Assembly (NCBI GenBank): GCA_029706075.1 | Contig: JAINUG010000216.1 | Location: 930,001-994,000, forward strand | Length of the DNA: 64,000 nucleotides | Reading direction: 5' to 3' | From: Aldrovandia affinis | Lineage: Eukaryota > Chordata > Actinopteri > Notacanthiformes > Halosauridae | Part shown: piece by piece, positions 1 to 64,000 of the stretch | How the letters are laid out: the number at the start of each line of letters is the position of its first letter | Position numbering within the stretch: the stretch's first letter is position 1 | Position numbers and translations under genes: made by a program | The notes under the pieces: model-generated | The model's input: the letters and a program-made list of their open reading frames with translations, nothing else | Told to the model about the DNA's origin: nothing | Database searches by the model: none

Positions 1-1580
1 ATAAAATAGTTTTATTTTGCTAACGTTAACCACCTCCCCACCTAATTGTTCATAGTTGCGACAATGGTGATTTCTAATGTTGGTTATGTTAAACAAAAAT
101 ATGTCGTGAGTGGTGTAACGTTAGCTAGATTTCAATGCTGTTGTATTGCCGCTTCTGATCTCACTAAACTGGTTAGCCAGAAAGCGAATAAGCACTATCG
201 ATTGCGAAGTGACACTGCATTTCATATCAGAATATCCATAGGCATAATATAAAGTGAATGCGTGGATATTCTTAAGATAGCAGCTAACTAACTTAACCAA
301 CTGTTCGAGTATTGGAGTTAAGCGACTAACTTTTTTCCGAACTGAAGTGAATTTGTTATCGACAATTATATCGATAATGTTATACCATATTAACATAAGT
401 TACATTTAATTGAGTTCTCTAACTATATGCTCATTACTCATCATTAACAGACTAACTGTGACTTATATTTTAGCTGCACATATCAGCTACGTTCTCCAAA
501 GGTAAATGTTTAAATATTGCATTGCAAAAAGCTCGCTTGTGTTGTCTGACAGTATAGCGGACATGGCTGCGTTTGTTGCGGTTTTCATACAGTAGCGCGC
601 TAACAAGCTAACCATACCGTTTTTCGGGAGTCACATTTGTGGTTTCAGGGCACAACCCTCTGTTTCAGAATTCTGTTGTTTATCTTGTGGTGCTTATGCG
701 GTCTTTACAATTTTAAGTCTTCTCAAGTTGCGACTGGGTTGCACACATGTAACGTTATCTAACTACAGCGCAAGGATGCTGTAACGTTAAAATATCGTGA
801 ATGTAAGTTGGGGATGGGGGTGGGGTTTTGCTACCTTACAATCATTTTAACGAGGTGACTTTAGAAATGCAAATTCACGGCATCGACCACCAGTATCTGT
901 CAAAATCACTGTTAGTAAGTTTAGCTAGCTAACCAGCTAGCTATTTCAGTTCAATAGTTATTAGTTTTTCACGAATATCGTCTGAAATGTACTCTCAGTA
1001 TGTATTATCTGGCAACAAGTGCTTTTGAATGGTTTTGGATTTTATTACGTTGAAATTTAGCTTGCGATTTACGATTTGATAGGGTGGATGTTTCGAGAGA
1101 TGTGCAAAAGCGGTTTTTTTGCTCAGGATCTCCAAGGATACCCGAGTCACGAGACCGTGCTCTCCTATCTGCAGCAAACAAGAGCAAGTCAGCCTACCAA
1201 CCGGCGTTGCTAAGGAAGCCTGACTGAAGAAAAACGCTTGAAGTTGTGGTTGACTGGGCGTTAGCTCCTATTTCTTTTATTTGACCATATGGACCGTATT
1301 CATTATTTTAAATTGATCTACAGTCGGGCAGTATTAAATAAGTTTCTCTTTGCATGCTTTTGCCAGTAGTGTTCGTTCTTTTCGGTTTGAATATGCAAAT
1401 AAATCGTTTTTATTATTCAGCATCACTGGAATTAAAGTATGCCACTTCAATGCTCATTAGCGTCCATGTTATGCCAGAATTCAATTTTTATGTTAGCACA
1501 GCGAATTGACAATGGAGGCTTATAAATGTTATAATAACATTTGACTGGTTTTAATATTTATTTATTTACTTTTTCTGTAG
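1..1580 (+). other. msl2: intron of msl2 (no exon seen)
   Basis: AT-rich non-coding DNA that ends in a clear acceptor: a pyrimidine-rich run ending TTTTCTGTAG at 1571-1580, followed at once by msl2 coding sequence. I looked for the first msl2 coding exon (N-terminal helices and first RING cysteines) and found no frame that fits, so it should lie left of the window. Several GCTAGCTAAC-like stretches occur (around 920-950), which are common in fish intergenic DNA. No other gene is visible. Confidence 0.7.
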
Positions 1581-3226
1581 GGAATCTGCTGAAAGATCCA
1601 ATAGCTCCTACCAACTCCTCTTGCCAGCACTATGTTTGCAAAGCCTGCAAAGGGAAGAAGATGATGATGAAGCCGTCGTGCAGTTGGTGTAAGGACTATG
1701 AACAATTTGAGGAGAACAAGCAGCTCTGCATCCTGGTGGAATGTTACAGGAAACTCTGTGAATACATTGCAGAGTCCCCCCTTGCCCAGCAAATCACCAA
1801 CGCTGTCGGTGATTCACCGGACCTTTTGGCAATGTTGAGGGAGGGTCTGTCATTGACTGAGGGGAAGCCGGAGGAGCCCCAGATCTCCATGTCGCTTGAT
1901 CTGGCACATTCCCCGGCTCCCTCCACCTCAGAGGAGCCTAGTGTGGTCCAGTTGGAGGCCCCCCCGGAGCTCCCTGAGGCCCCCCTGACCCCACCCGGCA
2001 TCAATGGGCTGCATGACTGCAATGGCCTGAGCACGGTGGACGAGCTGACAGCCAGCTTGCCCTCTCCAGGTACGGCAGCGTCCATGGCCATTGATGTGTG
2101 TGGTGCGGTGGTGGAGGAGGAGGAGGAGGAGGGGCTGAAGGCAGACGGCTTCACGGACGAGATGCCGGTCTGCGAGGCGGCCGGGGAGCTGTGCGCAGAT
2201 GGCATCCACATATGCAGCTTCAGCGAGGACATTAAGCACAGTGGCGACCCTTTGCTGTTAAGCGTGGAGGAGGTGCTGCGGAGCCTCGAACCCGACCCCG
2301 ACCCCGACCCGGACCCTGGGGTAGAGGACCGGCCTGATGTCCTGGCCCCCACTTCCCTGCAGGCCCCCGGGACCCTCAATGGGCCGTTCCCCGAAGCCCA
2401 CCGCCAGCCCTCCCTCCCCCTGGACCCCGGGGCCTTCATCCCCTGCCACCCACAGCCCCCCTCCTCCGGGATCTCCTGCTCAGCAGCCACACCCAGAGCG
2501 ACACGGCCCAACAGGAAGCGCTCGCGGTCGGAGAGCGACAGCGAGAAGATTCAGCCCCTGCCCATCTCCAGCATCATCCAGGGCCCACCCCTGGTCACAG
2601 CCCCCATTGCAGTCAAGCGGGAGCCTAAGGTCCCGGCACAGCCTGTGCCGACAGTCCCCAACGGTGGGGCGCCCAAGGTCACCAAAACTCTGCTGGTGTC
2701 CAGCAAGGGCATTAAGAAGACCCCCGACCATGGGGCCAAGAAGGCCTACACCAAGGCCAGGCAGGGAGTCCCCAAGACCAAGGACAAGACGAAAGAGAGG
2801 ACCCCCAACAACAGCTTGATTCCGGGGAGTCCCACCAAAGTAGTGTACAAGAAGCCCCAGGAGAAGAAGGGCTGTAAGTGCGGCCGGGCCACCCAAAACC
2901 CAAGTGTTCTTACGTGCCGCGGCCAGCGGTGCCCGTGCTACTCCAACCGCAAGGCCTGCCTGGACTGCATCTGCCGGGGCTGCCAGAACTCCTACATGGC
3001 CAATGGTGAGAAGAAGCTGGAGGCCTTTGCCGTACCGGAGAAGGCCCTGGAGCAGACCCGGCTCACCCTGGGCATCAACGTCACTAGTATTGCCGTGCGG
3101 AACGCGGGCACCAGTGCCAGTGTCCTCAACGTCACGGCGGGCTCTCCCGTCACCTCGTTTCTGGCCGCCAGCCCTCATGACGACAAGAGCTTTGACGAGA
3201 CTCTCGATATGAGGTTTGACTGCTGA
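1581..3226 (+). CDS. msl2: MSL complex subunit 2 (E3 ubiquitin ligase), last coding exon, 5' partial
   Basis: MSL2 is the RING-type E3 ligase of the MSL histone H4K16 acetyltransferase complex and acts in the nucleus; it ubiquitinates H2B and pairs with MSL1. The exon starts in phase 1 (GG of a Gly codon) after the acceptor at 1580 and runs 548 codons to TGA at 3224-3226. The second half of the RING is present (CQHYVC, KKMMMKPSCSWC); the first Cys pair must be in the upstream exon. A disordered middle carries SFSEDIKHSGDPLLLSVEEV and RKRSRSESDSEK, both close to human MSL2. The C-terminal CXC domain (about 2870-2990) contains CKCGRA, CRGQRCPCYS and CLDCICRGC. The end MRFDC is as in human. Odd points: a poly-Glu run near 2115-2130 and a DP-repeat near 2290-2320, and high GC compared with the flanks. 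The in-frame ATG at 1541 is in the intron and is not the start. Confidence 0.95.
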
Positions 3227-4250
3227 GCCGGACACAACAATCTCGCCCTCCCGTTTTCCCCCCCGCCACTTGCATACGTTTTCTCTGCCGTTGGATGGGA
3301 GGAGAGAGGTGGAGTAAAGCGGGGGTGTGGGGGCGAAGTCTACAATATGGCAGCTACTGTGGTTCTGTTCCAGTTCAGATTAGTAGTAAATTAGTAAATT
3401 GCCAAAGCTCATGCCTATGAATCACTTGTATCACGCGTTCTGTCTTACACACTGCTGCGAGATTGAAAGGGGGGAGGAATGTTGCTGTAAGTAACATTTT
3501 TTTAATTATTATTTTTATTTTTTATACAAGTGGTTTATGCTTCATGATCTTTGGCAAGAGAAACTTGACCTCATTGTTGTGGGTCATGCTATGTGCAGAA
3601 TCTAATGAACGGTTCAGGTTACAAAAAAAAAAAAAAAAAAGACGTGTTCAAGAAATGGTACCTGCAATGTCAGTAGAGACTGGTTGTATTTATAATCTTT
3701 TATTTTTATTTTTTCCTTTGTTTTTGTTTTTTTTGTACACAGACTTATCAAATTCCATTTAAAGATACATTTTATGATATATTTTATAAGTTACATTAAC
3801 AACATTTGCAGTATTTATTGGATGTCATCTAACATAGTGTACTGTCCATAGGGCACCATCAGGATACCATTTCTACAGATGCAAGGAGGTGAGATGCAGT
3901 ACCTACGGTTTCTGTCTAAATTATGTTGCTGTCCTGTTTGTGCTAGTTTCTGCTGTCTCAGAAGAAAAACAATGTATTTTTCCCGTGGGGCATTTAAAAA
4001 CCTGTAATATAAATGTAACATATTTCCACAAAAATGAAAAAGAAAACCTTACTATCATTGTTGATTTTATTCTTACTTTCCCCGCATTTTCATCTTGAAT
4101 GTATGGGATGATGTGTTTTTATGTACTACAGAGCACACACACAGCAATGGAGGGGGAGGGAAGAGAGGGGAAAAACTCCCAAAGCACGATCCATTCACAG
4201 ACACTTTGTTTGATATGCCGGTCAATAAAGAACAGAAATAGTCTGAGGCT
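3227..4250 (+). other. msl2: msl2 3' UTR
   Basis: The AT-rich tract after the msl2 stop has no long coding frame. It holds an A-run at about 3622-3641 and T-rich stretches. A canonical AATAAA at 4224-4229 is the best poly(A) signal and would give a 3' UTR of about 1 kb. The end point is inferred from that signal only. Confidence 0.55.
4224..4229 (+). terminator. msl2: candidate msl2 polyadenylation signal (AATAAA)
   Basis: Canonical AATAAA about 1 kb after the msl2 stop codon. No better-placed hexamer was seen between the stop and this site. Confidence 0.45.
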
Positions 4251-6577
4251 TAATTAGAAATGTGTGCGCTGGCCTTATCTGCTCCCTGTGTAGACAACGA
4301 CTCTGGGATTAAGCACTTAACGTGATTAATAGTCCAAATAACAACCAAACCAATTGGTAACCATGGCAACATTAATGCGCACCATTAAACGGACCACCTT
4401 CCGTGGCTCGCACATGTTACGTCACATTCCCTGCAGGAAGCTCGCCCATCCATCACGTCCACAGTGAATTAGTCTCATACACAGCACAGTGAAGCAGGAG
4501 ATCATTCCCCCTGCAGTTCCTCAGGTCCCTGGGGGTTGGGAGTGCATAATATTAATGTACAGTTGATTCAGCAGAAACTGGGAGTTAAGAGTGTGTAGGT
4601 GTTTTGGATGGGGACAGAAATTATGTCCAAAAGGTAGTTTTCTGCTTGCGAGGGTAAACTGATGTCCTGTTTTAAAGGTTCATGTGCCGGTCTAAGTACC
4701 AGTCTTCTTGAGGTGCCTGTGCCAAGAAGGAGACACTATTTCAGCATATGCTTGTAGGATCAGAGATCTTGTGTAACTTTTCCAAATGTAACCTTCTCCT
4801 GGTAGAGGACCCATTTGATTGGCACACAGCATGCACATGCAACAGCATTTCACCCAGTGTAAATAAACAAAAGAATGCAGGTATCCTCTGCTATGAGCAA
4901 TTTGATGGCACCCTTCTACAATCCGTAGTTTTATACCGGGGCATCCTCTCACATCGTGACCACACCCGGACCTCACGGACATATGTGCGTTTTAGAATAT
5001 TGGTTTTGATTGATCGGCTGCTGATTGGATGTCCTCTGCCTGGTCCAGTTGTGATCACGGACTGAAAAGCGCCCCCTTGTGGCACATCCTGTGAATGTGG
5101 TCAGGTCGTGTTTTTGAAGCCATAGGAAAGACAATGTGATTTGTATCCAGTCTACATTCTTTTTTATGTTTTGAGCAGTTTTGGGTGAGCAAGAAAATTA
5201 TTTTTGATAACAAACAAATATTGGAAAATGTCATGTAGCCTTTGTGTTATTTTTTTCAATTATTTAATTAGTATTTTCTTTTTACCTTGCGCACCTTTTA
5301 CGTTTTGCCCCACGAATACCTCAGTGACTTTTTGTTTTTTAGACTTTAAAAAAGTTTTCATTTGTATTGTGATTCGTGTATGTTGACCAAGAAGAAACTT
5401 AAGAAAAAATCAAAGCAATCACGGAATTGGTGATTGAAAGACTTTGTTTGCTTCACTGTGCGATTAATAGAGAAGTGGTATAAACAGAGTGTTAATATTT
5501 CATCAGTTGCAGAGTTGTACTAAAACGGTTGGTAATGCTATTCTTAGGGCTCCAATTGACCGAATATCTGAGCAATTCTTCACAGTTTAGGACAGGTAAT
5601 ACAATAGTCTGCAGCTACAGAAACAAAATGCTATTTCTTCGTTGGCAACCTTTTTATTTATTTTTCTTGGGAGGGATAAGAAGGGGGGATACGAGCTCTG
5701 AATTTCAATTTTGATGTTGACAGTTGAAGTTGCTGAAGAATAAGCTCCCTGTTCTTGGTCGTATATTCACTGCCAAAACATGTAATGCAATGATCAATAA
5801 ATGATAGTTTTCTACTGCTATGTTGTAGGTATATCCAGCAGCGGGCTTCGCCTTTGTCTGGACGATTTTGAGTTGATCGCCTGGCAGACAGCTATAGAGC
5901 CAGCTCTTATTTGTTTCAACATGTGCACACATTATTCACGGAGTTAATGACTTCATTCTGAAGCAGGAGTCCCCAACCTTGGTCAGGGAGAGCCAACGGA
6001 TCAGCTGAATTTGTTATAGCCTTCAACTCAACCAAATTAACTGCGAATTCTGTGAGTTAACTGCGAATTCTGAGTTGGCGCAGGCTGTCTTTGCACATTA
6101 ATTACGTAAGGAACACTGATAATACTCCAGCCGGACGTGGGGGTTGGCCACAAAAAAAACGGTTTAACGAAACACGTAAGCAATCACGTTTTATAAACGG
6201 TTTCCAGATTGTTTTCACTGGTGATATATCACCCCTTAATGCATATATGCCTTATTTTATGAATTAAACGTACTTCCTTTTTGTAATGAAGAAAGCCATC
6301 TCCTCTCAAATCCACTTGTGTAAAGCATCTGTGTATGCATTCCAAGACATCCGATTAGCGCAATGTTTAGGCATACGCTTTATTATACTTGGGATTTAAA
6401 AATACATATTGTACTCAAGTCAGTAAATTTGCCTTCGAGACGATGAATGGGCAGTCGTCTGGAATATACACGATTTATTTTTGACTTGTGACCACTGCTA
6501 ATACCAGGACGGCCGGCTGCAACTGGTCATGAAGATCCAGGGTCAGGGTATCCCCGCCTATTTATAAACCACAAATA
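4251..6577. other. intergenic DNA, no gene seen
   Basis: Short open frames only, none resembling a protein family. Near 5965 a CAGGAGTCCCCAACC-like start suggests a decayed DNA-element end. At about 6035-6075 an 18-20 bp segment around TTAACTGCGAATTCTG is directly duplicated. Confidence 0.5.
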
Positions 6578-7810
6578 CAGTGCATTCGGAAAGTATTCAG
6601 ACCCCTTCACTTTTTCCACATTTTGTTATGTTACAGCCTTATTCTAAAATGGATTAAATTCATTTTGTTTCCCCACCAATCTACACGCAATACCCCATAA
6701 TGACAAACCAGAACCCGGTTTTTAGAAATGTTTGCAAATTTATTAAAAATAAAAAACAGAAATATCACATTTACAAGTATTCAGACCCTTTGCTATGACA
6801 CTTGAAACTTAGCTCAGATGCATCCTGTTCCCTTTGATCATCTTTGAGATGTCTCTAGAACAGGGGTGTCCAAACTTTTTCCACTGAGGGACAAATACAG
6901 AAAAATATACGAAAGGCTGGGCCACTATTGGGGGGTTGGGTGCTACACGAAAATAATTCTTGCGCCCCTCGGATTTTCTGTCGACGGGGTGGGGAGGTTC
7001 CTGCTACGCGAAGAAAGCTGAGACCAGTTCGTTTATTTCGCGGAGTTTTTTTCGTTTATTTCTGTCACTAGTGGTGAAACTAAGAATTACAACTCAGTCA
7101 AGTGCAAGTTTCATGCGCGGGCCATATTCCTTATATTGGAATGCGGCCGCGGGCCAATTAAAAATGGACCGCGGGCCGTAGTTTGGACACCCCTGCTCTA
7201 GAACTTGATTGCAGTCCACCTGTGGCAAATTCAATTGATTGTACATGCTTTAGAAAGGCACACACCTGTCTATATAAGGTCCCACAGTTCACCGTGCATG
7301 TCCGAGTAAAAAACCAAGCCATGAAGTCCTATGAATTCTCCATAGACCTCTGAGATAGAATTGTGTTGAGGCATAGATATGGGGAAGGGTATAAATATGT
7401 TGCTAAAGCATTGAAAGTCTCAGGAGCACAGTGTATTCCATTATTGTAAAATGGAAGAAGTTTGAAACCACCACAACTCTTCTTATAGCTGGCCGTCTGG
7501 CCAAACTCAGTAATGGGACAAGAAGGGCCTTGGTCAGGGAGGTGACCAAGAACCCAATGGCCACTCCAAGAGAGCTTCAGAGTTCCTCTGCAGCGATGGG
7601 ACAACCTGGCAGAAGGACAACCATCTCTGCAGCACTCCATCAATCAGGCCTTTATGGTAGCGCTTGGCATTCGGGCCAAAAATTCCATTTGTGTCTCATC
7701 AGACCAGATAATCTTTTTCCTGAAGCTCTTAAGAGTCCTTTAAGTGCCGTTTGGCAAACTCCAGGTGGGCTGTCATATGCCTTTTACTCAGGAGTGGCTT
7801 CCGTTTAGCA
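6578..7810 (+). mobile_element. Tc1/mariner-like element, non-autonomous and interrupted
   Basis: Starts right after a TA (6576-6577) with CAGTGCATTCGGAAAGTATT, the familiar end of fish Tc1 elements. Transposase-derived sequence follows from about 7270 (the stretch that normally encodes the N-terminal helix-turn-helix), with stops and indels. At about 7645 the sequence flips: text of the opposite transposase strand follows, so the interior is an inverted fusion of two pieces. No matching right terminus was found, so the right border is approximate. A hAT-type MITE sits inside at 6861-7195. Confidence 0.8.
6861..7195. mobile_element. hAT-type MITE nested in the Tc1 copy
   Basis: Terminal inverted repeats CAGGGGTGTCCAAAC at the left and GTTTGGACACCCCTG at the right. 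It is flanked by an exact 8-bp duplication CTCTAGAA (6853-6860 and 7196-7203). The 8-bp duplication and CAGGG ends are hAT hallmarks. The 335-bp interior has no transposase. The surrounding Tc1 sequence continues across the site, which fixes the order of insertion. Confidence 0.92.
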
Positions 7811-8775
7811 TATGGGGGATATTTACCTCGGAAATGCACAGTAAAATTGTCCTCACTTAAACATATAGGTGCCCAACATTACCGTAGATTACGGTAAGAC
7901 GTTCTTCTTCTTCTTCTTCGTCGTTTGGGTATATTATTTTCCTGCTCCCCTAGGCTCGGGGCCGAGGGGCTATCCTTTTACCACCTCAAGCCTAGGGGGG
8001 GTTCACCCAGGCTATATTTCGGGGCACACCTCCAGCAGCCATGTCACCGTGTCGTCATCCAAAACCGACAGACCATGGATCCCATTGGGTGCCCGATAAA
8101 TCGGGCAATCCAAGATGACATGGTCTGCGGTTTGTTCCTCTGCGCCACACTCGCAGGCCGCGCAGGAGGCCAAGCCCCATCTGTGCATCGATGAGCAGAA
8201 ACGCCGACGCCAGTCCGGAGGCGGTTAAGCCTCACCCACGCCAGTCGGGCAGGTCCACCCCGATGGGGGAGGACCGGCGTCTGGGATGAAGTCACGGAGT
8301 CTAGAGGTGTTTTTCTCCCCTCCGTGCTCCAGGTGTAATCCACCCACCGTGCCGCACTGATATTAAGGTCGCTGCATTGCTGCAGGAGTTCCCGTGCGGC
8401 AGGCACAAATGGGTGTCTCGACTTGAGGCGCCGGGAGGCTCAGCTGTTAGAGTGAGCCTTTCATGAAGCAGATGGTTTGGCTCCATGGCCCGGCATGCGA
8501 GGCGTGCTATGGCTCCCGCACGGCGAAGCCCAGCGGGCTGGATGCCTGCAAGGATGGAGAGGTTGTCCACAGGAGTGGGACGCAGGCATCCTGTCACAAT
8601 GCGCAATGCTTCGTTGATAGGCGTATCGATGAGGCGGGTGTGAGCACTGCGACACCATACTGGCGCGCAGTACTCACTAGTCGAGTAGACAAGGGCCAGG
8701 GCAGCCGTACGCAGTGTTCTTGCCCGGCGCCCCAGCCTGACCCGACTAGTCGCCTCATCAATGCCACACGAGATG

Positions 8776-10047
8776 TTAGCTTCTTGCGCAGTGACGCGAG
8801 GTGTCGGCGAACGTGAGCGACCTGTCCAGTGTCACGCCGAGGTACGTTGGCTCAGCGCAACATGGCAGGGGTATTCCGCCGATATTTACTCGGAGCTCAC
8901 GTTTGGCCTCCTTGTTGTAAAGATGGAAGGCTGCCGACACCGTCTTTGCCTCGCTGAGCTTCAATCTCCATTTCTGGAGGTATGCCACTAGTGTCTTCAT
9001 ATCCTGGCCTAATGTCCCCTCCAATGACTGCCAGTCTCCAGCAGAGTACACCAACGCGAGGTCATCTGCGTAGGCATACTTCCGCGAGACTGTGTCAGGC
9101 AAGTCATAGGTGTAGATGTTATAGAGGAGGGGGCCAGGACCGATCCCTGGGGACGCCGTTCTTGAGGCGTCGTAACCTACTTCGCTGTCCGCTACCGGTG
9201 GTGAGGGTGAAGCTGCGATTTCGGACAAGCTCCATGATCATTCTGACCATGTGCCTGTCCGGCAGCAGGCGGAGCAGCTTGCAGGTGAGGCCGCGATGCC
9301 ATACGGTATCGTAGGCAGCCGTCAGATCGACAAAAACGGCTCCAGCCTTCTTTTTGGCCGAGAAGCTGTCCTCGATGTCTTGGGTCAACAAAGTGACTTG
9401 GTCTACGGTCGATCTCCGCGTCGGAACCCAGCCTGCTCCCGGGAGCAGTGGGTCAACAATCGGTTCGACGGGGGCGTAGATAAGACGCTCAAGGATCTTG
9501 AAGGGGATGCAGAGCAAAGAGATGGGACGGTAGCTCTTAGGGTCCCCTTCAGGCTTATTCGAGCCGGGATCGCGACAACTAGGGCTCTTCTCCAGATTTT
9601 GGGGATCTTCAGTTGGCGCAAGCAGGAAGAGAGGAAAGCTCTTAACCAGGACTTCAGAGCAGGTGCAGCATGGAGTATAAGCTCCGGGCAGATGGAGTCA
9701 GGGCCCGGAGCTTTTCCTGGCTTTATGTGCTGGAGGGCAGTAGCGAACTCCTCCGGTGTGAATTCACCGGAGATGTTGTCGCTACTAGGTGTTGGGGCCC
9801 TCCAGAGGTCAGACACTTCTTTTGCCACGAGTCGTGATGACTCGCGGTCTTTACCCTCGTATACCCCATTTTTCACAAATTGAGATGCGATTTTATTTGC
9901 AGAAATGGGGCAGTGACGAGGGGAGTGTCTTGACCTGCCAGTGAGGTTGTTCAGGATACTCCATGCCTTGCGGCTGGAGTGTGAGAAGTCGATGGTATTG
10001 ACAGCCTCCTCCCAGCGCTCTTGTCTCCTCCGACCGAGTCTTGACAA
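8776..10047 (-). pseudogene. LINE reverse transcriptase, frameshifted
   Basis: Open pieces 10047-9403, 9517-9119 and 9228-8776 overlap in different frames. They carry, in order, an RT fingers region ending in KPGKAPGPDSICPEL, a palm segment VFVDLTAAYDTVWH, and the catalytic box KYAYADDLALVYS. The thumb region follows with SEAKTVSAAFHLYNKEAK and YLGVTLDRSLTF. Further C-terminal relics continue to about 8300 in other frames (RIVTGCLRPTPVDNL). This is a dead copy. Confidence 0.85.
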
Positions 10048-10774
10048 CAGGGCTGTAGCAGCCCTGCTTGACTCGGTTCCTGCAGGAGCCCGGAGGAAGG
10101 CGCAGTAAAGATTCTCACACTCCGCATCCCAGCATGGTTTGTAGCTATTGCGGCGTCCACGTGGGATGGATTTTTGGCCGCTTTCACTAGCACACTGCAG
10201 AAGTCCTGGTATGCCTCATCCACACTGTTGGTATTAGGCGATGGAAGATGCCTCGTGGATTTGTTGGTGAGGAGGCGGAAGCGTTTCCAGTTGGCCTTTC
10301 GGAAATTCCATCGCTTCACCGGCTCACTCGGGACAATGTCCACAAGTTTGGGTACGGTTATCAGCGATGGTCGATGTTGGGACCGTGGGAAATTTCCGAG
10401 CACACGTCTGTCAGGGAGCTGGTTGTCTACGCCGACACTCGCGAAAGCCAGGTCTGGATTAGTCCCAGTATTCCAGCGTCCGGAGAAAACTGGCTGGACC
10501 CGATCATGTAACAAGGTCAGGCAGTTGTTGGCTGCCCAGCCAGCCAGGTTCTCTCCGTCGGGTGTGTTAGTGTTGTACCCCCAGTCTTCATGCTGGCAAT
10601 TGAAGTCGCCAACATAAAGACAGGGGTGAGGGAACACGGGACAGACGCTGGCGTGAATCGCGAGTGAGGAGGCTTGTAGGCGTTTACGATTTTTAAACCG
10701 GCAACGTCCACGCACAACCACTCAATCTCCGAGTCAGCTGGAGATTGGTCGGCGAGAGTCCAACTCAAACTCAA
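9951..10774 (-). pseudogene. LINE endonuclease (EEP fold), partial
   Basis: Contains GDFNCQHEDWGYNTN (the GDFN metal-binding motif), GTNPDLAFAS and FPRSQHRPSLI, which correspond to the C-terminal half of an apurinic-type LINE endonuclease. The usual SDHRP reads SQHRP, so the catalytic Asp is lost. The N-terminal half is absent. Confidence 0.75.
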
Positions 10775-10871
10775 GACGTTGAGAACCGTGTAGTGTCAAC
10801 ATGAGAAAGACGCGCGACATTCTATCTTTTCTTTACCCGGTCAGGAGTGAAAAGACTACATATGCAAGACT

Positions 10872-11495
10872 ATGTCTTTGTACTTGTGCAAACCGCACTG
10901 TTTACTAAAAAATGCATTATTGAAAGAGCGTGATGGAATATTATTTTGTGATTCAATTATATCACGAGCCTTGAATAACAATTGATATTGTATACACACA
11001 CTAAATATCGTGCAATTTTACTGTGAAATTTCGAAGAAAATGCCGTTTGAATAGCCTATGTAAACGCCTAATAGGATAGTGCCAATATACTCAACTTCAA
11101 AGGTGTATATTGGCACTTTCCTATTCGGTGTTTACATAGGCTATTCAACAGGCTTTTCTTCCAAATTACACAGTAAAATGGCATGACATTCAGTGTGCGT
11201 ATACACTAACATTTGTTATTCAAAGACCATGCAGAATTTGGAGCAAAAAATAGAATTACCAATGTAAGAGATGCTTGAAGTTGGCTATATTGGCATTATG
11301 CTATTAAGCATTTAAATACGGGATCTTCAATAGGCATTTTCTTCCAATTTATACAGTAAAATTGTCTATATACCTTTGTAATTTGGTGTTTAGAATAGCT
11401 TACAACTGTGTTTTATTATAAACAATCTTAACTCAATTACAGTATTTTTAAGTAAATAAATAAAAATAAAGGGGCGGTTTGCACAAATTCAAAAA
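10872..11495. repeat. long imperfect palindrome / inverted repeat
   Basis: The arms at about 10968-11090 and 11104-11230 are reverse complements of each other. The inner 42 bp (11049-11090 against 11104-11145) are close to perfect and are separated by only about 13 nt. A weaker outer match joins a TTGTGCAAACCGC stretch near 10880 with GCGGTTTGCACAA near 11474. A third, diverged copy of the right arm lies at about 11273-11375. No ORF. It looks like a palindromic MITE with an extra partial copy. Confidence 0.7.
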
Positions 11496-12240
11496 CACAT
11501 TTTAATGCATTTCAAGGTTTGCACTTGAAACAAAATGAATGCATGAATTTATAGTCTATTATTTATTTCGTTAAACCGTCCCCTCAGACTCTTTTTTTGA
11601 GTTTTAATGCATTTACGATTAATTAAGCACTCGTTGCAGTTTTGTGGCGCTTAAGTCAAAGAAGAGGCACATTTTAACAGGCCAAATATCCATTCGTGAA
11701 CTCGCCTAACAATCATACTTAGTACCAAAATGTTTGAGTCCGGACCATCACTTGGGCTAACAAAGACTGTATTTCAAGAAGTGACATTGATTTCAAACAT
11801 AGCCAGCGATATTTCACGTGAATAGAGTCTTCTTCCATGTAGAGACGTGAGGTTCAACTGGATTATTAGTCTACCTGGTAGGCCCTATTTATATATCAAT
11901 TGGAAATCCTCACACCGACCAGCGATTACAATAGGTTTTTTGTTGGCTGCCATTTATATGACAAAGAACAAACCTTCCCCATAAGCGGGAGTGGCCCTTC
12001 AATCACTGACTTTTAGCCTATTTAGGGAGCAGCCTCACCATGGTGACGTCAGTACCTCCATTTTCCCACAAGATGGCACAAAACACAAAAAAGCGAACGG
12101 CAATGTTATCTATCAATTTTTTTTTCTTCAATGTTACTGTACTCTTTTCTTGTTCATTTTTAAGATGATGTTGCAATATGTACCTGAATAGATTAAATCT
12201 AAGGAATCCATATTTTCTATTATGCAGTTCAAACAAACAG
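11496..12240. other. intergenic DNA, no gene seen
   Basis: AT-rich sequence with short frames only. A GGGGCGGTTT motif at 11471 and AACCGTCCCC near 11575 face each other and may be ends of a small element. Nothing else could be recognised. Confidence 0.4.
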
Positions 12241-12655
12241 TATGGTCCTGGAGTGGCCCAGTCAAAGCCCAGACCTCAATCCCATTGAGAATTTGTGGAA
12301 AGATTTGAAAATTGCTGTTCACCAATGATCCCCGTCCAACCTGATTGAGCTCTAGCAATTTTGTAAAGAAGAATCAGTGAAAATGGCAGTGTCCAGATGT
12401 GCAAAGCTGGTATAGACTTACCCAAATAGACTCACAGCTGTAATTGCAGTTAAAGGTGCTTCTACCAAGTAGTCAAGGGGGGTGAATACTTATGGAATCA
12501 ATTATTGCATTTTTAAATTTGTAATTAAGAAAAAGCTGGCAAGATCAGTGGCAACAAATCCCAATTAAATCTATTTTGATTCCATAAAGTAAGAAAATAA
12601 AATGTGGAAAATGCAACAGGGGGGTCAGTACCTTCTGTGTATTCCTATCGAGTGC
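12241..12655 (+). mobile_element. Tc1-like element, 3' end fragment
   Basis: Starts within the transposase region that reads SPDLNPIEN in intact Tc1 copies (TGGCCCAGTCAAAGCCCAGA in the DNA here). It ends in the subterminal text GGTGAATACTTATG followed by a decayed inverted repeat near 12640. Stops are present and the 5' three quarters of the element is missing. Confidence 0.75.
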
Positions 12656-13000
12656 AGAAGGCCCTTCCACTGTGCAGCTGCCTTGGAAGCGTTCAGTAAT
12701 GATCTGAGATCAGTGCTGTGGAGGTGAGGAAAGCAGGAGGGAGAGGTTTGGCATGAGCTACGTATCTGTTGACCTCAGTGATGCAACTTCAGTCCCCCAT
12801 GTCCTGTCCTTGGAGCGACCACACCCATAACAAGCCAAGTCAAACTTGGTGATGACACACCCTGGAGGATTCAAGCTGAATTTGTGGGGTTTTTTCTTCT
12901 CGTTTCACCCGAAAATACAGTAGACATGACCAAATGCACTCTGTGTTTTGCACCACAGTATTATTGAGGAAAAAATGATGGTTCAACCTTTTTTTTTTTC
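12656..13000. other. intergenic DNA, no gene seen
   Basis: No long frame and no recognised repeat apart from a T-run at about 12988-13000. Confidence 0.4.
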
Positions 13001-13300
13001 CTGTTTTCTTTCAATTTGCTAGCCAATTATACCCTCTATTTATTTCACTTCACCCTCCCCCATGAACCCGCTGCCCATCACTACAGGGCAAGCTAATTTC
13101 CCTGAGGCCAGTGATGATGCTCCTCCTCCGAGACGGAACTTGCCCACCTACTTTCTAGATACACTTCACATTTCTCTGCGAGCTTCTGCCAGATAGATAA
13201 TCGCCACCAGGGCCGGTCTGGTGCAGTCGGGTTTTTAACCACGGCTGCAGTAGGCAACTTGCATCCCTGGCAGATGCCTTGACTGTTAAGCTACCCTGGT
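13000..13300 (-). mobile_element. tRNA-headed SINE, minus strand
   Basis: Read on the minus strand it begins near 13300 with a tRNA-like head: an A-box-like TAGCTTAACAGTC and a B-box-like GGTTAAAAACCCGAC. A body follows that includes CTCGGAGGAGG, ending in a GGGTATAATTGGCTAGCAAA-type tail. The body and tail also occur at 26285-26530, and the tail again at 32630, which marks a dispersed family. Borders are approximate. Confidence 0.6.
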
Positions 13301-13996
13301 TCAATCATTTTGATGGTCAACTGAACCATGGGTCACTGACATGGTACCTATGTGAAAAATTCAGGTTACTGGAGCACTGCACAAATACAAAACCATTAGT
13401 GCAAAATGTCTTTGGCTTGTAAACAATGACCAATGGTATATTTAGGGAAGAAATCTCTTTATTACAATTAGCTACAGTCACTTTTATTTTTAGAACAAGG
13501 TAGACATGCATTAGTAGGGTTTACAACATGACATGTAATCATTAAATGGAAAATAATCTGATATCAGCAATATCATACGATTGTCTGAGTGTGGTACAAA
13601 ATCCATCTTCGTGTTATGGTCACTTTGCCTCACTTCTTGTTGCACAGTATTGGCCACTGTTTTCAGTTGGTGAAACAACAAATTAGCCACCATCCATTCT
13701 GTACATACTCATATGCTACTTGAACAAGCATAGCATAATAGTCATGTCATGTCGCTGAATACCATCATTCCTCCAAACAAGTTAATTATAACATGTAGTT
13801 ATATGTAGACTAGACACAAGTTCAACATAGCTATAAATGAGATCAAAATAAGCTACAGGCACCAACGTGAGTTGTGTCAACTCTTGCTTGCCTACATCTA
13901 CTTTCACATTTAGAAAAAAACCCTTTTCAACCCGTATTGCATGGCTAAACAATTACAAACAACAAACTGGTTGGGGAACCTTTATTGTGGCATAAA
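13301..13996. other. intergenic DNA, no gene seen
   Basis: AT-rich sequence with two minus-strand frames of 60-64 codons that resemble nothing known. Confidence 0.4.
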
Positions 13997-14040
13997 AACA
14001 CACACACACTATATATATATATATATACACACACATACAC
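13997..14040. repeat. CA/TA microsatellite
   Basis: An (AC)n tract runs into (TA)n and then back to (AC)n, immediately left of a Tc1-like terminus. Confidence 0.9.
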
Positions 14041-14045
14041 AGCTC

Positions 14046-15333
14046 TGTTTGTATTCATACCCTTGATAAAGGTGAACAAAAGAGATCGTATAAAATAAAC
14101 TATAAGTAATGAGGTATATTTTATGCAAAAAAAAATTCTAAACCTACATTACTAATACAATTGTTAATATTTTTTTCCAGAAAACATCTGGATCACAGTT
14201 ATTCATACCCCTAACTATTCTTTTAAATTGAATCCAACAAAAACAACAATATAAATATACAACTTATTTGAAGTTCACTGGAAGGTTATATAACTCTTGT
14301 AAGTTGCTCTGGATAACAGCGTCTGCTAACTACTTAAAATGTAAAAATTTAAAATGTAAATATAACTATACAGTGGCCTACAATGGTATAAAGCTTTCCC
14401 TAGGGTATAAAAAGGAGGGAAATTTGAAATCGTGTGGTCAGCCATCATCATGGTGAAAGCATCAGACAAAAGGTTATTGACCTCTACAGATCAGGAAATG
14501 GTAAAGTTACTGTTTTCCACTGTTGTGTCAATTATTAGGAAGTTTAAGGCCACTGGAACAGTGGCTAACCTGCCAAGGAGAGGACGCAAGTCTATCTTGC
14601 CCCCACGTGTAGTGAGACGGATGATTCGAGAGGCAAAAAGAAGTCCAAGGGGCACAGTTGCACAGGGGCACAAAACAACCTGGCATCTTGGGGTTACAAG
14701 GTGTCTAAAGCTACCATTCGATGACACTTACATGACAATGACCTTATGGCAGAGTTGCAAGAAGGAAGCCTCTTTTGAAGACAATTCACAGAAAAAGGCG
14801 TCTTGAATTCATCAAACTACATCTGAACTACAATTGGAACAGTGTCTTGTGGCCAAATTGAGTTTTTTGGACATGCACATCAGCATTATGTTTGGCGTCC
14901 AAAGAATGCAAGTAATGTTGAAAAGCACCTCATGTCCACAGTGAAACATGGTGGAGGATCTTTAATGGTTTGGGGTTGTTTTGCCCTGGGGCCCTTATTA
15001 AAATAGATGGAATCATGAACTCCAGCATGTACTAAGACATTTTGTCCAAAAACCGTGTTCCCTCTGCCAGGAAATCAAAAAAGCAGTCCACAAACGTCAA
15101 CCCAAGAATCTGTAGGAACCAGAACAATTCTGCATGGAGGAATAGTTGAGGATCCCCCTCCATAACCTTGTATGACACTACAGTAGGTGACTACCTTTCG
15201 ATTGTGGTTCATGCCAATGCATTATTATTAAAGAATATAATTTTTTGAGCATACAATATACCTCATTACTTATATAGTTTATTTTATACGATCTCTTTTG
15301 TTCATCTTTATCAAGGGCATGAATAAAAACGGT
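14046..15333 (+). mobile_element. Tc1-like element with long inverted repeats, dead
   Basis: The left end (TTTGTATTCATACCCTTGAT, then about 80 bp on to a GAGGTATATT stretch) is repeated in reverse complement at about 15245-15333. Between them lies a transposase relic: KFKATGTVANLPRRGRK at about 14540-14590 (the N-terminal DNA-binding part), then catalytic-domain text with stops (GTGGAGGATCTTTAATGG; the usual SPDLNPIE is not intact). A small L2 3' end has inserted near the left end at about 14290-14370. Confidence 0.8.
14290..14370 (+). mobile_element. L2-type LINE 3' end relic
   Basis: The reverse-complement form of the fish L2 3' signature is present: CTTGTAAGTTGCTCTGGATA, then AACAGCGTCTGCTAA, then a TAAAATGTAAA-like tail. 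The same signature in the other orientation is at 35150 and 58575. About 80 bp only. Confidence 0.65.
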
Positions 15334-15745
15334 AACTGCCAAAATAAAGGAAACAAATAAATACAAAGCTATTCTCAGTGATCACCTTCATCTTATCGTG
15401 AAGCATTTCTATCTTGATAGGTGTGGTTTCTCCCAAGATGACAATGCCCTTATCCACAGCACACAAGTGGTCACTGAATCTCATCTCAGTCACCAGATCT
15501 CAACTGAACACTTATGGGAGATTTTGAAGTGGTGCCTGAGACTGTTCTCCACTACCATCAACAAAACACCAAATTATGGAATTTCTTGTGGAAGAATGGT
15601 GTTGTGTCCCTCAAATTGAGTTCCAAACACCTGTAAAATATATGCCAAGGTGCATTAAAGCTGTTCTGGCAGCTTGTGGTGGCCCAACGCCCTATTAAAG
15701 CACTTTATGTTGGTGTTTCCTTTAGTTCAGCAATTACTTGCATAT
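15334..15745 (+). mobile_element. second Tc1-like element, internally deleted
   Basis: Begins GGTAACTGCCAAAATAAAGG directly after the previous element and ends near GGTGTTTCCTTTAGTTCAGC. The interior matches the C-terminal part of Tc1 transposase (SQDDNALIHS and EHLWEILKW are visible in frame at 15398-15619), then stops. This is an internally deleted derivative of another Tc1 subfamily. Confidence 0.7.
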
Positions 15746-16727
15746 ATATATACATTAACACTCATTTTTGGATGCAATGTACTATATTATCCTTTTGATG
15801 TACATGGAGACAGATCAGAAGTACACTGTACATTGTTTAATTCTCAAAGCACACATCCCAAGATGTTATTGAGTGTAGATCTAAAACCGGTTCTAAAAAT
15901 AAAAATAAAATCTAAAACTGAACTGGTTCATTTAGAACCCTCTAGAATAACAGCTGCAAAATAAAACCCCACAAACTCACAAATTATTAAACATCCCTTG
16001 TTCTTTCTTCACATTTCTGATTCTGCATATTTTTCATTATTTGTTTGTGCAGCAGACACCACTGTCCTAGGTGCCTGATGTTACTAACATTTTACAACTC
16101 ATCCATTTATAGCTGGATAAAAAATAAAAAAATATATGTAGGCAAACATATTTCACAATCTGTAATGTATTTACAAATAAATATAAGTTTAGGCTTGAGT
16201 GTACTACAAGCTGGTGTACTACACAGAGAAAGGTTCTTTGGTCCACCACAATGCAGAGCACTGCAAGTTTCCATTACATTCCTTACCTGTCACTTCCTGT
16301 GCAGAGTGCCCAAGTGACCAGGGCCGTGAGTCCAGCCCCTCCCACAATCTATCACTGTCTGCCTGCTGGAATAGGGCTCTAGTTCCTTCCATGGCCAATC
16401 AGATACATTCCACCACCTGCGGTTGTGACAAGCCTCTCCCACCATCTGCCCTGAGATGTCAAGTGGCACCTAACATTCCTCAGAACCCCTCCCTTTGAGA
16501 CCTCAGGAAAGGAAGTGGCACCACGGCAGCAGTAAACAAGAAACCTCATTGGCTGACAGAACAAAGTAACTTGGGTGGGTGGGCAGTGGGGGGGACCAGT
16601 GTCCTCCCCCCAATGGCAATGGTCCACTTCAATCCCCAGTGACTGAGGGGTGTCACAGTGCTGGAGGAAAATAAGAAAGGGGAGGGAGCACATTGCTGGT
16701 ATTTGCGCCATGACTGCTGTTACTACT
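15746..16727 (-). other. tnfsf10: tnfsf10 3' UTR and downstream flank
   Basis: Non-coding on both strands. The part next to the stop (about 16500-16727) is relatively GC-rich and probably 3' UTR. I found no canonical AATAAA on the minus strand close by, so the transcript end is not set. Confidence 0.45.
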
Positions 16728-19700
16728 TCACTGGCTGACAAGGAAGGCGCCAAAGAAGCTGGACTTCTCGTCCATGTCCACAGTGCTGGCATTGCTGACT
16801 GACACGAACACTCTGTCACCGGCAGCCAGTTGGAAGACACCAGCCTGGTAGATGGAGTAGAGGCCGTACTCGGCACTCCGCGACCAGCAGGTGGTCCTGG
16901 CATTCTTCATCAGCAGTATGGGGATGGGGTAGGAGCCCACCTTCTTGTAGACGTACTGTAGCATCTGCTTGCCCCTCACAGCACTACCCTCTGCATCATC
17001 ACCCTCCTCTTCATCCTCCTCTTCATCATCCCCCAGAGGCAGGGCATGTCTGAAGTAGGTCTGGGAGTAGATGTAGTAGAGGCCAGCCTGAGGGACCACC
17101 AGTTCCCCATTGGTCATTTTGACGTTGTGTAGGAAGGCCAGGCCTTTCTCCGACTCCCACGACTGGATCTTCTGGCCTGGGATGCTGTTGCTGGGTGGCC
17201 CTGCAGTAGCAAGAACCAAAACTGAATTTTGGGTCTAAAATAGTTTTTTTTGTGTCAATGTGGGTCATTAAGAGGAATTCTAACTTCAGGCAATCACAAT
17301 GCAGGTGGACAGAATGTTTTTCTTTCGTACAAGAGTAGATGTGCCAAGCAATGTTAGTGAATCTGGCTCAACCTGAAAAAGTGATATGCCAAACAGATCT
17401 ATCCCCTTTATTTCAGTGTCAAGCTGTCACTAGCACATTATTCTCATGACAGAGTGGTGTTGGACTTCAGTCCTGGTGGTACTGGTTTTTGGTGTCATAC
17501 ATTAGCTAAAGAGTCCACCTTGTTTCCAATAAGAGTCCATCTTGTTTCCAAGGCCTAAATTGGCTGCTGAATGACAGGAAACCACAAAAATCAGACACCA
17601 TGGCCCTCAGGGACTTTGATTTGACACCATGTCTTGGGAACAATGTGTTGAACCCTGTCACGACACTATGTAACACTGTTTTAGAAAATATGAAATATTC
17701 CCTGTGCCATCTTAGTGTCCAGTGTACTGAGATTTTTGTTTTTACAAGAAAGCATAGGCTCCAGAATTTCTCATCCTTTCTTCCAACAGATCAAAAACTA
17801 TTTATACCTTCTCTTAATTACCTGAGCTAACTGGTCAAATCAAAGGCACTCATTTAGCAATTCACCACTTCAAACTATAACAAACCAACCAACCAATCAA
17901 TACAAATGTATGTTGAGAGACACCTCTTGGGTTGATTGAAGAACTGTCTGCAGCAGTGACCAGAAAATTCAGTGTATCCCCCTCTGGCACTAAGTAGCTG
18001 AAGCACCAGTGAGTCTGGGTCCACACAGTCAAGCTTGTGATAAAAACTCATTAAGATCCACAGGGAGCTGGCAGAGCCAAGCAGAGGGGTGTTTGTGGGT
18101 ACATTGGGAGTGCGAAAGCTGAGAATATTTAAATGCCATTTAAGCCTGGATTTTCTCATCCAAATAACTTGCAGTCCTTCTCCAGTGCAGGTGCTGGCTC
18201 CATGGCTCAATACTACCCCTTGAATAGAGAGACCAGAACAAGATCTCCTTATCAGCTTTTAGCCAATAACCCTAGACCTAGGATACACCTCAAAGCACAT
18301 TTGCAGTGAACTCTGAACTTGACTTGACTAATGTGAGTACACCATACCCTCTGCTGGTTGATTTGCTGCAGGGGAGAAACTGCCGGTGATGTGAGCCGCA
18401 ATCTCAGGACGATGTGGTGCCTCTTGGTCCTCTGTTGTCAGAGACGGCAAAACTCGCGATACTTCGTCTGCAAGAGAATGTCGAGGTTGAAGTGTTACTG
18501 CCAGAGCCCAGGACATGCCCTCTAAACGTTGGCTCAGAGCAATTAGGTCCAATGAATTTGAGACAGAAGGAACTTCAAAATAAATAAACACATTGGGAAA
18601 AGCACATACTGCCCTCCCAGAAATATAACTAGCTCCACATTGAGGCAAATTAGGAGGAAGAGTTAGTTTGTGTACTTTTAGACTGTTCAGCATTCGCTGT
18701 TAGAGATAATTAATTGATAATTTGAGTGACTGCCTACCTTTGACTGCAGAGTAGATTTCTTTCTCATAGCAGTTTGACATGGTCTGTGTAGAGAGAGAAA
18801 AGTTACATTAAACAATGAAAGAGAAACCCAGGATGCTTGTGTAGCAGTAACTTTAACTCCTTGTATTAAATACATTTCCTCCCCATTCACCTGTGACTAA
18901 CCTCGCCAGGTGTGCGAGTGCCTCTATTGAAGAACATAAATACATTGAATTCCAGAAAATAGAAGTACCATTGTAGGCCTGATTACTACCACATCCTGTA
19001 AGAGAACAGCTGATACCTTTTCAATGAGGAAATGGAGCTGCTGAGTGACTTGCCAGCAGGGGTCGTCTTTTCCCTCATCTGCGTTCAATTCCAAACCTTT
19101 CATGCTTTTTAGATTGGCGCGCATCAGACACGAAATACTGCTCTTGGAAAAATTCTCTTTCATCTGCAACGTGGAACAGTAAATCAGTGTGTTAAACAGT
19201 ACACAAATACGCTTTCCTCCCAAAAAGCATGTAGAAAACTATGTACGCACAATACCCATAAATGACTGTGTTTTTTCAAGGTTAATCGTGGTTGATAGTG
19301 CTTTTTTTACTTTCAATTCACAAAATTAAAATTAAAATGGTTAACATGTTCTCTCTCTCTGATACAGCCTGAAAAGGTTATGGTTACCCTATTGGTAGAG
19401 TGACTCTTTGAATATATGCTGATGTTGCGCTGTATGTTGAAAATGTTTAATCCTTGTTTAAGATTAGGCCTAAACAGATTCTGTCCACCTGCGACTGCAA
19501 TTCAGTAAATCCAGAAATTAAGCTTTTCATTTGAAAAAATAATCGAAATCATCCAGTAATTTTAGTGGAATATTTAATCTACTACTGTGTTGTAGCGAAC
19601 GCGAACATCTATGTCACGCACCTTCTTAGTGCTACTGCTGTTATACATTTGTTAATTAAATGACATGATAATCTCACAAATTCCTTAAGTCACTTAAAAA

Positions 19701-20676
19701 TGGTCAAGTATAGCACAATAAAGTCATAAAAAGTATTTGCATTGTGGCCCCGACTGTGGCAGCCAGCCAGGCAGAAGAAGATGGCTTGAGACTCTAACGC
19801 ATAGGCTATCACAATACTGAACACGCATGAAATAAATAAACATAAACCAGCATCTACGGGTCTGCACCTACTGCATCTCAACATAAACAGCAGACAGATA
19901 TATGGGTGTACTTTACCTTCTCAGAATAAATAGTTAATTATACGATAATACTGTGGAAACGTTATAATGAACTGACCTTCCCCCAGCGTGTGCGGACTAT
20001 TACAGAGAAGCAAAGAAGAAAGTAACAATTAGCCTGCTGAAATTAAATATCGTCATAGCTGCGATGTGCGACAATATTTCTACTGTTCAGAATTGAGAGA
20101 ATAATTGATTTAGGCGTATCTATTCACATCGATTTTTCGGTGGGGCTTTAAAAACAAAAGCTTTTAAAAAGAAATACTTTGGTTCCGCCTTAAATCGTAG
20201 TCGTCGCTGTTGCTCAACTTGCGCTCCAGGCTCTGTTGTGCGACTCATTGGCTAAAATCCAGTTGAATAAAAAGTAAAGAGAACTGTGCGCTTTGCGTAA
20301 AAATGTTCAGTCCCTCTTTCCTAGACTCGATACAATTTTCGCGTGTTCACATATTACTAGGCTACTTCAACGGCGCCGTTTCGAGCGAACAACAGTAGGC
20401 CTATATACTGTAATAAACTATCATATGGCTACCTCGGCCACCTGGAACTGTCCAACCCCCCATAGCTCAATTATCGTGATTATTTTAGTTTATCTTTCCC
20501 TGCAAAAGAAATAACATTTATTTTCCCCAAAAGCAGCACCCATAGACTACTTTTTACCTTACCGTTGTCAAAACGTTGCTGAAGTATATGAAAGTTACCG
20601 CAACTGCAATTGTTTGCAGGAGAATTGCTGCAAGAAGTAGGAGCCCCAAGCATTGCATTGATTGCGAGCCCGTCAT
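16728..20676 (-). CDS. tnfsf10: TNF superfamily member 10 (TRAIL), five exons
   Basis: Type II membrane death ligand that binds TRAIL receptors as a trimer on the cell surface. Minus-strand coding exons are 20676-20563, 19163-19017, 18783-18738, 18467-18348 and 17200-16728. All junctions are GT/AG and the phases fit (0, 0, 1, 1), giving 299 codons. Residues 9-33 form a transmembrane segment followed by FIYFSNV. Exon 2 keeps the family-typical SKSSISCLM and DDPCWQVTQQL. Exon 4 holds PEIAAHITG. The TNF homology domain is in exon 5 (about 148-297): NGELVVPQAGLYYIYSQTYF, then RTTCWSRSAEYGLYSIYQ with Cys247, the counterpart of the zinc-binding Cys of human TRAIL, and the end DEKSSFFGAFLV. Residues 200-213 form a strongly acidic insert. 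nceh1, its neighbour in human too, is downstream on the same strand. Gene identity is clear; the exact fish paralogue label is not settled. Confidence 0.95.
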
Positions 20677-20812
20677 GCTGACTGTTGCGCTCCGCAACGT
20701 CCCAGACAAAGGCTCCAGCGGAGTCCGTGCAAACTGCGCATATGAAAAACTCACAGAGAGGCGGAGCCGCGGATGCCAGCTCTCATGAAACAGAGCACAG
20801 GGTTAGCGCGTT

Positions 20813-20900
20813 TTCCGAGAAAACGAGCCGGTTCAGTTTACACTTCATGCTGATCCTTGGAGATAATACCGCTGGTTGTTATTGGAAGGTGAAACTGAAA
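20813..20900 (-). promoter_or_regulatory. tnfsf10: candidate interferon-response motifs upstream of tnfsf10
   Basis: Two motifs lie within about 225 bp upstream of the tnfsf10 ATG. TTCCGAGAA at 20813-20821 fits the STAT/GAS consensus TTCN3GAA. GAAACTGAAA at 20891-20900 fits the IRF/ISRE core GAAANNGAAA. Mammalian TRAIL is interferon-induced, so the placement makes sense. Function is inferred from motif match and position only. Confidence 0.5.
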
Positions 20901-21560
20901 GGTTTCATATTTAGCATAAGATACTTTTGATTTATGAAGTGTTGAAATCCAGATTATCCGAAACCTATCTATTAATACAAGGAGGTTATAGCACCTGGGC
21001 TTACTTTCATGAAGGAGTTATGCTAGGGTTAAGTAGAAAATATTTTGTATAAAAGTGAAAGGAAGGTATTTAATTTATGTCTAATGTTGACATACATAGA
21101 ATGTTTTTTTCCTATTTAAGAATTTTATTAATAAATGCAGGGAATTACTTAATTGTGTTTTTATACTGTCAGTGGTATTACATTATAGGGGAACAGTACA
21201 TTTTTCATTTGTATTGTTAGAAAATACAATTAGAAACGCTACAGTGGGTATAATAATCATATTTTATTTACAAAATATACAACAAAAATATACTTTTATC
21301 TTTTATACACGTACTGCAAATTATACAGCCTTCTGTGATTTTTAAATGTAGATTTGAAAAACAAAACACATGAATAAAAGAAAGACACAATAAAACTGAC
21401 AGACTAAGGTAAAATTAAAATAGAAAGTAAGCATAGAAATACAACAAAAACAGAAATAAAAAACAAGTAATCATAGAGAAATAAAAATGAGATAAAATAA
21501 TTAAAATAGCTACAATTAGTTAAAAGTGTTATGCCTCTTTCATCTGCCTTCATCATCGCC
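20901..21560. other. intergenic DNA, no gene seen
   Basis: Very AT-rich, with A-runs and no coding frame of note. Confidence 0.4.
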
Positions 21561-21564
21561 TACC

Positions 21565-21765
21565 CCTCTGCCTGCCAGCCCGCTTGCCAGCCCGCTTCCC
21601 AGCCTGCCTGCCAGCCCGCTTCCCAGCCTGCCTGCCAGCCCACTTCCCAGCCTGCCTGCCAGCCCGCTTCCCTGCTTGCCTGCCTGCCTGCTTCCCTGCT
21701 TGCCTGCCTGCCCGCTTCCCTGCTTGCCTGCCTGCCTGCCCGCTTACCCGCCTGTCCTGCCTGCC
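21565..21765. repeat. CCTGC-rich minisatellite
   Basis: Tandem units of about 24 bp (form CAGCCTGCCTGCCAGCCCGC plus TTCC) repeat several times, then drift into CTTGCCTGCCTGC-type units. All frames through it are open, so the 77-131 codon frames there are low-complexity artefacts. GC content is far above the flanks. Confidence 0.9.
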
Positions 21766-21929
21766 TCCTTCATCTGCTCTCACCATCGTTTCCCTACCCC
21801 AGTCCCTGTATATAATAAATATCCTACTTCACCTTATCCTCTGTGTCCATGTCTGCGTTTGGGTAACAAAAAAAAGTGTAAAAAAAAGTTAGGGTTAAAA
21901 AAAAGCCTAAAAAGTATTTAAACAAGATT

Positions 21930-22640
21930 TAAAAGACACCCTGTGTGAGGCCCTAATATAGTCAGGAAGGCCGTAGCAGGGGCTTGGTGCCCTGGCAGCA
22001 CAAGCTCTGTCCCCTTCTCTCTTGAGCTTAGTAACAGGGATGCTGAGGAGGTCTTTATGATGCCCTAAAACCCTACCAGTGTAATACGACCTCAGGGAGA
22101 GAGCTGGCGTGTATGGGGATTAAAAACTCAGAAATGTACACAGGGGCTAACCCATGTGTGGCCTTACAAGTAATTAATAAAACTTTAAAATCAATTCAAA
22201 AAGAAAGCAGAAGTCAGTGTAACGATGCTGAAGCAGGGTTTATGAGACCTCTTAGTATTAGGGAGGAGCATCATGGCTGAATTCTGCACTAACTGAAGGT
22301 GAGCATTGTGATTCAAGCATGTAAATATAATTACAATAATCTAGTCAGGATGATATAAATGCATCTATGATCTTCTCAGAATCACTTGTAGACAGGAAAC
22401 ACTTGATTTTAGAAATATTTCTCAAATTATAAAAGCAAGACAAGTTTTTAATGTGCTTTTAAGTTAAAACTACAGTCTCAGTCAAAGATGACAGAGATTC
22501 CTAGAGTTTGTTTTAACATAAGGGAGCCCAAATTTGATTGAATTTGCTTAGTCAATGTTTTTGGGCCTAGGAGTAAAGCTTCAGTCTTGAGACTGAGACA
22601 TCTAATTCTGAATATCTATAAGACAATTTTGAAGGGCAGA
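21930..22640 (-). mobile_element. L2/Rex-like LINE 3' part, heavily decayed
   Basis: Minus-strand conceptual reading shows relics of the C-terminal RT region, such as an AFISS-LDYCN stretch near 22340 and a VRPHMG-like stretch near 22160, with many stops. These match the usual order of the L2-type thumb/C-terminal region. No intact frame remains. Confidence 0.6.
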
Positions 22641-23097
22641 CAGTCTACGCTTATTTTTAGGATTAAAAGAAAAATGCAACTGAGTTTGATCAGTGTAAAA
22701 ATGAAAGGACTTCATGTATTGTGTATTGAATACAGTATGAAATCACACTTTAAAAAAAAGCATGGTAAGATACCTTGTCAAATACAATAAGTGAATGCAG
22801 TAATAACATGTAGAAAAGTATACAGTATTTTTTTTCCAGATAATGCAATCATTCTCTGTGCTGTGATTTCACTTTGTCAGTACACTACACTATTGAATTT
22901 TGACAAAATTCTAAAATATGAAATTTCACAAAAGAGATCACAAGAGAAAGTACATTAAGGAGACAAAACAACAATATATTGATAACACATGAACAATTAT
23001 GTTTTTTTCTGTAGTGAAGTGTTTACTCTGATCACACCTGGAGTATTGCTCATTGACTTGCTTAATAATTATAAATTCAGTTAAGAAATATAAAAAT

Positions 23098-23875
23098 GAT
23101 CGTATATAAGTAAGGGCATGCGTTTTTCACCACCTCTGTCAGGAATCAGTTCAGTTCCCCAACACCAAGAGGTCGATACAGGACATTCTGACGTTACTTT
23201 TTAAGCAATCAACGCATTATGATCTCAAGTAATCATTCAATTACCACAAATTAGGTGTGTATTGCAGTGCAATAGACTAGTCAGCAGTTAGTGCTGCACA
23301 CACCCACACGTAATCATACTGATTGATTTGTAAGTAGACTACAGCTTTCAATCGTGAAAATATGTCTGTTGGCACTTCTGTAGGACATATCATGCCATTT
23401 TTAATTATTTCATATATTATATGATGACATATATGAACTTGTAAAAACAATTGAAAGCAAAAGGAAAATGTTTTTTTGACAGCCTAAGGGCAAAATAAAA
23501 ATATAAAGAACAAAACTGTTATTGATGGGATGCCCTGAATTTTTAAAATTCAGTTAATGGAGCACAATATTTGATATTTTGGTGTTGAATTTAATCATTG
23601 TTGGATAATTTGTTGTTTCCTCTTTCATGACTTGTTGTAGAGGTGTAAAAACGTATCCATAAGAGGAAACTCCCCTCTCTGAAACAACTAGACTTACATC
23701 TTTGCGCCAACACTCAAATTTGCACTTAATTGTATAATTGGTCATGTTCATTTGAGTAATTGCTACTAATTTCTGAAAATAGAGTGCCTATAGCTACGTC
23801 TTAAGGATCAGAAAGGAACTGCAGCTTCTTGAGAGAGGTGGTGAAATATGCATGCCCTTATATATAAGGTATGTA
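23098..23875. repeat. pair of inverted repeats about 0.7 kb apart
   Basis: A stretch near 23110-23150 (AAGGGCATGC, TTTCACCACCTCT) recurs in reverse complement near 23830-23870 (AGAGGTGGTGAAA, GCATGCCCTT). The spacing and orientation suggest a non-autonomous DNA element. No ORF or clear target duplication was found. Confidence 0.5.
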
Positions 23876-23957
23876 TACAATGCCTCAAAAATGGACAGTT
23901 TGTTATAAAATACAAAATTACTGGACACGGCAGATGTACTGTATTTTCATACATTAA

Positions 23958-24885
23958 GGGCCAGATTTACTCAGTTGCTATGTTGCAGTTGCAGATACCG
24001 ACACATTAATGACCAATTTAGACTGGTCCTAATTACGAAATCAAAGAAATGAAACGCCCTCATTCACAATTTTGCGGTAGGAGGCATCCATAAAAACTAG
24101 GCACAAGTAGCGAGGGAACCACAAGGAAAATATTTTACGGATGAGGAAATAGAGGTAATGGTCAACGAGTCATAAAAAGGTGACATCACAAAAAAAGATA
24201 TTTATGAAGCATAATAAAATGAATAATAGATGATGTAAAAAAAAAAAGATGTTAGGCCTCATCTACAAGGATAACTAAAAGAAAATTACACAGGCGGCGG
24301 TCCAACCGAGGAGAGACACAGCTGAACTTGGGATGGGAGAAGGCCACAAAGTGTCTGAAGGTAAAACTGTATTCATGATTAATTCCATACCCTACTGACC
24401 GCATTCGCATAATAAGACAATTGTCCAAATTCAGTACTTTGAATTTATACTGACTGCTAGCTGGTGACATGTTGGTTGATAGGAATCATGCATCCTTTCA
24501 ATAAAACAAATATGTGTAAAATATATATTATCTGAAAATAAATTAGAAGTTCTAGTAAACAATACTTATGCTATATAGGGTATATATATTTACAATTCTG
24601 AAATGATACTTTCAAGACCTTCCCCAACAGATAGGTTTCTCCATAGTCCCCCTTGCTTAGCTGTCTGTAGATACAGGTATTCTTGAAAATAAAACTGTTA
24701 TCACAACATTTGTGATTGTTTGTTTTTCATCGCTGGGAGAGCACAACACAATAAAGGAAAGGTGCAGAGTGACTTAACCACCATAAATTACATCCTAGTA
24801 GTGATGCTTGTGATTGGTATGTAAACCCAACATAGATATTGCAACCTTGTAGCAACTGCTTTTGCAATTCTTTAGTATATCTGGT
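23958..24885 (+). mobile_element. PIF-Harbinger-like element relic
   Basis: The left end GGGCCAGATTTACT matches the right end AGTATATCTGGTCC (24870s) in reverse complement, with subterminal GTTGCAGTTGCAG/CAACTGCTTTTGC similarity. At about 24125-24170 one frame reads FTDEEIEVMVNES before a stop. This looks like the start of the Myb/SANT-like protein that Harbinger elements encode beside their transposase. The transposase itself was not found. Confidence 0.55.
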
Positions 24886-25429
24886 CCTGTAGTAAGTGTT
24901 TTAACACTGAAGGAGAACTGTCTGCTTGGCATGAATATTTTAAGGAAGAAATTCTGTAATGCAGCGACAGTGGGAACTCTTGATTTTATTCCAGCTAACG
25001 ACCCAACCTTAATTAGGCTTAATTTGGCCAATTAGTTCATTATCTACATACCACCCTCTTGAAACTGTTCAAATATATGGTTCCCACACCAGATGTAGCA
25101 TTGTAATTCAAAGACATGTTTGTCTTTACACCATACTCTCAAGATGCACATTGACAGTCAATATCTTCGTATATGTGGTGTTGTAAGGTACTGGGAGATA
25201 CACAGCCAAGGGAGGTGATAGTTAACATGCAGGACGTAGAATTGCAAGTGAAGGCTGGTGTTTATTTACAGCAGGTGCAGGAATAGGTGACGGTGGGGAG
25301 TATTTACAGAGAAATGTACACACAAATAAACAAAAGTAGTTAGCTATACAGGGGTATGGGGGAGGGGTTGCTGTATATATTCAGAGTAACATCCCAGCTA
25401 AGATAGGGGAAGATCTTATGCCACCAGAT
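24886..25429. other. intergenic DNA, no gene seen
   Basis: No recognised coding sequence or repeat. Confidence 0.4.
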
Positions 25430-26284
25430 ATTGAGGCTCTTTGGGTACAAATTAATCTACCCCAGAGTTAACATTAATCATGCTGAAGTTGCATCAGCTG
25501 CCTGCATTGACTATGGGATGGAGTATATGCTGAAGTTAATTCTGGAATTGTACTTCAAAAGTTAATTAATTCGTTTTTGTCTATTGCTGATAAACAGTTC
25601 ACTGTAAAGGCCACCAAAGCTCCATGAGTAGATAACGAATTGAAATCTGGAAGTTTACATTAATTGCCTGTACATTGAGAAATCAGGCTACCAAGATGAA
25701 CAGAAGGAAGAAAAAATCTTATTATCAAAATAGAATCAATGAAAGTAAGAATGATGGGAAGAAATTATGGAAAATTTTGAATGATATTATGGGAAGGTCA
25801 AAAGCCAATGGAACTCCATCCTATATTGAATCTGATCGTGTATTTATTATGAAGCCATATGACATCGCAAATCATTTTAATAATTATTTTAGTAGTAAAG
25901 TTGAAAATGTCAGACATCAAATGCATTAATCAAATTGTGATCTATCAGATTAATTAATAAAAATGCCATTTTGAATTCCACCAAGTAAAAACTGATGAGG
26001 TCCATAAAGTACTATTATCTATAAATAGTGACAAGCTTGATGGATCAGTTTGATTGGAAATTGAAAATAGTAGCTATGAAATGGTAGCTAGTCATGTGGT
26101 ATGGCCAATTAGTCACATTATTAATCAAAGTTTGAAGGAATACACGTGTATCCCCTTAGATATGGAAAACTGCTAAGGTTATCCCTTTACCCCAAAACAG
26201 TTACTTTTCCAGGTTCAAATAATCGTCCAGTCAGTATTCTTCCTGTGCTGAGTAAAATTATGGAGATAATTTTTTAATAAAAGA

Positions 26285-26530
26285 AATGTAAAAAAATATA
26301 TTTTTCAGATTTTACGCCATTTTTCTCCCAATTTGGTAGCCAATTACCCACTGTGCTTAGTTCAATCCCCCTTTCCTCATAGTTTGCTGCCGTAGTCCTG
26401 TGACTGGCAGTGACAAGGGCGAAGTGCTGCCTCCTCCGAGACAACACTCATCGTGCCGTCGACTGTAATTCCTGTACCCCAGAACCACTCCTGTGCGCAG
26501 CGAACTGTGTCGGCTTTAAAAAAAAAATCT
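26285..26530 (-). mobile_element. SINE copy nested in the LINE relic
   Basis: Shares CTCGGAGGAGG in its body and the minus-strand tail form GGTAATTGGCTACCAAATTG with the element at 13000-13300. It splits the LINE relic between its fingers text and WMKSYLSNR. It is followed by an A-run at 26520-26527 that may belong to the host site. Confidence 0.55.
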
Positions 26531-26715
26531 ACAGCTGCTAATTGGATGAAGAGTTACCTATCTAATAGGACACAGACTGTTTATTTTAATGGTAGTTTTT
26601 CTGAATCAAGGAATGTGGAGTGTGGAGTACCTCAAGGTAGTTACCTGGGACCTATGTTTTTTTCTATTTTTACCAATGATTTGCCATTTGTCAAGCCAGT
26701 ATAGCCATATTTAGA

Positions 26716-27811
26716 TGAGATTAGATTTATTTTATTGTCATTGCACAGAGTACAACGAAATTGAGTGACAATCCTGACAGTACATTTACAATAACAAAGA
26801 CAAAACACAACAGAACAGCAGAAACAAATTAAGATTCTAAATATAAAATTAACATTAAATAAATAAATAAAATTAAATGTGAATATTTACTGTTAAAAAG
26901 TTAAAAGTTACATTATTTTGACGAGATATGAGATATTGCACTTCCAGATATTGCACATTTCCGAATTGCAGAGGCTCACTATGGCAGAAGTGTAGTACAG
27001 TTGGGAGTATAAACATACAAACAAAAGTGCAGTAGTAATGTAAACATATATGCAGTGTTCTGTAAGTGTACTATAAGTGTAGGTGTTGCAGTACTGATAG
27101 TCATCAGTCCATATCAGAGTTTTTAAGTGTTCAGTTCTCGTATGGCCCTGGGGTAGAAGCTGTTCTTAAGTCTGTTTGTCCGTGATTTGATGGACCTGAA
27201 GCGTCTACCAGAGGGCAGCAGGTTAAACAGATGATGTCCAGGGTGGGATGGGTCTTTCAGTATTTTGGCTGCTCTACTGAGACAGCGAGAGCTGAAAATG
27301 TCCTCCAAAGAGGGCAGTGAGCAGCCGATGGTCTTCTGGGCGACATTGATAACCCTCTGAAGGGCTCTCCTGTCCACTGCTGAGCACCTGGCATACCATG
27401 TAGAGATACTGTATGCCAGCACACTCTTGATGGAGCAGCGGTAGAAGGTCACCAGCAGCTTCTACTGCAGGTTGTTTTTCCTGAGGATCCTCAGGAAGTA
27501 GAGTCGCTGCTGTGCCTTCTTGACTACTGCAGTGGTGTTGGTAGTCCAGGAGAGATCATCAGAGATGTGTGTGCCCAGGAACCTGAAATCCGGGACCCTT
27601 TCCACACAGTCCCCGTTGATGTATAGTGGGTCGGGGTCTGCACTGTTCTTCTGGAAGTCCATTATGAGTTCTTTTGTTTTTGAGGAGTTCAGGACGAGAT
27701 TGTTTTCTGAACACCACGTTGCCAGTCTTTGGACTTCATCCCTGTAGGCTGTCTCGCCTCCTCCTGAAATAAGACCAACCACAGTCGTGTCATCCACAGT
27801 CGAATCATTTG
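26716..27811 (-). mobile_element. 5'-truncated fish LINE nested in an opposite-strand LINE
   Basis: The minus strand encodes two adjoining frames. 27797-27462 has DDTTVVGLISGG (palm box, YADD degraded), WCSENNLVLNSSKTKEL and FRFLGTHIS. 27452-27123 has YARCSAVDRRALQRVI and LPSGRRFRSIKSRTNRLKNS. They are separated by one stop/frame change near 27455. The 3' end on + is the common fish repeat text around 26716-26760. The flanks share GATGA (26713-26717 and about 27807-27811), a plausible target duplication. The host LINE resumes right after. Clade (L2/Rex1-like) is uncertain. Confidence 0.8.
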
Positions 27812-28560
27812 TGGATGATTCTACACTACATACTTCATCAGCTAATTTATTTGAACTCTTGGAAAAAGTTACAATCTGTTTTCAATTGGGTGACCTATAA
27901 TCAGCTAGTTTTGAATGTCTAAGACATTGTGTTTGGGTCAATTAATTATTTGAGGGATGATCTACAACTATGCCTATCAATTAACGGTATGGTAGTAGAC
28001 AAAGTCAAAGAAAGTTGCTTGGTGCCACTCTGGTGCCAGATTGTTAACTTTCATGGAGCAGCCACATTATCAAGATGGCAGTCAAAACGGTATAGAAGTG
28101 TGTCAGTAATAAAAAAGTGCTCCTCTTGATTAGTGTTCAGCGATATGGTCAAGTGCAACAAAAACAGAACTGAGCAAATTTCAGCTCATTAAATATAGAG
28201 CTGCACATCTTGCTTTTCATTGTACAGTGATCAGAGTAAGTGTGAAGAAAATGCATGCTGGTCTTTTATGGTTGAGGGTTTAAGAAAAATTAACATGCAG
28301 TCATGGTTTTTTTAGGAATATCTGTTTTACTAGGACACCAAGATACTTGTTTAATCAATTGACATACTACACCAGCACAAGACTCGACAGGTAACAATGG
28401 GTCATTTTAGTGTACCATTACCTAGAACAAATGCTTTGTGTAGAACTGTTATATATAGAGCAATGTCTGCATGGAACAAATTACCAGGTCACATCATTCA
28501 GGCCAATAGCAAAAGCAGTTTTAAAAAGCTAATAAAAACCTTATCTGTTGCAGTGAAATA

Positions 28561-29883
28561 ATTGTAAAATGTGCACCACACAGTTGGAGAAATGTGCTTT
28601 TGAGTTTGTGTTTTAGCCACATAATGATTTTGTCGGTGCCATTGCTTTGAACTGAGTATCTGCCAGTGGGTTTCCAGAAAGGCATCTGTTTACGCTGCCA
28701 AATCTTTGGTCAGTCAGTGCTGGCTTAATTTATGTAATTATGAACAATTAGTCAAATAAACAATTACCTGCCAATTGTGTCAAATCTAGATCAAATGATT
28801 GGATGAGACCACAGCTTAAGAGTAACAGTGAGCTCATGCCTGCTGGTGGTGTGCAGTACAGCCCACACGTTTGGGGTTGAATGGAGGTCGAGGAGAGAGA
28901 GGTGCAGCGGAGAAATGCTGCGTCAGCAGCCGTTTTACTTTTTCTCTTCTTTTTTTCCCTCTGTTTCTATTCTAAACCAGTTTGATGGAATTCTCGCTAA
29001 CTTTCAGTAACTTGCCCTGCGCCAAATCCCCTCTTCAGGTTTTTATTGTTAAAATAACCCCCCAGAGTGCACAGCAAACAATACAACATCCAGGACCGGA
29101 TAGCCTCGGCTGCTGCAGCGGATTTACAAATATTTGGCACAAAGAGCAGGGGGGTGGGGGAGGAGCTGAAATCTGAGAAAAACAAGAGAGGAGACCAATG
29201 GGGTGGTCTGAAAACTCTGGATTTTCCCAAAGGCGCAGGGTTCGCTTGGCTTCATTTGTTTTAGCTGACGCCAGGAAGACGTCCACTGGAGAGAGAGGAG
29301 AGAGAGACGGGGAGCTCTTAAGGTGGACCTGCAGGGTTTATGAAAGTGCCCTGCAGGCATGCCCCTTTTCCGCGAACAGGTGTATCTCATTTTCTGAGGT
29401 CTTCACCCTAGGTCACAGAGAGTGGCACACTGAAATGTCCTGGAGTCGCACATGGTAGCATTCCAGAGAAGTGGGATTTGGGGGGGTGGGGTTGACCACC
29501 CCCCCCCCTTAAGCATGGCTGTATCCGTTGCCTAGGCCTCAACCCCTAGTCTGGCCCCCCAAATCCATGACATCTCACCGTATGTATGTATGGAGAACAG
29601 AGCAGCGAGCAGGAGAATGAGTCTCTGTGAAGTGCGATGCATCTTTCTGTTAACTAAAGTAGAGACCGCCCTCTGTTTTGTTGTCCGAGTTGATATTCTA
29701 ATCTAAACAACTCTTCTCATTGAAACAACCAAAAACCATTATGGTCAAACTTTCAGTTCCAGTCCACAGGTTGCTCAGGTGAGAGAGTCAGGATCATGGG
29801 TCAACACAGGTGCTCATTCCACAATTACACTGCTGGCTCTGCTCCAGTTCTTTGTCAGTGCTTTCATCTGAAGTAAAATGCAT
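28561..29883. other. intergenic DNA, no gene seen
   Basis: Frames of 60-88 codons exist on both strands, without family resemblance. G-rich and C-rich runs occur at about 29485-29510. Confidence 0.4.
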
Positions 29884-30245
29884 GCTTGTGTGTGTGTGTG
29901 TGTGTGTTTTATGCAGAATGAGATCGAAGATGAGAAAAAAACATGGGGCTGAGTTTAATAAAATCAGCCCTGAACTGAGAGTACCCACAACGAAGTGGGG
30001 AATTCCCCAACACATTCTCCTTTTAGAAATGACTTCTCTATTGGCTGAAAACAGCACCATATCGGCTCCGTAGGCAACAGCCACATTGAAAACCAGCTGG
30101 GAAATTCCATGAGAAACAACTAATTGCCTGTGTATTTCAGACAAAACAATTAGTGGTTTCATGTGGCCTTTAGTTATTTTCCTCTTGAATACAGTCACAC
30201 GCACACACGCACGCACGCACACACACACACACACACACACACAAG
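29884..30245. repeat. two dinucleotide tracts in inverted orientation
   Basis: A (TG)n tract at about 29887-29908 and an (AC)n tract at about 30191-30242 face each other across about 280 bp. The flanks of both read GCTTGTGTG on one strand, so arms of about 25-30 bp can pair. The minus-strand frame with CVCVCV is a product of the repeat. Confidence 0.85.
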
Positions 30246-31689
30246 CATAGGCCTACAAATAATGACCCTCCTTCTCAATCAGCAATTGTTGTACAATGTA
30301 GCCTCAGTGTCATGGCTAGGGCAGGGTCAGTCTTCACATTGTAAAAAGTTCCAAAACCTTTTTTATTTGTATTGTGAATAGTTTCGGAGAAACATTTGTT
30401 TTTCCAAAAGTGAAACAGACTCTCCCCACTTCAGACACCACTGGGTCTTGACGTTCCTTTCAGATAAAATCTAACACGTGAAGGCCAAAACCCTTGGAGG
30501 TCACTGTAAATTTGGCAGTCAGCACTTTGGGTGGAAGGGTATGAAAAGCCAAGCGGTCATCCTTGGGTGGGGCAGCTGGAACAGTATGAGCAACACACGG
30601 AAAAATGCTAATAAATCAATCAAAATGAATCAGTCTGTGGCTGGGGAGGACGGTGGAAAAATGAGCCAAATGATAAGCACGTGTTGGGTTTCTCCACCGA
30701 ACACCATCCAGCACCTCTTGTTTTCTCCCATGGTTTGTAGCTCATCACCACAGTTTGGAGGATCTCAGCTGGAGCTGGTCTTGCGGTGAAAATATAGTTG
30801 TTGAAGAAAATTATCTCAGACACGGCAGCACATGAGTCAGTGTCTACATTTCACACTGTCATACATCTTAATGCTGGTCTGTACTCTCATTCTACAGTCT
30901 ACAGGCCTGTGTAGTCTAGAATTTCAGTATTTAGTTCTGTGAAACCAAAAATAATTGGTCTGTTTGCATTGGCCATTCTTTCTTTTGCAGTATACTAATT
31001 TGTAGGCTACAGTGCGTGGTAAGGAAATGAAAAACAATGTGAACTTTGGCTCGGTGCTTGATAACACCACTGTACAAGGGCGGGTGTGGGTGGACCCCAC
31101 AGTTTTGTTTTCCTGAAACTAAACTGTACTCCCAGTGTCCTTGGCTCAGCAAAAGCAAAATCCAAATAGGTTTGAGAGTTCTTTTTTTTTTTTAAAGGGG
31201 GGGCGGCCATAGGTACCTGCTTTCCTTTATGGTCAGCGCTGCCACATTGGATCAACGACTTCAAGAACCAAAACAAAACAAATTTCAAAGGGAATGTCAG
31301 AAGAGCAATAACAGGTTATTCCAGTCCCTGTCACCTGCAACAACCATGATCATTATTTCTTGTAAATTTGCTTGGCAGACACCCTTATTCAGAACAACTT
31401 CACACAGCTTTTAGCGATATATATAGAGAATGTAGATATACAGATACATATATGAGTCTGGATATTTACAGACACAATTCAGGTGAGGCAAATTGCTGCA
31501 GGATACAAAGTACAAAGACCATGGCTTTTAACAGAGAAACCTCCTAAACAAGCCAAGTTACTTACCCTGCACACCACCTGTATATTACAATGCTTTTCTC
31601 CAGAATTGTGTAATGCTCAGTAGCATCTGTGTGGGCAACACCTTGTGCTCCAAAACACTTGAAGTCAGTTGACCACTTCTTTATTCTTT
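30246..31689. other. intergenic DNA, no gene seen
   Basis: No gene. A possible L2 3' end relic lies at about 31358-31405 (TTGGCAGACACCCTTATTCA). Confidence 0.4.
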
Positions 31690-31975
31690 GCTCTGCAGTC
31701 TGGCAGCTAAGCCACCACAGCTACAGCAGTGGGTAACATGCACATGGTGCATGGGTCGCATGGTACCGGATCGACTGGAGGAGAGACTATTAAGTGATAA
31801 GGGATGCTCTCCTACTAGGGTCAACACCATGACCAAGTGTGCATCACCATGCCACTCACATGCATATTTAACATTGGCATGGTCTGGATTGTATCGGGCC
31901 CATAGGGTGTATCATTGCACTATGCAAGTGATTTAGGCAGATGTGCCACCTGGGAGCCCCATGTTTTTATTACTT
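31690..31975 (-). mobile_element. tRNA-headed SINE, minus strand
   Basis: Read on the minus strand from about 31970 it starts GGGGCTCCCAGGTGGCACAT (A-box region) and reaches GATACAATCCAGACC (B-box region) about 75 nt later. The same head occurs in plus orientation at 40305 (TGGCTCATCCTG and GGTATCAAATCCAGACC). The similarity supports a dispersed tRNA-derived SINE. Confidence 0.6.
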
Positions 31976-32629
31976 TGTACTGCTGTGACAGCAAAGTCAT
32001 GCACACAATCTGTGTCTGACAGTAAGTGATATAACCATTTTTCAGACAGTAAATCAAATTTGCATTGTGAGAAATCCATGGCCTGTCAACAAAACAAGAT
32101 ATTTGTGTTAACCCGGAGGTTAGATAATCAATTTTGCAACCAGAATGCTGGTTAGGATCCTGATGCTTCACATCCTGATCTCATTCCTTGGTGACACTAT
32201 GGTTGGATGCCAACCTATCGATGCAAAGGGCCTGAGATCAGGTTTATAAAATGGCTGACCATTACATTTCAAAAGTGACAGTTCTGTGTCAAAGCCAACC
32301 TTTACAGTCCAGTTTTCCTCAAAGTGGAGCTTGATATATTTTTTTAGGGGAAACCCCTCCCACCACCCCCCCAAATGTGAACATGATCAGTTAGACAACA
32401 TTTGAAAGCAACCTGGTTTCATGCCCTTTATGCTGAAAGGTTGTCTGACCATATGGACACAAAGAGCACGAGACTAGGCTGACCTTTGAGCACTGCAGTA
32501 AACCTGAACAGAGAAAAATATCCAGCTGTATAATTGGGTAATAAAAACAAAATGTCAGCTATGTAAGTGAAGTAGTGCCAATTGTGTAATTTGGGACAGC
32601 AATGTGAGATTTATAAGAGGACTGCTTTT

Positions 32630-32900
32630 TTTTTAGTTTTACCCCTATTTTTCTCCCCATTTGGAATTCCCATATTATGTGTGTTCGTGGTCATTGCTGT
32701 AACCTCTGTTAATTTGAGAGAGCACAGTCAAGCATGCACTCTCCTCTAAAAAGATGTGATGTCAAGCCACTGCTTCTTTTCACTTCACTATCCACCAGAT
32801 AAGTATGCACAGGTGTTGAGTTGGAAACTTCATGTGTAGCTTGTGCAGGCAGACAATGGGTGTCCGTCTGGCCAGAGAGGGTCACTGGTACGTGATGAGA
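32630..32900 (-). mobile_element. SINE-like copy, degraded
   Basis: The plus strand starts TTTTACCCCTATTTTTCTCC and continues CCCATTTGG, like the reverse-complement tail of the SINEs at 13000 and 26285. The remainder is too diverged to delimit a head. Confidence 0.45.
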
Positions 32901-34216
32901 AAATAGTAAATACCCAACACATTAGTGAAATTAATGAAAGGTGGAATTTCAGTGGTGTTAACCTCTTCCTATCAGCCCCCTAGCAGTATCGTGTTGACGG
33001 CATGAGACTTGGCATAATTCACAATTCCTTATTAATTGTAATTGTGATTTACATTATTTTCTCAATGTCATTGCCTTAAAATAAGTTTGGGAAAAGCCAC
33101 AGGGCATTTAACCCCCCACCCATTACTTATTACACCCAAATAAAATACACATGCTAAACTTTACTCTCGTATAAACTCTCGAAATCTCTATAAATGTTGT
33201 AAATCTTTGCTTTAAAAAATCACGTTCCATTTCACCGAAAGGATCACATTCAAATGTCTCAGGGATGCGTACAATAATCTATATAAATGATTTTTGTCAT
33301 AACTCACCATGTTTATGTTAAACTTCCTCACTTTGTTTGAGGCAGTCTCCATAGGGCAGAGATGTGTGTATCAACTTATTCCCCATAGCGAATGAGTGCC
33401 AAGGTTGTTTTGCTTGAAGAAAAAAAAGTTTCTTCCCCAGCCTTCATGAACTGTTGACTGATTGCCCGAATTTCCAACCATGTGCCTGTATCCAGCCACC
33501 TAATGTGGATTGTGGGGTTTATCACCTGAATAGCTATTGGTTTGTATACATTGAAGTCATGGTTAGATTGATTGTACAGATTATATGCTTTCAAATGAGA
33601 TCTCACTGGTTTCTCGCAGTCTCACAGAGATTGGTCTATGTGTATCTGTCCTGCCCAGTTCCACTGAAAATCAGGGAAGTGCTGCTTGCGCATGTGAAAA
33701 CTGCTTGCACAAAAAAAACAACCAAAAAACTGCTTGCCATTTCTGGGTTCTGGGCAATTTGAGCAAAAATAAAATTAGTAATAATTTATACTTCATAATG
33801 GCAGCTTTTAGCTGTCGTTTTAGTATCTGTTAAAAGCTAAATATGCTGTATATGTTTTCATAGGGTGATTAGTCTGCCTTGAGTGTCGACTTGGATGACA
33901 CATATGACAATGCTACCCATGTTATTGTTACCATGACGATCTGTTTGGATCCACCTGGAAAGCATTCTGGTTAACGTGGCTCTGGTTGAATACATTTGTA
34001 CCACAGAACTTATTTTTAGTATGTTCTGGATAGGTTTCTCAGCACATGGGTACACAATTATCTGATGCAGAAAACACAAGAAATATTTTAATCATCTTAG
34101 AAATAATTTTCCTCATATCTGTACAAGAGGTGTAATTTTATAGTAAAAAAACCCCATACAGTATGGCATGGGACTGGCTAAAAACATGTAACTACTTTGG
34201 ATATATTTTGGGACAC
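32901..34216. other. intergenic DNA, no gene seen
   Basis: Short frames only; nothing recognised. Confidence 0.4.
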
Positions 34217-34489
34217 CAGGGGCCTTATTTATAAAAAGTTGCGTAGAAACCATCCTATATTTGATCTAAGTTTTCTGAAATGTGCGTAAGTGTGATTCAG
34301 AGAAACTGAACGTACACACACAAAAACATGCGTACGCCAGTCCCCCAAATGTGAAATCTGTAAATCACAAATTATCTTGAAATTGTGCGTAGCTGAATGG
34401 TTTTTGATCTCCGCCTTGTGAATGCCCCCTAATTAATATCATTAGCATATAAAGGAGCTCGAATCAAAACACAAATCCTCTACTTGATA

Positions 34490-34675
34490 ATGGCGAGCTT
34501 CAAGAAAAATCATTTTAGCAAGGCCGAAATCGAGGTCCTGTTGGCGGAGGTGCAGATGCGTACAGGGATGCTGTTTGGGAGCCTTTCCAGTGGCTTTACT
34601 AGTAAAGACAAGAATGTGGCCTGGCAGTCTGTAGCCCAGGCTGTGAACGAGGCGGGGGGCAGCAAAGGTCCCTGA
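34490..34675 (+). pseudogene. Harbinger-borne Myb/SANT-like protein, truncated
   Basis: ATG at 34490, then ASFKKNHFSKAEIEVLLAEV and NVAWQSVAQAVN, ending at a stop after 61 codons. This is the pattern of the N-terminal trihelix/SANT-like domain of the accessory protein that Harbinger elements need for DNA binding and nuclear import of their transposase. The complete protein is several times longer; the frame breaks after GGSKGP. Confidence 0.65.
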
Positions 34676-35040
34676 AGGACGTAAAGAAAAAGTGGTCTGA
34701 TTAAAACTGAGGTCAAAATCTCTAATAACTTCCCTTCTTATTGCGCGGTTGGCAATATCTTCGAGAAGTGACAATGCTGCCATTCTTCCTCTTGCAAAAC
34801 ACTGCATTATTGGATATTTTATAGCCTATAGATTGACCTAAATGTTTTACATGCGTGGAACCATATGTATTAAATACATTTCAAGGATGTGTCAATTATG
34901 CTAATTGGGGTAGTTTTGGAAAACCAATGTGTGTTTTTGTTGTTTTCCACAAGTAGCCTAGCTTATGTTGTTTTTATTTATTAATAACTTTATTGTGCAA
35001 ACCATTACGTATAGCCTAAGCAATGTGTTCAATCTGGTAA

Positions 35041-35086
35041 TACTACTACTACTACTACTACTACTAATAATAATAATAATAATAAT
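35041..35086. repeat. TAC/TAA trinucleotide microsatellite
   Basis: (TAC)n passes into (TAA)n inside the Harbinger element. Confidence 0.85.
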
Positions 35087-35138
35087 GAGGAAACAATTAG
35101 GCAGCAGACGACATGTTGGCGCTCTTAGATTTCCGAAT

Positions 35139-35575
35139 ACATTTTACATTACATTTACATTTTAAGCATTTAGCAGACGCTCTTATCCAGAGCGACTTAC
35201 AATGTGTAGGCTACATTAATACATGGTAGGAACATTCATAGTACGCGCAAGAGATCAGTGCAGCAATATACATCATTGCAGGCAGCTGCATACCATACCT
35301 GTAACACTGGGAAGGAAAAGGTTAGTCAAGCTTTGTTTTGTTTTAATGGAGTAAGCAGGGGTAGCCTATATAGTGTTGAGCAAGTAGGCAGTGGTGATGA
35401 CAATTAGCTAGATGTACAGAATTCAGTGGTAGTGGAGTCTGAAAAGGTGGGTTTTGAGTCTCTTGCGGAAATCGCAAGTGATTCCGCGGTCCTGACCGAT
35501 TGTGGAAGGTAGTTCCACCAGAGAGGGGTCAGAGAAGAGACAAGACCGTGGACATCTGCAGTACTCCAACATTGC
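35139..35575 (-). mobile_element. L2 LINE 3' fragment nested in the Harbinger element
   Basis: The plus strand begins with an ACATTTACATTTTAAGC tail and GCAGACGCTCTTATCCAGAG, the 3' signature of the L2 copy at 58559. Minus-strand text near 35520-35410 reads LPQSVRTAESLA and KPTFSDSTTTE, the L2 C-terminus. It is 5' truncated. Confidence 0.8.
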
Positions 35576-35738
35576 CACAAGGAAACGTGCGTACGCCAAG
35601 TTGAAACCTGACGTGAAGCTAAGTACTTTTCCACGTCAAAGACCGTTTTTATAAATCTAAACTTTGGCGTGGATTTGAGCGTACGCGCGTTCTAAGATCA
35701 AATCTGTGCGTAAGTAAGTTTTATAAATAAGGCCCCAG

Positions 35739-38732
35739 GACACCTGGGTCCTGTTTTTAGAAACACTGTAGAATTTGATTGCTTTTAGATAATTGCATCC
35801 AGTGTACAATCCAATTATTAGGGTAGCACATCTACAATTATTTATCTGGAATCTAGAAACTGGAAGATATGGCTATAGAGGGAAAATGAATCATATTAGT
35901 TAGGGCGTAAATCATTTTGACTATGTTACATTTTGTGTACTTATAAAGTGCATAATGAGTGTCATAGGTGACACATTTGTAGATGCTGAAACTTAATTCC
36001 TCATGGTAGATCTGTCTACTTCACATCAAGCCCTCAACCATGTCTATGCAAGGTATACTTTTGCAGGAATTAGGCTTGGTTTAATTGTAGTGAAAAAACT
36101 GCATAAATAGCCATTTTTAGGGCTTGACGGGGTCAAATATCTGTGATTCGGGTAAGAGTAAGAAGTCTGAAGAGTTAAAAAGAAAAGAACAAACACACTT
36201 TTGAAAGATCATAGTGAGACATTCTCAAAAGGCAGAGTCCTTTGAAGAATGTTTGGTAAACCAACAACAGTAATTCAGTATTTAAAAAAAGCTGTAAAAC
36301 CTGTTTGTCTTTGATTTAAAAAAATCCAACCACATACCGTAGTTCAAACCTGCCACCCTCATCTCTGTGACAACAGTCTTGTCTGAACAGTAACCCTTAC
36401 TGCAGTTGATTGGAGAGAAAACTCCTGCCAGAGCTCCAGGACTAGAGAGCCGTCTTGTGTTTGAAGGCTGTAATGCAGACCTTTCTGAGAAGTGCCAAAC
36501 AGTAACAAAACTGTACGTTGTTATTATCAACACTTTTAATGAGTACGACCCATACCATTTTCTGCCACATATGTGCAGACCTCAGTAATGCCATTGGGGC
36601 GTGAGGGGATTAAGGTCAAGCAGTATGGGATTTGAAAACCATTATAAATCACCTGGAGATACCCTCAAAGTGGCCACAAAAACACATTCACATTGTGAAT
36701 GTCTTGCTGATTTTCCACATAAATAAACGAGATCAATAAGCCTTGATTTCACACCAAATATCAGGTTTTATGGGACATTAAGCAACGAGATCAGATAAAA
36801 ACCAACAGAACTGAACCTGTTTTAAAAAAGATTTTCTATTTTCTCACATTAAACATTTCCAGTAATCCCAAACAAATTTGCAACTGTATTTGAGAAATGT
36901 GTTTGTACATCGCAAAAACACACACACACACATGCACACACATACAGAGACACACAAATGCACAAGGTCAGTGCAATTTGCAGAGCACACATACACACAG
37001 TTATTGAAGGACAGCACACATTCTGAACAAAGTAAGAATAAAACCCATATCAGTGTTTTACAAGTAGAGTTAAGACGATTATAGTCCCTTTTTTACAATG
37101 TCAACATATTTTTCTGTTAGAAACAAAAAGCATTAGATGAAGCAAATGCAAATGAATCTTTCCACACAGAGTATAATGTCAACACAGAAGCCATAGTTTA
37201 TCACATTTTAAGGAGAGAAGGAATGGTGTTGAAGTATCTGACCCTTACATTGACAAAATAAAAGGTTATGTGTTTCCATTGTGTACATATATACAGTATT
37301 TCTGTCTATCTAGGTAGATAGATACATACACACACACACCTTTTTATGAATAAGACACAAAAACTCACTTTTTTATGAAGCTCTATGCCATAAAACGGTG
37401 AAATACATTTTCAGTACATGTTCGTTCTCTGGGTATACAGTCCATGACACATGCACAGCCATGGCAACTTGCCCTGGAAACCACAGAGTTACAGATATGT
37501 GTCAGTGCCAAAGGTCCCATACAACACTAATGTTGCATTATTATGCATTTCACAGCGCTTATCTGTGCCCAGTGGCCTCTCCCACATCAAGGGGGCCTGT
37601 TCTCCGCCAGAGGCGATCATTCATCTCCCTTCTTATCAACACAAAGTAATACAAATGTGAAAAAAAACATTTTCTAGTTGAAAACATGTAAGAAGACGTG
37701 TTTTTGTGGAACTCACTCAGTGGATAATGGGTAACTCCCTTAAAACCTGAAACATTCCTTTTCAATTTTCTAAATTTAAAACTTAAACCTTTTCTAAATT
37801 TAAAAATTAAACCTTAACACAAAGTGCATACATTGTACATATTTAACAGCAACATAAATTGGCCAGGTAATAAAAGAAAGGAAAATTAACTGGACATTGT
37901 ACAAACGTCTTTCTGTTTTTATATCATGTCCTGTGTGTGTTACCCTTCAGCAATGTTCTCCAGTGCCATCATTAAAAGAGCCAATGGAATTGGGACATTT
38001 TGTAGAACAGGATTACAAAACATAATTAAAAATAAAAAAAATTTCAACATGCTTCCCGTCAAAATGTAAAACAATTGTTTGGATCTATAGGCCACATCTC
38101 CAAAAAATCTAAGTTAAACTCTGTCTTCTAATAAAATAAAAAAATTTCAAAAAGAAGATTTGACAATAGCCATATTTTAAGAAAATACAGAGAAAAAATG
38201 CCCAATTTGACTGTTAAATATCTGAAATCAGTAGCACAGAGAAGCCTCTTATTATCTTGCATAGCCTCCCAATCACGTTAGTCTTACCTTTGAAGTGACT
38301 GTTTTCTGGAATCTTCTACAACACGTTACTTTCAAGTAATGAAGGATCAGAACCTTAATAAACCAGGGTTCAGACAATGCATTCTCACTAGAGAGGTAAT
38401 ATCCTGTCCTACAGTATTTTTTGGGCTTGTGCAGCAATGTATTATTCTTAAATAAATAAATAAATATGATTGCACTCTTAGAAACCAACACCAGAGGTAT
38501 TTTGGTAAGCTTACTGAAAATCCCTAAAGGTTTGGACATGCCTCCTATGCCCCCCACCCCAAAAAATAAAATGTCATATAATGTATGGGCTTTTTTGTGA
38601 ATTTAGAATTCCACAATAAAGCAATGTGGAATGCTTTTAAAAACGTGCAGCCTTTGTTTTCCCCTAAAGACAGTGTAAGACACGTGGAGGGAAGGAGGAA
38701 ACATAGAGACCTGGAGGGAAGAAGGGAAAAGG
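35739..38732 (-). other. nceh1: nceh1 3' UTR and downstream intergenic DNA
   Basis: No coding exon seen. A CA-rich microsatellite lies at about 36917-36960. The region directly below 38732 is probably nceh1 3' UTR. No canonical AATAAA was found on the minus strand, so the transcript end is open. Confidence 0.4.
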
Positions 38733-41700
38733 CTACAAATTCTGGTCCAGCCAGTGGATGTAGTTTTTCACCGTTCGCCCCCCCACCGAGAAGTAGGTGG
38801 GCCAGAAGGCGAAGATCATACAACCATGGAAGCCATCCTCGTAGTGGTCGTTGGTGACGGCCACGTCCGCCTCCTCCAGGCGACGGCCGTACATCAGCCC
38901 ATCGTCACGTAGCACGTCGTGCTCGCAGGTCAGGATGTATGCCCTGGGGGTCTGTCTCAGAATGTCCAGCTCTGCCAGCAGGGGCGCAGCCCGCACGTCC
39001 AGCAGCGCCGGAACCTCCTCAATGATGCGGGCCATCCCGCGGGCCTGCACCACCGGCTTGTAGTGCCTCCTGATGGCGGGCGGGAGCAGCCGGGTCCAGT
39101 TGAGCTTGGTGAGGCCTGGCGTGGCCCGGTTTAGGTCCAGGGCGGTGTGGCTGTTGGCTAGCATAGGCTGGATGAAGCTGGGGTCACCGTCCAGGTACTC
39201 CAGCCAGAACCGGGCCATTAGAGACCGGTACAGTATGGGCACATCTCGATTCTGCTGATACGAGGGTGTGTTGAAGTCCAGAGCCTGCAGCACAGGGTAG
39301 ATCAGAGCTTGGAGCTTGAATTTGACGGAGAGGGTGCTGTCCGTGGCAATCTGTGCCAGGGGGGAGGGAGAAAGAGAGAGAAACAGCATACTCTCTTAGA
39401 AGTATGAAAATCCAAGATTTGTTGAACTTTCCTGATAAAATTAACATTAACAATCATCTGCAATTTGAATTTTTTAACTGGATAACAAAACGAAATAACC
39501 TTTCTAACACTGTTCCTTGAGACTTTAAAAATCATGTTGTCATCCAGGAAGCTGGACAAATTGTGTTGGGAACCTTTTCCTGAACTTTTCTGGGAATGTT
39601 CTGGGAATTAAACACATGTTAGCTGGGCAGCTAACTAACGAGCTATGGTAAATGTGGTATCATTAAGAGAAGATATATTTGAGATACAGATCAACCTCCA
39701 CCATGGCACTGAGACACAGGGTAGGGTCAAGTGAAGGTCCTACCTGCTGGGCCACTGCTGCCGCCAGGTTCCCCCCGGCGCTATCCCCTGACACTGCGAC
39801 CCGGTCCGGGTTCACAGAGAAACGGCTCAGAACCTCAGGAAGCAGGAAATACCTGGAGGCCTGGAGAGCATCGTCATACTGCTCAGGGAAACGCACTTTT
39901 GGGGCCAGCCGGTAACTGAAAATTGTATATTAAAATACAATAACCATAAAATGAAACCAATCTTCCTGGTAGGAATAAACTATAATTCGTTAAATTCCAT
40001 TTAAAAATGTCTTTGGGATGTCATACTTACTCCACAGACACAATGACCGCGTTAAGCTCCTCCGCCATTTTCCTGCAGAGGAAGTCATAGGACCGCATCC
40101 CTATAGGCATGGGAAGACAGTCAGGCCCTATTTCATGGCCCAGTCCCCACCACATGGCCCATTTCTCATCACTCAAAGGCTGCCATATTTCAGCCTTAAT
40201 CTTCATATGACCGCAACACACAAACTCTTAGAGGACATGCTGGCAGCTACCAGTTTTCTGACACAGAAATTGTTACACACACACACACACACACAAATTT
40301 AATTCCAAGGCTACTGGGTGGCTCATCCTGTTAAGGCACGGTGTGAATGAGCCTGGTCTGGTATGGTCTGGTATCAAATCCAGACCGGGCCAGCAGCCCC
40401 ATAGGGCGATACGTAATTGGTGGTAGTGTCACCCAGGGAGGGAGGGATTCTGTTGGCCTTGTCTTGTTGCACACCAGCGACCCCAACTCGTCGATTGGGT
40501 GCCCACAGTCTGCCTGTATAGAGCTGTTCACAAAGTGTCTTCCTCTGACTCATGTCTGTGCGAGCTTAACTTGTAGAACTGCAGTATGAAAAGAAGCACA
40601 CAACAACAATAAAAAACATAATTACACTTACTGGCGCTACCCAGGGCCCAGCCCCCACCGTGGAGGTAGACCACACCTCTCTTCAGCTGGCCCTCCTCCC
40701 CCTGGGTGGACTCAAACACTCGCACCTGCACCCCACTGAAGGAGGTGTCCTGCACGTGCACACCCTCGCTTGACTCTGGGCCCTGCATCTCAAAGTGGTT
40801 CACTGCAAAGTTCAACACATGGATGTGGTGACTGAGGCCCAAGTCGTGGGCCAGATTCCCCTATGTGGAGAAAAGAGGAGCAGAAAGAAGAGGTGAAAGG
40901 GAAGGGGGGAAGGAGAGGAGAGGCAAAGGAGAGATAAGTAGGAGAGCGGGGGGTCATGGTCACCACCCATCAGTAACACACACACACGCACACCCACAGT
41001 ATCTGCAGGGATGTTTAGCTGTTATTGCAGCGAAACGTGCCTCGAGCAAATGGGGGGTCTTAATACTTATGCATATTTCAGTTTTTTAAAGAAATATTTA
41101 AAACATTTGCTGACATAACTAATTTCTTATTTATAAAAATTAAATTTGAGCATGTGTTTTGAATGAAAAAATATTCAATGGAAAAAAAATTGAATGTATC
41201 ATTCATTATCCAGCAACATTTGAAAACTTTCCACGGGTCTGAGTACTTTTGCAAGGCACTGTAGGTTTGAGTCTCCCATGAGGGGCCCTGTAGGTTTGAG
41301 TCTCCCATGTGGGGCCCTGTAGGTTTGAGTCTCCCATGTGGGGCCCTGTAGGTTTGAGTCTGCCATGAGGGGCCCTGTAGGTTTGAGTCTCCCATGTGGG
41401 GGCCTATAGGTTTGAGTCTCCCATGAGGGGCCCTATGCTGTACCCTTGAGCAAATCCATGGAAGTGCTTTTTAACAAGATTATAAGTTACATAAGGCGCC
41501 ATACAGAAGGTCGTCTGCTGGAAGGCCTTGGATCCGCTTCTTCACTACTCTGGAGTTCAGCAGATGTCTGAACACAATGCTCTGGTTCCATTTCAGGAGA
41601 TTTAAGCTTGTGATTCAGTGTGTAAAATCAGGGTGAAGTTCACACTTCTTGAGGGAGTAAAATAACATGATGGCAAATTTTTTAAATTACATTTCTTCAG

Positions 41701-43458
41701 TTTTTTTAAATTCCTGAATACATGGACAAGGACATCTCCACATATCCCATGGAAATCACATCAGTTCTCACAAAAGAGGCTATTTACAATGGATATTTGA
41801 ATATTCGACCAGGAAAACACTGTTCAGTATTCAAATAGTGAAAAACCTGAGGACCTTGCATAAAATAACAGACAGACTAATTAACTGATATCATCCATTT
41901 TCCTGCCTGAAAGTGTGAGTGAATACTGATGTTTTTCAAAAGTCATTACTTGCACAACTTTTTAGAGAGAAATTTTGCGAATATTTGCTCTTGGAAGCTG
42001 TAAAATATTCGACTATCAAATCAGTTGAAATGCCCAATGCCCAGTGAATTACTTGCTGCATTCACATTGAACAACATGAAAGGCTCAATTCCTGTCGCTG
42101 TTCATATCCCCTAGTGACGGAACTGTCGTCCCTTAAAAACAGGAAACCGAGTTGCACTGGGCTTACAATGTGTTACATTACCGAATTGTGATATAGCAAA
42201 ATGACGCAAATAGTGAACGGGACTGCTCGAAACGCCCTTGCTGCAGGCAATGCCTGTCGGACAAGTAAAACCTCAAGTAAAACCACTGCGACAGAACAGA
42301 ACGGGTTTGTCACAATACGTAAGGGAGACACTTGTCACCGCTCTCTCCTCAGACGAATACACCTCGCTGTTGTTGGGACACGACGAGAGGGCGAAGCCAT
42401 GGGGAAACGGATGAAAGTTCTAAACAGGTTCCAAAGGCACTAACTACTTGACCTCTTTCAGAATCTGTAAGATGTATCATGTTGCTTTAGAAACTCACAT
42501 ATTAAAGTGTTGATTTTAAAACGTTTTTTTTTTTAAATAGCAGAAACATATTGATAATTAGTACTGACATTAATATGAAACATGTGTAGACTCACTTTTA
42601 ATTGCGATGTAGTTACTTCAAAATATGAGTACGTTTTCATTTGTTGTTTACATTATTTTATCTACTCTCTGAATGTTATTGTAATTAGGCTCAATTGCCA
42701 TTGCTGGTTAAAGAAAATGCACCTGACTTCAATAAATACCTTAAATGATCAAAAGCATATATTGGCTACTATATCCGCATGTGTGTATCTGTGTCAGTCT
42801 GCCCATCTATCTATCCAACCATACAGTTATAGGCTATTGCAGTGAAGTCCACTACAACAGTTTTATTCTAGTTGAAACAACTAGAATGCATGGCATGGAT
42901 GTTCATTGGACGACCATCAATATCGCATCTTGCGTCTAAAGCTGTCCGAATTGTCTAGCTAATGCATCAGAATGTAACCGTTCTACCCAGAGCAAGCTAT
43001 CGTTCTTAAATTAACATGGTAGCTAGGTCGTGAGTCGTTGGGAGTTGGTCACCTTAGAGCAATGAATAAATATACCTAGCTATCAAAAGGCCAAATAGCT
43101 AGCTGCGAATGGTTCTGATAAATTAAGCTAACGTTTGCTAATTTAAGCGACCACCTAATTTTGTCACAATTCGAAGAATCTAAACCTGCTTGCAAGCTTG
43201 CTGAGACAGTGAGTTTAAAGACTAAAGAAAAAACGATCATCACATTAAGCTAGCCAGCTATGACTCACAACATAAATGCATGCGTAATATTCTGCATGAC
43301 TATTATCATTGTATCCTTACCAATCTCATGGCACTTCGAAACGTTGCGTCCAGAAGCATCAGTTTCCATGGTTCTGCAATTGTATTCGGCAACGGGATGT
43401 AAATGTAGTAAGCGACTGATACTGTCAATAAGCACGTAACAGAAAAAAAGCGTTTCAT
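38733..43458 (-). CDS. nceh1: neutral cholesterol ester hydrolase 1, five exons
   Basis: ER/microsomal serine hydrolase of the arylacetamide deacetylase (hormone-sensitive lipase-like) family that acts on cholesteryl esters and ether lipids. Minus-strand coding exons are 43458-43321, 40860-40632, 40100-40031, 39915-39744 and 39350-38733. All introns are GT/AG and the phases fit, giving 408 codons, the length of human NCEH1. Residues about 5-23 are a signal anchor, followed by YIYIPLPNT and [10 protein letters not shown]. The oxyanion-hole motif HGGGW is at 113-117. GDSAGGN places the nucleophile at S191. CEHDVLRDD gives D348 and DGFHG gives H378, the same positions as in human. The start at 43458 is chosen by comparison with human. 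An in-frame ATG at 43557 would add 33 residues. Intron 1 (about 2.5 kb) holds a minisatellite and a Tc1 end; intron 2 holds a SINE. Confidence 0.96.
40262..40296. repeat. CA microsatellite in nceh1 intron 2
   Basis: A short (AC)n run between the exon-2 and exon-3 coding segments. Confidence 0.8.
40305..40600 (+). mobile_element. tRNA-headed SINE in nceh1 intron 2
   Basis: A-box-like TGGCTCATCCTG and B-box-like GGTATCAAATCC, about 60 nt apart, sit near the 5' end. The copy ends in a short A-rich stretch at about 40600 (CAACAACAATAAAAAAC). It is antisense to nceh1. A related copy in the other orientation is at 31690-31975. Confidence 0.65.
41003..41262 (+). mobile_element. Tc1-like 3' end relic in nceh1 intron 1
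   Basis: Ends GAGTACTTTTGCAAGGCACT followed by GTA, the classic Tc1 right terminus. The upstream AT-rich subterminal part is present but no transposase remains. Confidence 0.65.
41261..41435. repeat. 29-bp minisatellite in nceh1 intron 1
   Basis: Six copies of a 29-bp unit (TAGGTTTGAGTCTCCCATG followed by a GGGGCCCTG-type part) start at 41262, 41291, 41320, 41349, 41378 and 41407. The array begins exactly where the Tc1 right end stops. Units differ by one or two bases. Confidence 0.92.
41436..43320 (-). other. nceh1: rest of nceh1 intron 1
   Basis: AT-rich, no exon seen. The 80-codon plus-strand frame at 42201-42443 resembles nothing known. Confidence 0.5.
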
Positions 43459-44194
43459 CGTTATAGTATGATGACCGTCCCATTCCAATGAACACGGTAG
43501 AATGACACCCACAAATTCTATTCTGAGGAAGTATATTTCTGCACCACTGCGAAACAAGCAACAACAAGCCGCACAGCGGTCCGCAGCGACTTCAAAATAA
43601 AAGTAGCCTACCTTGTCACCCAGAAGCGTTTGTTCTTGCTAATTTACTCTTCAAAAATAATTGAATAAAAAACAACTAATGTAACGTCCCTTTCACGCAT
43701 GACTTGCTGTCATCAAAAAATATAATATAATAAAAGTGAAATGAATCGATTTCAGTTCTATATCATTAGCCTATAGTATTAATAATAAATATCCTCCCTA
43801 ATGTATATTTTAACAAACATGTAGGCTAATTAAAAGCATGATATTAAACTAATTTGATAAAACACTCAAATCATTGGTTTACTTGAGTGTGTAGATTTAT
43901 TTGAACTATCTGTATGCCCTTTAGTATTTGCTTGTTTAATTATTTGCATGTGTAGGCTACTCTGCTGGTGGTGCACAATAAAAAACAGCGAAATCCAAAC
44001 AGCGTAAATATTCTGAATCGTTAGCCTATACTACAAAATGTAACTATTGTTTGAAATTGGCTGTGTTATATAGCTAGTTAGCAAATAATCATAGCTCACG
44101 TTACATAGTGTATAGGCTACAGTTTATTATTATCAATACCAAATCATCCAATCAATTCTATCATTCACTCTCATTGATCACTGATCAGTGGCTT
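43459..44194 (-). other. nceh1: nceh1 5' UTR / promoter side
   Basis: Just upstream of the start, a locally GC-richer stretch (about 43560-43600) could hold the transcription start. No TATA box at a convincing distance was seen. Beyond 43640 the sequence is AT-rich up to the terminal repeat of the next element. Confidence 0.35.
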
Positions 44195-45312
44195 CCCAGC
44201 AAACAAAGAACGTTTCCGTAACGTTAGCTCAAGGTTCTCTTTTGGTTTATTTTTCGTGAACCTTCCCAGACCGTTCGGGAACGTTACATTATGGTTTGCA
44301 ATTAACCAAAACCATAACAGAACGTTCAAATAACCACTTAAAATAACGTTAACTTTAAGGAATATTTGAACTAAAATGGAACGTTCTCCTAAGGTTCTCC
44401 TTAGGTTGTCTGTATTGGAACCTTCCCAGGACGTTCTGGGAATGTTATAATATTGTTTGCAATGAATCAAAACCAAAAATCAGCAATGAGAGCTGAAGAC
44501 TTTTGTTAAGTTCACAAATTAGATGACCAACATTGTAAATAAAGCTTATGAGTAAGGGGGCGTCCCAATCCGTCATGGCCATTATATTATAATATAATAT
44601 ATACGAATATATACAATATATATATTTATATAACCCTATAAGGGTACTCCTTAGAAGAAAAAAGTTAACGTAGAGCCCTGGTATGCTATGATGAATTACC
44701 TTTATGTCACTAGCAATGGTCAATAATGTTATCAAAAAGATACAGAAAACAGCACAATTTATTTCAACAATTTATTTTTACAAAATCCAATGAGGGTCAG
44801 TAACTTGTTTTACAAATCAATAGATACATACAGGGCTAGATTTTAGTCTGTTTCCTTGGAAGAATTGAAACTCCACCTATTCAATGCTAATTAGAGTCAT
44901 TCACACAGTCGAGCCCTTTGTCCCTAGACCAAACCAACAGTACTTACATTGCGCGCCATTTTTAAAATTCTCTCTCTACTACAATCTATCGCAATGGCTG
45001 TGTGATGCCAAATCACGTCCACCGCCAAAATGTGTCCACGGTGATGTAATCGAATTTTTATGATGTCATCGAATTTTGGACTGCAGTTGCTATGCCAACA
45101 TGACGTGCTCGCATTCCCGAGTGAGAAAATGGCGTCCACTGCCAAAATGTGTCCACATGGTGATGTAATCGGAATGTTGGACTGTGTGATGACCAAAATG
45201 GGTCCAGGGTGATGTAATCGGATTTTTTCCACGGCCAAAATGGGTCCAGGGTGATGTAATCCGAATTTTGGACGCTAAAACGCGAGCGAAAAAAAGAATG
45301 TGTCCAGGGTCA

Positions 45313-45950
45313 GCTGCACAGTTGAGTTAGCTGCCTTTACTACGAACATAATATATGAATTATAATATAGAATTATAGGCTATTATAATGATATAGGCAG
45401 CTAGCTACGGACATAATAGTATCCTTTGTCTGTTTAGCTGCACAGTTAAGTTCGCTGCCTTGCTACGAATATAATATATGAATTATAATATAGAATTATA
45501 GGCTATTTTAATGATATAGGCAGCTAGCTACGGACATAATTGTATCCTTTGTCTGTTTATCTGCACAGTTAAGTTCGCTGCCTTGCTACGAATATAATAT
45601 ATGAATTATAATATAGAATCATAGGCTATTTTAATGATATAGGCAGCTAGCTACGGACATAATTGTATCCTCTGTTCAGCTGCACAGTTAAATTCGCTGC
45701 CTTGCAACGAATATAATATATGAATTATAATATAGAATCATAGGCTATTTTAATGATATAGGCAGCTAGCTACGGACATAATTGTATACTCTGTTCAGCT
45801 GCACAGTTAAATTCGCTGCCTTGCAACGAACATAATATATGAATTATAATATAGAATTATAGGCTATGATATAGCTAGCTACGGACATAATTGTATCCTT
45901 TGTCTGTTCAGCTGCAGTTAAATTCGCTGCCTTGCATTTACATCCATTAA
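45313..45950 (-). repeat. left array of the foldback arms (about 6 units)
   Basis: Successive units start about 123, 123, 119, 119 and 111 bp apart. The shorter ones have lost bases around TGTCTGTTTA and in the TTTTAATGATAT part. They read TTAAGTTCGCTGCCTTG on +, the reverse complement of the right array. Confidence 0.9.
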
Positions 45951-46177
45951 ACGCGAAGGCTACTCAAGGAATGTCAGGATATATGATATATCTATTATTA
46001 TTATGTTTGAAACAGCGAACTTTCCCCCCTCCACTAGCATCACTAACACAATGTAAAATCTAAAACAATTAACAATATAAGCACAGCTCCTATACAAAAA
46101 GGAAATGATAATGGTGTTATCACGATTTTTATTTTACTAGCAGATATTTCACTAGCCATCTAAGCAGACGATCCATA

Positions 46178-47315
46178 TATTATATTCGTAGCAAGGCAGC
46201 GAACTTAACTGTGCAGCTAAACAGACAAAGGATACAATTATGTCCGTAGCTAGCTGCCTATATCATTAAAATAGCCTATGATTCTATATTATAATTCATA
46301 TATTATATTCGTAGCAAGGCAGCGAACTTAACTGTGCAGCTAAACAGACAAAGGATACAATTATGTCCGTAGCTAGCTGCCTATATCATTAAAATAGCCT
46401 ATGATTCTATATTATAATTCATATATTATATTCGTAGCAAGGCAGCGAACTTAACTGTGCAGCTAAACAGACAAAGGATACAATTATGTCCGTAGCTAGC
46501 TGCCTATATCATTCAAATAGCCTATGATTCTATATTATAATTCATATATTATATTCGTAGCAAGGCAGCGAACTTAACTGTGCAGCTAAACAGACAAAGG
46601 ATACAATTATGTCCGTAGCTAGCTGCCTATATCATTAAAATAGCCTATGATTCTATATTATAATTCATATATTATATTCGTAGCAAGGCAGCGAACTTAA
46701 CTGTGCAGCTAAACAGACAAAGGATACAATTATGTCCGTAGCTAGCTGCCTATATCATTAAAATAGCCTATGATTCTATATTATAATTCATATATTATAT
46801 TCGTAGCAAGGCAGCGAACTTAACTGTGCAGCTAAACAGACAAAGGATACAATTATGTCCGTAGCTAGCTGCCTATATCATTAAAATAGCCTATGATTCT
46901 ATATTATAATTCATATATTATATTCGTAGCAAGGCAGCGAACTTAACTGTGCAGCTAAACAGACAAAGGATACAATTATGTCCGTAGCTAGCTGCCTATA
47001 TCATTAAAATAGCCTATGATTCTATATTATAATTCATATATTATATTCGTAGCAAGGCAGCGAACTTAACTGTGCAGCTAAACAGACAAAGGATACAATT
47101 ATGTCCGTAGCTAGCTGCCTATATCATTAAAATAGCCTATGATTCTATATTATAATTCATATATTATATTCGTAGCAAGGCAGCGAACTTAACTGTGCAG
47201 CTAAACAGACAAAGGATACAATTATGTCCGTAGCTAGCTGCCTATATCATTAAAATAGCCTATAATTCTATATTATAATTCATATATTATGTTAAGTAGC
47301 AAGGCAGCTAACTCA
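46178..47315 (+). repeat. right array of the foldback arms (about 9-10 units)
   Basis: The marker GAACTTAACTGTGCAGC recurs at 46201, 46324, 46447, 46570, 46693, 46816, 46939, 47062 and 47185, always 123 bp apart, followed by one diverged end unit at 47308. The units are almost identical (one visible change, ATTCAAAT, near 46513), far more uniform than the left array. Confidence 0.95.
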
Positions 47316-49439
47316 ACTGTGCAGCTGACCCTGGACACATTCTTTTTTTCGCGTTTCGCGTCAAAATTCGGATTACATCACCCTGGACCCATTTTGGCCG
47401 TGGAAAAAATCCGATTACATCACCCTGGACCCATTTTGGTCATCACACAGTCCAACATTCCGATTACATCACCATGTGGACACATTTTGGCAGTGGACGC
47501 CATTTTCTCACTCGGGAATGCGAGCACGTCATGTTGGCATAGCAACTGCAGTCCAAAATTCAGATGACATCATAAAAATTCCGATTACATCACCGTGGAC
47601 ACATTTTGGCCGGTGGACGTGATTTGGCATCACAGCTGCACCGGGAAGGCGGCTCTCTTACAACACCACGGATTCATGATCGACTAGTTTCATCTAGTCC
47701 CGCCGACACAGAGAAGAGATTGTTGCATGCTATGACTGGCCTGTCTCACCAGGTGAAAGAGTCTTTGGAAGACATGAGTGTACAAGTGAGTAGAGGATTT
47801 GAGTCGATGGAGAATAGAATAGGAATTTTGGAGAAAACGGTGTCAGCTTTGGTAGCCCATAACGGTAACATTACACCCGTGGAGGAGATGAAGAGGAAAA
47901 GACGGGCGCAGAATCCCAAAATTGCGGTAAGAGAATGTTTGCAGTGATTAAATGTGCCTATAAACTGTTTAATTTGATATTTGTAGTGGGATTAGCCAAC
48001 TAAGCTAGCTTCCAGCTGCTATTGTTGTACCAGCTTCAGTAAACTGTCTAGCTAGCTTCGACGGCGATTATCCGCGAATTTAGTTGATTTTCAATGTACC
48101 AACACTCAAATAAGTATATCTTTTATTTATAGATTTCGATGTATGACACTTAATTTGAGAGCGTGATTAAATACGCCTACAAACTGCATGAAAAGATGAT
48201 TTCTTTACTTTCTTTGTCTCCACTAGTAAATTGGAGAGATTCATTAAGTGACTTTAAATCTTGTATTTCATAGAAAGCAGCGCGTCGTCTCCACAACTCT
48301 GAGGGAAATAGCAGGCGCTACGAACCAGAGCAAGGGTAAGATACAAAATAAAAAAGACTACATGCATTCTGCTGTATAAATGTAAATAGGTTCTCTAATA
48401 TATTTATATTTTGTTTTCAGAGACTGAGCTCGCCTCGCAATGAGGCAGTCACTTCTTATTTGGTGGAAGCTCTAGCAGCAAGCCCGGATTTGCATAGTGT
48501 GGATAATGATGCCATTATGTGTAAGTATTTTACTGTTTGCTGTACTGTGCAGATTTTTCGTTTTTACTTTTAAAAGTACTTTTAGTGTGGCTATTTCCAT
48601 TGTTTATGCATAGACTACCATACTCATTCAATTGTTTTCCAGCGGCCTGTAAGACCTACTATGAGACCGTACGCAGGAACTTCCGGTTCAGCCAACGGAC
48701 CTTGCAGTTCAGGCAGAAGCCGTGAAGAATGCAGCCCGCAGTCGACAGAGAAGAAAGGGTAAGATTTACTAGACAGTAGTACAAATATGAATACACTATA
48801 GAAGATATAACCAGTATAGACAGTGGTATAAATAATGAATAATATTGTTGGTCAATGTGACATTAATTTTCTGTTACATTAGTAGATGTCTTGTGTCAAC
48901 ACGCAGTGCATTGAGCAGTACTGATTGTCTATACTGATTGTGTTTACAGCTGCTGGAAGCGAGGCAGAGTGTACTAGTTCCAGGTGACATGGATTTCTGG
49001 AAGGGCGTCACTATTGACCTGATGTCCGATGAGGAGGACTGCATCCAAGAGGGGGTGTCTGGGTGGATTGTGCGGCCTCCATTCTTTCTCGCAGCGAGGA
49101 GCTCTCCAACCTGTGTGCCAGACTGCAGGACTGCCTGGATTCTAATCCAAAGTACACGGCAACACATCGACGGCGTCTGCCCGTTGTTGGAGCACATCCA
49201 GACAGAATGCCACCAACTGCATATCCATCAGGCGGCAGAAAGACATTTCAATCCCCTTCTGATGCCCCAGGCCCCTGCCCGTCATCGACTGTAATACTGT
49301 ACCTTTTTTATACTCTGTATACTATGTATATCTGTATACTGTATACTTTGACTTGATTTGTCTTTGTTTTTTTATACTCTGTATATTGTGTACCTACCTG
49401 GTTGTGCCTTTAAAAAAAAAGTCCCTTTCCAGAGCTCTT

Positions 49440-50100
49440 GTGTTTTACCTAATTTTAGCATTCATTACAACTGGGATGCAATTGTAACTTTAAGATAATG
49501 TTCCTTGCAAACCTGAATGCAACCTACACAGAACGTTCAAGAACGTAAAGAAAACTATACATTTTAACCTAAGCAGAACTATAAACGTTCTGGGAACGTT
49601 TAGAGACGTCGCAATTGCTGTAACTTTAGGATAACGTTCCCAGAATGTTCCTTGCAAACCTGAATGCAACCTACACAGAACGTTCCAAGAACGTAAAGAA
49701 AACTATACATTTTAACCTAAGCAGAACTATAAAACGTTCTGGGAACGTTTAGGAGACGCCGAATTGCTGTAACTTTAGGATAACGTTCCCAGAATGTTCC
49801 TTGCAAACCTGAATGCAACCTACACAGAACGTTCCAAGAACGAAAGAAAACTTTCCATCAGAACCTAGGAGAACTATAAAACGTTCTGGGAACGTTTAGG
49901 AGGGCATGCAATTGCTGTAACTTTAGGATAACGTTCCCAGAATGTTCCTTGCAAACCTGAATGCAACCTACACAGAACGTTCATAGAACGTAAAGAAAAC
50001 TTTCCATCAGAACTTAGGAGAACCAAAATGTAACGTTTTGCTAACCTTTACATAACCAAAAATAACGTTCCCAGAACGTTCTGGGAACCACATTTTGTTT
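49440..50100. repeat. subterminal tandem repeats of the TIR element
   Basis: About four copies of a unit of roughly 150 bp contain GGATAACGTTCCCAGAATGT, CTTGCAAACCTGAATGCAAC and AACGTTCTGGGAACGTTTAG. Palindromic AACGTTC/GAACGTT cores are spread through the array. A shorter, more diverged version lies just inside the left terminus (44200-44460). They probably act as binding sites of the element's transposase. Confidence 0.8.
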
Positions 50101-50106
50101 GCTGGG

Positions 50107-50609
50107 TTTATTCATATTGCGCAACCGACTTGGGTCTGGATGTTCGGCAAAAGCAGGTCTCTTCGCACATCTTTTTCAATGTCAACTGCGGGATACCTCA
50201 TACAACGAATGAAAACGACTGTGTGCTAGATAAGTCATGAGTCTTTGCAAGTTCAATATGTAACTATTCTGATTTATAGAAATAAGTGGATGAGATTTGA
50301 CCAGTTACGTAGGCTACTATAAATCGGACAGTTCCTAGTGTCAAACAACCGCAGTCACAAGCAAAGCAAGCACGTGGAAAGAAGAGCCAACACTTCCGTG
50401 AACTTGCCACCCCAACCAATAAAAATGAATACATCAAATGTCAATCGTTTGTGCTACGTTTGTGCCGTAAAAAATGTAGTTTGTGTATGGTTTTGAGCAA
50501 CAGCGTCATCCAGCATCCATGCGCGAGACACGGCCACACGTCCACACACGCACATATAGAAGAACCCATAAGTATAAATACGTAGATTCCTAATTCACTC
50601 TGTTCAGAT
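50107..50609. other. flank between two DNA elements, no gene seen
   Basis: No recognised coding sequence. Confidence 0.35.
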
Positions 50610-50845
50610 GCGTCTGCACGGCCGCCATATTGGGGCAGGCAAGATCCGCGTCTAAACAAATGCATGTGTATTGAGAGATGCAGATTTCCCCTGATGAAAT
50701 CTACTCACTCGCTTAATTCTCAACCAACTTCTGCTTAACATACATGTTACTTGATTTCCAAATTTCACAATTGTTGAATTACCTCAACGATTTTCCACAG
50801 AACCTGGCCGTGAACATGGCAGGAGGAGTATAAGCCTATGCAAAA

Positions 50846-50929
50846 ATGCCTCAAAGTTGTGCAACATTTGGCTGTACAAATAGGAGGAACCATAGAAGCA
50901 AGCTATTTCACTATTTCACTGTCACTTAA
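50846..50929 (+). pseudogene. THAP-domain start of a P-type transposase
   Basis: ATG followed by PQSCATFGCTNRRNHRSKLF and HYFTVT, then TAA. The CX4C spacing (SCATFGC) and the following FH are the start of a THAP zinc finger; the later Cys and His ligands are absent. 27 codons only. Confidence 0.7.
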
Positions 50930-51002
50930 AGCTGACGTTGAATGACCTACAGATATCGCCATGACGATAACAAAACATATAACGTTAGCTAGTTGTCAAA
51001 CC

Positions 51003-51141
51003 GCCCTGCGATGGATTGGCGACCTGTCCAGGGTGTATTCCTGCCTCTCGCCCGGAACGCATGCTGGGATAGGCTCCAGCACCCCCCCGCGACCCTGACC
51101 AGGAATAAGCGGCTTAGATAATGGATGGATGGATGGATGGA
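51003..51141 (+). mobile_element. RTE-type LINE 3' tail with perfect target duplication
   Basis: 139 bp of the very common fish RTE 3' end (GATTGGCGACCTGTCCAGGG, then GGGATAGGCTCCAGC, then a GGAT-repeat tail). It is flanked by an exact 13-bp duplication TAGTTGTCAAACC at 50990-51002 and 51142-51154. An extreme 5' truncation. Confidence 0.92.
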
Positions 51142-52073
51142 TAGTTGTCAAACCACTGCATGACCAAGTGACTGAAAGTGATAGCCTATTTACTTGATAG
51201 TCATCTAATTCAAACTAATAAAATGCTTAAAATGAACTTGGCCCCCCTGAATTGCTGCTTATAGCTACACAGGTACTTGTAGATATTAAAGCTGTTCTTG
51301 TCCCCACAACAGAAAAGAGGGGTGTGTTATATGAGGCAAAATGTATTTCCAATATGTATTTGGAAAGTATGTTGTATTCATTTTTTAATTACATTTTTAA
51401 TTTGATTTGATTTACTTCCAAGATGAAAAATACATAATAATGTAACACAAAATAATGGAACAAACTGTGCTGGTGAGATTAAAAAACCCTAGGGGCTTGT
51501 AAATGTATCTACTTAGAAGAAAATAAATATTGTATGGCTGCTTTCAGATTTATGTTATTGAATTTGAATAAATCATGGTCCGGACAAACTGGAAATATAC
51601 AAGTTATGAACTGACGTGCAAATGACAGCATACAGGCACAGGGTACCTCACAAAGTTTTACAGTAAGGATGAATATCAGAGGACACTTCCGCATCTGCTC
51701 CTTTGCACCCCATACCAGAGAACACGATAAATTGTATACAGTGCACACAATTTCATAATGAATGTGATGCTGTTACCACAGCTGGCAATGCAAATTACAG
51801 TGTTTTTAGTAAATCAGCTCAGCTCTGACATTTTGACAACTCATGTATAACAGTTAAAAGGGCGTTTTACAAATAGCTGGTCTGTGAAATCAGACATTTC
51901 CCACTTTTATAGTCCAGTTAAGCCAAATGTCCAGAGAATAGGTTGAGAATTAAGCGAGTTACAGTACATTTTATCAGGGGAAGTCTGCATCTCTCAATAC
52001 ACATACGTTTGTTTAGACGCGGATCTTACCCACCCCAATATGGCGGCCATGCACACGTATCGCTGCAACATAC

Positions 52074-52322
52074 TGTTGTGTTCTATGATACTGTGATACA
52101 TGTTACAAATAGGTATACATACTTACCTCTAGAGGTCACTGTGTTAGTTCCTTGTTACCTCTAGTATTGAATATCCTGTGAGGATGTGACATAGTGCTGG
52201 CGGGGAAATGGAGAGAAGAAAGAATGAATGGATGCCCTGTTCATGCTCTTGCTCTGAAGTAAAGCTAACGACTATTAACGTGACAGACTTGACTCTTGCC
52301 TCCTGATTCCGCAACATAACAA
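52074..52322 (+). repeat. probable 5' LTR of the outer element
   Basis: Starts TGTTGTG and ends CATAACA (TG...CA with complementary ends). The gag ATG follows 15 bp later. The second LTR is not in the window, so the borders rest on these ends and on position. Confidence 0.55.
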
Positions 52323-53139
52323 ATTGGCAACCAGAATGTCGGGATCAGTACCAGCCCCTGCGCAGTTTCTCCTGTGTGTGGGTGAGCCAGCCATTCCGTT
52401 TGAAACTTGGCTGAAAATATTTGATAACTATCTGCTAGTTATTAACGCTACAGGAAATGCGTGGCCAGATGTGAGACACCGTGCTATTTTAAGAACATAA
52501 GAACATAAAAATACATAATGATGAGAACGGGCCGTTCGGCCCATCTAGGCTCGTCATGTCCTAATCTAAAGAGTATCTAGTACTACATCTAGCCTGGACT
52601 TGAATAGCCCAAGCGTTTCTGCCTCTACTACCCGACCTGGCAAGACCCAGGGCACTTATTTTCGCTATTCGTTTTCCTAAGCTGCATCTTAGGCGTCTGG
52701 GTTCTATTCCAGCTTTGTTTTTTTTTGTTTGTGTTGCGACTCAAATAATTTATTTCTTTTTTCCTCTGCGTGTGGTGTTGGTCTACACGCTAGAATTTTC
52801 TGTTTGGTTTTACTATCGTTTGGTACCGTTCGCAGACTGCTTTTATTCACCCTTTTTTGGGGTAGTTATCATTTCGTCTTATGCTGGGAGTTTTGTTTTA
52901 TGCTCTGTAGCGATTCTCGCGGGTTAACGCCCCTTGCTCCCTATTGTGTTTTAGTGACATCCTGATTGTTCAGAAGTGTTTCTGATCCTTATTCCCCATT
53001 GGTCGTGTAGCGGATGGGCTCACGTGAGGCCGCTGCAGAGTGACGTGGATAAGAGTACGATTAGCTTAATCGCTCTCTTGTCGTGTCGGAGATCCCCTCG
53101 GTTCGAAACTCGCTGCGGGCAGAACCAACACCGTCACAG

Positions 53140-53157
53140 TGGTGCCGTGACTCGGAT
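53140..53157 (+). promoter_or_regulatory. tRNA-His primer binding site, first copy
   Basis: TGGTGCCGTGACTCGGAT is exactly complementary to the 3' 18 nt of vertebrate tRNA-His including CCA, and lies one base after the LTR end. Confidence 0.85.
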
Positions 53158-53208
53158 AATACAACTGATGGCAATCGGTTGGGCCGTGGTTGCTGCCGCA
53201 TGAGTTTC

Positions 53209-53219
53209 GAGGGGGAGAG
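53209..53219 (+). promoter_or_regulatory. polypurine tract before the middle LTR
   Basis: GAGGGGGAGAG immediately precedes TGTAGCGG of the middle LTR. The counterpart GAGGAGGAGAG at 53462-53472 precedes the third LTR. Confidence 0.75.
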
Positions 53220-53392
53220 TGTAGCGGATGGGCTCACGTGAGGCCGCTGCAGAGTGACGTGGATAAGAGTACGATTAGTTCCCCGGAGTTAGGGACTTGA
53301 GTCTTTAGCTCAGCGAGCTTAATCGCTCTCTTGTCGCGTCGGAGATCCCCTCGGTTCGAAACTCGCTGCGGGCAGAACCAACACCGTCACAG

Positions 53393-53410
53393 TGGTGCCG
53401 TGACTCGGAT
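53393..53410 (+). promoter_or_regulatory. tRNA-His primer binding site, second copy
   Basis: Identical to the first copy, one base after the end of the middle LTR. Confidence 0.85.
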
Positions 53411-53905
53411 AATACAACTGATGGCAATCGGTTGGGCCGTGGTTGCTGCCGCATGAGTTTCGAGGAGGAGAGTGTAGCGGATGGGCTCACGTGAGGCCGC
53501 TGCAGAGTGACGTGGATAAGAGTACGATTAGTTCCCGGAGTTAGGGACTTGAGTCTTTGGCTCGGCGAGCTTAATCACTCTCTTGTCGCGTCGGAGATCC
53601 CCTCGGTTCGAAACTCGCTGCGGGCAGAACCAACACCGTCACAGTCGCACTTGGGCCTCACCCCTACAAGCCCTCACAGTACACTGAAGCCAATATGCAG
53701 GCACCAGCGACCACCCAGGTTTTAGACCAGGTATTGGCTACATAGCAGGCAGCCTTAAGATCTCATGCGGAGGGCATTCACGCCCTCCAGATTCAACAAC
53801 AGGCTGTTTTAGAGCAACAGGGGGAAATGCTTGCCAGGGTGACTGTCTGTGCGAATTAGCAGACAATCTCCGTCGTATGACGTTAGGTGACAACCACCAG
53901 TCCTT

Positions 53906-54592
53906 ATGAATCCTCCATCTCAACTTGATCCTCTCACCATTAAAGAGCCCAAGCTCCAATTGCCCCTCAGGTATGATGGGGAGTCTGGAAAGTGTAGGGG
54001 GTTCCTCTCCCAGTGTTTAATTTTTTTTAAGGCACAGCCCTCACGCTTTTCAACACATGATTCCCGGGTGGCATTTATTCTGTCTCTGCTAACTGGGACT
54101 TCTCTCGCTTGGGCTGACCCCCTGATTAGGTCTAATTCCCCCCTGATGAATAATGCGGATAAACTTATGAAGGAGATAGCATTGGTGTTTGACCACGATA
54201 TCTCCAGTCAGGAGGCAGCCATGAGGCTAACCCGTCTTCCCCAGGGTACTGATACAGTGGCCGGGTTCTCAATAACATTTCGATCACTGGCAGGGGAGAC
54301 AGGGTGGCCAGAGGGTCCTTTGTCGACACTGTTCCTCAACGCACTGTCTGACCCGGTTAAAGACGCCCTGTCTGTGCTCGAACCCCCTACCTCTTTTGAT
54401 GCTCTGGTTTCCACTGCTATCCGTACAGACAACCGTATCAGAGAGAAGGAGAGAGAGGGAGGTCAGAGGAGGGACCGCTCAGATCGCTTTTACGTTCCGA
54501 CCCCTCCCTCCACCCGCTCGTCCGTTCACAGAGAGGAACCCATGCAGGTGGACAGCTCGACTCTGCGTGAGTCTCCGGGGCACAACCCGTGA
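53906..54592 (+). pseudogene. gag of the nested gypsy element
   Basis: A 228-codon frame with FILSLLTGTSLAWADPLIRS, VFDHDISSQEAAMRLTRLPQ and FLNALSDPVKDALSVLEPPT, the capsid pattern of fish gypsy/Sushi-type gag. A frame change at about 54590 separates it from the zinc knuckle CRYCKRWGHSRDNCP in the next frame. Relics of the N-terminus with stops lie at 53693-53900. Confidence 0.8.
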
Positions 54593-54739
54593 TGAAAGCT
54601 GTCGCTACTGTAAGCGCTGGGGGCACAGTAGGGACAACTGCCCAAGGTTGTCGGGAAACCACACGTCTCGCTAGTTGGAAGGAAGCCACTAGCGAGACCT
54701 ACCACCACAGGCTTCCGAACTCTCTTACCCGTCTGTTTA

Positions 54740-56388
54740 TTGTGGGGCCAGCACTCCATTACAGTGGACGCATTCCTTGACTCTGGAGCTGTAGAGTGTT
54801 TCGCAGACGCTCAGTGGGCTAGGAAAATGAGTTTACCCATTCACTCATTATCCCATTCCCATTTAATTACGGGTCTCGATGGTCATCCATTAGGTACAGG
54901 GGTGGTTAAAGAGACCACTGGTCGAATAGATATACGGGTGTCTCACTGGGAACGCATTCGGTTATTTTTAGTAGACTCCCCTGCCTTCCCTCTCGTTTTA
55001 GGCCATTCATGGTTAGTCCGACACACGCCGCAAGTTAATTGGAGTAATGGTCATAACATCATTCTGCGGTGGGGTCCTCAGTGTTCTTCACATTGTCGAT
55101 TGACGTCACCACCCTTTACGGGCGGTAGGGGGTGTATCACAGAGACCGAGTCTGACAGCGATGAGGGGGAGGAGGAATATCCTGTGGGTTCAGGAGGATC
55201 ATCTCAGGAGAGTTTGGCCTGGGACTGTGCGGCTGATGGGGACAACCCCTGGGATGAGACCTCCATAGAGGGGTTTTTGGAGCCAGAGGACTTTGATGAC
55301 GAGTTCTCCATAAGTGCAGCTGCGGGTTTAGTAGGGGCCCTTACCCACTAACGTGCCGGCCAAATACATTGACTTAGCCGAGGTTTTCAGCAAGCAGCGG
55401 GCCATTACCTTGCCGCCCCATCGTTCCTATGATTGTGCGATCGACCTGTACCCAGGCACTATCCCACCTAGGGGTTCACTCTACTCACTATTGGCTCCCA
55501 AGAGCGCCGCCATGAAGGAGTATGTTGAGGAGGCATTGGCTAACGGGCTCATTAGGCCCTCGACTTCTCCGGCTGGTACGGGTTTTTTCTTTGTCCAGAA
55601 GAAGTATGGGGGATTAAGGCCCTGCATTGATTATAGAGGTCTTAATACTATCACTGTTAAAAAACGCTACCCTCTACCTCTAATGAACTCTGCATTTGAA
55701 CGTCTCCAGGGAGCGAAGGTGTTTTCCAAACTCGACCTTCGTAACGCCTATAATTTAGTGCGTATGCGTAAGGGAGATGAATGGAAAACAGCCTTTAATA
55801 CTCATAGTGGGCACTACGAGTACTTAGTGATGCCATTTGGGCTCAGTGTTTCAGGCGTTCATCAATGACGTGCTCAGAGAGATGTTAGAGAGATTTGTCT
55901 TCGTCTATTTAGATTATATTCTGATTTTTTCGAACAACTTGACTGAGCACGTTACACACGTTCGGCATGTTTTAAAGGCTCTGCTCAGGGCGCAATTGTT
56001 TGTCAAGGCGGAGAAGTGCGTTTTTCATGCTCCCATAGTGTCGTTTTTAGGGTTCATTGTGGCTGAGGGGAAGGTCCAAATGGACCCAGAGAAGGTCTCG
56101 GCGGTGATGCGCTGGCCCACCCCGCGGTCCATTAAGGACATTCAGCGGTTTTTAGGGTTCGCAAACTTTTATCGGCGAATTATTCACAATTTCTGTGCGC
56201 TCGCAGCCCCCATCACTGCATTGACCAAAAAAGCAGCATCCTCGCGGTTCCAGTGGAATCCTACCTTCCACATCTCCCGTCTCAAGCCAGTTCTCATTAG
56301 CGCTTTGGCTCCCGCTGATGCCCCGCCACCCCCCACCTTGGTTCGTCGGTGGGGGACCGGTGTATACGGTTCGCCAGATTCTGGCTGA
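54740..56388 (+). pseudogene. protease and RT of the nested gypsy element, deleted
   Basis: 54740-55351 holds the protease (FLDSGAVECFADAQWA and FPLVLGHSWLVRH). 55353-55868 holds the first RT half ([20 protein letters not shown] and [14 protein letters not shown]). A frame change follows near 55850. 55837-56388 then holds the second half, where the catalytic box reads FVYLDYILIFSN: the second Asp of YLDD is Tyr. After [12 protein letters not shown] the frame jumps to [11 protein letters not shown], the integrase C-terminus, so RNase H and the integrase core are gone. A chromodomain relic ([18 protein letters not shown]) follows in another frame. Confidence 0.85.
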
Positions 56389-56558
56389 AAGACGGGTGGG
56401 TAGGGGTAGACAGTTTCTCATTGATTGGGAGGGCTGTGGGCCTGAGGAGTGCTCGTGGGTTCCCGCTAGGAACATTTGCATGATCCTGAATTGATCCGGG
56501 ACTTTCACAGGCGTGAGGCAGAAAGAGCGTCTGGGGCCACTCCTTAGTGGGGGGGTCC

Positions 56559-57259
56559 TGTCATGGTTTGAGTGCCTGTTTAGCCCTGTGTGGGCGTACT
56601 CCTTTTCTATCCTCGTGAGTACGTTCCTGCTCATTTCCATATCTAATCAGCGGATTGTTTTCAGGTGTTCACTGCCTACTTCAGTTCGCTGCTTTCACTA
56701 CTCCGTGCTTCAGTGTCTATTCATTTGGCGTTGAAGCCGGTACGGTGTCAGTCCTAAAAAAAAGAAAGTATTTAGAAAAGTATTTCACTTTAGCTTTCTC
56801 GCCACTTCTACGGAAGTCTACCTTTTCTTATTTTGTTTGGTCTGTGTTTCGGGGTTACTTACTGGCAGACCCAGGGCACTTATTTTCGCTGTTCATTTTC
56901 CTAAACTGCGTCTTAGGCATCTGGGTTCTATTCCAGCTTTGTTTTTTTGTTTGTGTTGCGACTCAAATTATTTTATTTATTTTTTCCTCTGCGTGTGGTG
57001 TTGGGCTACACGCTAGAATTTTCTGTTTGGTTTTACTATCGTTCGGTACCGTTCGCGGACCACTTTTATTCGCCCTTTTTTGGGGTAGTTATTATTTTGT
57101 CTTACGCTGGGAGTTTTGATTTATTTTCTGTAGCGATTCTCGCGGGTTAACGCCCCTTGCTCCCTATTGTGTTTTAGTGACATCCTGATTGTTCAGGAGT
57201 GTTTCTGATCCTTATTCCCCATTGGTCGCACTTGGGCCTCACCCCTACAAGCCCTCACA
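56559..57259 (+). repeat. 3' LTR of the nested gypsy element
   Basis: Begins TGTCATGGTTTGAG after the purine tract and ends AGCCCTCACA. It includes the intact site CATTGGTCGCACTTGG that is split by the miniature element in the left LTR. Confidence 0.8.
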
Positions 57260-57706
57260 GTTCCAGGCATTGACAACTCTCTGTGTAAAGAAAAACTTCC
57301 TAATATCTGTGCGGAATTTGCCTTTAACTAATTTCCACCTGTGGCCTCTTGTTCTGCTGACCCCACTTATCTTACAAAATCTTTGGTATTTTACTTTGTT
57401 AATCCCTTTTAGGAATTTAAAAACCTAAATCAAATCCCCCCTAAGTCTCCATTTGCTAAGTTTACAATAGATTGAGTGCCTTAAGTCTATCATCATAACC
57501 TTTACCTTTCATACTAGGTATCAGTTTAGTTGCCCTTCTTTGGACTTTTTCAAGAGCTTATACATCTTTCTTGTAGTGTGGTGCCCAGAACTGCACACAG
57601 TATTCTAAGTGAGGTCTGACAAAGGCATTACATAGCATTAATATAACCTCCTTTGATTTATACTCAATACTTTTTGCTATGTATCCCAGCATCCTGTTGG
57701 CTTTTT

Positions 57707-58231
57707 TCACTGCTGTAGCACACTGCTTTGATGCAGACCAACTACAATTCCTAAGTCTTTTTCAAATTGAACACCTACTAACCTTTCTCCTCCCATAAAA
57801 TACTCCTGTTTCATGTTTTTATTTCCCACATGCATAACTTTACATTTAGAAATATTGAATGTCATCTGCCATGTATCTGCCCATTTTTGGATTTTGTTTA
57901 AATCATCTTGGATTACTTTAGTCAATTCAAAACTGTTTGCCAAACCCCCAAGTTTAGTATCATCTGCAAATTTAACTATTTTGCTACTAACATCCATTTC
58001 AAGATCATTTATGTAAATAAGGAAGAGCAGAGGTCCCAGCACCGATCCCTGCGGGACACCACTGCCCACAGCATCGAGGTCAGATACGGCCCCACCTACT
58101 GTTACTCTTTGTATTCGCTTTTGCAGCCAATTATGAACCCACTCTGAAACTACTCCTGCAATTCCTACTGAATTCATTTTAGCAATGAGCCTCTCATGTG
58201 GTACCTTGTCAAATGCTTTCTGAAAGTCCAA
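57707..58231 (-). pseudogene. CR1 reverse transcriptase, partial
   Basis: One open frame with DFQKAFDKVPHERLIAKM, GVPQGSVLGPLLFLIYINDL, the catalytic KFADDTKLGG and WQMTFNISKCKVMHVGN. It then changes frame near 57710 (the usual FKPS-type continuation is broken). The 5' half of RT and the endonuclease are missing. Confidence 0.88.
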
Positions 58232-58558
58232 ATATATAATATCATAAGCCTGGTTCAGGTCAACACACTTTGTAGCCTCTTTGAAAAAGTCCAGGAGGTT
58301 TGTTAGGCATGACCTCCCTTTGAGAAAACCATGTTGGCTCTCCCTTTACTGCATTGCTTAGGCACGGAGGGTCAGCGTCTATTCTATAGCTTACCAAATG
58401 GAGGCACTACGTACGAGGAGGCTATGTCCGCGTTAGAAGCACATTTTGTGCCTAAAGTTAATGTCGTAGCTTGCCGCCACAAGTTCAGGCAACGTGCACA
58501 AAGACCTGACGAGACTGTAACGCAGTATGTTGCAGCATTGCGCGAGCTAGCGGTTACA

Positions 58559-59959
58559 TTTTTACATTTACATTTTAAGCATTTAGCAGATGCTCTTGTC
58601 CAGAGCGACTTACAAGATGTGCATCAATACATGGTAGGAATAATCATAGTTAGCGCGCAAGATCAGTGCAGGAATACAGCAATAGACATCATTGCAGGCA
58701 TCTGCGGACCATACCTGTAACACCGGGAAGGAAAAGGTTAGTGTATTTTTTATTTTTTTATTTTTTTAAAGACTATAGTGTTGAACAAGTAAGCAGAGGT
58801 GAAGACAGTTTAGCTAGATGGACAGAGATCAGGGGTAGTGGAGTCTGAAGAGGTGGGTTTTGAGTCTCTTGCGGAAGATTGGAAGTGATTCCGCAGTCTT
58901 GACCGATTGCGGGAGGTCGTTCCACCAACGAGGGACCAGGACAGAGAAGAGGCGAGACCGCGAGGAGCGGCTGCCAGGCGCCCGGAGGGATGGGGCAGTC
59001 AGTTTGCCAGCGGAGGCTGAGCGGAGGGGTCTGGGAGGTGTGTAGGGCGTGATGAGTGACTGGAGGTATGGGGAGCAGTACCTCTGGCCGCTTGAAAAGC
59101 AAGCACCAGTGACTTGAATCTGATGCGTGCTGCGATGGGGAGCCAGTGCAGAGAGGAGAGTAGAGGGGTGACGTGGGTGAACTTCGGCTGGTTGAACACC
59201 AGGCGAGCAGCAGCGTTCTGGACTAGTTGCAGTGGCTTGATGGCACAGGCCGGAAGGCCTGCCAGCAAGGAGTTGCAGTAGTCCAGACGTGAGATCACCA
59301 GGGCCTGGACCAGGAGTTGAGTGGCCTCTTGGGTGAGGAACGGTCGGATCCTCCGGATGTTATGGAGGGAGAAACGGCAGGTCCGAGTGATCGCTGCAAT
59401 ATGGCACGAGAAGCACAGCTGGTTGTCCAGGGTTACCCCAAGACTCCTGGCAGACTGGGACGGAGACACTATGGAGCCTTCCACGGTGATTGGCGCATCA
59501 ATCATCGGGAAGCCCTTTGCTGGGAGGAAGAGCAGCTCTGTCTTCCCCAGGTTCAGCTTCAGGTGGTGGGTGGACATCCATGCGGAGATGTCAGCCAGGC
59601 ATGCAGAGATCCGTGCCGGGACCTGGGTATCAGATGGAGGGAAGGAGAGAAAGAGTTGAGTGTCATCAGCATAACAGTGATAGGAAAAACCATGAGCAGA
59701 AATAACAGAGCCAAGTGACTTGGTGTACAGAGAAAATAGGACAGGGCCTAGCACCGAGCCCTGCGGGACTCCGGTAGAGAGGGTGCGGGGAGAGGAGAGG
59801 GATCCTCTCCAGGCCACCTGGTAGGACCGGTCAGCCAGGTAGGACTCAAACCATGTCAACGCAGATCCAGAGATTCCCATCTCGACGAGAGATGAGAGCA
59901 GGATCCGGTGGTCCACGGTGTCGAATGCCGCCGACAGGTCGAGGAAGAGGTCGGTTCCA
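58559..59959 (-). mobile_element. L2 LINE, 5' truncated, nested in gag
   Basis: The 3' end on + is TTTACATTTACATTTTAAGC then GCAGATGCTCTTGTCCAGAG. The 5' limit is at about 59959, where gag text (CCAGTTTGCATCTATGGAG) resumes. It carries an unbroken 305-codon RT segment. Other pieces of the same family lie at 14290 and 35139. Confidence 0.88.
58999..59916 (-). CDS. L2 reverse transcriptase C-terminal portion, open frame
   Basis: 305 codons without a stop: GVPQGSVLGPVLFSLYT, catalytic HCYADDTQLFLSFPPSD, LNLGKTELLFLP, SLGVTLDNQL, SRLDYCNSLLAGLPA and SLHWLPIAARIRFKSL. These are the palm, thumb and conserved C-terminal region of L2 ORF2. The frame changes after PHTSSHSS, where the final part continues in another frame. 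The endonuclease and the first RT motifs are missing, so the product alone cannot drive movement. Confidence 0.85.
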   Translation of the reverse strand: MDHRILLSSLVEMGISGSALTWFESYLADRSYQVAWRGSLSSPRTLSTGVPQGSVLGPVLFSLYTKSLGSVISAHGFSYHCYADDTQLFLSFPPSDTQVPARISACLADISAWMSTHHLKLNLGKTELLFLPAKGFPMIDAPITVEGSIVSPSQSARSLGVTLDNQLCFSCHIAAITRTCRFSLHNIRRIRPFLTQEATQLLVQALVISRLDYCNSLLAGLPACAIKPLQLVQNAAARLVFNQPKFTHVTPLLSSLHWLPIAARIRFKSLVLAFQAARGTAPHTSSHSSRPTHLPDPSAQPPLAN

Positions 59960-61665
59960 TGCCAGTTTGCATCTATGGAGAATGAGATGTTGCGGGACCA
60001 ACTAATTGAACAGGTTTATCTACCTGCGATCAAGGATAAACTTATAATGGAGGAAGAACTTACTTTAGAAAAAGTGATGACGTTAGCGTGCCAAGTGGAG
60101 TCAGCAGTGAAAATTATTCTGTTCTCTCCGGTGGAAATACAGCTATTCCAGTGCAGGCTATTACAGCTAAGCCTGGCATACAGCAGCAAGGTAAATTCCG
60201 CTCCTCCGGACAGCTGTCTCATTCTCACACACCGCATTCAGGACATGAATCTGGAAAACAGGGTAGGAATTGTTTTCGTTGCGGATCTACAAATCACTTA
60301 GCTAATGCTAAAGACTGCCCTGCTGTATCGTCCACTTGCAATAAGTGTGGTAAAACAGGACACTTTGCTAAAGTTAACAAATCGGGGGCCAAAGAGGTAC
60401 GGGAAGTTTCTATACCGGAGGTTACGATTCTTTGTCTGAATGACTTGTCCACCAATGATAAAATCTACTGTAGCGTAGATATCGATACTCCGAATAGCAG
60501 TGCTCATGCTGTCGAATTACTGGTTGACACTGGGTCATCTGTCTCGATCCTGCCAGAGACATTATACAAGAGACATTTTGCAAACTGCCCATTAACCGAC
60601 CCCTTACTTATTCCAGAAACCATTTGCCTGTGCTGGGTTGCCTTGATGCATTCGTCTCCCATGATAACGTGTCGTCCAATGCTACGTTCTACATCGTCAA
60701 AGCCGGATCTCCGTTGTTAGGCATGGATCTAATGCGTGCGCTAAATTGTCACATCGTCGGGGACACGGTTCTGACGAAAACAGCACCTGTATGCGAAACA
60801 CATGCGGATACAATTACTAATAACAGCAACAAGCCCATCGGATGTGTTAAAGGGTTCGTTAATAAAGTGCAAGTAAATGAGAGCGTTAAACCTGTGCAAC
60901 TAAAATTACGTCGGTTACCCTTGTCAGTGCGTGAAGAGGTGGCATGCGAAATTCAGCGTCTGCTCAAAGCTGGATTATAGAGCCCGTTGATGCTTCCCCG
61001 TGGTCTCACCTCCAGGGTTGCCAGGTCCAGGAAAAATATCCAGCCCAAAGTCTGCTTCAAACCCGCCCAACGGAAGCTTAAACTAGCCCAAAATTGAAAG
61101 TGTCCTGAAACGTTGTTTGCCAAAACTGTATATTGCAAAGCATTATTGGTATAGCCTACTACTCTTTGACTCTACTTACTCTTTTCTGTTCTCTCCTCTC
61201 TGCTCATCTCCTCTCCCCTTTTCTGTTCTCTCCTCTCTGCTCCTCTCCTCTCCACTCCTCTCCCTGTTCATTGTTTTCTGTCTATATACACAAGCACCAA
61301 CATTCATACAATAGGCCTACACTGGAATACAGATCACAGTAATTGCCAAAATTATAATCTTAAAACAATATGCTTACAAGATGGACTTGACTGCTCACTT
61401 TGTCTTCTCGCCTTCATGTCTTCTAACAATTTCTCCTTCCTTTTCTTATGTATTATCCCAAGATTTATTCGGATTTTCAGCTTACATGTCGAACTATTCA
61501 CAAGCTTGGTTCATATCTGCTCTGTTGCCACATCACACACCTTTTAAATTCCTAACTGCTTGCATGTTTCTGTTCTGTCCTCTTCTCTTATGCCATGTCT
61601 TTTCAGAACTTTTCCTTTCCAAACTATTATCTTACTGTGCAGCTTCCTTTTGATTTCAGCTTTGA

Positions 61666-63672
61666 TCAAGAACTATTTACAGTCTTTATGCCTTTTCTTT
61701 TAGACATTTGTGGTCTCTTCCTCATCTTGCTCAGCCGGAGCTGAGTAGATATCTGCAGTGAAGAGAGAGAGCATCCTTGGTGTTGGCTTGAATTTGTGGC
61801 AGCAGATTTTTTTCTTTGCATATAAGCTCGAATTCTCATTATATTTAACAGACAGTTTTGCTCCAACCTGTTTCGCAGCTTGTTCTTTATGAGAGTCATT
61901 TGGGAAAAAGCCCGTTCAACAGCAGCATTGCTGAATGGTAAAGCAAGAAGAGACAGGGCAAAGTTTCCCAGTTCTTCAAAATCTCTGTCATCTGCTGCAT
62001 CTGTGTGCATTGCAACTTCAATCCAAAAGTCTTCAACTTTGCTGTCCTCTGTATTTTTCCATTGTAAAGCATGAATGACTCTCCACTGTTGCTCTGCTTT
62101 TCCTATATCTCCTTTGAAGAGAGAGAGGAAGAAGGGAAGATCATCTAGCTTTGGCTTATTTGCACACATAACATGGCTGGGTGACAGGAATTTGAGAGCC
62201 TCTAGTTGTTTCATGTTATCTGGAAGCCTCTTCTTGATCTCCTTGGCTAACTCTAGCATGTAGTCCCTGCATCTCTTTTTCATGTCCTGTACTGCCTGGT
62301 CACTTATTCCTCTTGATTCATGCAAAGCAAGACGGAACTGCACCCCTAAGTCTACAGCATCTAAGGGGAGAAGATGCTCATCAGACAGGGTAAACTCCAT
62401 GATGTCATGCCAGCTCTGGAATGTCTGTGGCAACGTTATACGCTCAAGTAGAGATTGGTAGAATGTTACAAGTTCTGCTAGAAGTTTTGCAGGGTTGGGT
62501 GTGTCCAGTTGAAAGATTTTATTCATCCTGTTTAACTCTGACACAATTGGTTGGGGGAATTTGAGGTAGATCAGATTAATATTGTCATTGTACATTTGAT
62601 AAAGCAGCTCTGCAGGATAGCTTCTCTCACTGTCTTTTGTCAACTGGAAATGCAATTTCAGCTCCTCATACTGTGAAATGATACGGTTCACACACTCACT
62701 GATGGCAAGCCACCTAGTGTCAGATAGTTGCAGTATCTTCAAGGGTGTTTCACCTACATTTATGGTCTTGTACAATTCTGCATATTTTTGAAGGCGCTGT
62801 GTGGCATTTGAAAACCAGCTGTAGGTCTGAGACACCATGTACTTCACATTGTGTGGCAGGACATTCACAGCTTTTGATGCACAGAGCTGAAGGGAATGGC
62901 ACACACACTTGATGTAGACAATGTGGGGATTGCGTTCCCGAAATTTCTGAAGCACTGAGTTATGTTGTCCACACATTGTGTTACAACCATCAGTTGCAAG
63001 ACCAATGCAATTCAGTATGGACAGTTTGTTGTCATCCAGAAACTTGAACAAAGCATTTGCTATGGTCAGCGAATTACCAGCTGCAATATGTATCATTCCT
63101 GCAAAAGTGCTAATGATTTGTGAGTGCTTTTTGCTGTAGTATCGGATTACAACACACAGTTGTTTTCTGGTTGTGACATCAGTGCTTTCATCAACAATGA
63201 GAGAGTATGTTCCACTCCCTATATCCTCCAGAAGGTCTTCGTTTGCTACAGGCCCTATCACTGAATTTATCAGTGCTGTGCATTTGGTTCTATGTAAACT
63301 AATGCCTGTCTTGGACATTTCTTCCACTACACATCCTAAATGATCAACTGTTAAAATGCTTGAATGGCAAGCAAAATGTGCAGCCAGCTGCAGCTCTGCC
63401 TCCTTCACAGGGACATTTCCTCTAAGAAATGACGTGCCTGTACCAAATAGTGTTCTGGCATTTGAGAAAGGAGCGGCATTCTTTTTGTGTTTTTCTGTGG
63501 CAGCATGGGCAACCAGGTCACTGTGGTGGGCTCTTATTTCTGTCTTACAATATTTGCAGAATGCTTTTCTGTCGTCATTGGGAACACTCTTTATCCATTC
63601 CATCAACCCTTTCTCTCTCTCCCAGTCCTTACGATTTCTTCTCCCGTATTTTCCCCATTTACCTGGTGGCAT
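61666..63672 (-). CDS. hAT-family transposase with BED finger, intact
   Basis: 668 codons, no stop. An N-terminal BED zinc finger comes first (FCKYCKTEIRAHHSDLVAHA, then EKHKKN). The catalytic core follows: SLIVDESTDVTTRKQLCVVI with the first Asp, LATDGCNTMCG with the second, the CVCHSLQLCASKA motif of the insertion domain, and SDTRWLAISE. The C-terminal hAT dimerisation region reads FALSLLALPFSNAAVERAFS and KNKLRNRLEQ. The first Met (63672) lies just before the BED domain, and upstream is GCTAGCTAGC-repeat-containing non-coding DNA. The low-complexity region on the 3' side (61150-61280) is CT-rich. It looks capable of activity; whether it is expressed is unknown. Confidence 0.93.
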   Translation of the reverse strand: MPPGKWGKYGRRNRKDWEREKGLMEWIKSVPNDDRKAFCKYCKTEIRAHHSDLVAHAATEKHKKNAAPFSNARTLFGTGTSFLRGNVPVKEAELQLAAHFACHSSILTVDHLGCVVEEMSKTGISLHRTKCTALINSVIGPVANEDLLEDIGSGTYSLIVDESTDVTTRKQLCVVIRYYSKKHSQIISTFAGMIHIAAGNSLTIANALFKFLDDNKLSILNCIGLATDGCNTMCGQHNSVLQKFRERNPHIVYIKCVCHSLQLCASKAVNVLPHNVKYMVSQTYSWFSNATQRLQKYAELYKTINVGETPLKILQLSDTRWLAISECVNRIISQYEELKLHFQLTKDSERSYPAELLYQMYNDNINLIYLKFPQPIVSELNRMNKIFQLDTPNPAKLLAELVTFYQSLLERITLPQTFQSWHDIMEFTLSDEHLLPLDAVDLGVQFRLALHESRGISDQAVQDMKKRCRDYMLELAKEIKKRLPDNMKQLEALKFLSPSHVMCANKPKLDDLPFFLSLFKGDIGKAEQQWRVIHALQWKNTEDSKVEDFWIEVAMHTDAADDRDFEELGNFALSLLALPFSNAAVERAFSQMTLIKNKLRNRLEQNCLLNIMRIRAYMQRKKSAATNSSQHQGCSLSSLQISTQLRLSKMRKRPQMSKRKGIKTVNSS

Positions 63673-64000
63673 TGTCGCTGTGTGTACTGCTAGCTAGCTA
63701 GCTAGCTAGCTAACGTTCACGTCCTCACTGTACCGGTATGTATTTCTCGCTCGCTCTCTCAGCTGTCTCCTTCCCTCCCTCTCTCGCGTCGCTCCTCAAA
63801 ATCGGGTCTCCCTTTCGTCAACTCTCTAAAAAAATGTTTTTATTGTTGTCGACAAGCAGCAGAGGCAGAGCAAATATCTCTTAGCTAACTTTAGACTTCT
63901 TAACTTCCAACTTCTTAACATTCGCCCGCCTCCAAATTTAGAAGTGAACGTAGTACGTAACGTAGCTATCAACGCTAAATGACGTGAATTCAAACGCACC
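63673..64000 (-). other. hAT 5' non-coding region
   Basis: Holds a (GCTA)n run at 63690-63712 and a CT-rich tract near 63745-63785. No promoter motif could be fixed. Confidence 0.5.

Follow-up and report, generated by a model that had tools for sequence, protein, structure and literature searches.

A tandem three-LTR TRIM of the Helenus type in the fish Aldrovandia affinis and its likely Ty3/Gypsy helper

At positions 53006–53643 of a 64-kb stretch of the Aldrovandia affinis genome (64,000 nucleotides of contig JAINUG010000216.1, hereafter the window), three long terminal repeats (LTRs) of 133, 172 and 171 bp alternate with two internal segments of 81 bp. The alternation of three LTRs with two 81-bp segments, stated in the preliminary description of the locus, is thus confirmed. 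The locus raises the questions to which class such a miniature element belongs, how its tandem form arose, and which element provides the enzymes for its movement. We conclude with considerable confidence that the locus holds a Helenus-type TRIM (a miniature LTR element) in a tandem form with three LTRs, for which a coding Ty3/Gypsy element, here called A, most likely supplies the enzymes.

Structure of the insertion and its host element

The insertion lies within the 5′ LTR of another LTR element. The features of the insertion and its host are as follows, with the basis of the assignment in brackets where one applies.

52637..53678, + strand: 5′ LTR of the host LTR-element, split by the insertion (outer ends approximate)
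53002..53005, no strand: left target-site duplication GTCG (sequence)
53006..53138, + strand: LTR1, 133 bp (alignment to LTR2)
53100..53110, + strand: B box of LTR1, GGTTCGAAACT (box pattern)
53139..53219, + strand: internal 1, 81 bp (repeat alignment)
53140..53157, + strand: primer-binding site (PBS) in internal 1, 18 bases, tRNA-His
53209..53219, + strand: polypurine tract (PPT) of internal 1, GAGGGGGAGAG
53220..53391, + strand: LTR2, 172 bp, complete
53306..53316, + strand: A box of LTR2, TAGCTCAGCGA (box pattern)
53353..53363, + strand: B box of LTR2, GGTTCGAAACT (box pattern; conserved among copies)
53392..53472, + strand: internal 2, 81 bp (repeat alignment)
53393..53410, + strand: PBS in internal 2, 18 bases, tRNA-His
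53462..53472, + strand: PPT of internal 2, GAGGAGGAGAG
53473..53643, + strand: LTR3, 171 bp (repeat alignment)
53558..53568, + strand: weaker A box of LTR3, TGGCTCGGCGA, which fails the strict pattern
53605..53615, + strand: B box of LTR3, GGTTCGAAACT
53644..53647, no strand: right target-site duplication GTCG
53891..56388, + strand: host gag-, protease- and RT-like ORFs, frames broken
56862..57260, + strand: host 3′ LTR with the empty site (ends approximate)

The layout first given for the LTRs holds for LTR2 and LTR3, but LTR1 is not full length. A deletion of 39 bp, with CGATTA and TAATCG at its edges, has removed LTR columns 58–96, which correspond to the A-box half of the tRNA-like stretch. 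Folding of the whole LTR is stronger than that of shuffled sequences (z of −2.8 and −3.1, with 0 of 200 shuffles each); the apical hairpin of this fold is lost through the LTR1 deletion, a single event that proves nothing. The internal segments do contain the PBS and the PPT, of which they had been said to consist of little more, but each holds approximately 50 further bases. We take the PBS, TGGTGCCGTGACTCGGAT, to be complementary to the 3′ end of tRNA-His plus CCA; the source genome contains one exact 20-base copy of the tRNA-His 3′ end.

That the element is a real insertion is borne out by the other LTR of the host, where the empty site consists of a single, uninterrupted GTCG at 57225–57228. 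It is also fairly recent, as had been proposed. The two internals are identical at all but 1 of 81 positions; LTR2 and LTR3 differ by 3 substitutions in 171 positions and one 1-bp gap, and LTR1 and LTR2 at 1 of 133 positions when the deletion is left aside, as against 20 substitutions in 397 positions and 5 gap columns between the host LTRs. Given this divergence of the host LTRs, the insertion postdates the host element, as the nesting demands. The host element was considered as helper and rejected, its LTR and leader being unlike those of the Helenus-type element.

Within the window, Helenus-type repeats are found at 53006–53643 only. Other features of the window include one 123-bp satellite in two arrays of opposite orientation, approximately 240 bases apart (45310–45935 and 46174–47326, the latter with 9.4 units at 99%), a transposase-like open frame of 675 codons with a hAT dimerisation domain and DUF4371 (61666–63693, − strand), an ordinary gene, seen as a long open frame that encodes the RING and CXC domains of MSL2 (1538–3226), and a frame with a TNF-family domain (16728–17234, − strand).

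The genome-wide family and its tRNA-like LTR

TRIMs with tRNA-like LTRs were named Helenus by Kojima 2024 (PMC10886601). According to that paper, Helenus is known from zebrafish and other fishes, with families in sterlet, paddlefish and coelacanth; the animal elements make 4-bp duplications, are primed in vertebrates by tRNA-His, -Leu or -Lys, and are tied to Gypsy elements by the likeness of their primer sites. The zebrafish family LTR-11_DR is reported there to comprise 5575 LTRs and 2618 internals and to include tandem arrays. Since fish Helenus elements, tandem arrays included, were thus described in 2024, a vertebrate TRIM is not new, and the novelty suggested for the present one falls away. 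A meeting report also mentions Helenus; among the titles and abstract openings listed in literature searches, no further reports of vertebrate Helenus were found, and none of hybrid insertions of the kind described below.

Like the published fish Helenus elements, the window element is small and non-coding, and combines a tRNA-like LTR with a conserved B box, a PBS and a PPT; its family likewise shows 4-bp duplications, primer sites for tRNA-His, solo LTRs, a high copy number and tandem arrays. Unlike in the published elements, the A box is weak in most copies here, and the likeness is one to their description. The two further marks of animal Helenus elements, 4-bp duplications and a Gypsy-type partner, are both encountered, the latter as a probable partnership. 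Judged by the published descriptions of Helenus, the element is a Helenus-type TRIM.

The family was surveyed in the whole assembly of the window (1.22 Gb). A search with the LTR gave at least 60 matches, corresponding to 40 loci (40 of 1983 candidates were scored), all of which were examined, and a two-LTR search added 28 loci (40 of 2390 candidates scored), chosen as short two-LTR copies; both samples are biased toward copies that resemble those of the window. The 40 loci comprise 19 solo LTRs, 12 plain two-LTR copies (a form of approximately 424 bp), one two-LTR copy with an internal deletion (L038), three three-LTR copies (L001, L016 and L023, the last without its right end), two hybrids (L003 and L037) and three truncated copies (L024, L030 and L039). 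Their internals are 94–100% identical to those of the window. Exact 4-bp duplications flank 31 of the 34 full-ended loci from the LTR search and 21 of the 28 further loci, the remaining seven being off by one base (among them L092, with one full LTR only), giving a total of 52 among the 62 loci for which the comparison was made. The preferred target is weakly palindromic: in 31 duplications, the first base is C in 23, the fourth is G in 26 and the base after it is C in 26. Pattern scans of the genome yielded 215 window-like LTR/PBS junctions, at least 566 junctions by a looser pattern, and 319 window-like internal starts, with 0 matches for the reversed-pattern control in each case. The LTR/PBS stretch gave 0 matches to viral contigs.

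It is evident that the count of forms proposed in the preliminary description reveals a dispersed family, whose members range from solo LTRs through two- and three-LTR copies to probably longer ones. The two-LTR form falls below the size of approximately 1000 bp that bounds TRIMs; the elements carry LTRs at both ends, a PBS and a PPT, and show the empty site and fixed-length 4-bp duplications of integrase-type insertion. No coding sequence lies between two Helenus LTRs in any of the 40 loci of the LTR search, so the family is not always part of a longer coding element; the 28 loci of the two-LTR search, selected for shortness, are uninformative on this point. Tandem Repeats Finder calls a period of 253 bp at the locus, as would befit a local tandem array or satellite rather than a mobile element. 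This reading, which retains next to no probability, is refuted by the empty site, the duplications and the solo and two-LTR copies at many places in the genome.

A perfect 18-base PBS is present in 31 of 52 primer sites examined. In four of the 52, the PBS is interrupted by two additional bases (TGGTGCCG-CG-TGACTCGG), an interruption that resembles the offset in the primer site of element A.

The tRNA-like stretch of LTR2 consists of the A box TAGCTCAGCGA followed, 47 bases on, by the B box GGTTCGAAACT. A strict pair of A and B boxes appears in 1 of 5000 shuffles of LTR2, and the only other pair in the window is accidental and lies at the LTR1 deletion. In a set of 111 LTRs (from L001–L040 minus the two hybrids, L065 and L074–L101; hybrids L003, L037, L041, L042 and L066 and LTRs below full length were left out of the LTR sets), the B-box pattern is found in 95. 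A strict A box is present in only 36 and both boxes in only 33, since most copies have G at the seventh position of the A box (54 of 82 LTRs); LTR3 lacks the strict pair. Each B-box column is conserved to at least 0.946 in 56 LTRs, but the mean over the whole LTR is 0.973, so that the conservation of the B box is weak evidence either way. ARAGORN and Rfam reported no tRNA. Runs of four T residues are absent from 53220–53643 and occur in 2 of the 111 LTRs, so that no RNA polymerase III (pol III) terminator is evident. The B box and its spacing support an origin of this stretch from a tRNA, and the stretch is perhaps a pol III promoter, for which it is a candidate.

A possible, if somewhat doubtful, alternative is that RNA polymerase II transcribes an otherwise ordinary TRIM, in which the tRNA-like stretch would be the fossil of an old SINE insertion that has lost its promoter role. 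The degenerate A box of most copies, the failure of LTR3 in the strict test, the lack of a terminator in 53220–53643 and the negative tRNA searches would all be expected from such an element. Moreover, the well-kept blocks of the LTR include CACGTG and TGACGTGG stretches, which could bind pol II factors. Against it speak the B box, intact in the large majority of LTRs and well conserved in each column, and the presence of both boxes in the published fish Helenus elements (PMC10886601), for which, as for TRIMp3, that paper too presents pol III transcription as unproven.

Element A and the hybrid insertions

The two hybrids found with the LTR search (L003 and L037, in extended form L041 and L042) carry on their left a foreign LTR of approximately 360 bp, which begins with TGTAAC and ends with CGGTCACA. 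A search with this LTR gave at least 42 matches (40 of 860 candidates scored) and identified it as the LTR of a coding element of approximately 7.7 kb, element A. One copy of A (L059) has LTRs at 137–491 and 7468–7818, a CATG duplication and ORFs of 514 and 1450 residues. Pieces of the 1450-residue ORF correspond to RT, RNase H, an integrase zinc-binding domain and the integrase core, in the Ty3/Gypsy order, and one RT piece gave matches to RT chains of Ty3 in the PDB (E values of 4.6e-7 and 2.2e-6); the 514-residue ORF matched no Pfam family. By its order of RT, RNase H and integrase, its LTRs and its target duplication, A is classified as a Ty3/Gypsy element. Another copy (L063) has two LTRs with a TGTG repeat at both ends, but within a TG-rich stretch. 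Junctions of an A-type LTR with its leader number 26 in the genome. In the leader of L059, the primer-site region recurs in imperfect form approximately 175 bases downstream of its first copy.

The leader of A starts with CT-TGGTGCCGTTCGACTCG, that is, with nine bases of the Helenus PBS followed by a two-base offset, and its match to tRNA-His extends over these nine bases only. A and Helenus have in common the first nine primer-site bases, the LTR start TGTA and near-identical LTR ends (ACACCGGTCACA and ACACCGTCACA), but their LTRs are otherwise unlike, and a direct comparison gave no match. The Helenus internal and the leader of A share two short blocks of 11–17 columns, a similarity equalled or exceeded in 4 to 13 of 500 shuffles, which hints weakly at a descent of the internal from the leader of A.

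The end of the A LTR is joined to a Helenus internal at six places in the genome (control 0). All six junctions lie exactly at the primer site, with the CT of A before the PBS and Helenus sequence after it. Three of these hybrids are complete, with an A-type LTR on the left, a Helenus internal and a Helenus LTR on the right, enclosed by matching 4-bp duplications (CTGG in L041, TGTA in L066 and TAAG in L072). The left LTR of L072 is a diverged relative of that of A, to which only blocks 1–75 and 267–362 align. Three matching duplications would arise by chance with a probability of approximately 6e-8 at equal base use, and somewhat more often given the target preference. The duplications could be compared in these three of the six hybrids: L065, in which the PPT of A precedes the LTR and a further Helenus unit follows on the right, has a left end beyond the sequence examined, L073 is degraded, and L042 ends in other sequence. 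In L042, the sole reciprocal junction found, a Helenus LTR is followed by the leader of A and by gag-position and RT-bearing ORFs, with no second LTR within the next 9 kb.

These structures suggest how the two elements may have met. The plus-strand strong-stop DNA of an LTR element comprises a single LTR followed by a PBS that is copied from the tRNA, and as a rule it anneals to the PBS complement on the minus strand of its own element. In the hybrids, the plus-strand strong-stop DNA of A would instead have been transferred to a minus strand of Helenus by way of the PBS; the product would be A-LTR, CT, PBS, Helenus internal and Helenus LTR, the structure seen. Such a transfer would need A and Helenus to be reverse transcribed in one particle, as we infer from the products. 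We propose that transcription of Helenus probably starts in the LTR, with pol III as a possible polymerase, and that reverse transcription would be primed by tRNA-His at the PBS and at the PPT, signals which are both present. The cDNA would integrate with the 4-bp duplications observed, the enzymes most likely coming from the ~7.7-kb element A. Because an insertion whose two LTRs are unlike cannot be propagated as such, each complete hybrid should represent a separate event.

The hybrids could also stem from recombination between adjacent integrated elements, seeded by the nine-base identity of the primer sites, in which case A need not be the helper. The continuation of L042 into the leader of A and the PPT of A at the left of L065 are in keeping with such an origin. 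However, separate insertions that recombine would not yield matched duplications, as found in all three complete hybrids, and this weakens the recombination reading, as does the position of six out of six junctions exactly at the primer site; we consider it improbable. The hybrid products thus point to A as the likely helper of Helenus. Besides the 215 LTR junctions and six hybrid junctions, approximately 100 of the 319 window-like internals have left neighbours outside the patterns used, so that other helper families are possible.

Tandem forms and relation to other elements

Two origins may be envisaged for the three-LTR form: a template switch between two Helenus templates, or unequal crossing-over after insertion, between two LTRs of sister copies. 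The outer duplication fits either. To the crossing-over we give close to an even chance. It would keep the outer duplication, as observed, and agrees with internals that differ at a single position; repeated exchange would also suit a run of 12 LTR/PBS junctions with steps of 224 to 255 bases on C1202. Template switching, however, fits equally well (Sabot and Schulman 2007, PMC1950507), and in the incomplete tandem L023 neighbouring LTRs are of unlike subtype at 3 of the 5 linked sites. No such mixture is seen in the window copy, and L016 differs at 1 of 5 linked sites only. A two-LTR copy with a CCTG duplication, L085, has mates of unlike subtype at 5 of 5 linked sites. L023 and L085 favour template switching in those cases.

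Among the matches listed of the 215 junctions, the longest runs are those of 12 on C1202 and of 3 on C446, followed by runs of 2 on C990, C1291 (the window), C1546 and C1800. Judged from its 12 evenly spaced junctions, C1202 likely holds a Helenus array of 13 LTRs and 12 internals at ~946.5–949.6 kb.

A random pairing of LTR mates was suggested by a first sample, biased toward copies like LTR2 of the window, with a mean of 6.8 differences within and 6.6 between elements. It was refuted with 41 loci that have two full LTRs, in which the differences are 3.77% within and 5.96% between elements (0 of 5000 permutations). As mates are clearly closer to each other in these loci, the mixing of templates is exceptional; L085 alone has mates that differ in subtype at all five linked sites. 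The split at site 93, which had hinted at random pairing, is of CpG type by its context, as are 121 of the 263 within-pair substitutions. A bolder reading, possible if rather unlikely, is that A particles hold several Helenus RNAs and that intermolecular strong-stop transfer is routine, generating the hybrids, copies like L085 and the tandem arrays. If true, tandem TRIM arrays would arise in reverse transcription rather than in the chromosome.

Comparable structures are known from plants. Like the window element, Cassandra (PMC7215508) has a tiny internal, an LTR derived from an RNA gene, and arrays of LTRs and internals, for which that source names routes of both kinds, unequal exchange and template switching. 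Unlike the plant element with its 5S rRNA sequence, the present one is animal, has a tRNA-like LTR and 4-bp duplications, and its proposed helper is of Ty3/Gypsy type. Recombination between co-packaged plant elements (PMC5668417) is a related precedent. The complex insertions of Triticeae attributed to template switching (PMC1950507) resemble the hybrids as composites within one duplication pair; as described there, their outer LTRs are alike and their parents are related full-size elements. In the hybrids, by contrast, two different families contribute the outer LTRs, and the switch lies at the primer site. In soybean, autonomous and non-autonomous LTR elements have reportedly swapped LTRs (Du et al. 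2010, going by its title). By that title, coding and non-coding partners exchange LTRs as in the hybrids, in which the host is an animal.

What appears to be new here is a likely helper, element A, together with hybrid insertions in the same genome. Whereas animal Helenus is tied to Gypsy elements by the likeness of primer sites in Kojima 2024 (PMC10886601), the hybrids point to one Gypsy family. Two unlike LTRs inside one target duplication would be direct fossils of a single reverse transcription shared by two elements, and they provide both a helper that can be tested and, in the primer site, a point of switching. Foreign LTRs joined to a TRIM internal at the PBS may thus offer a way to find the helpers of other TRIMs.
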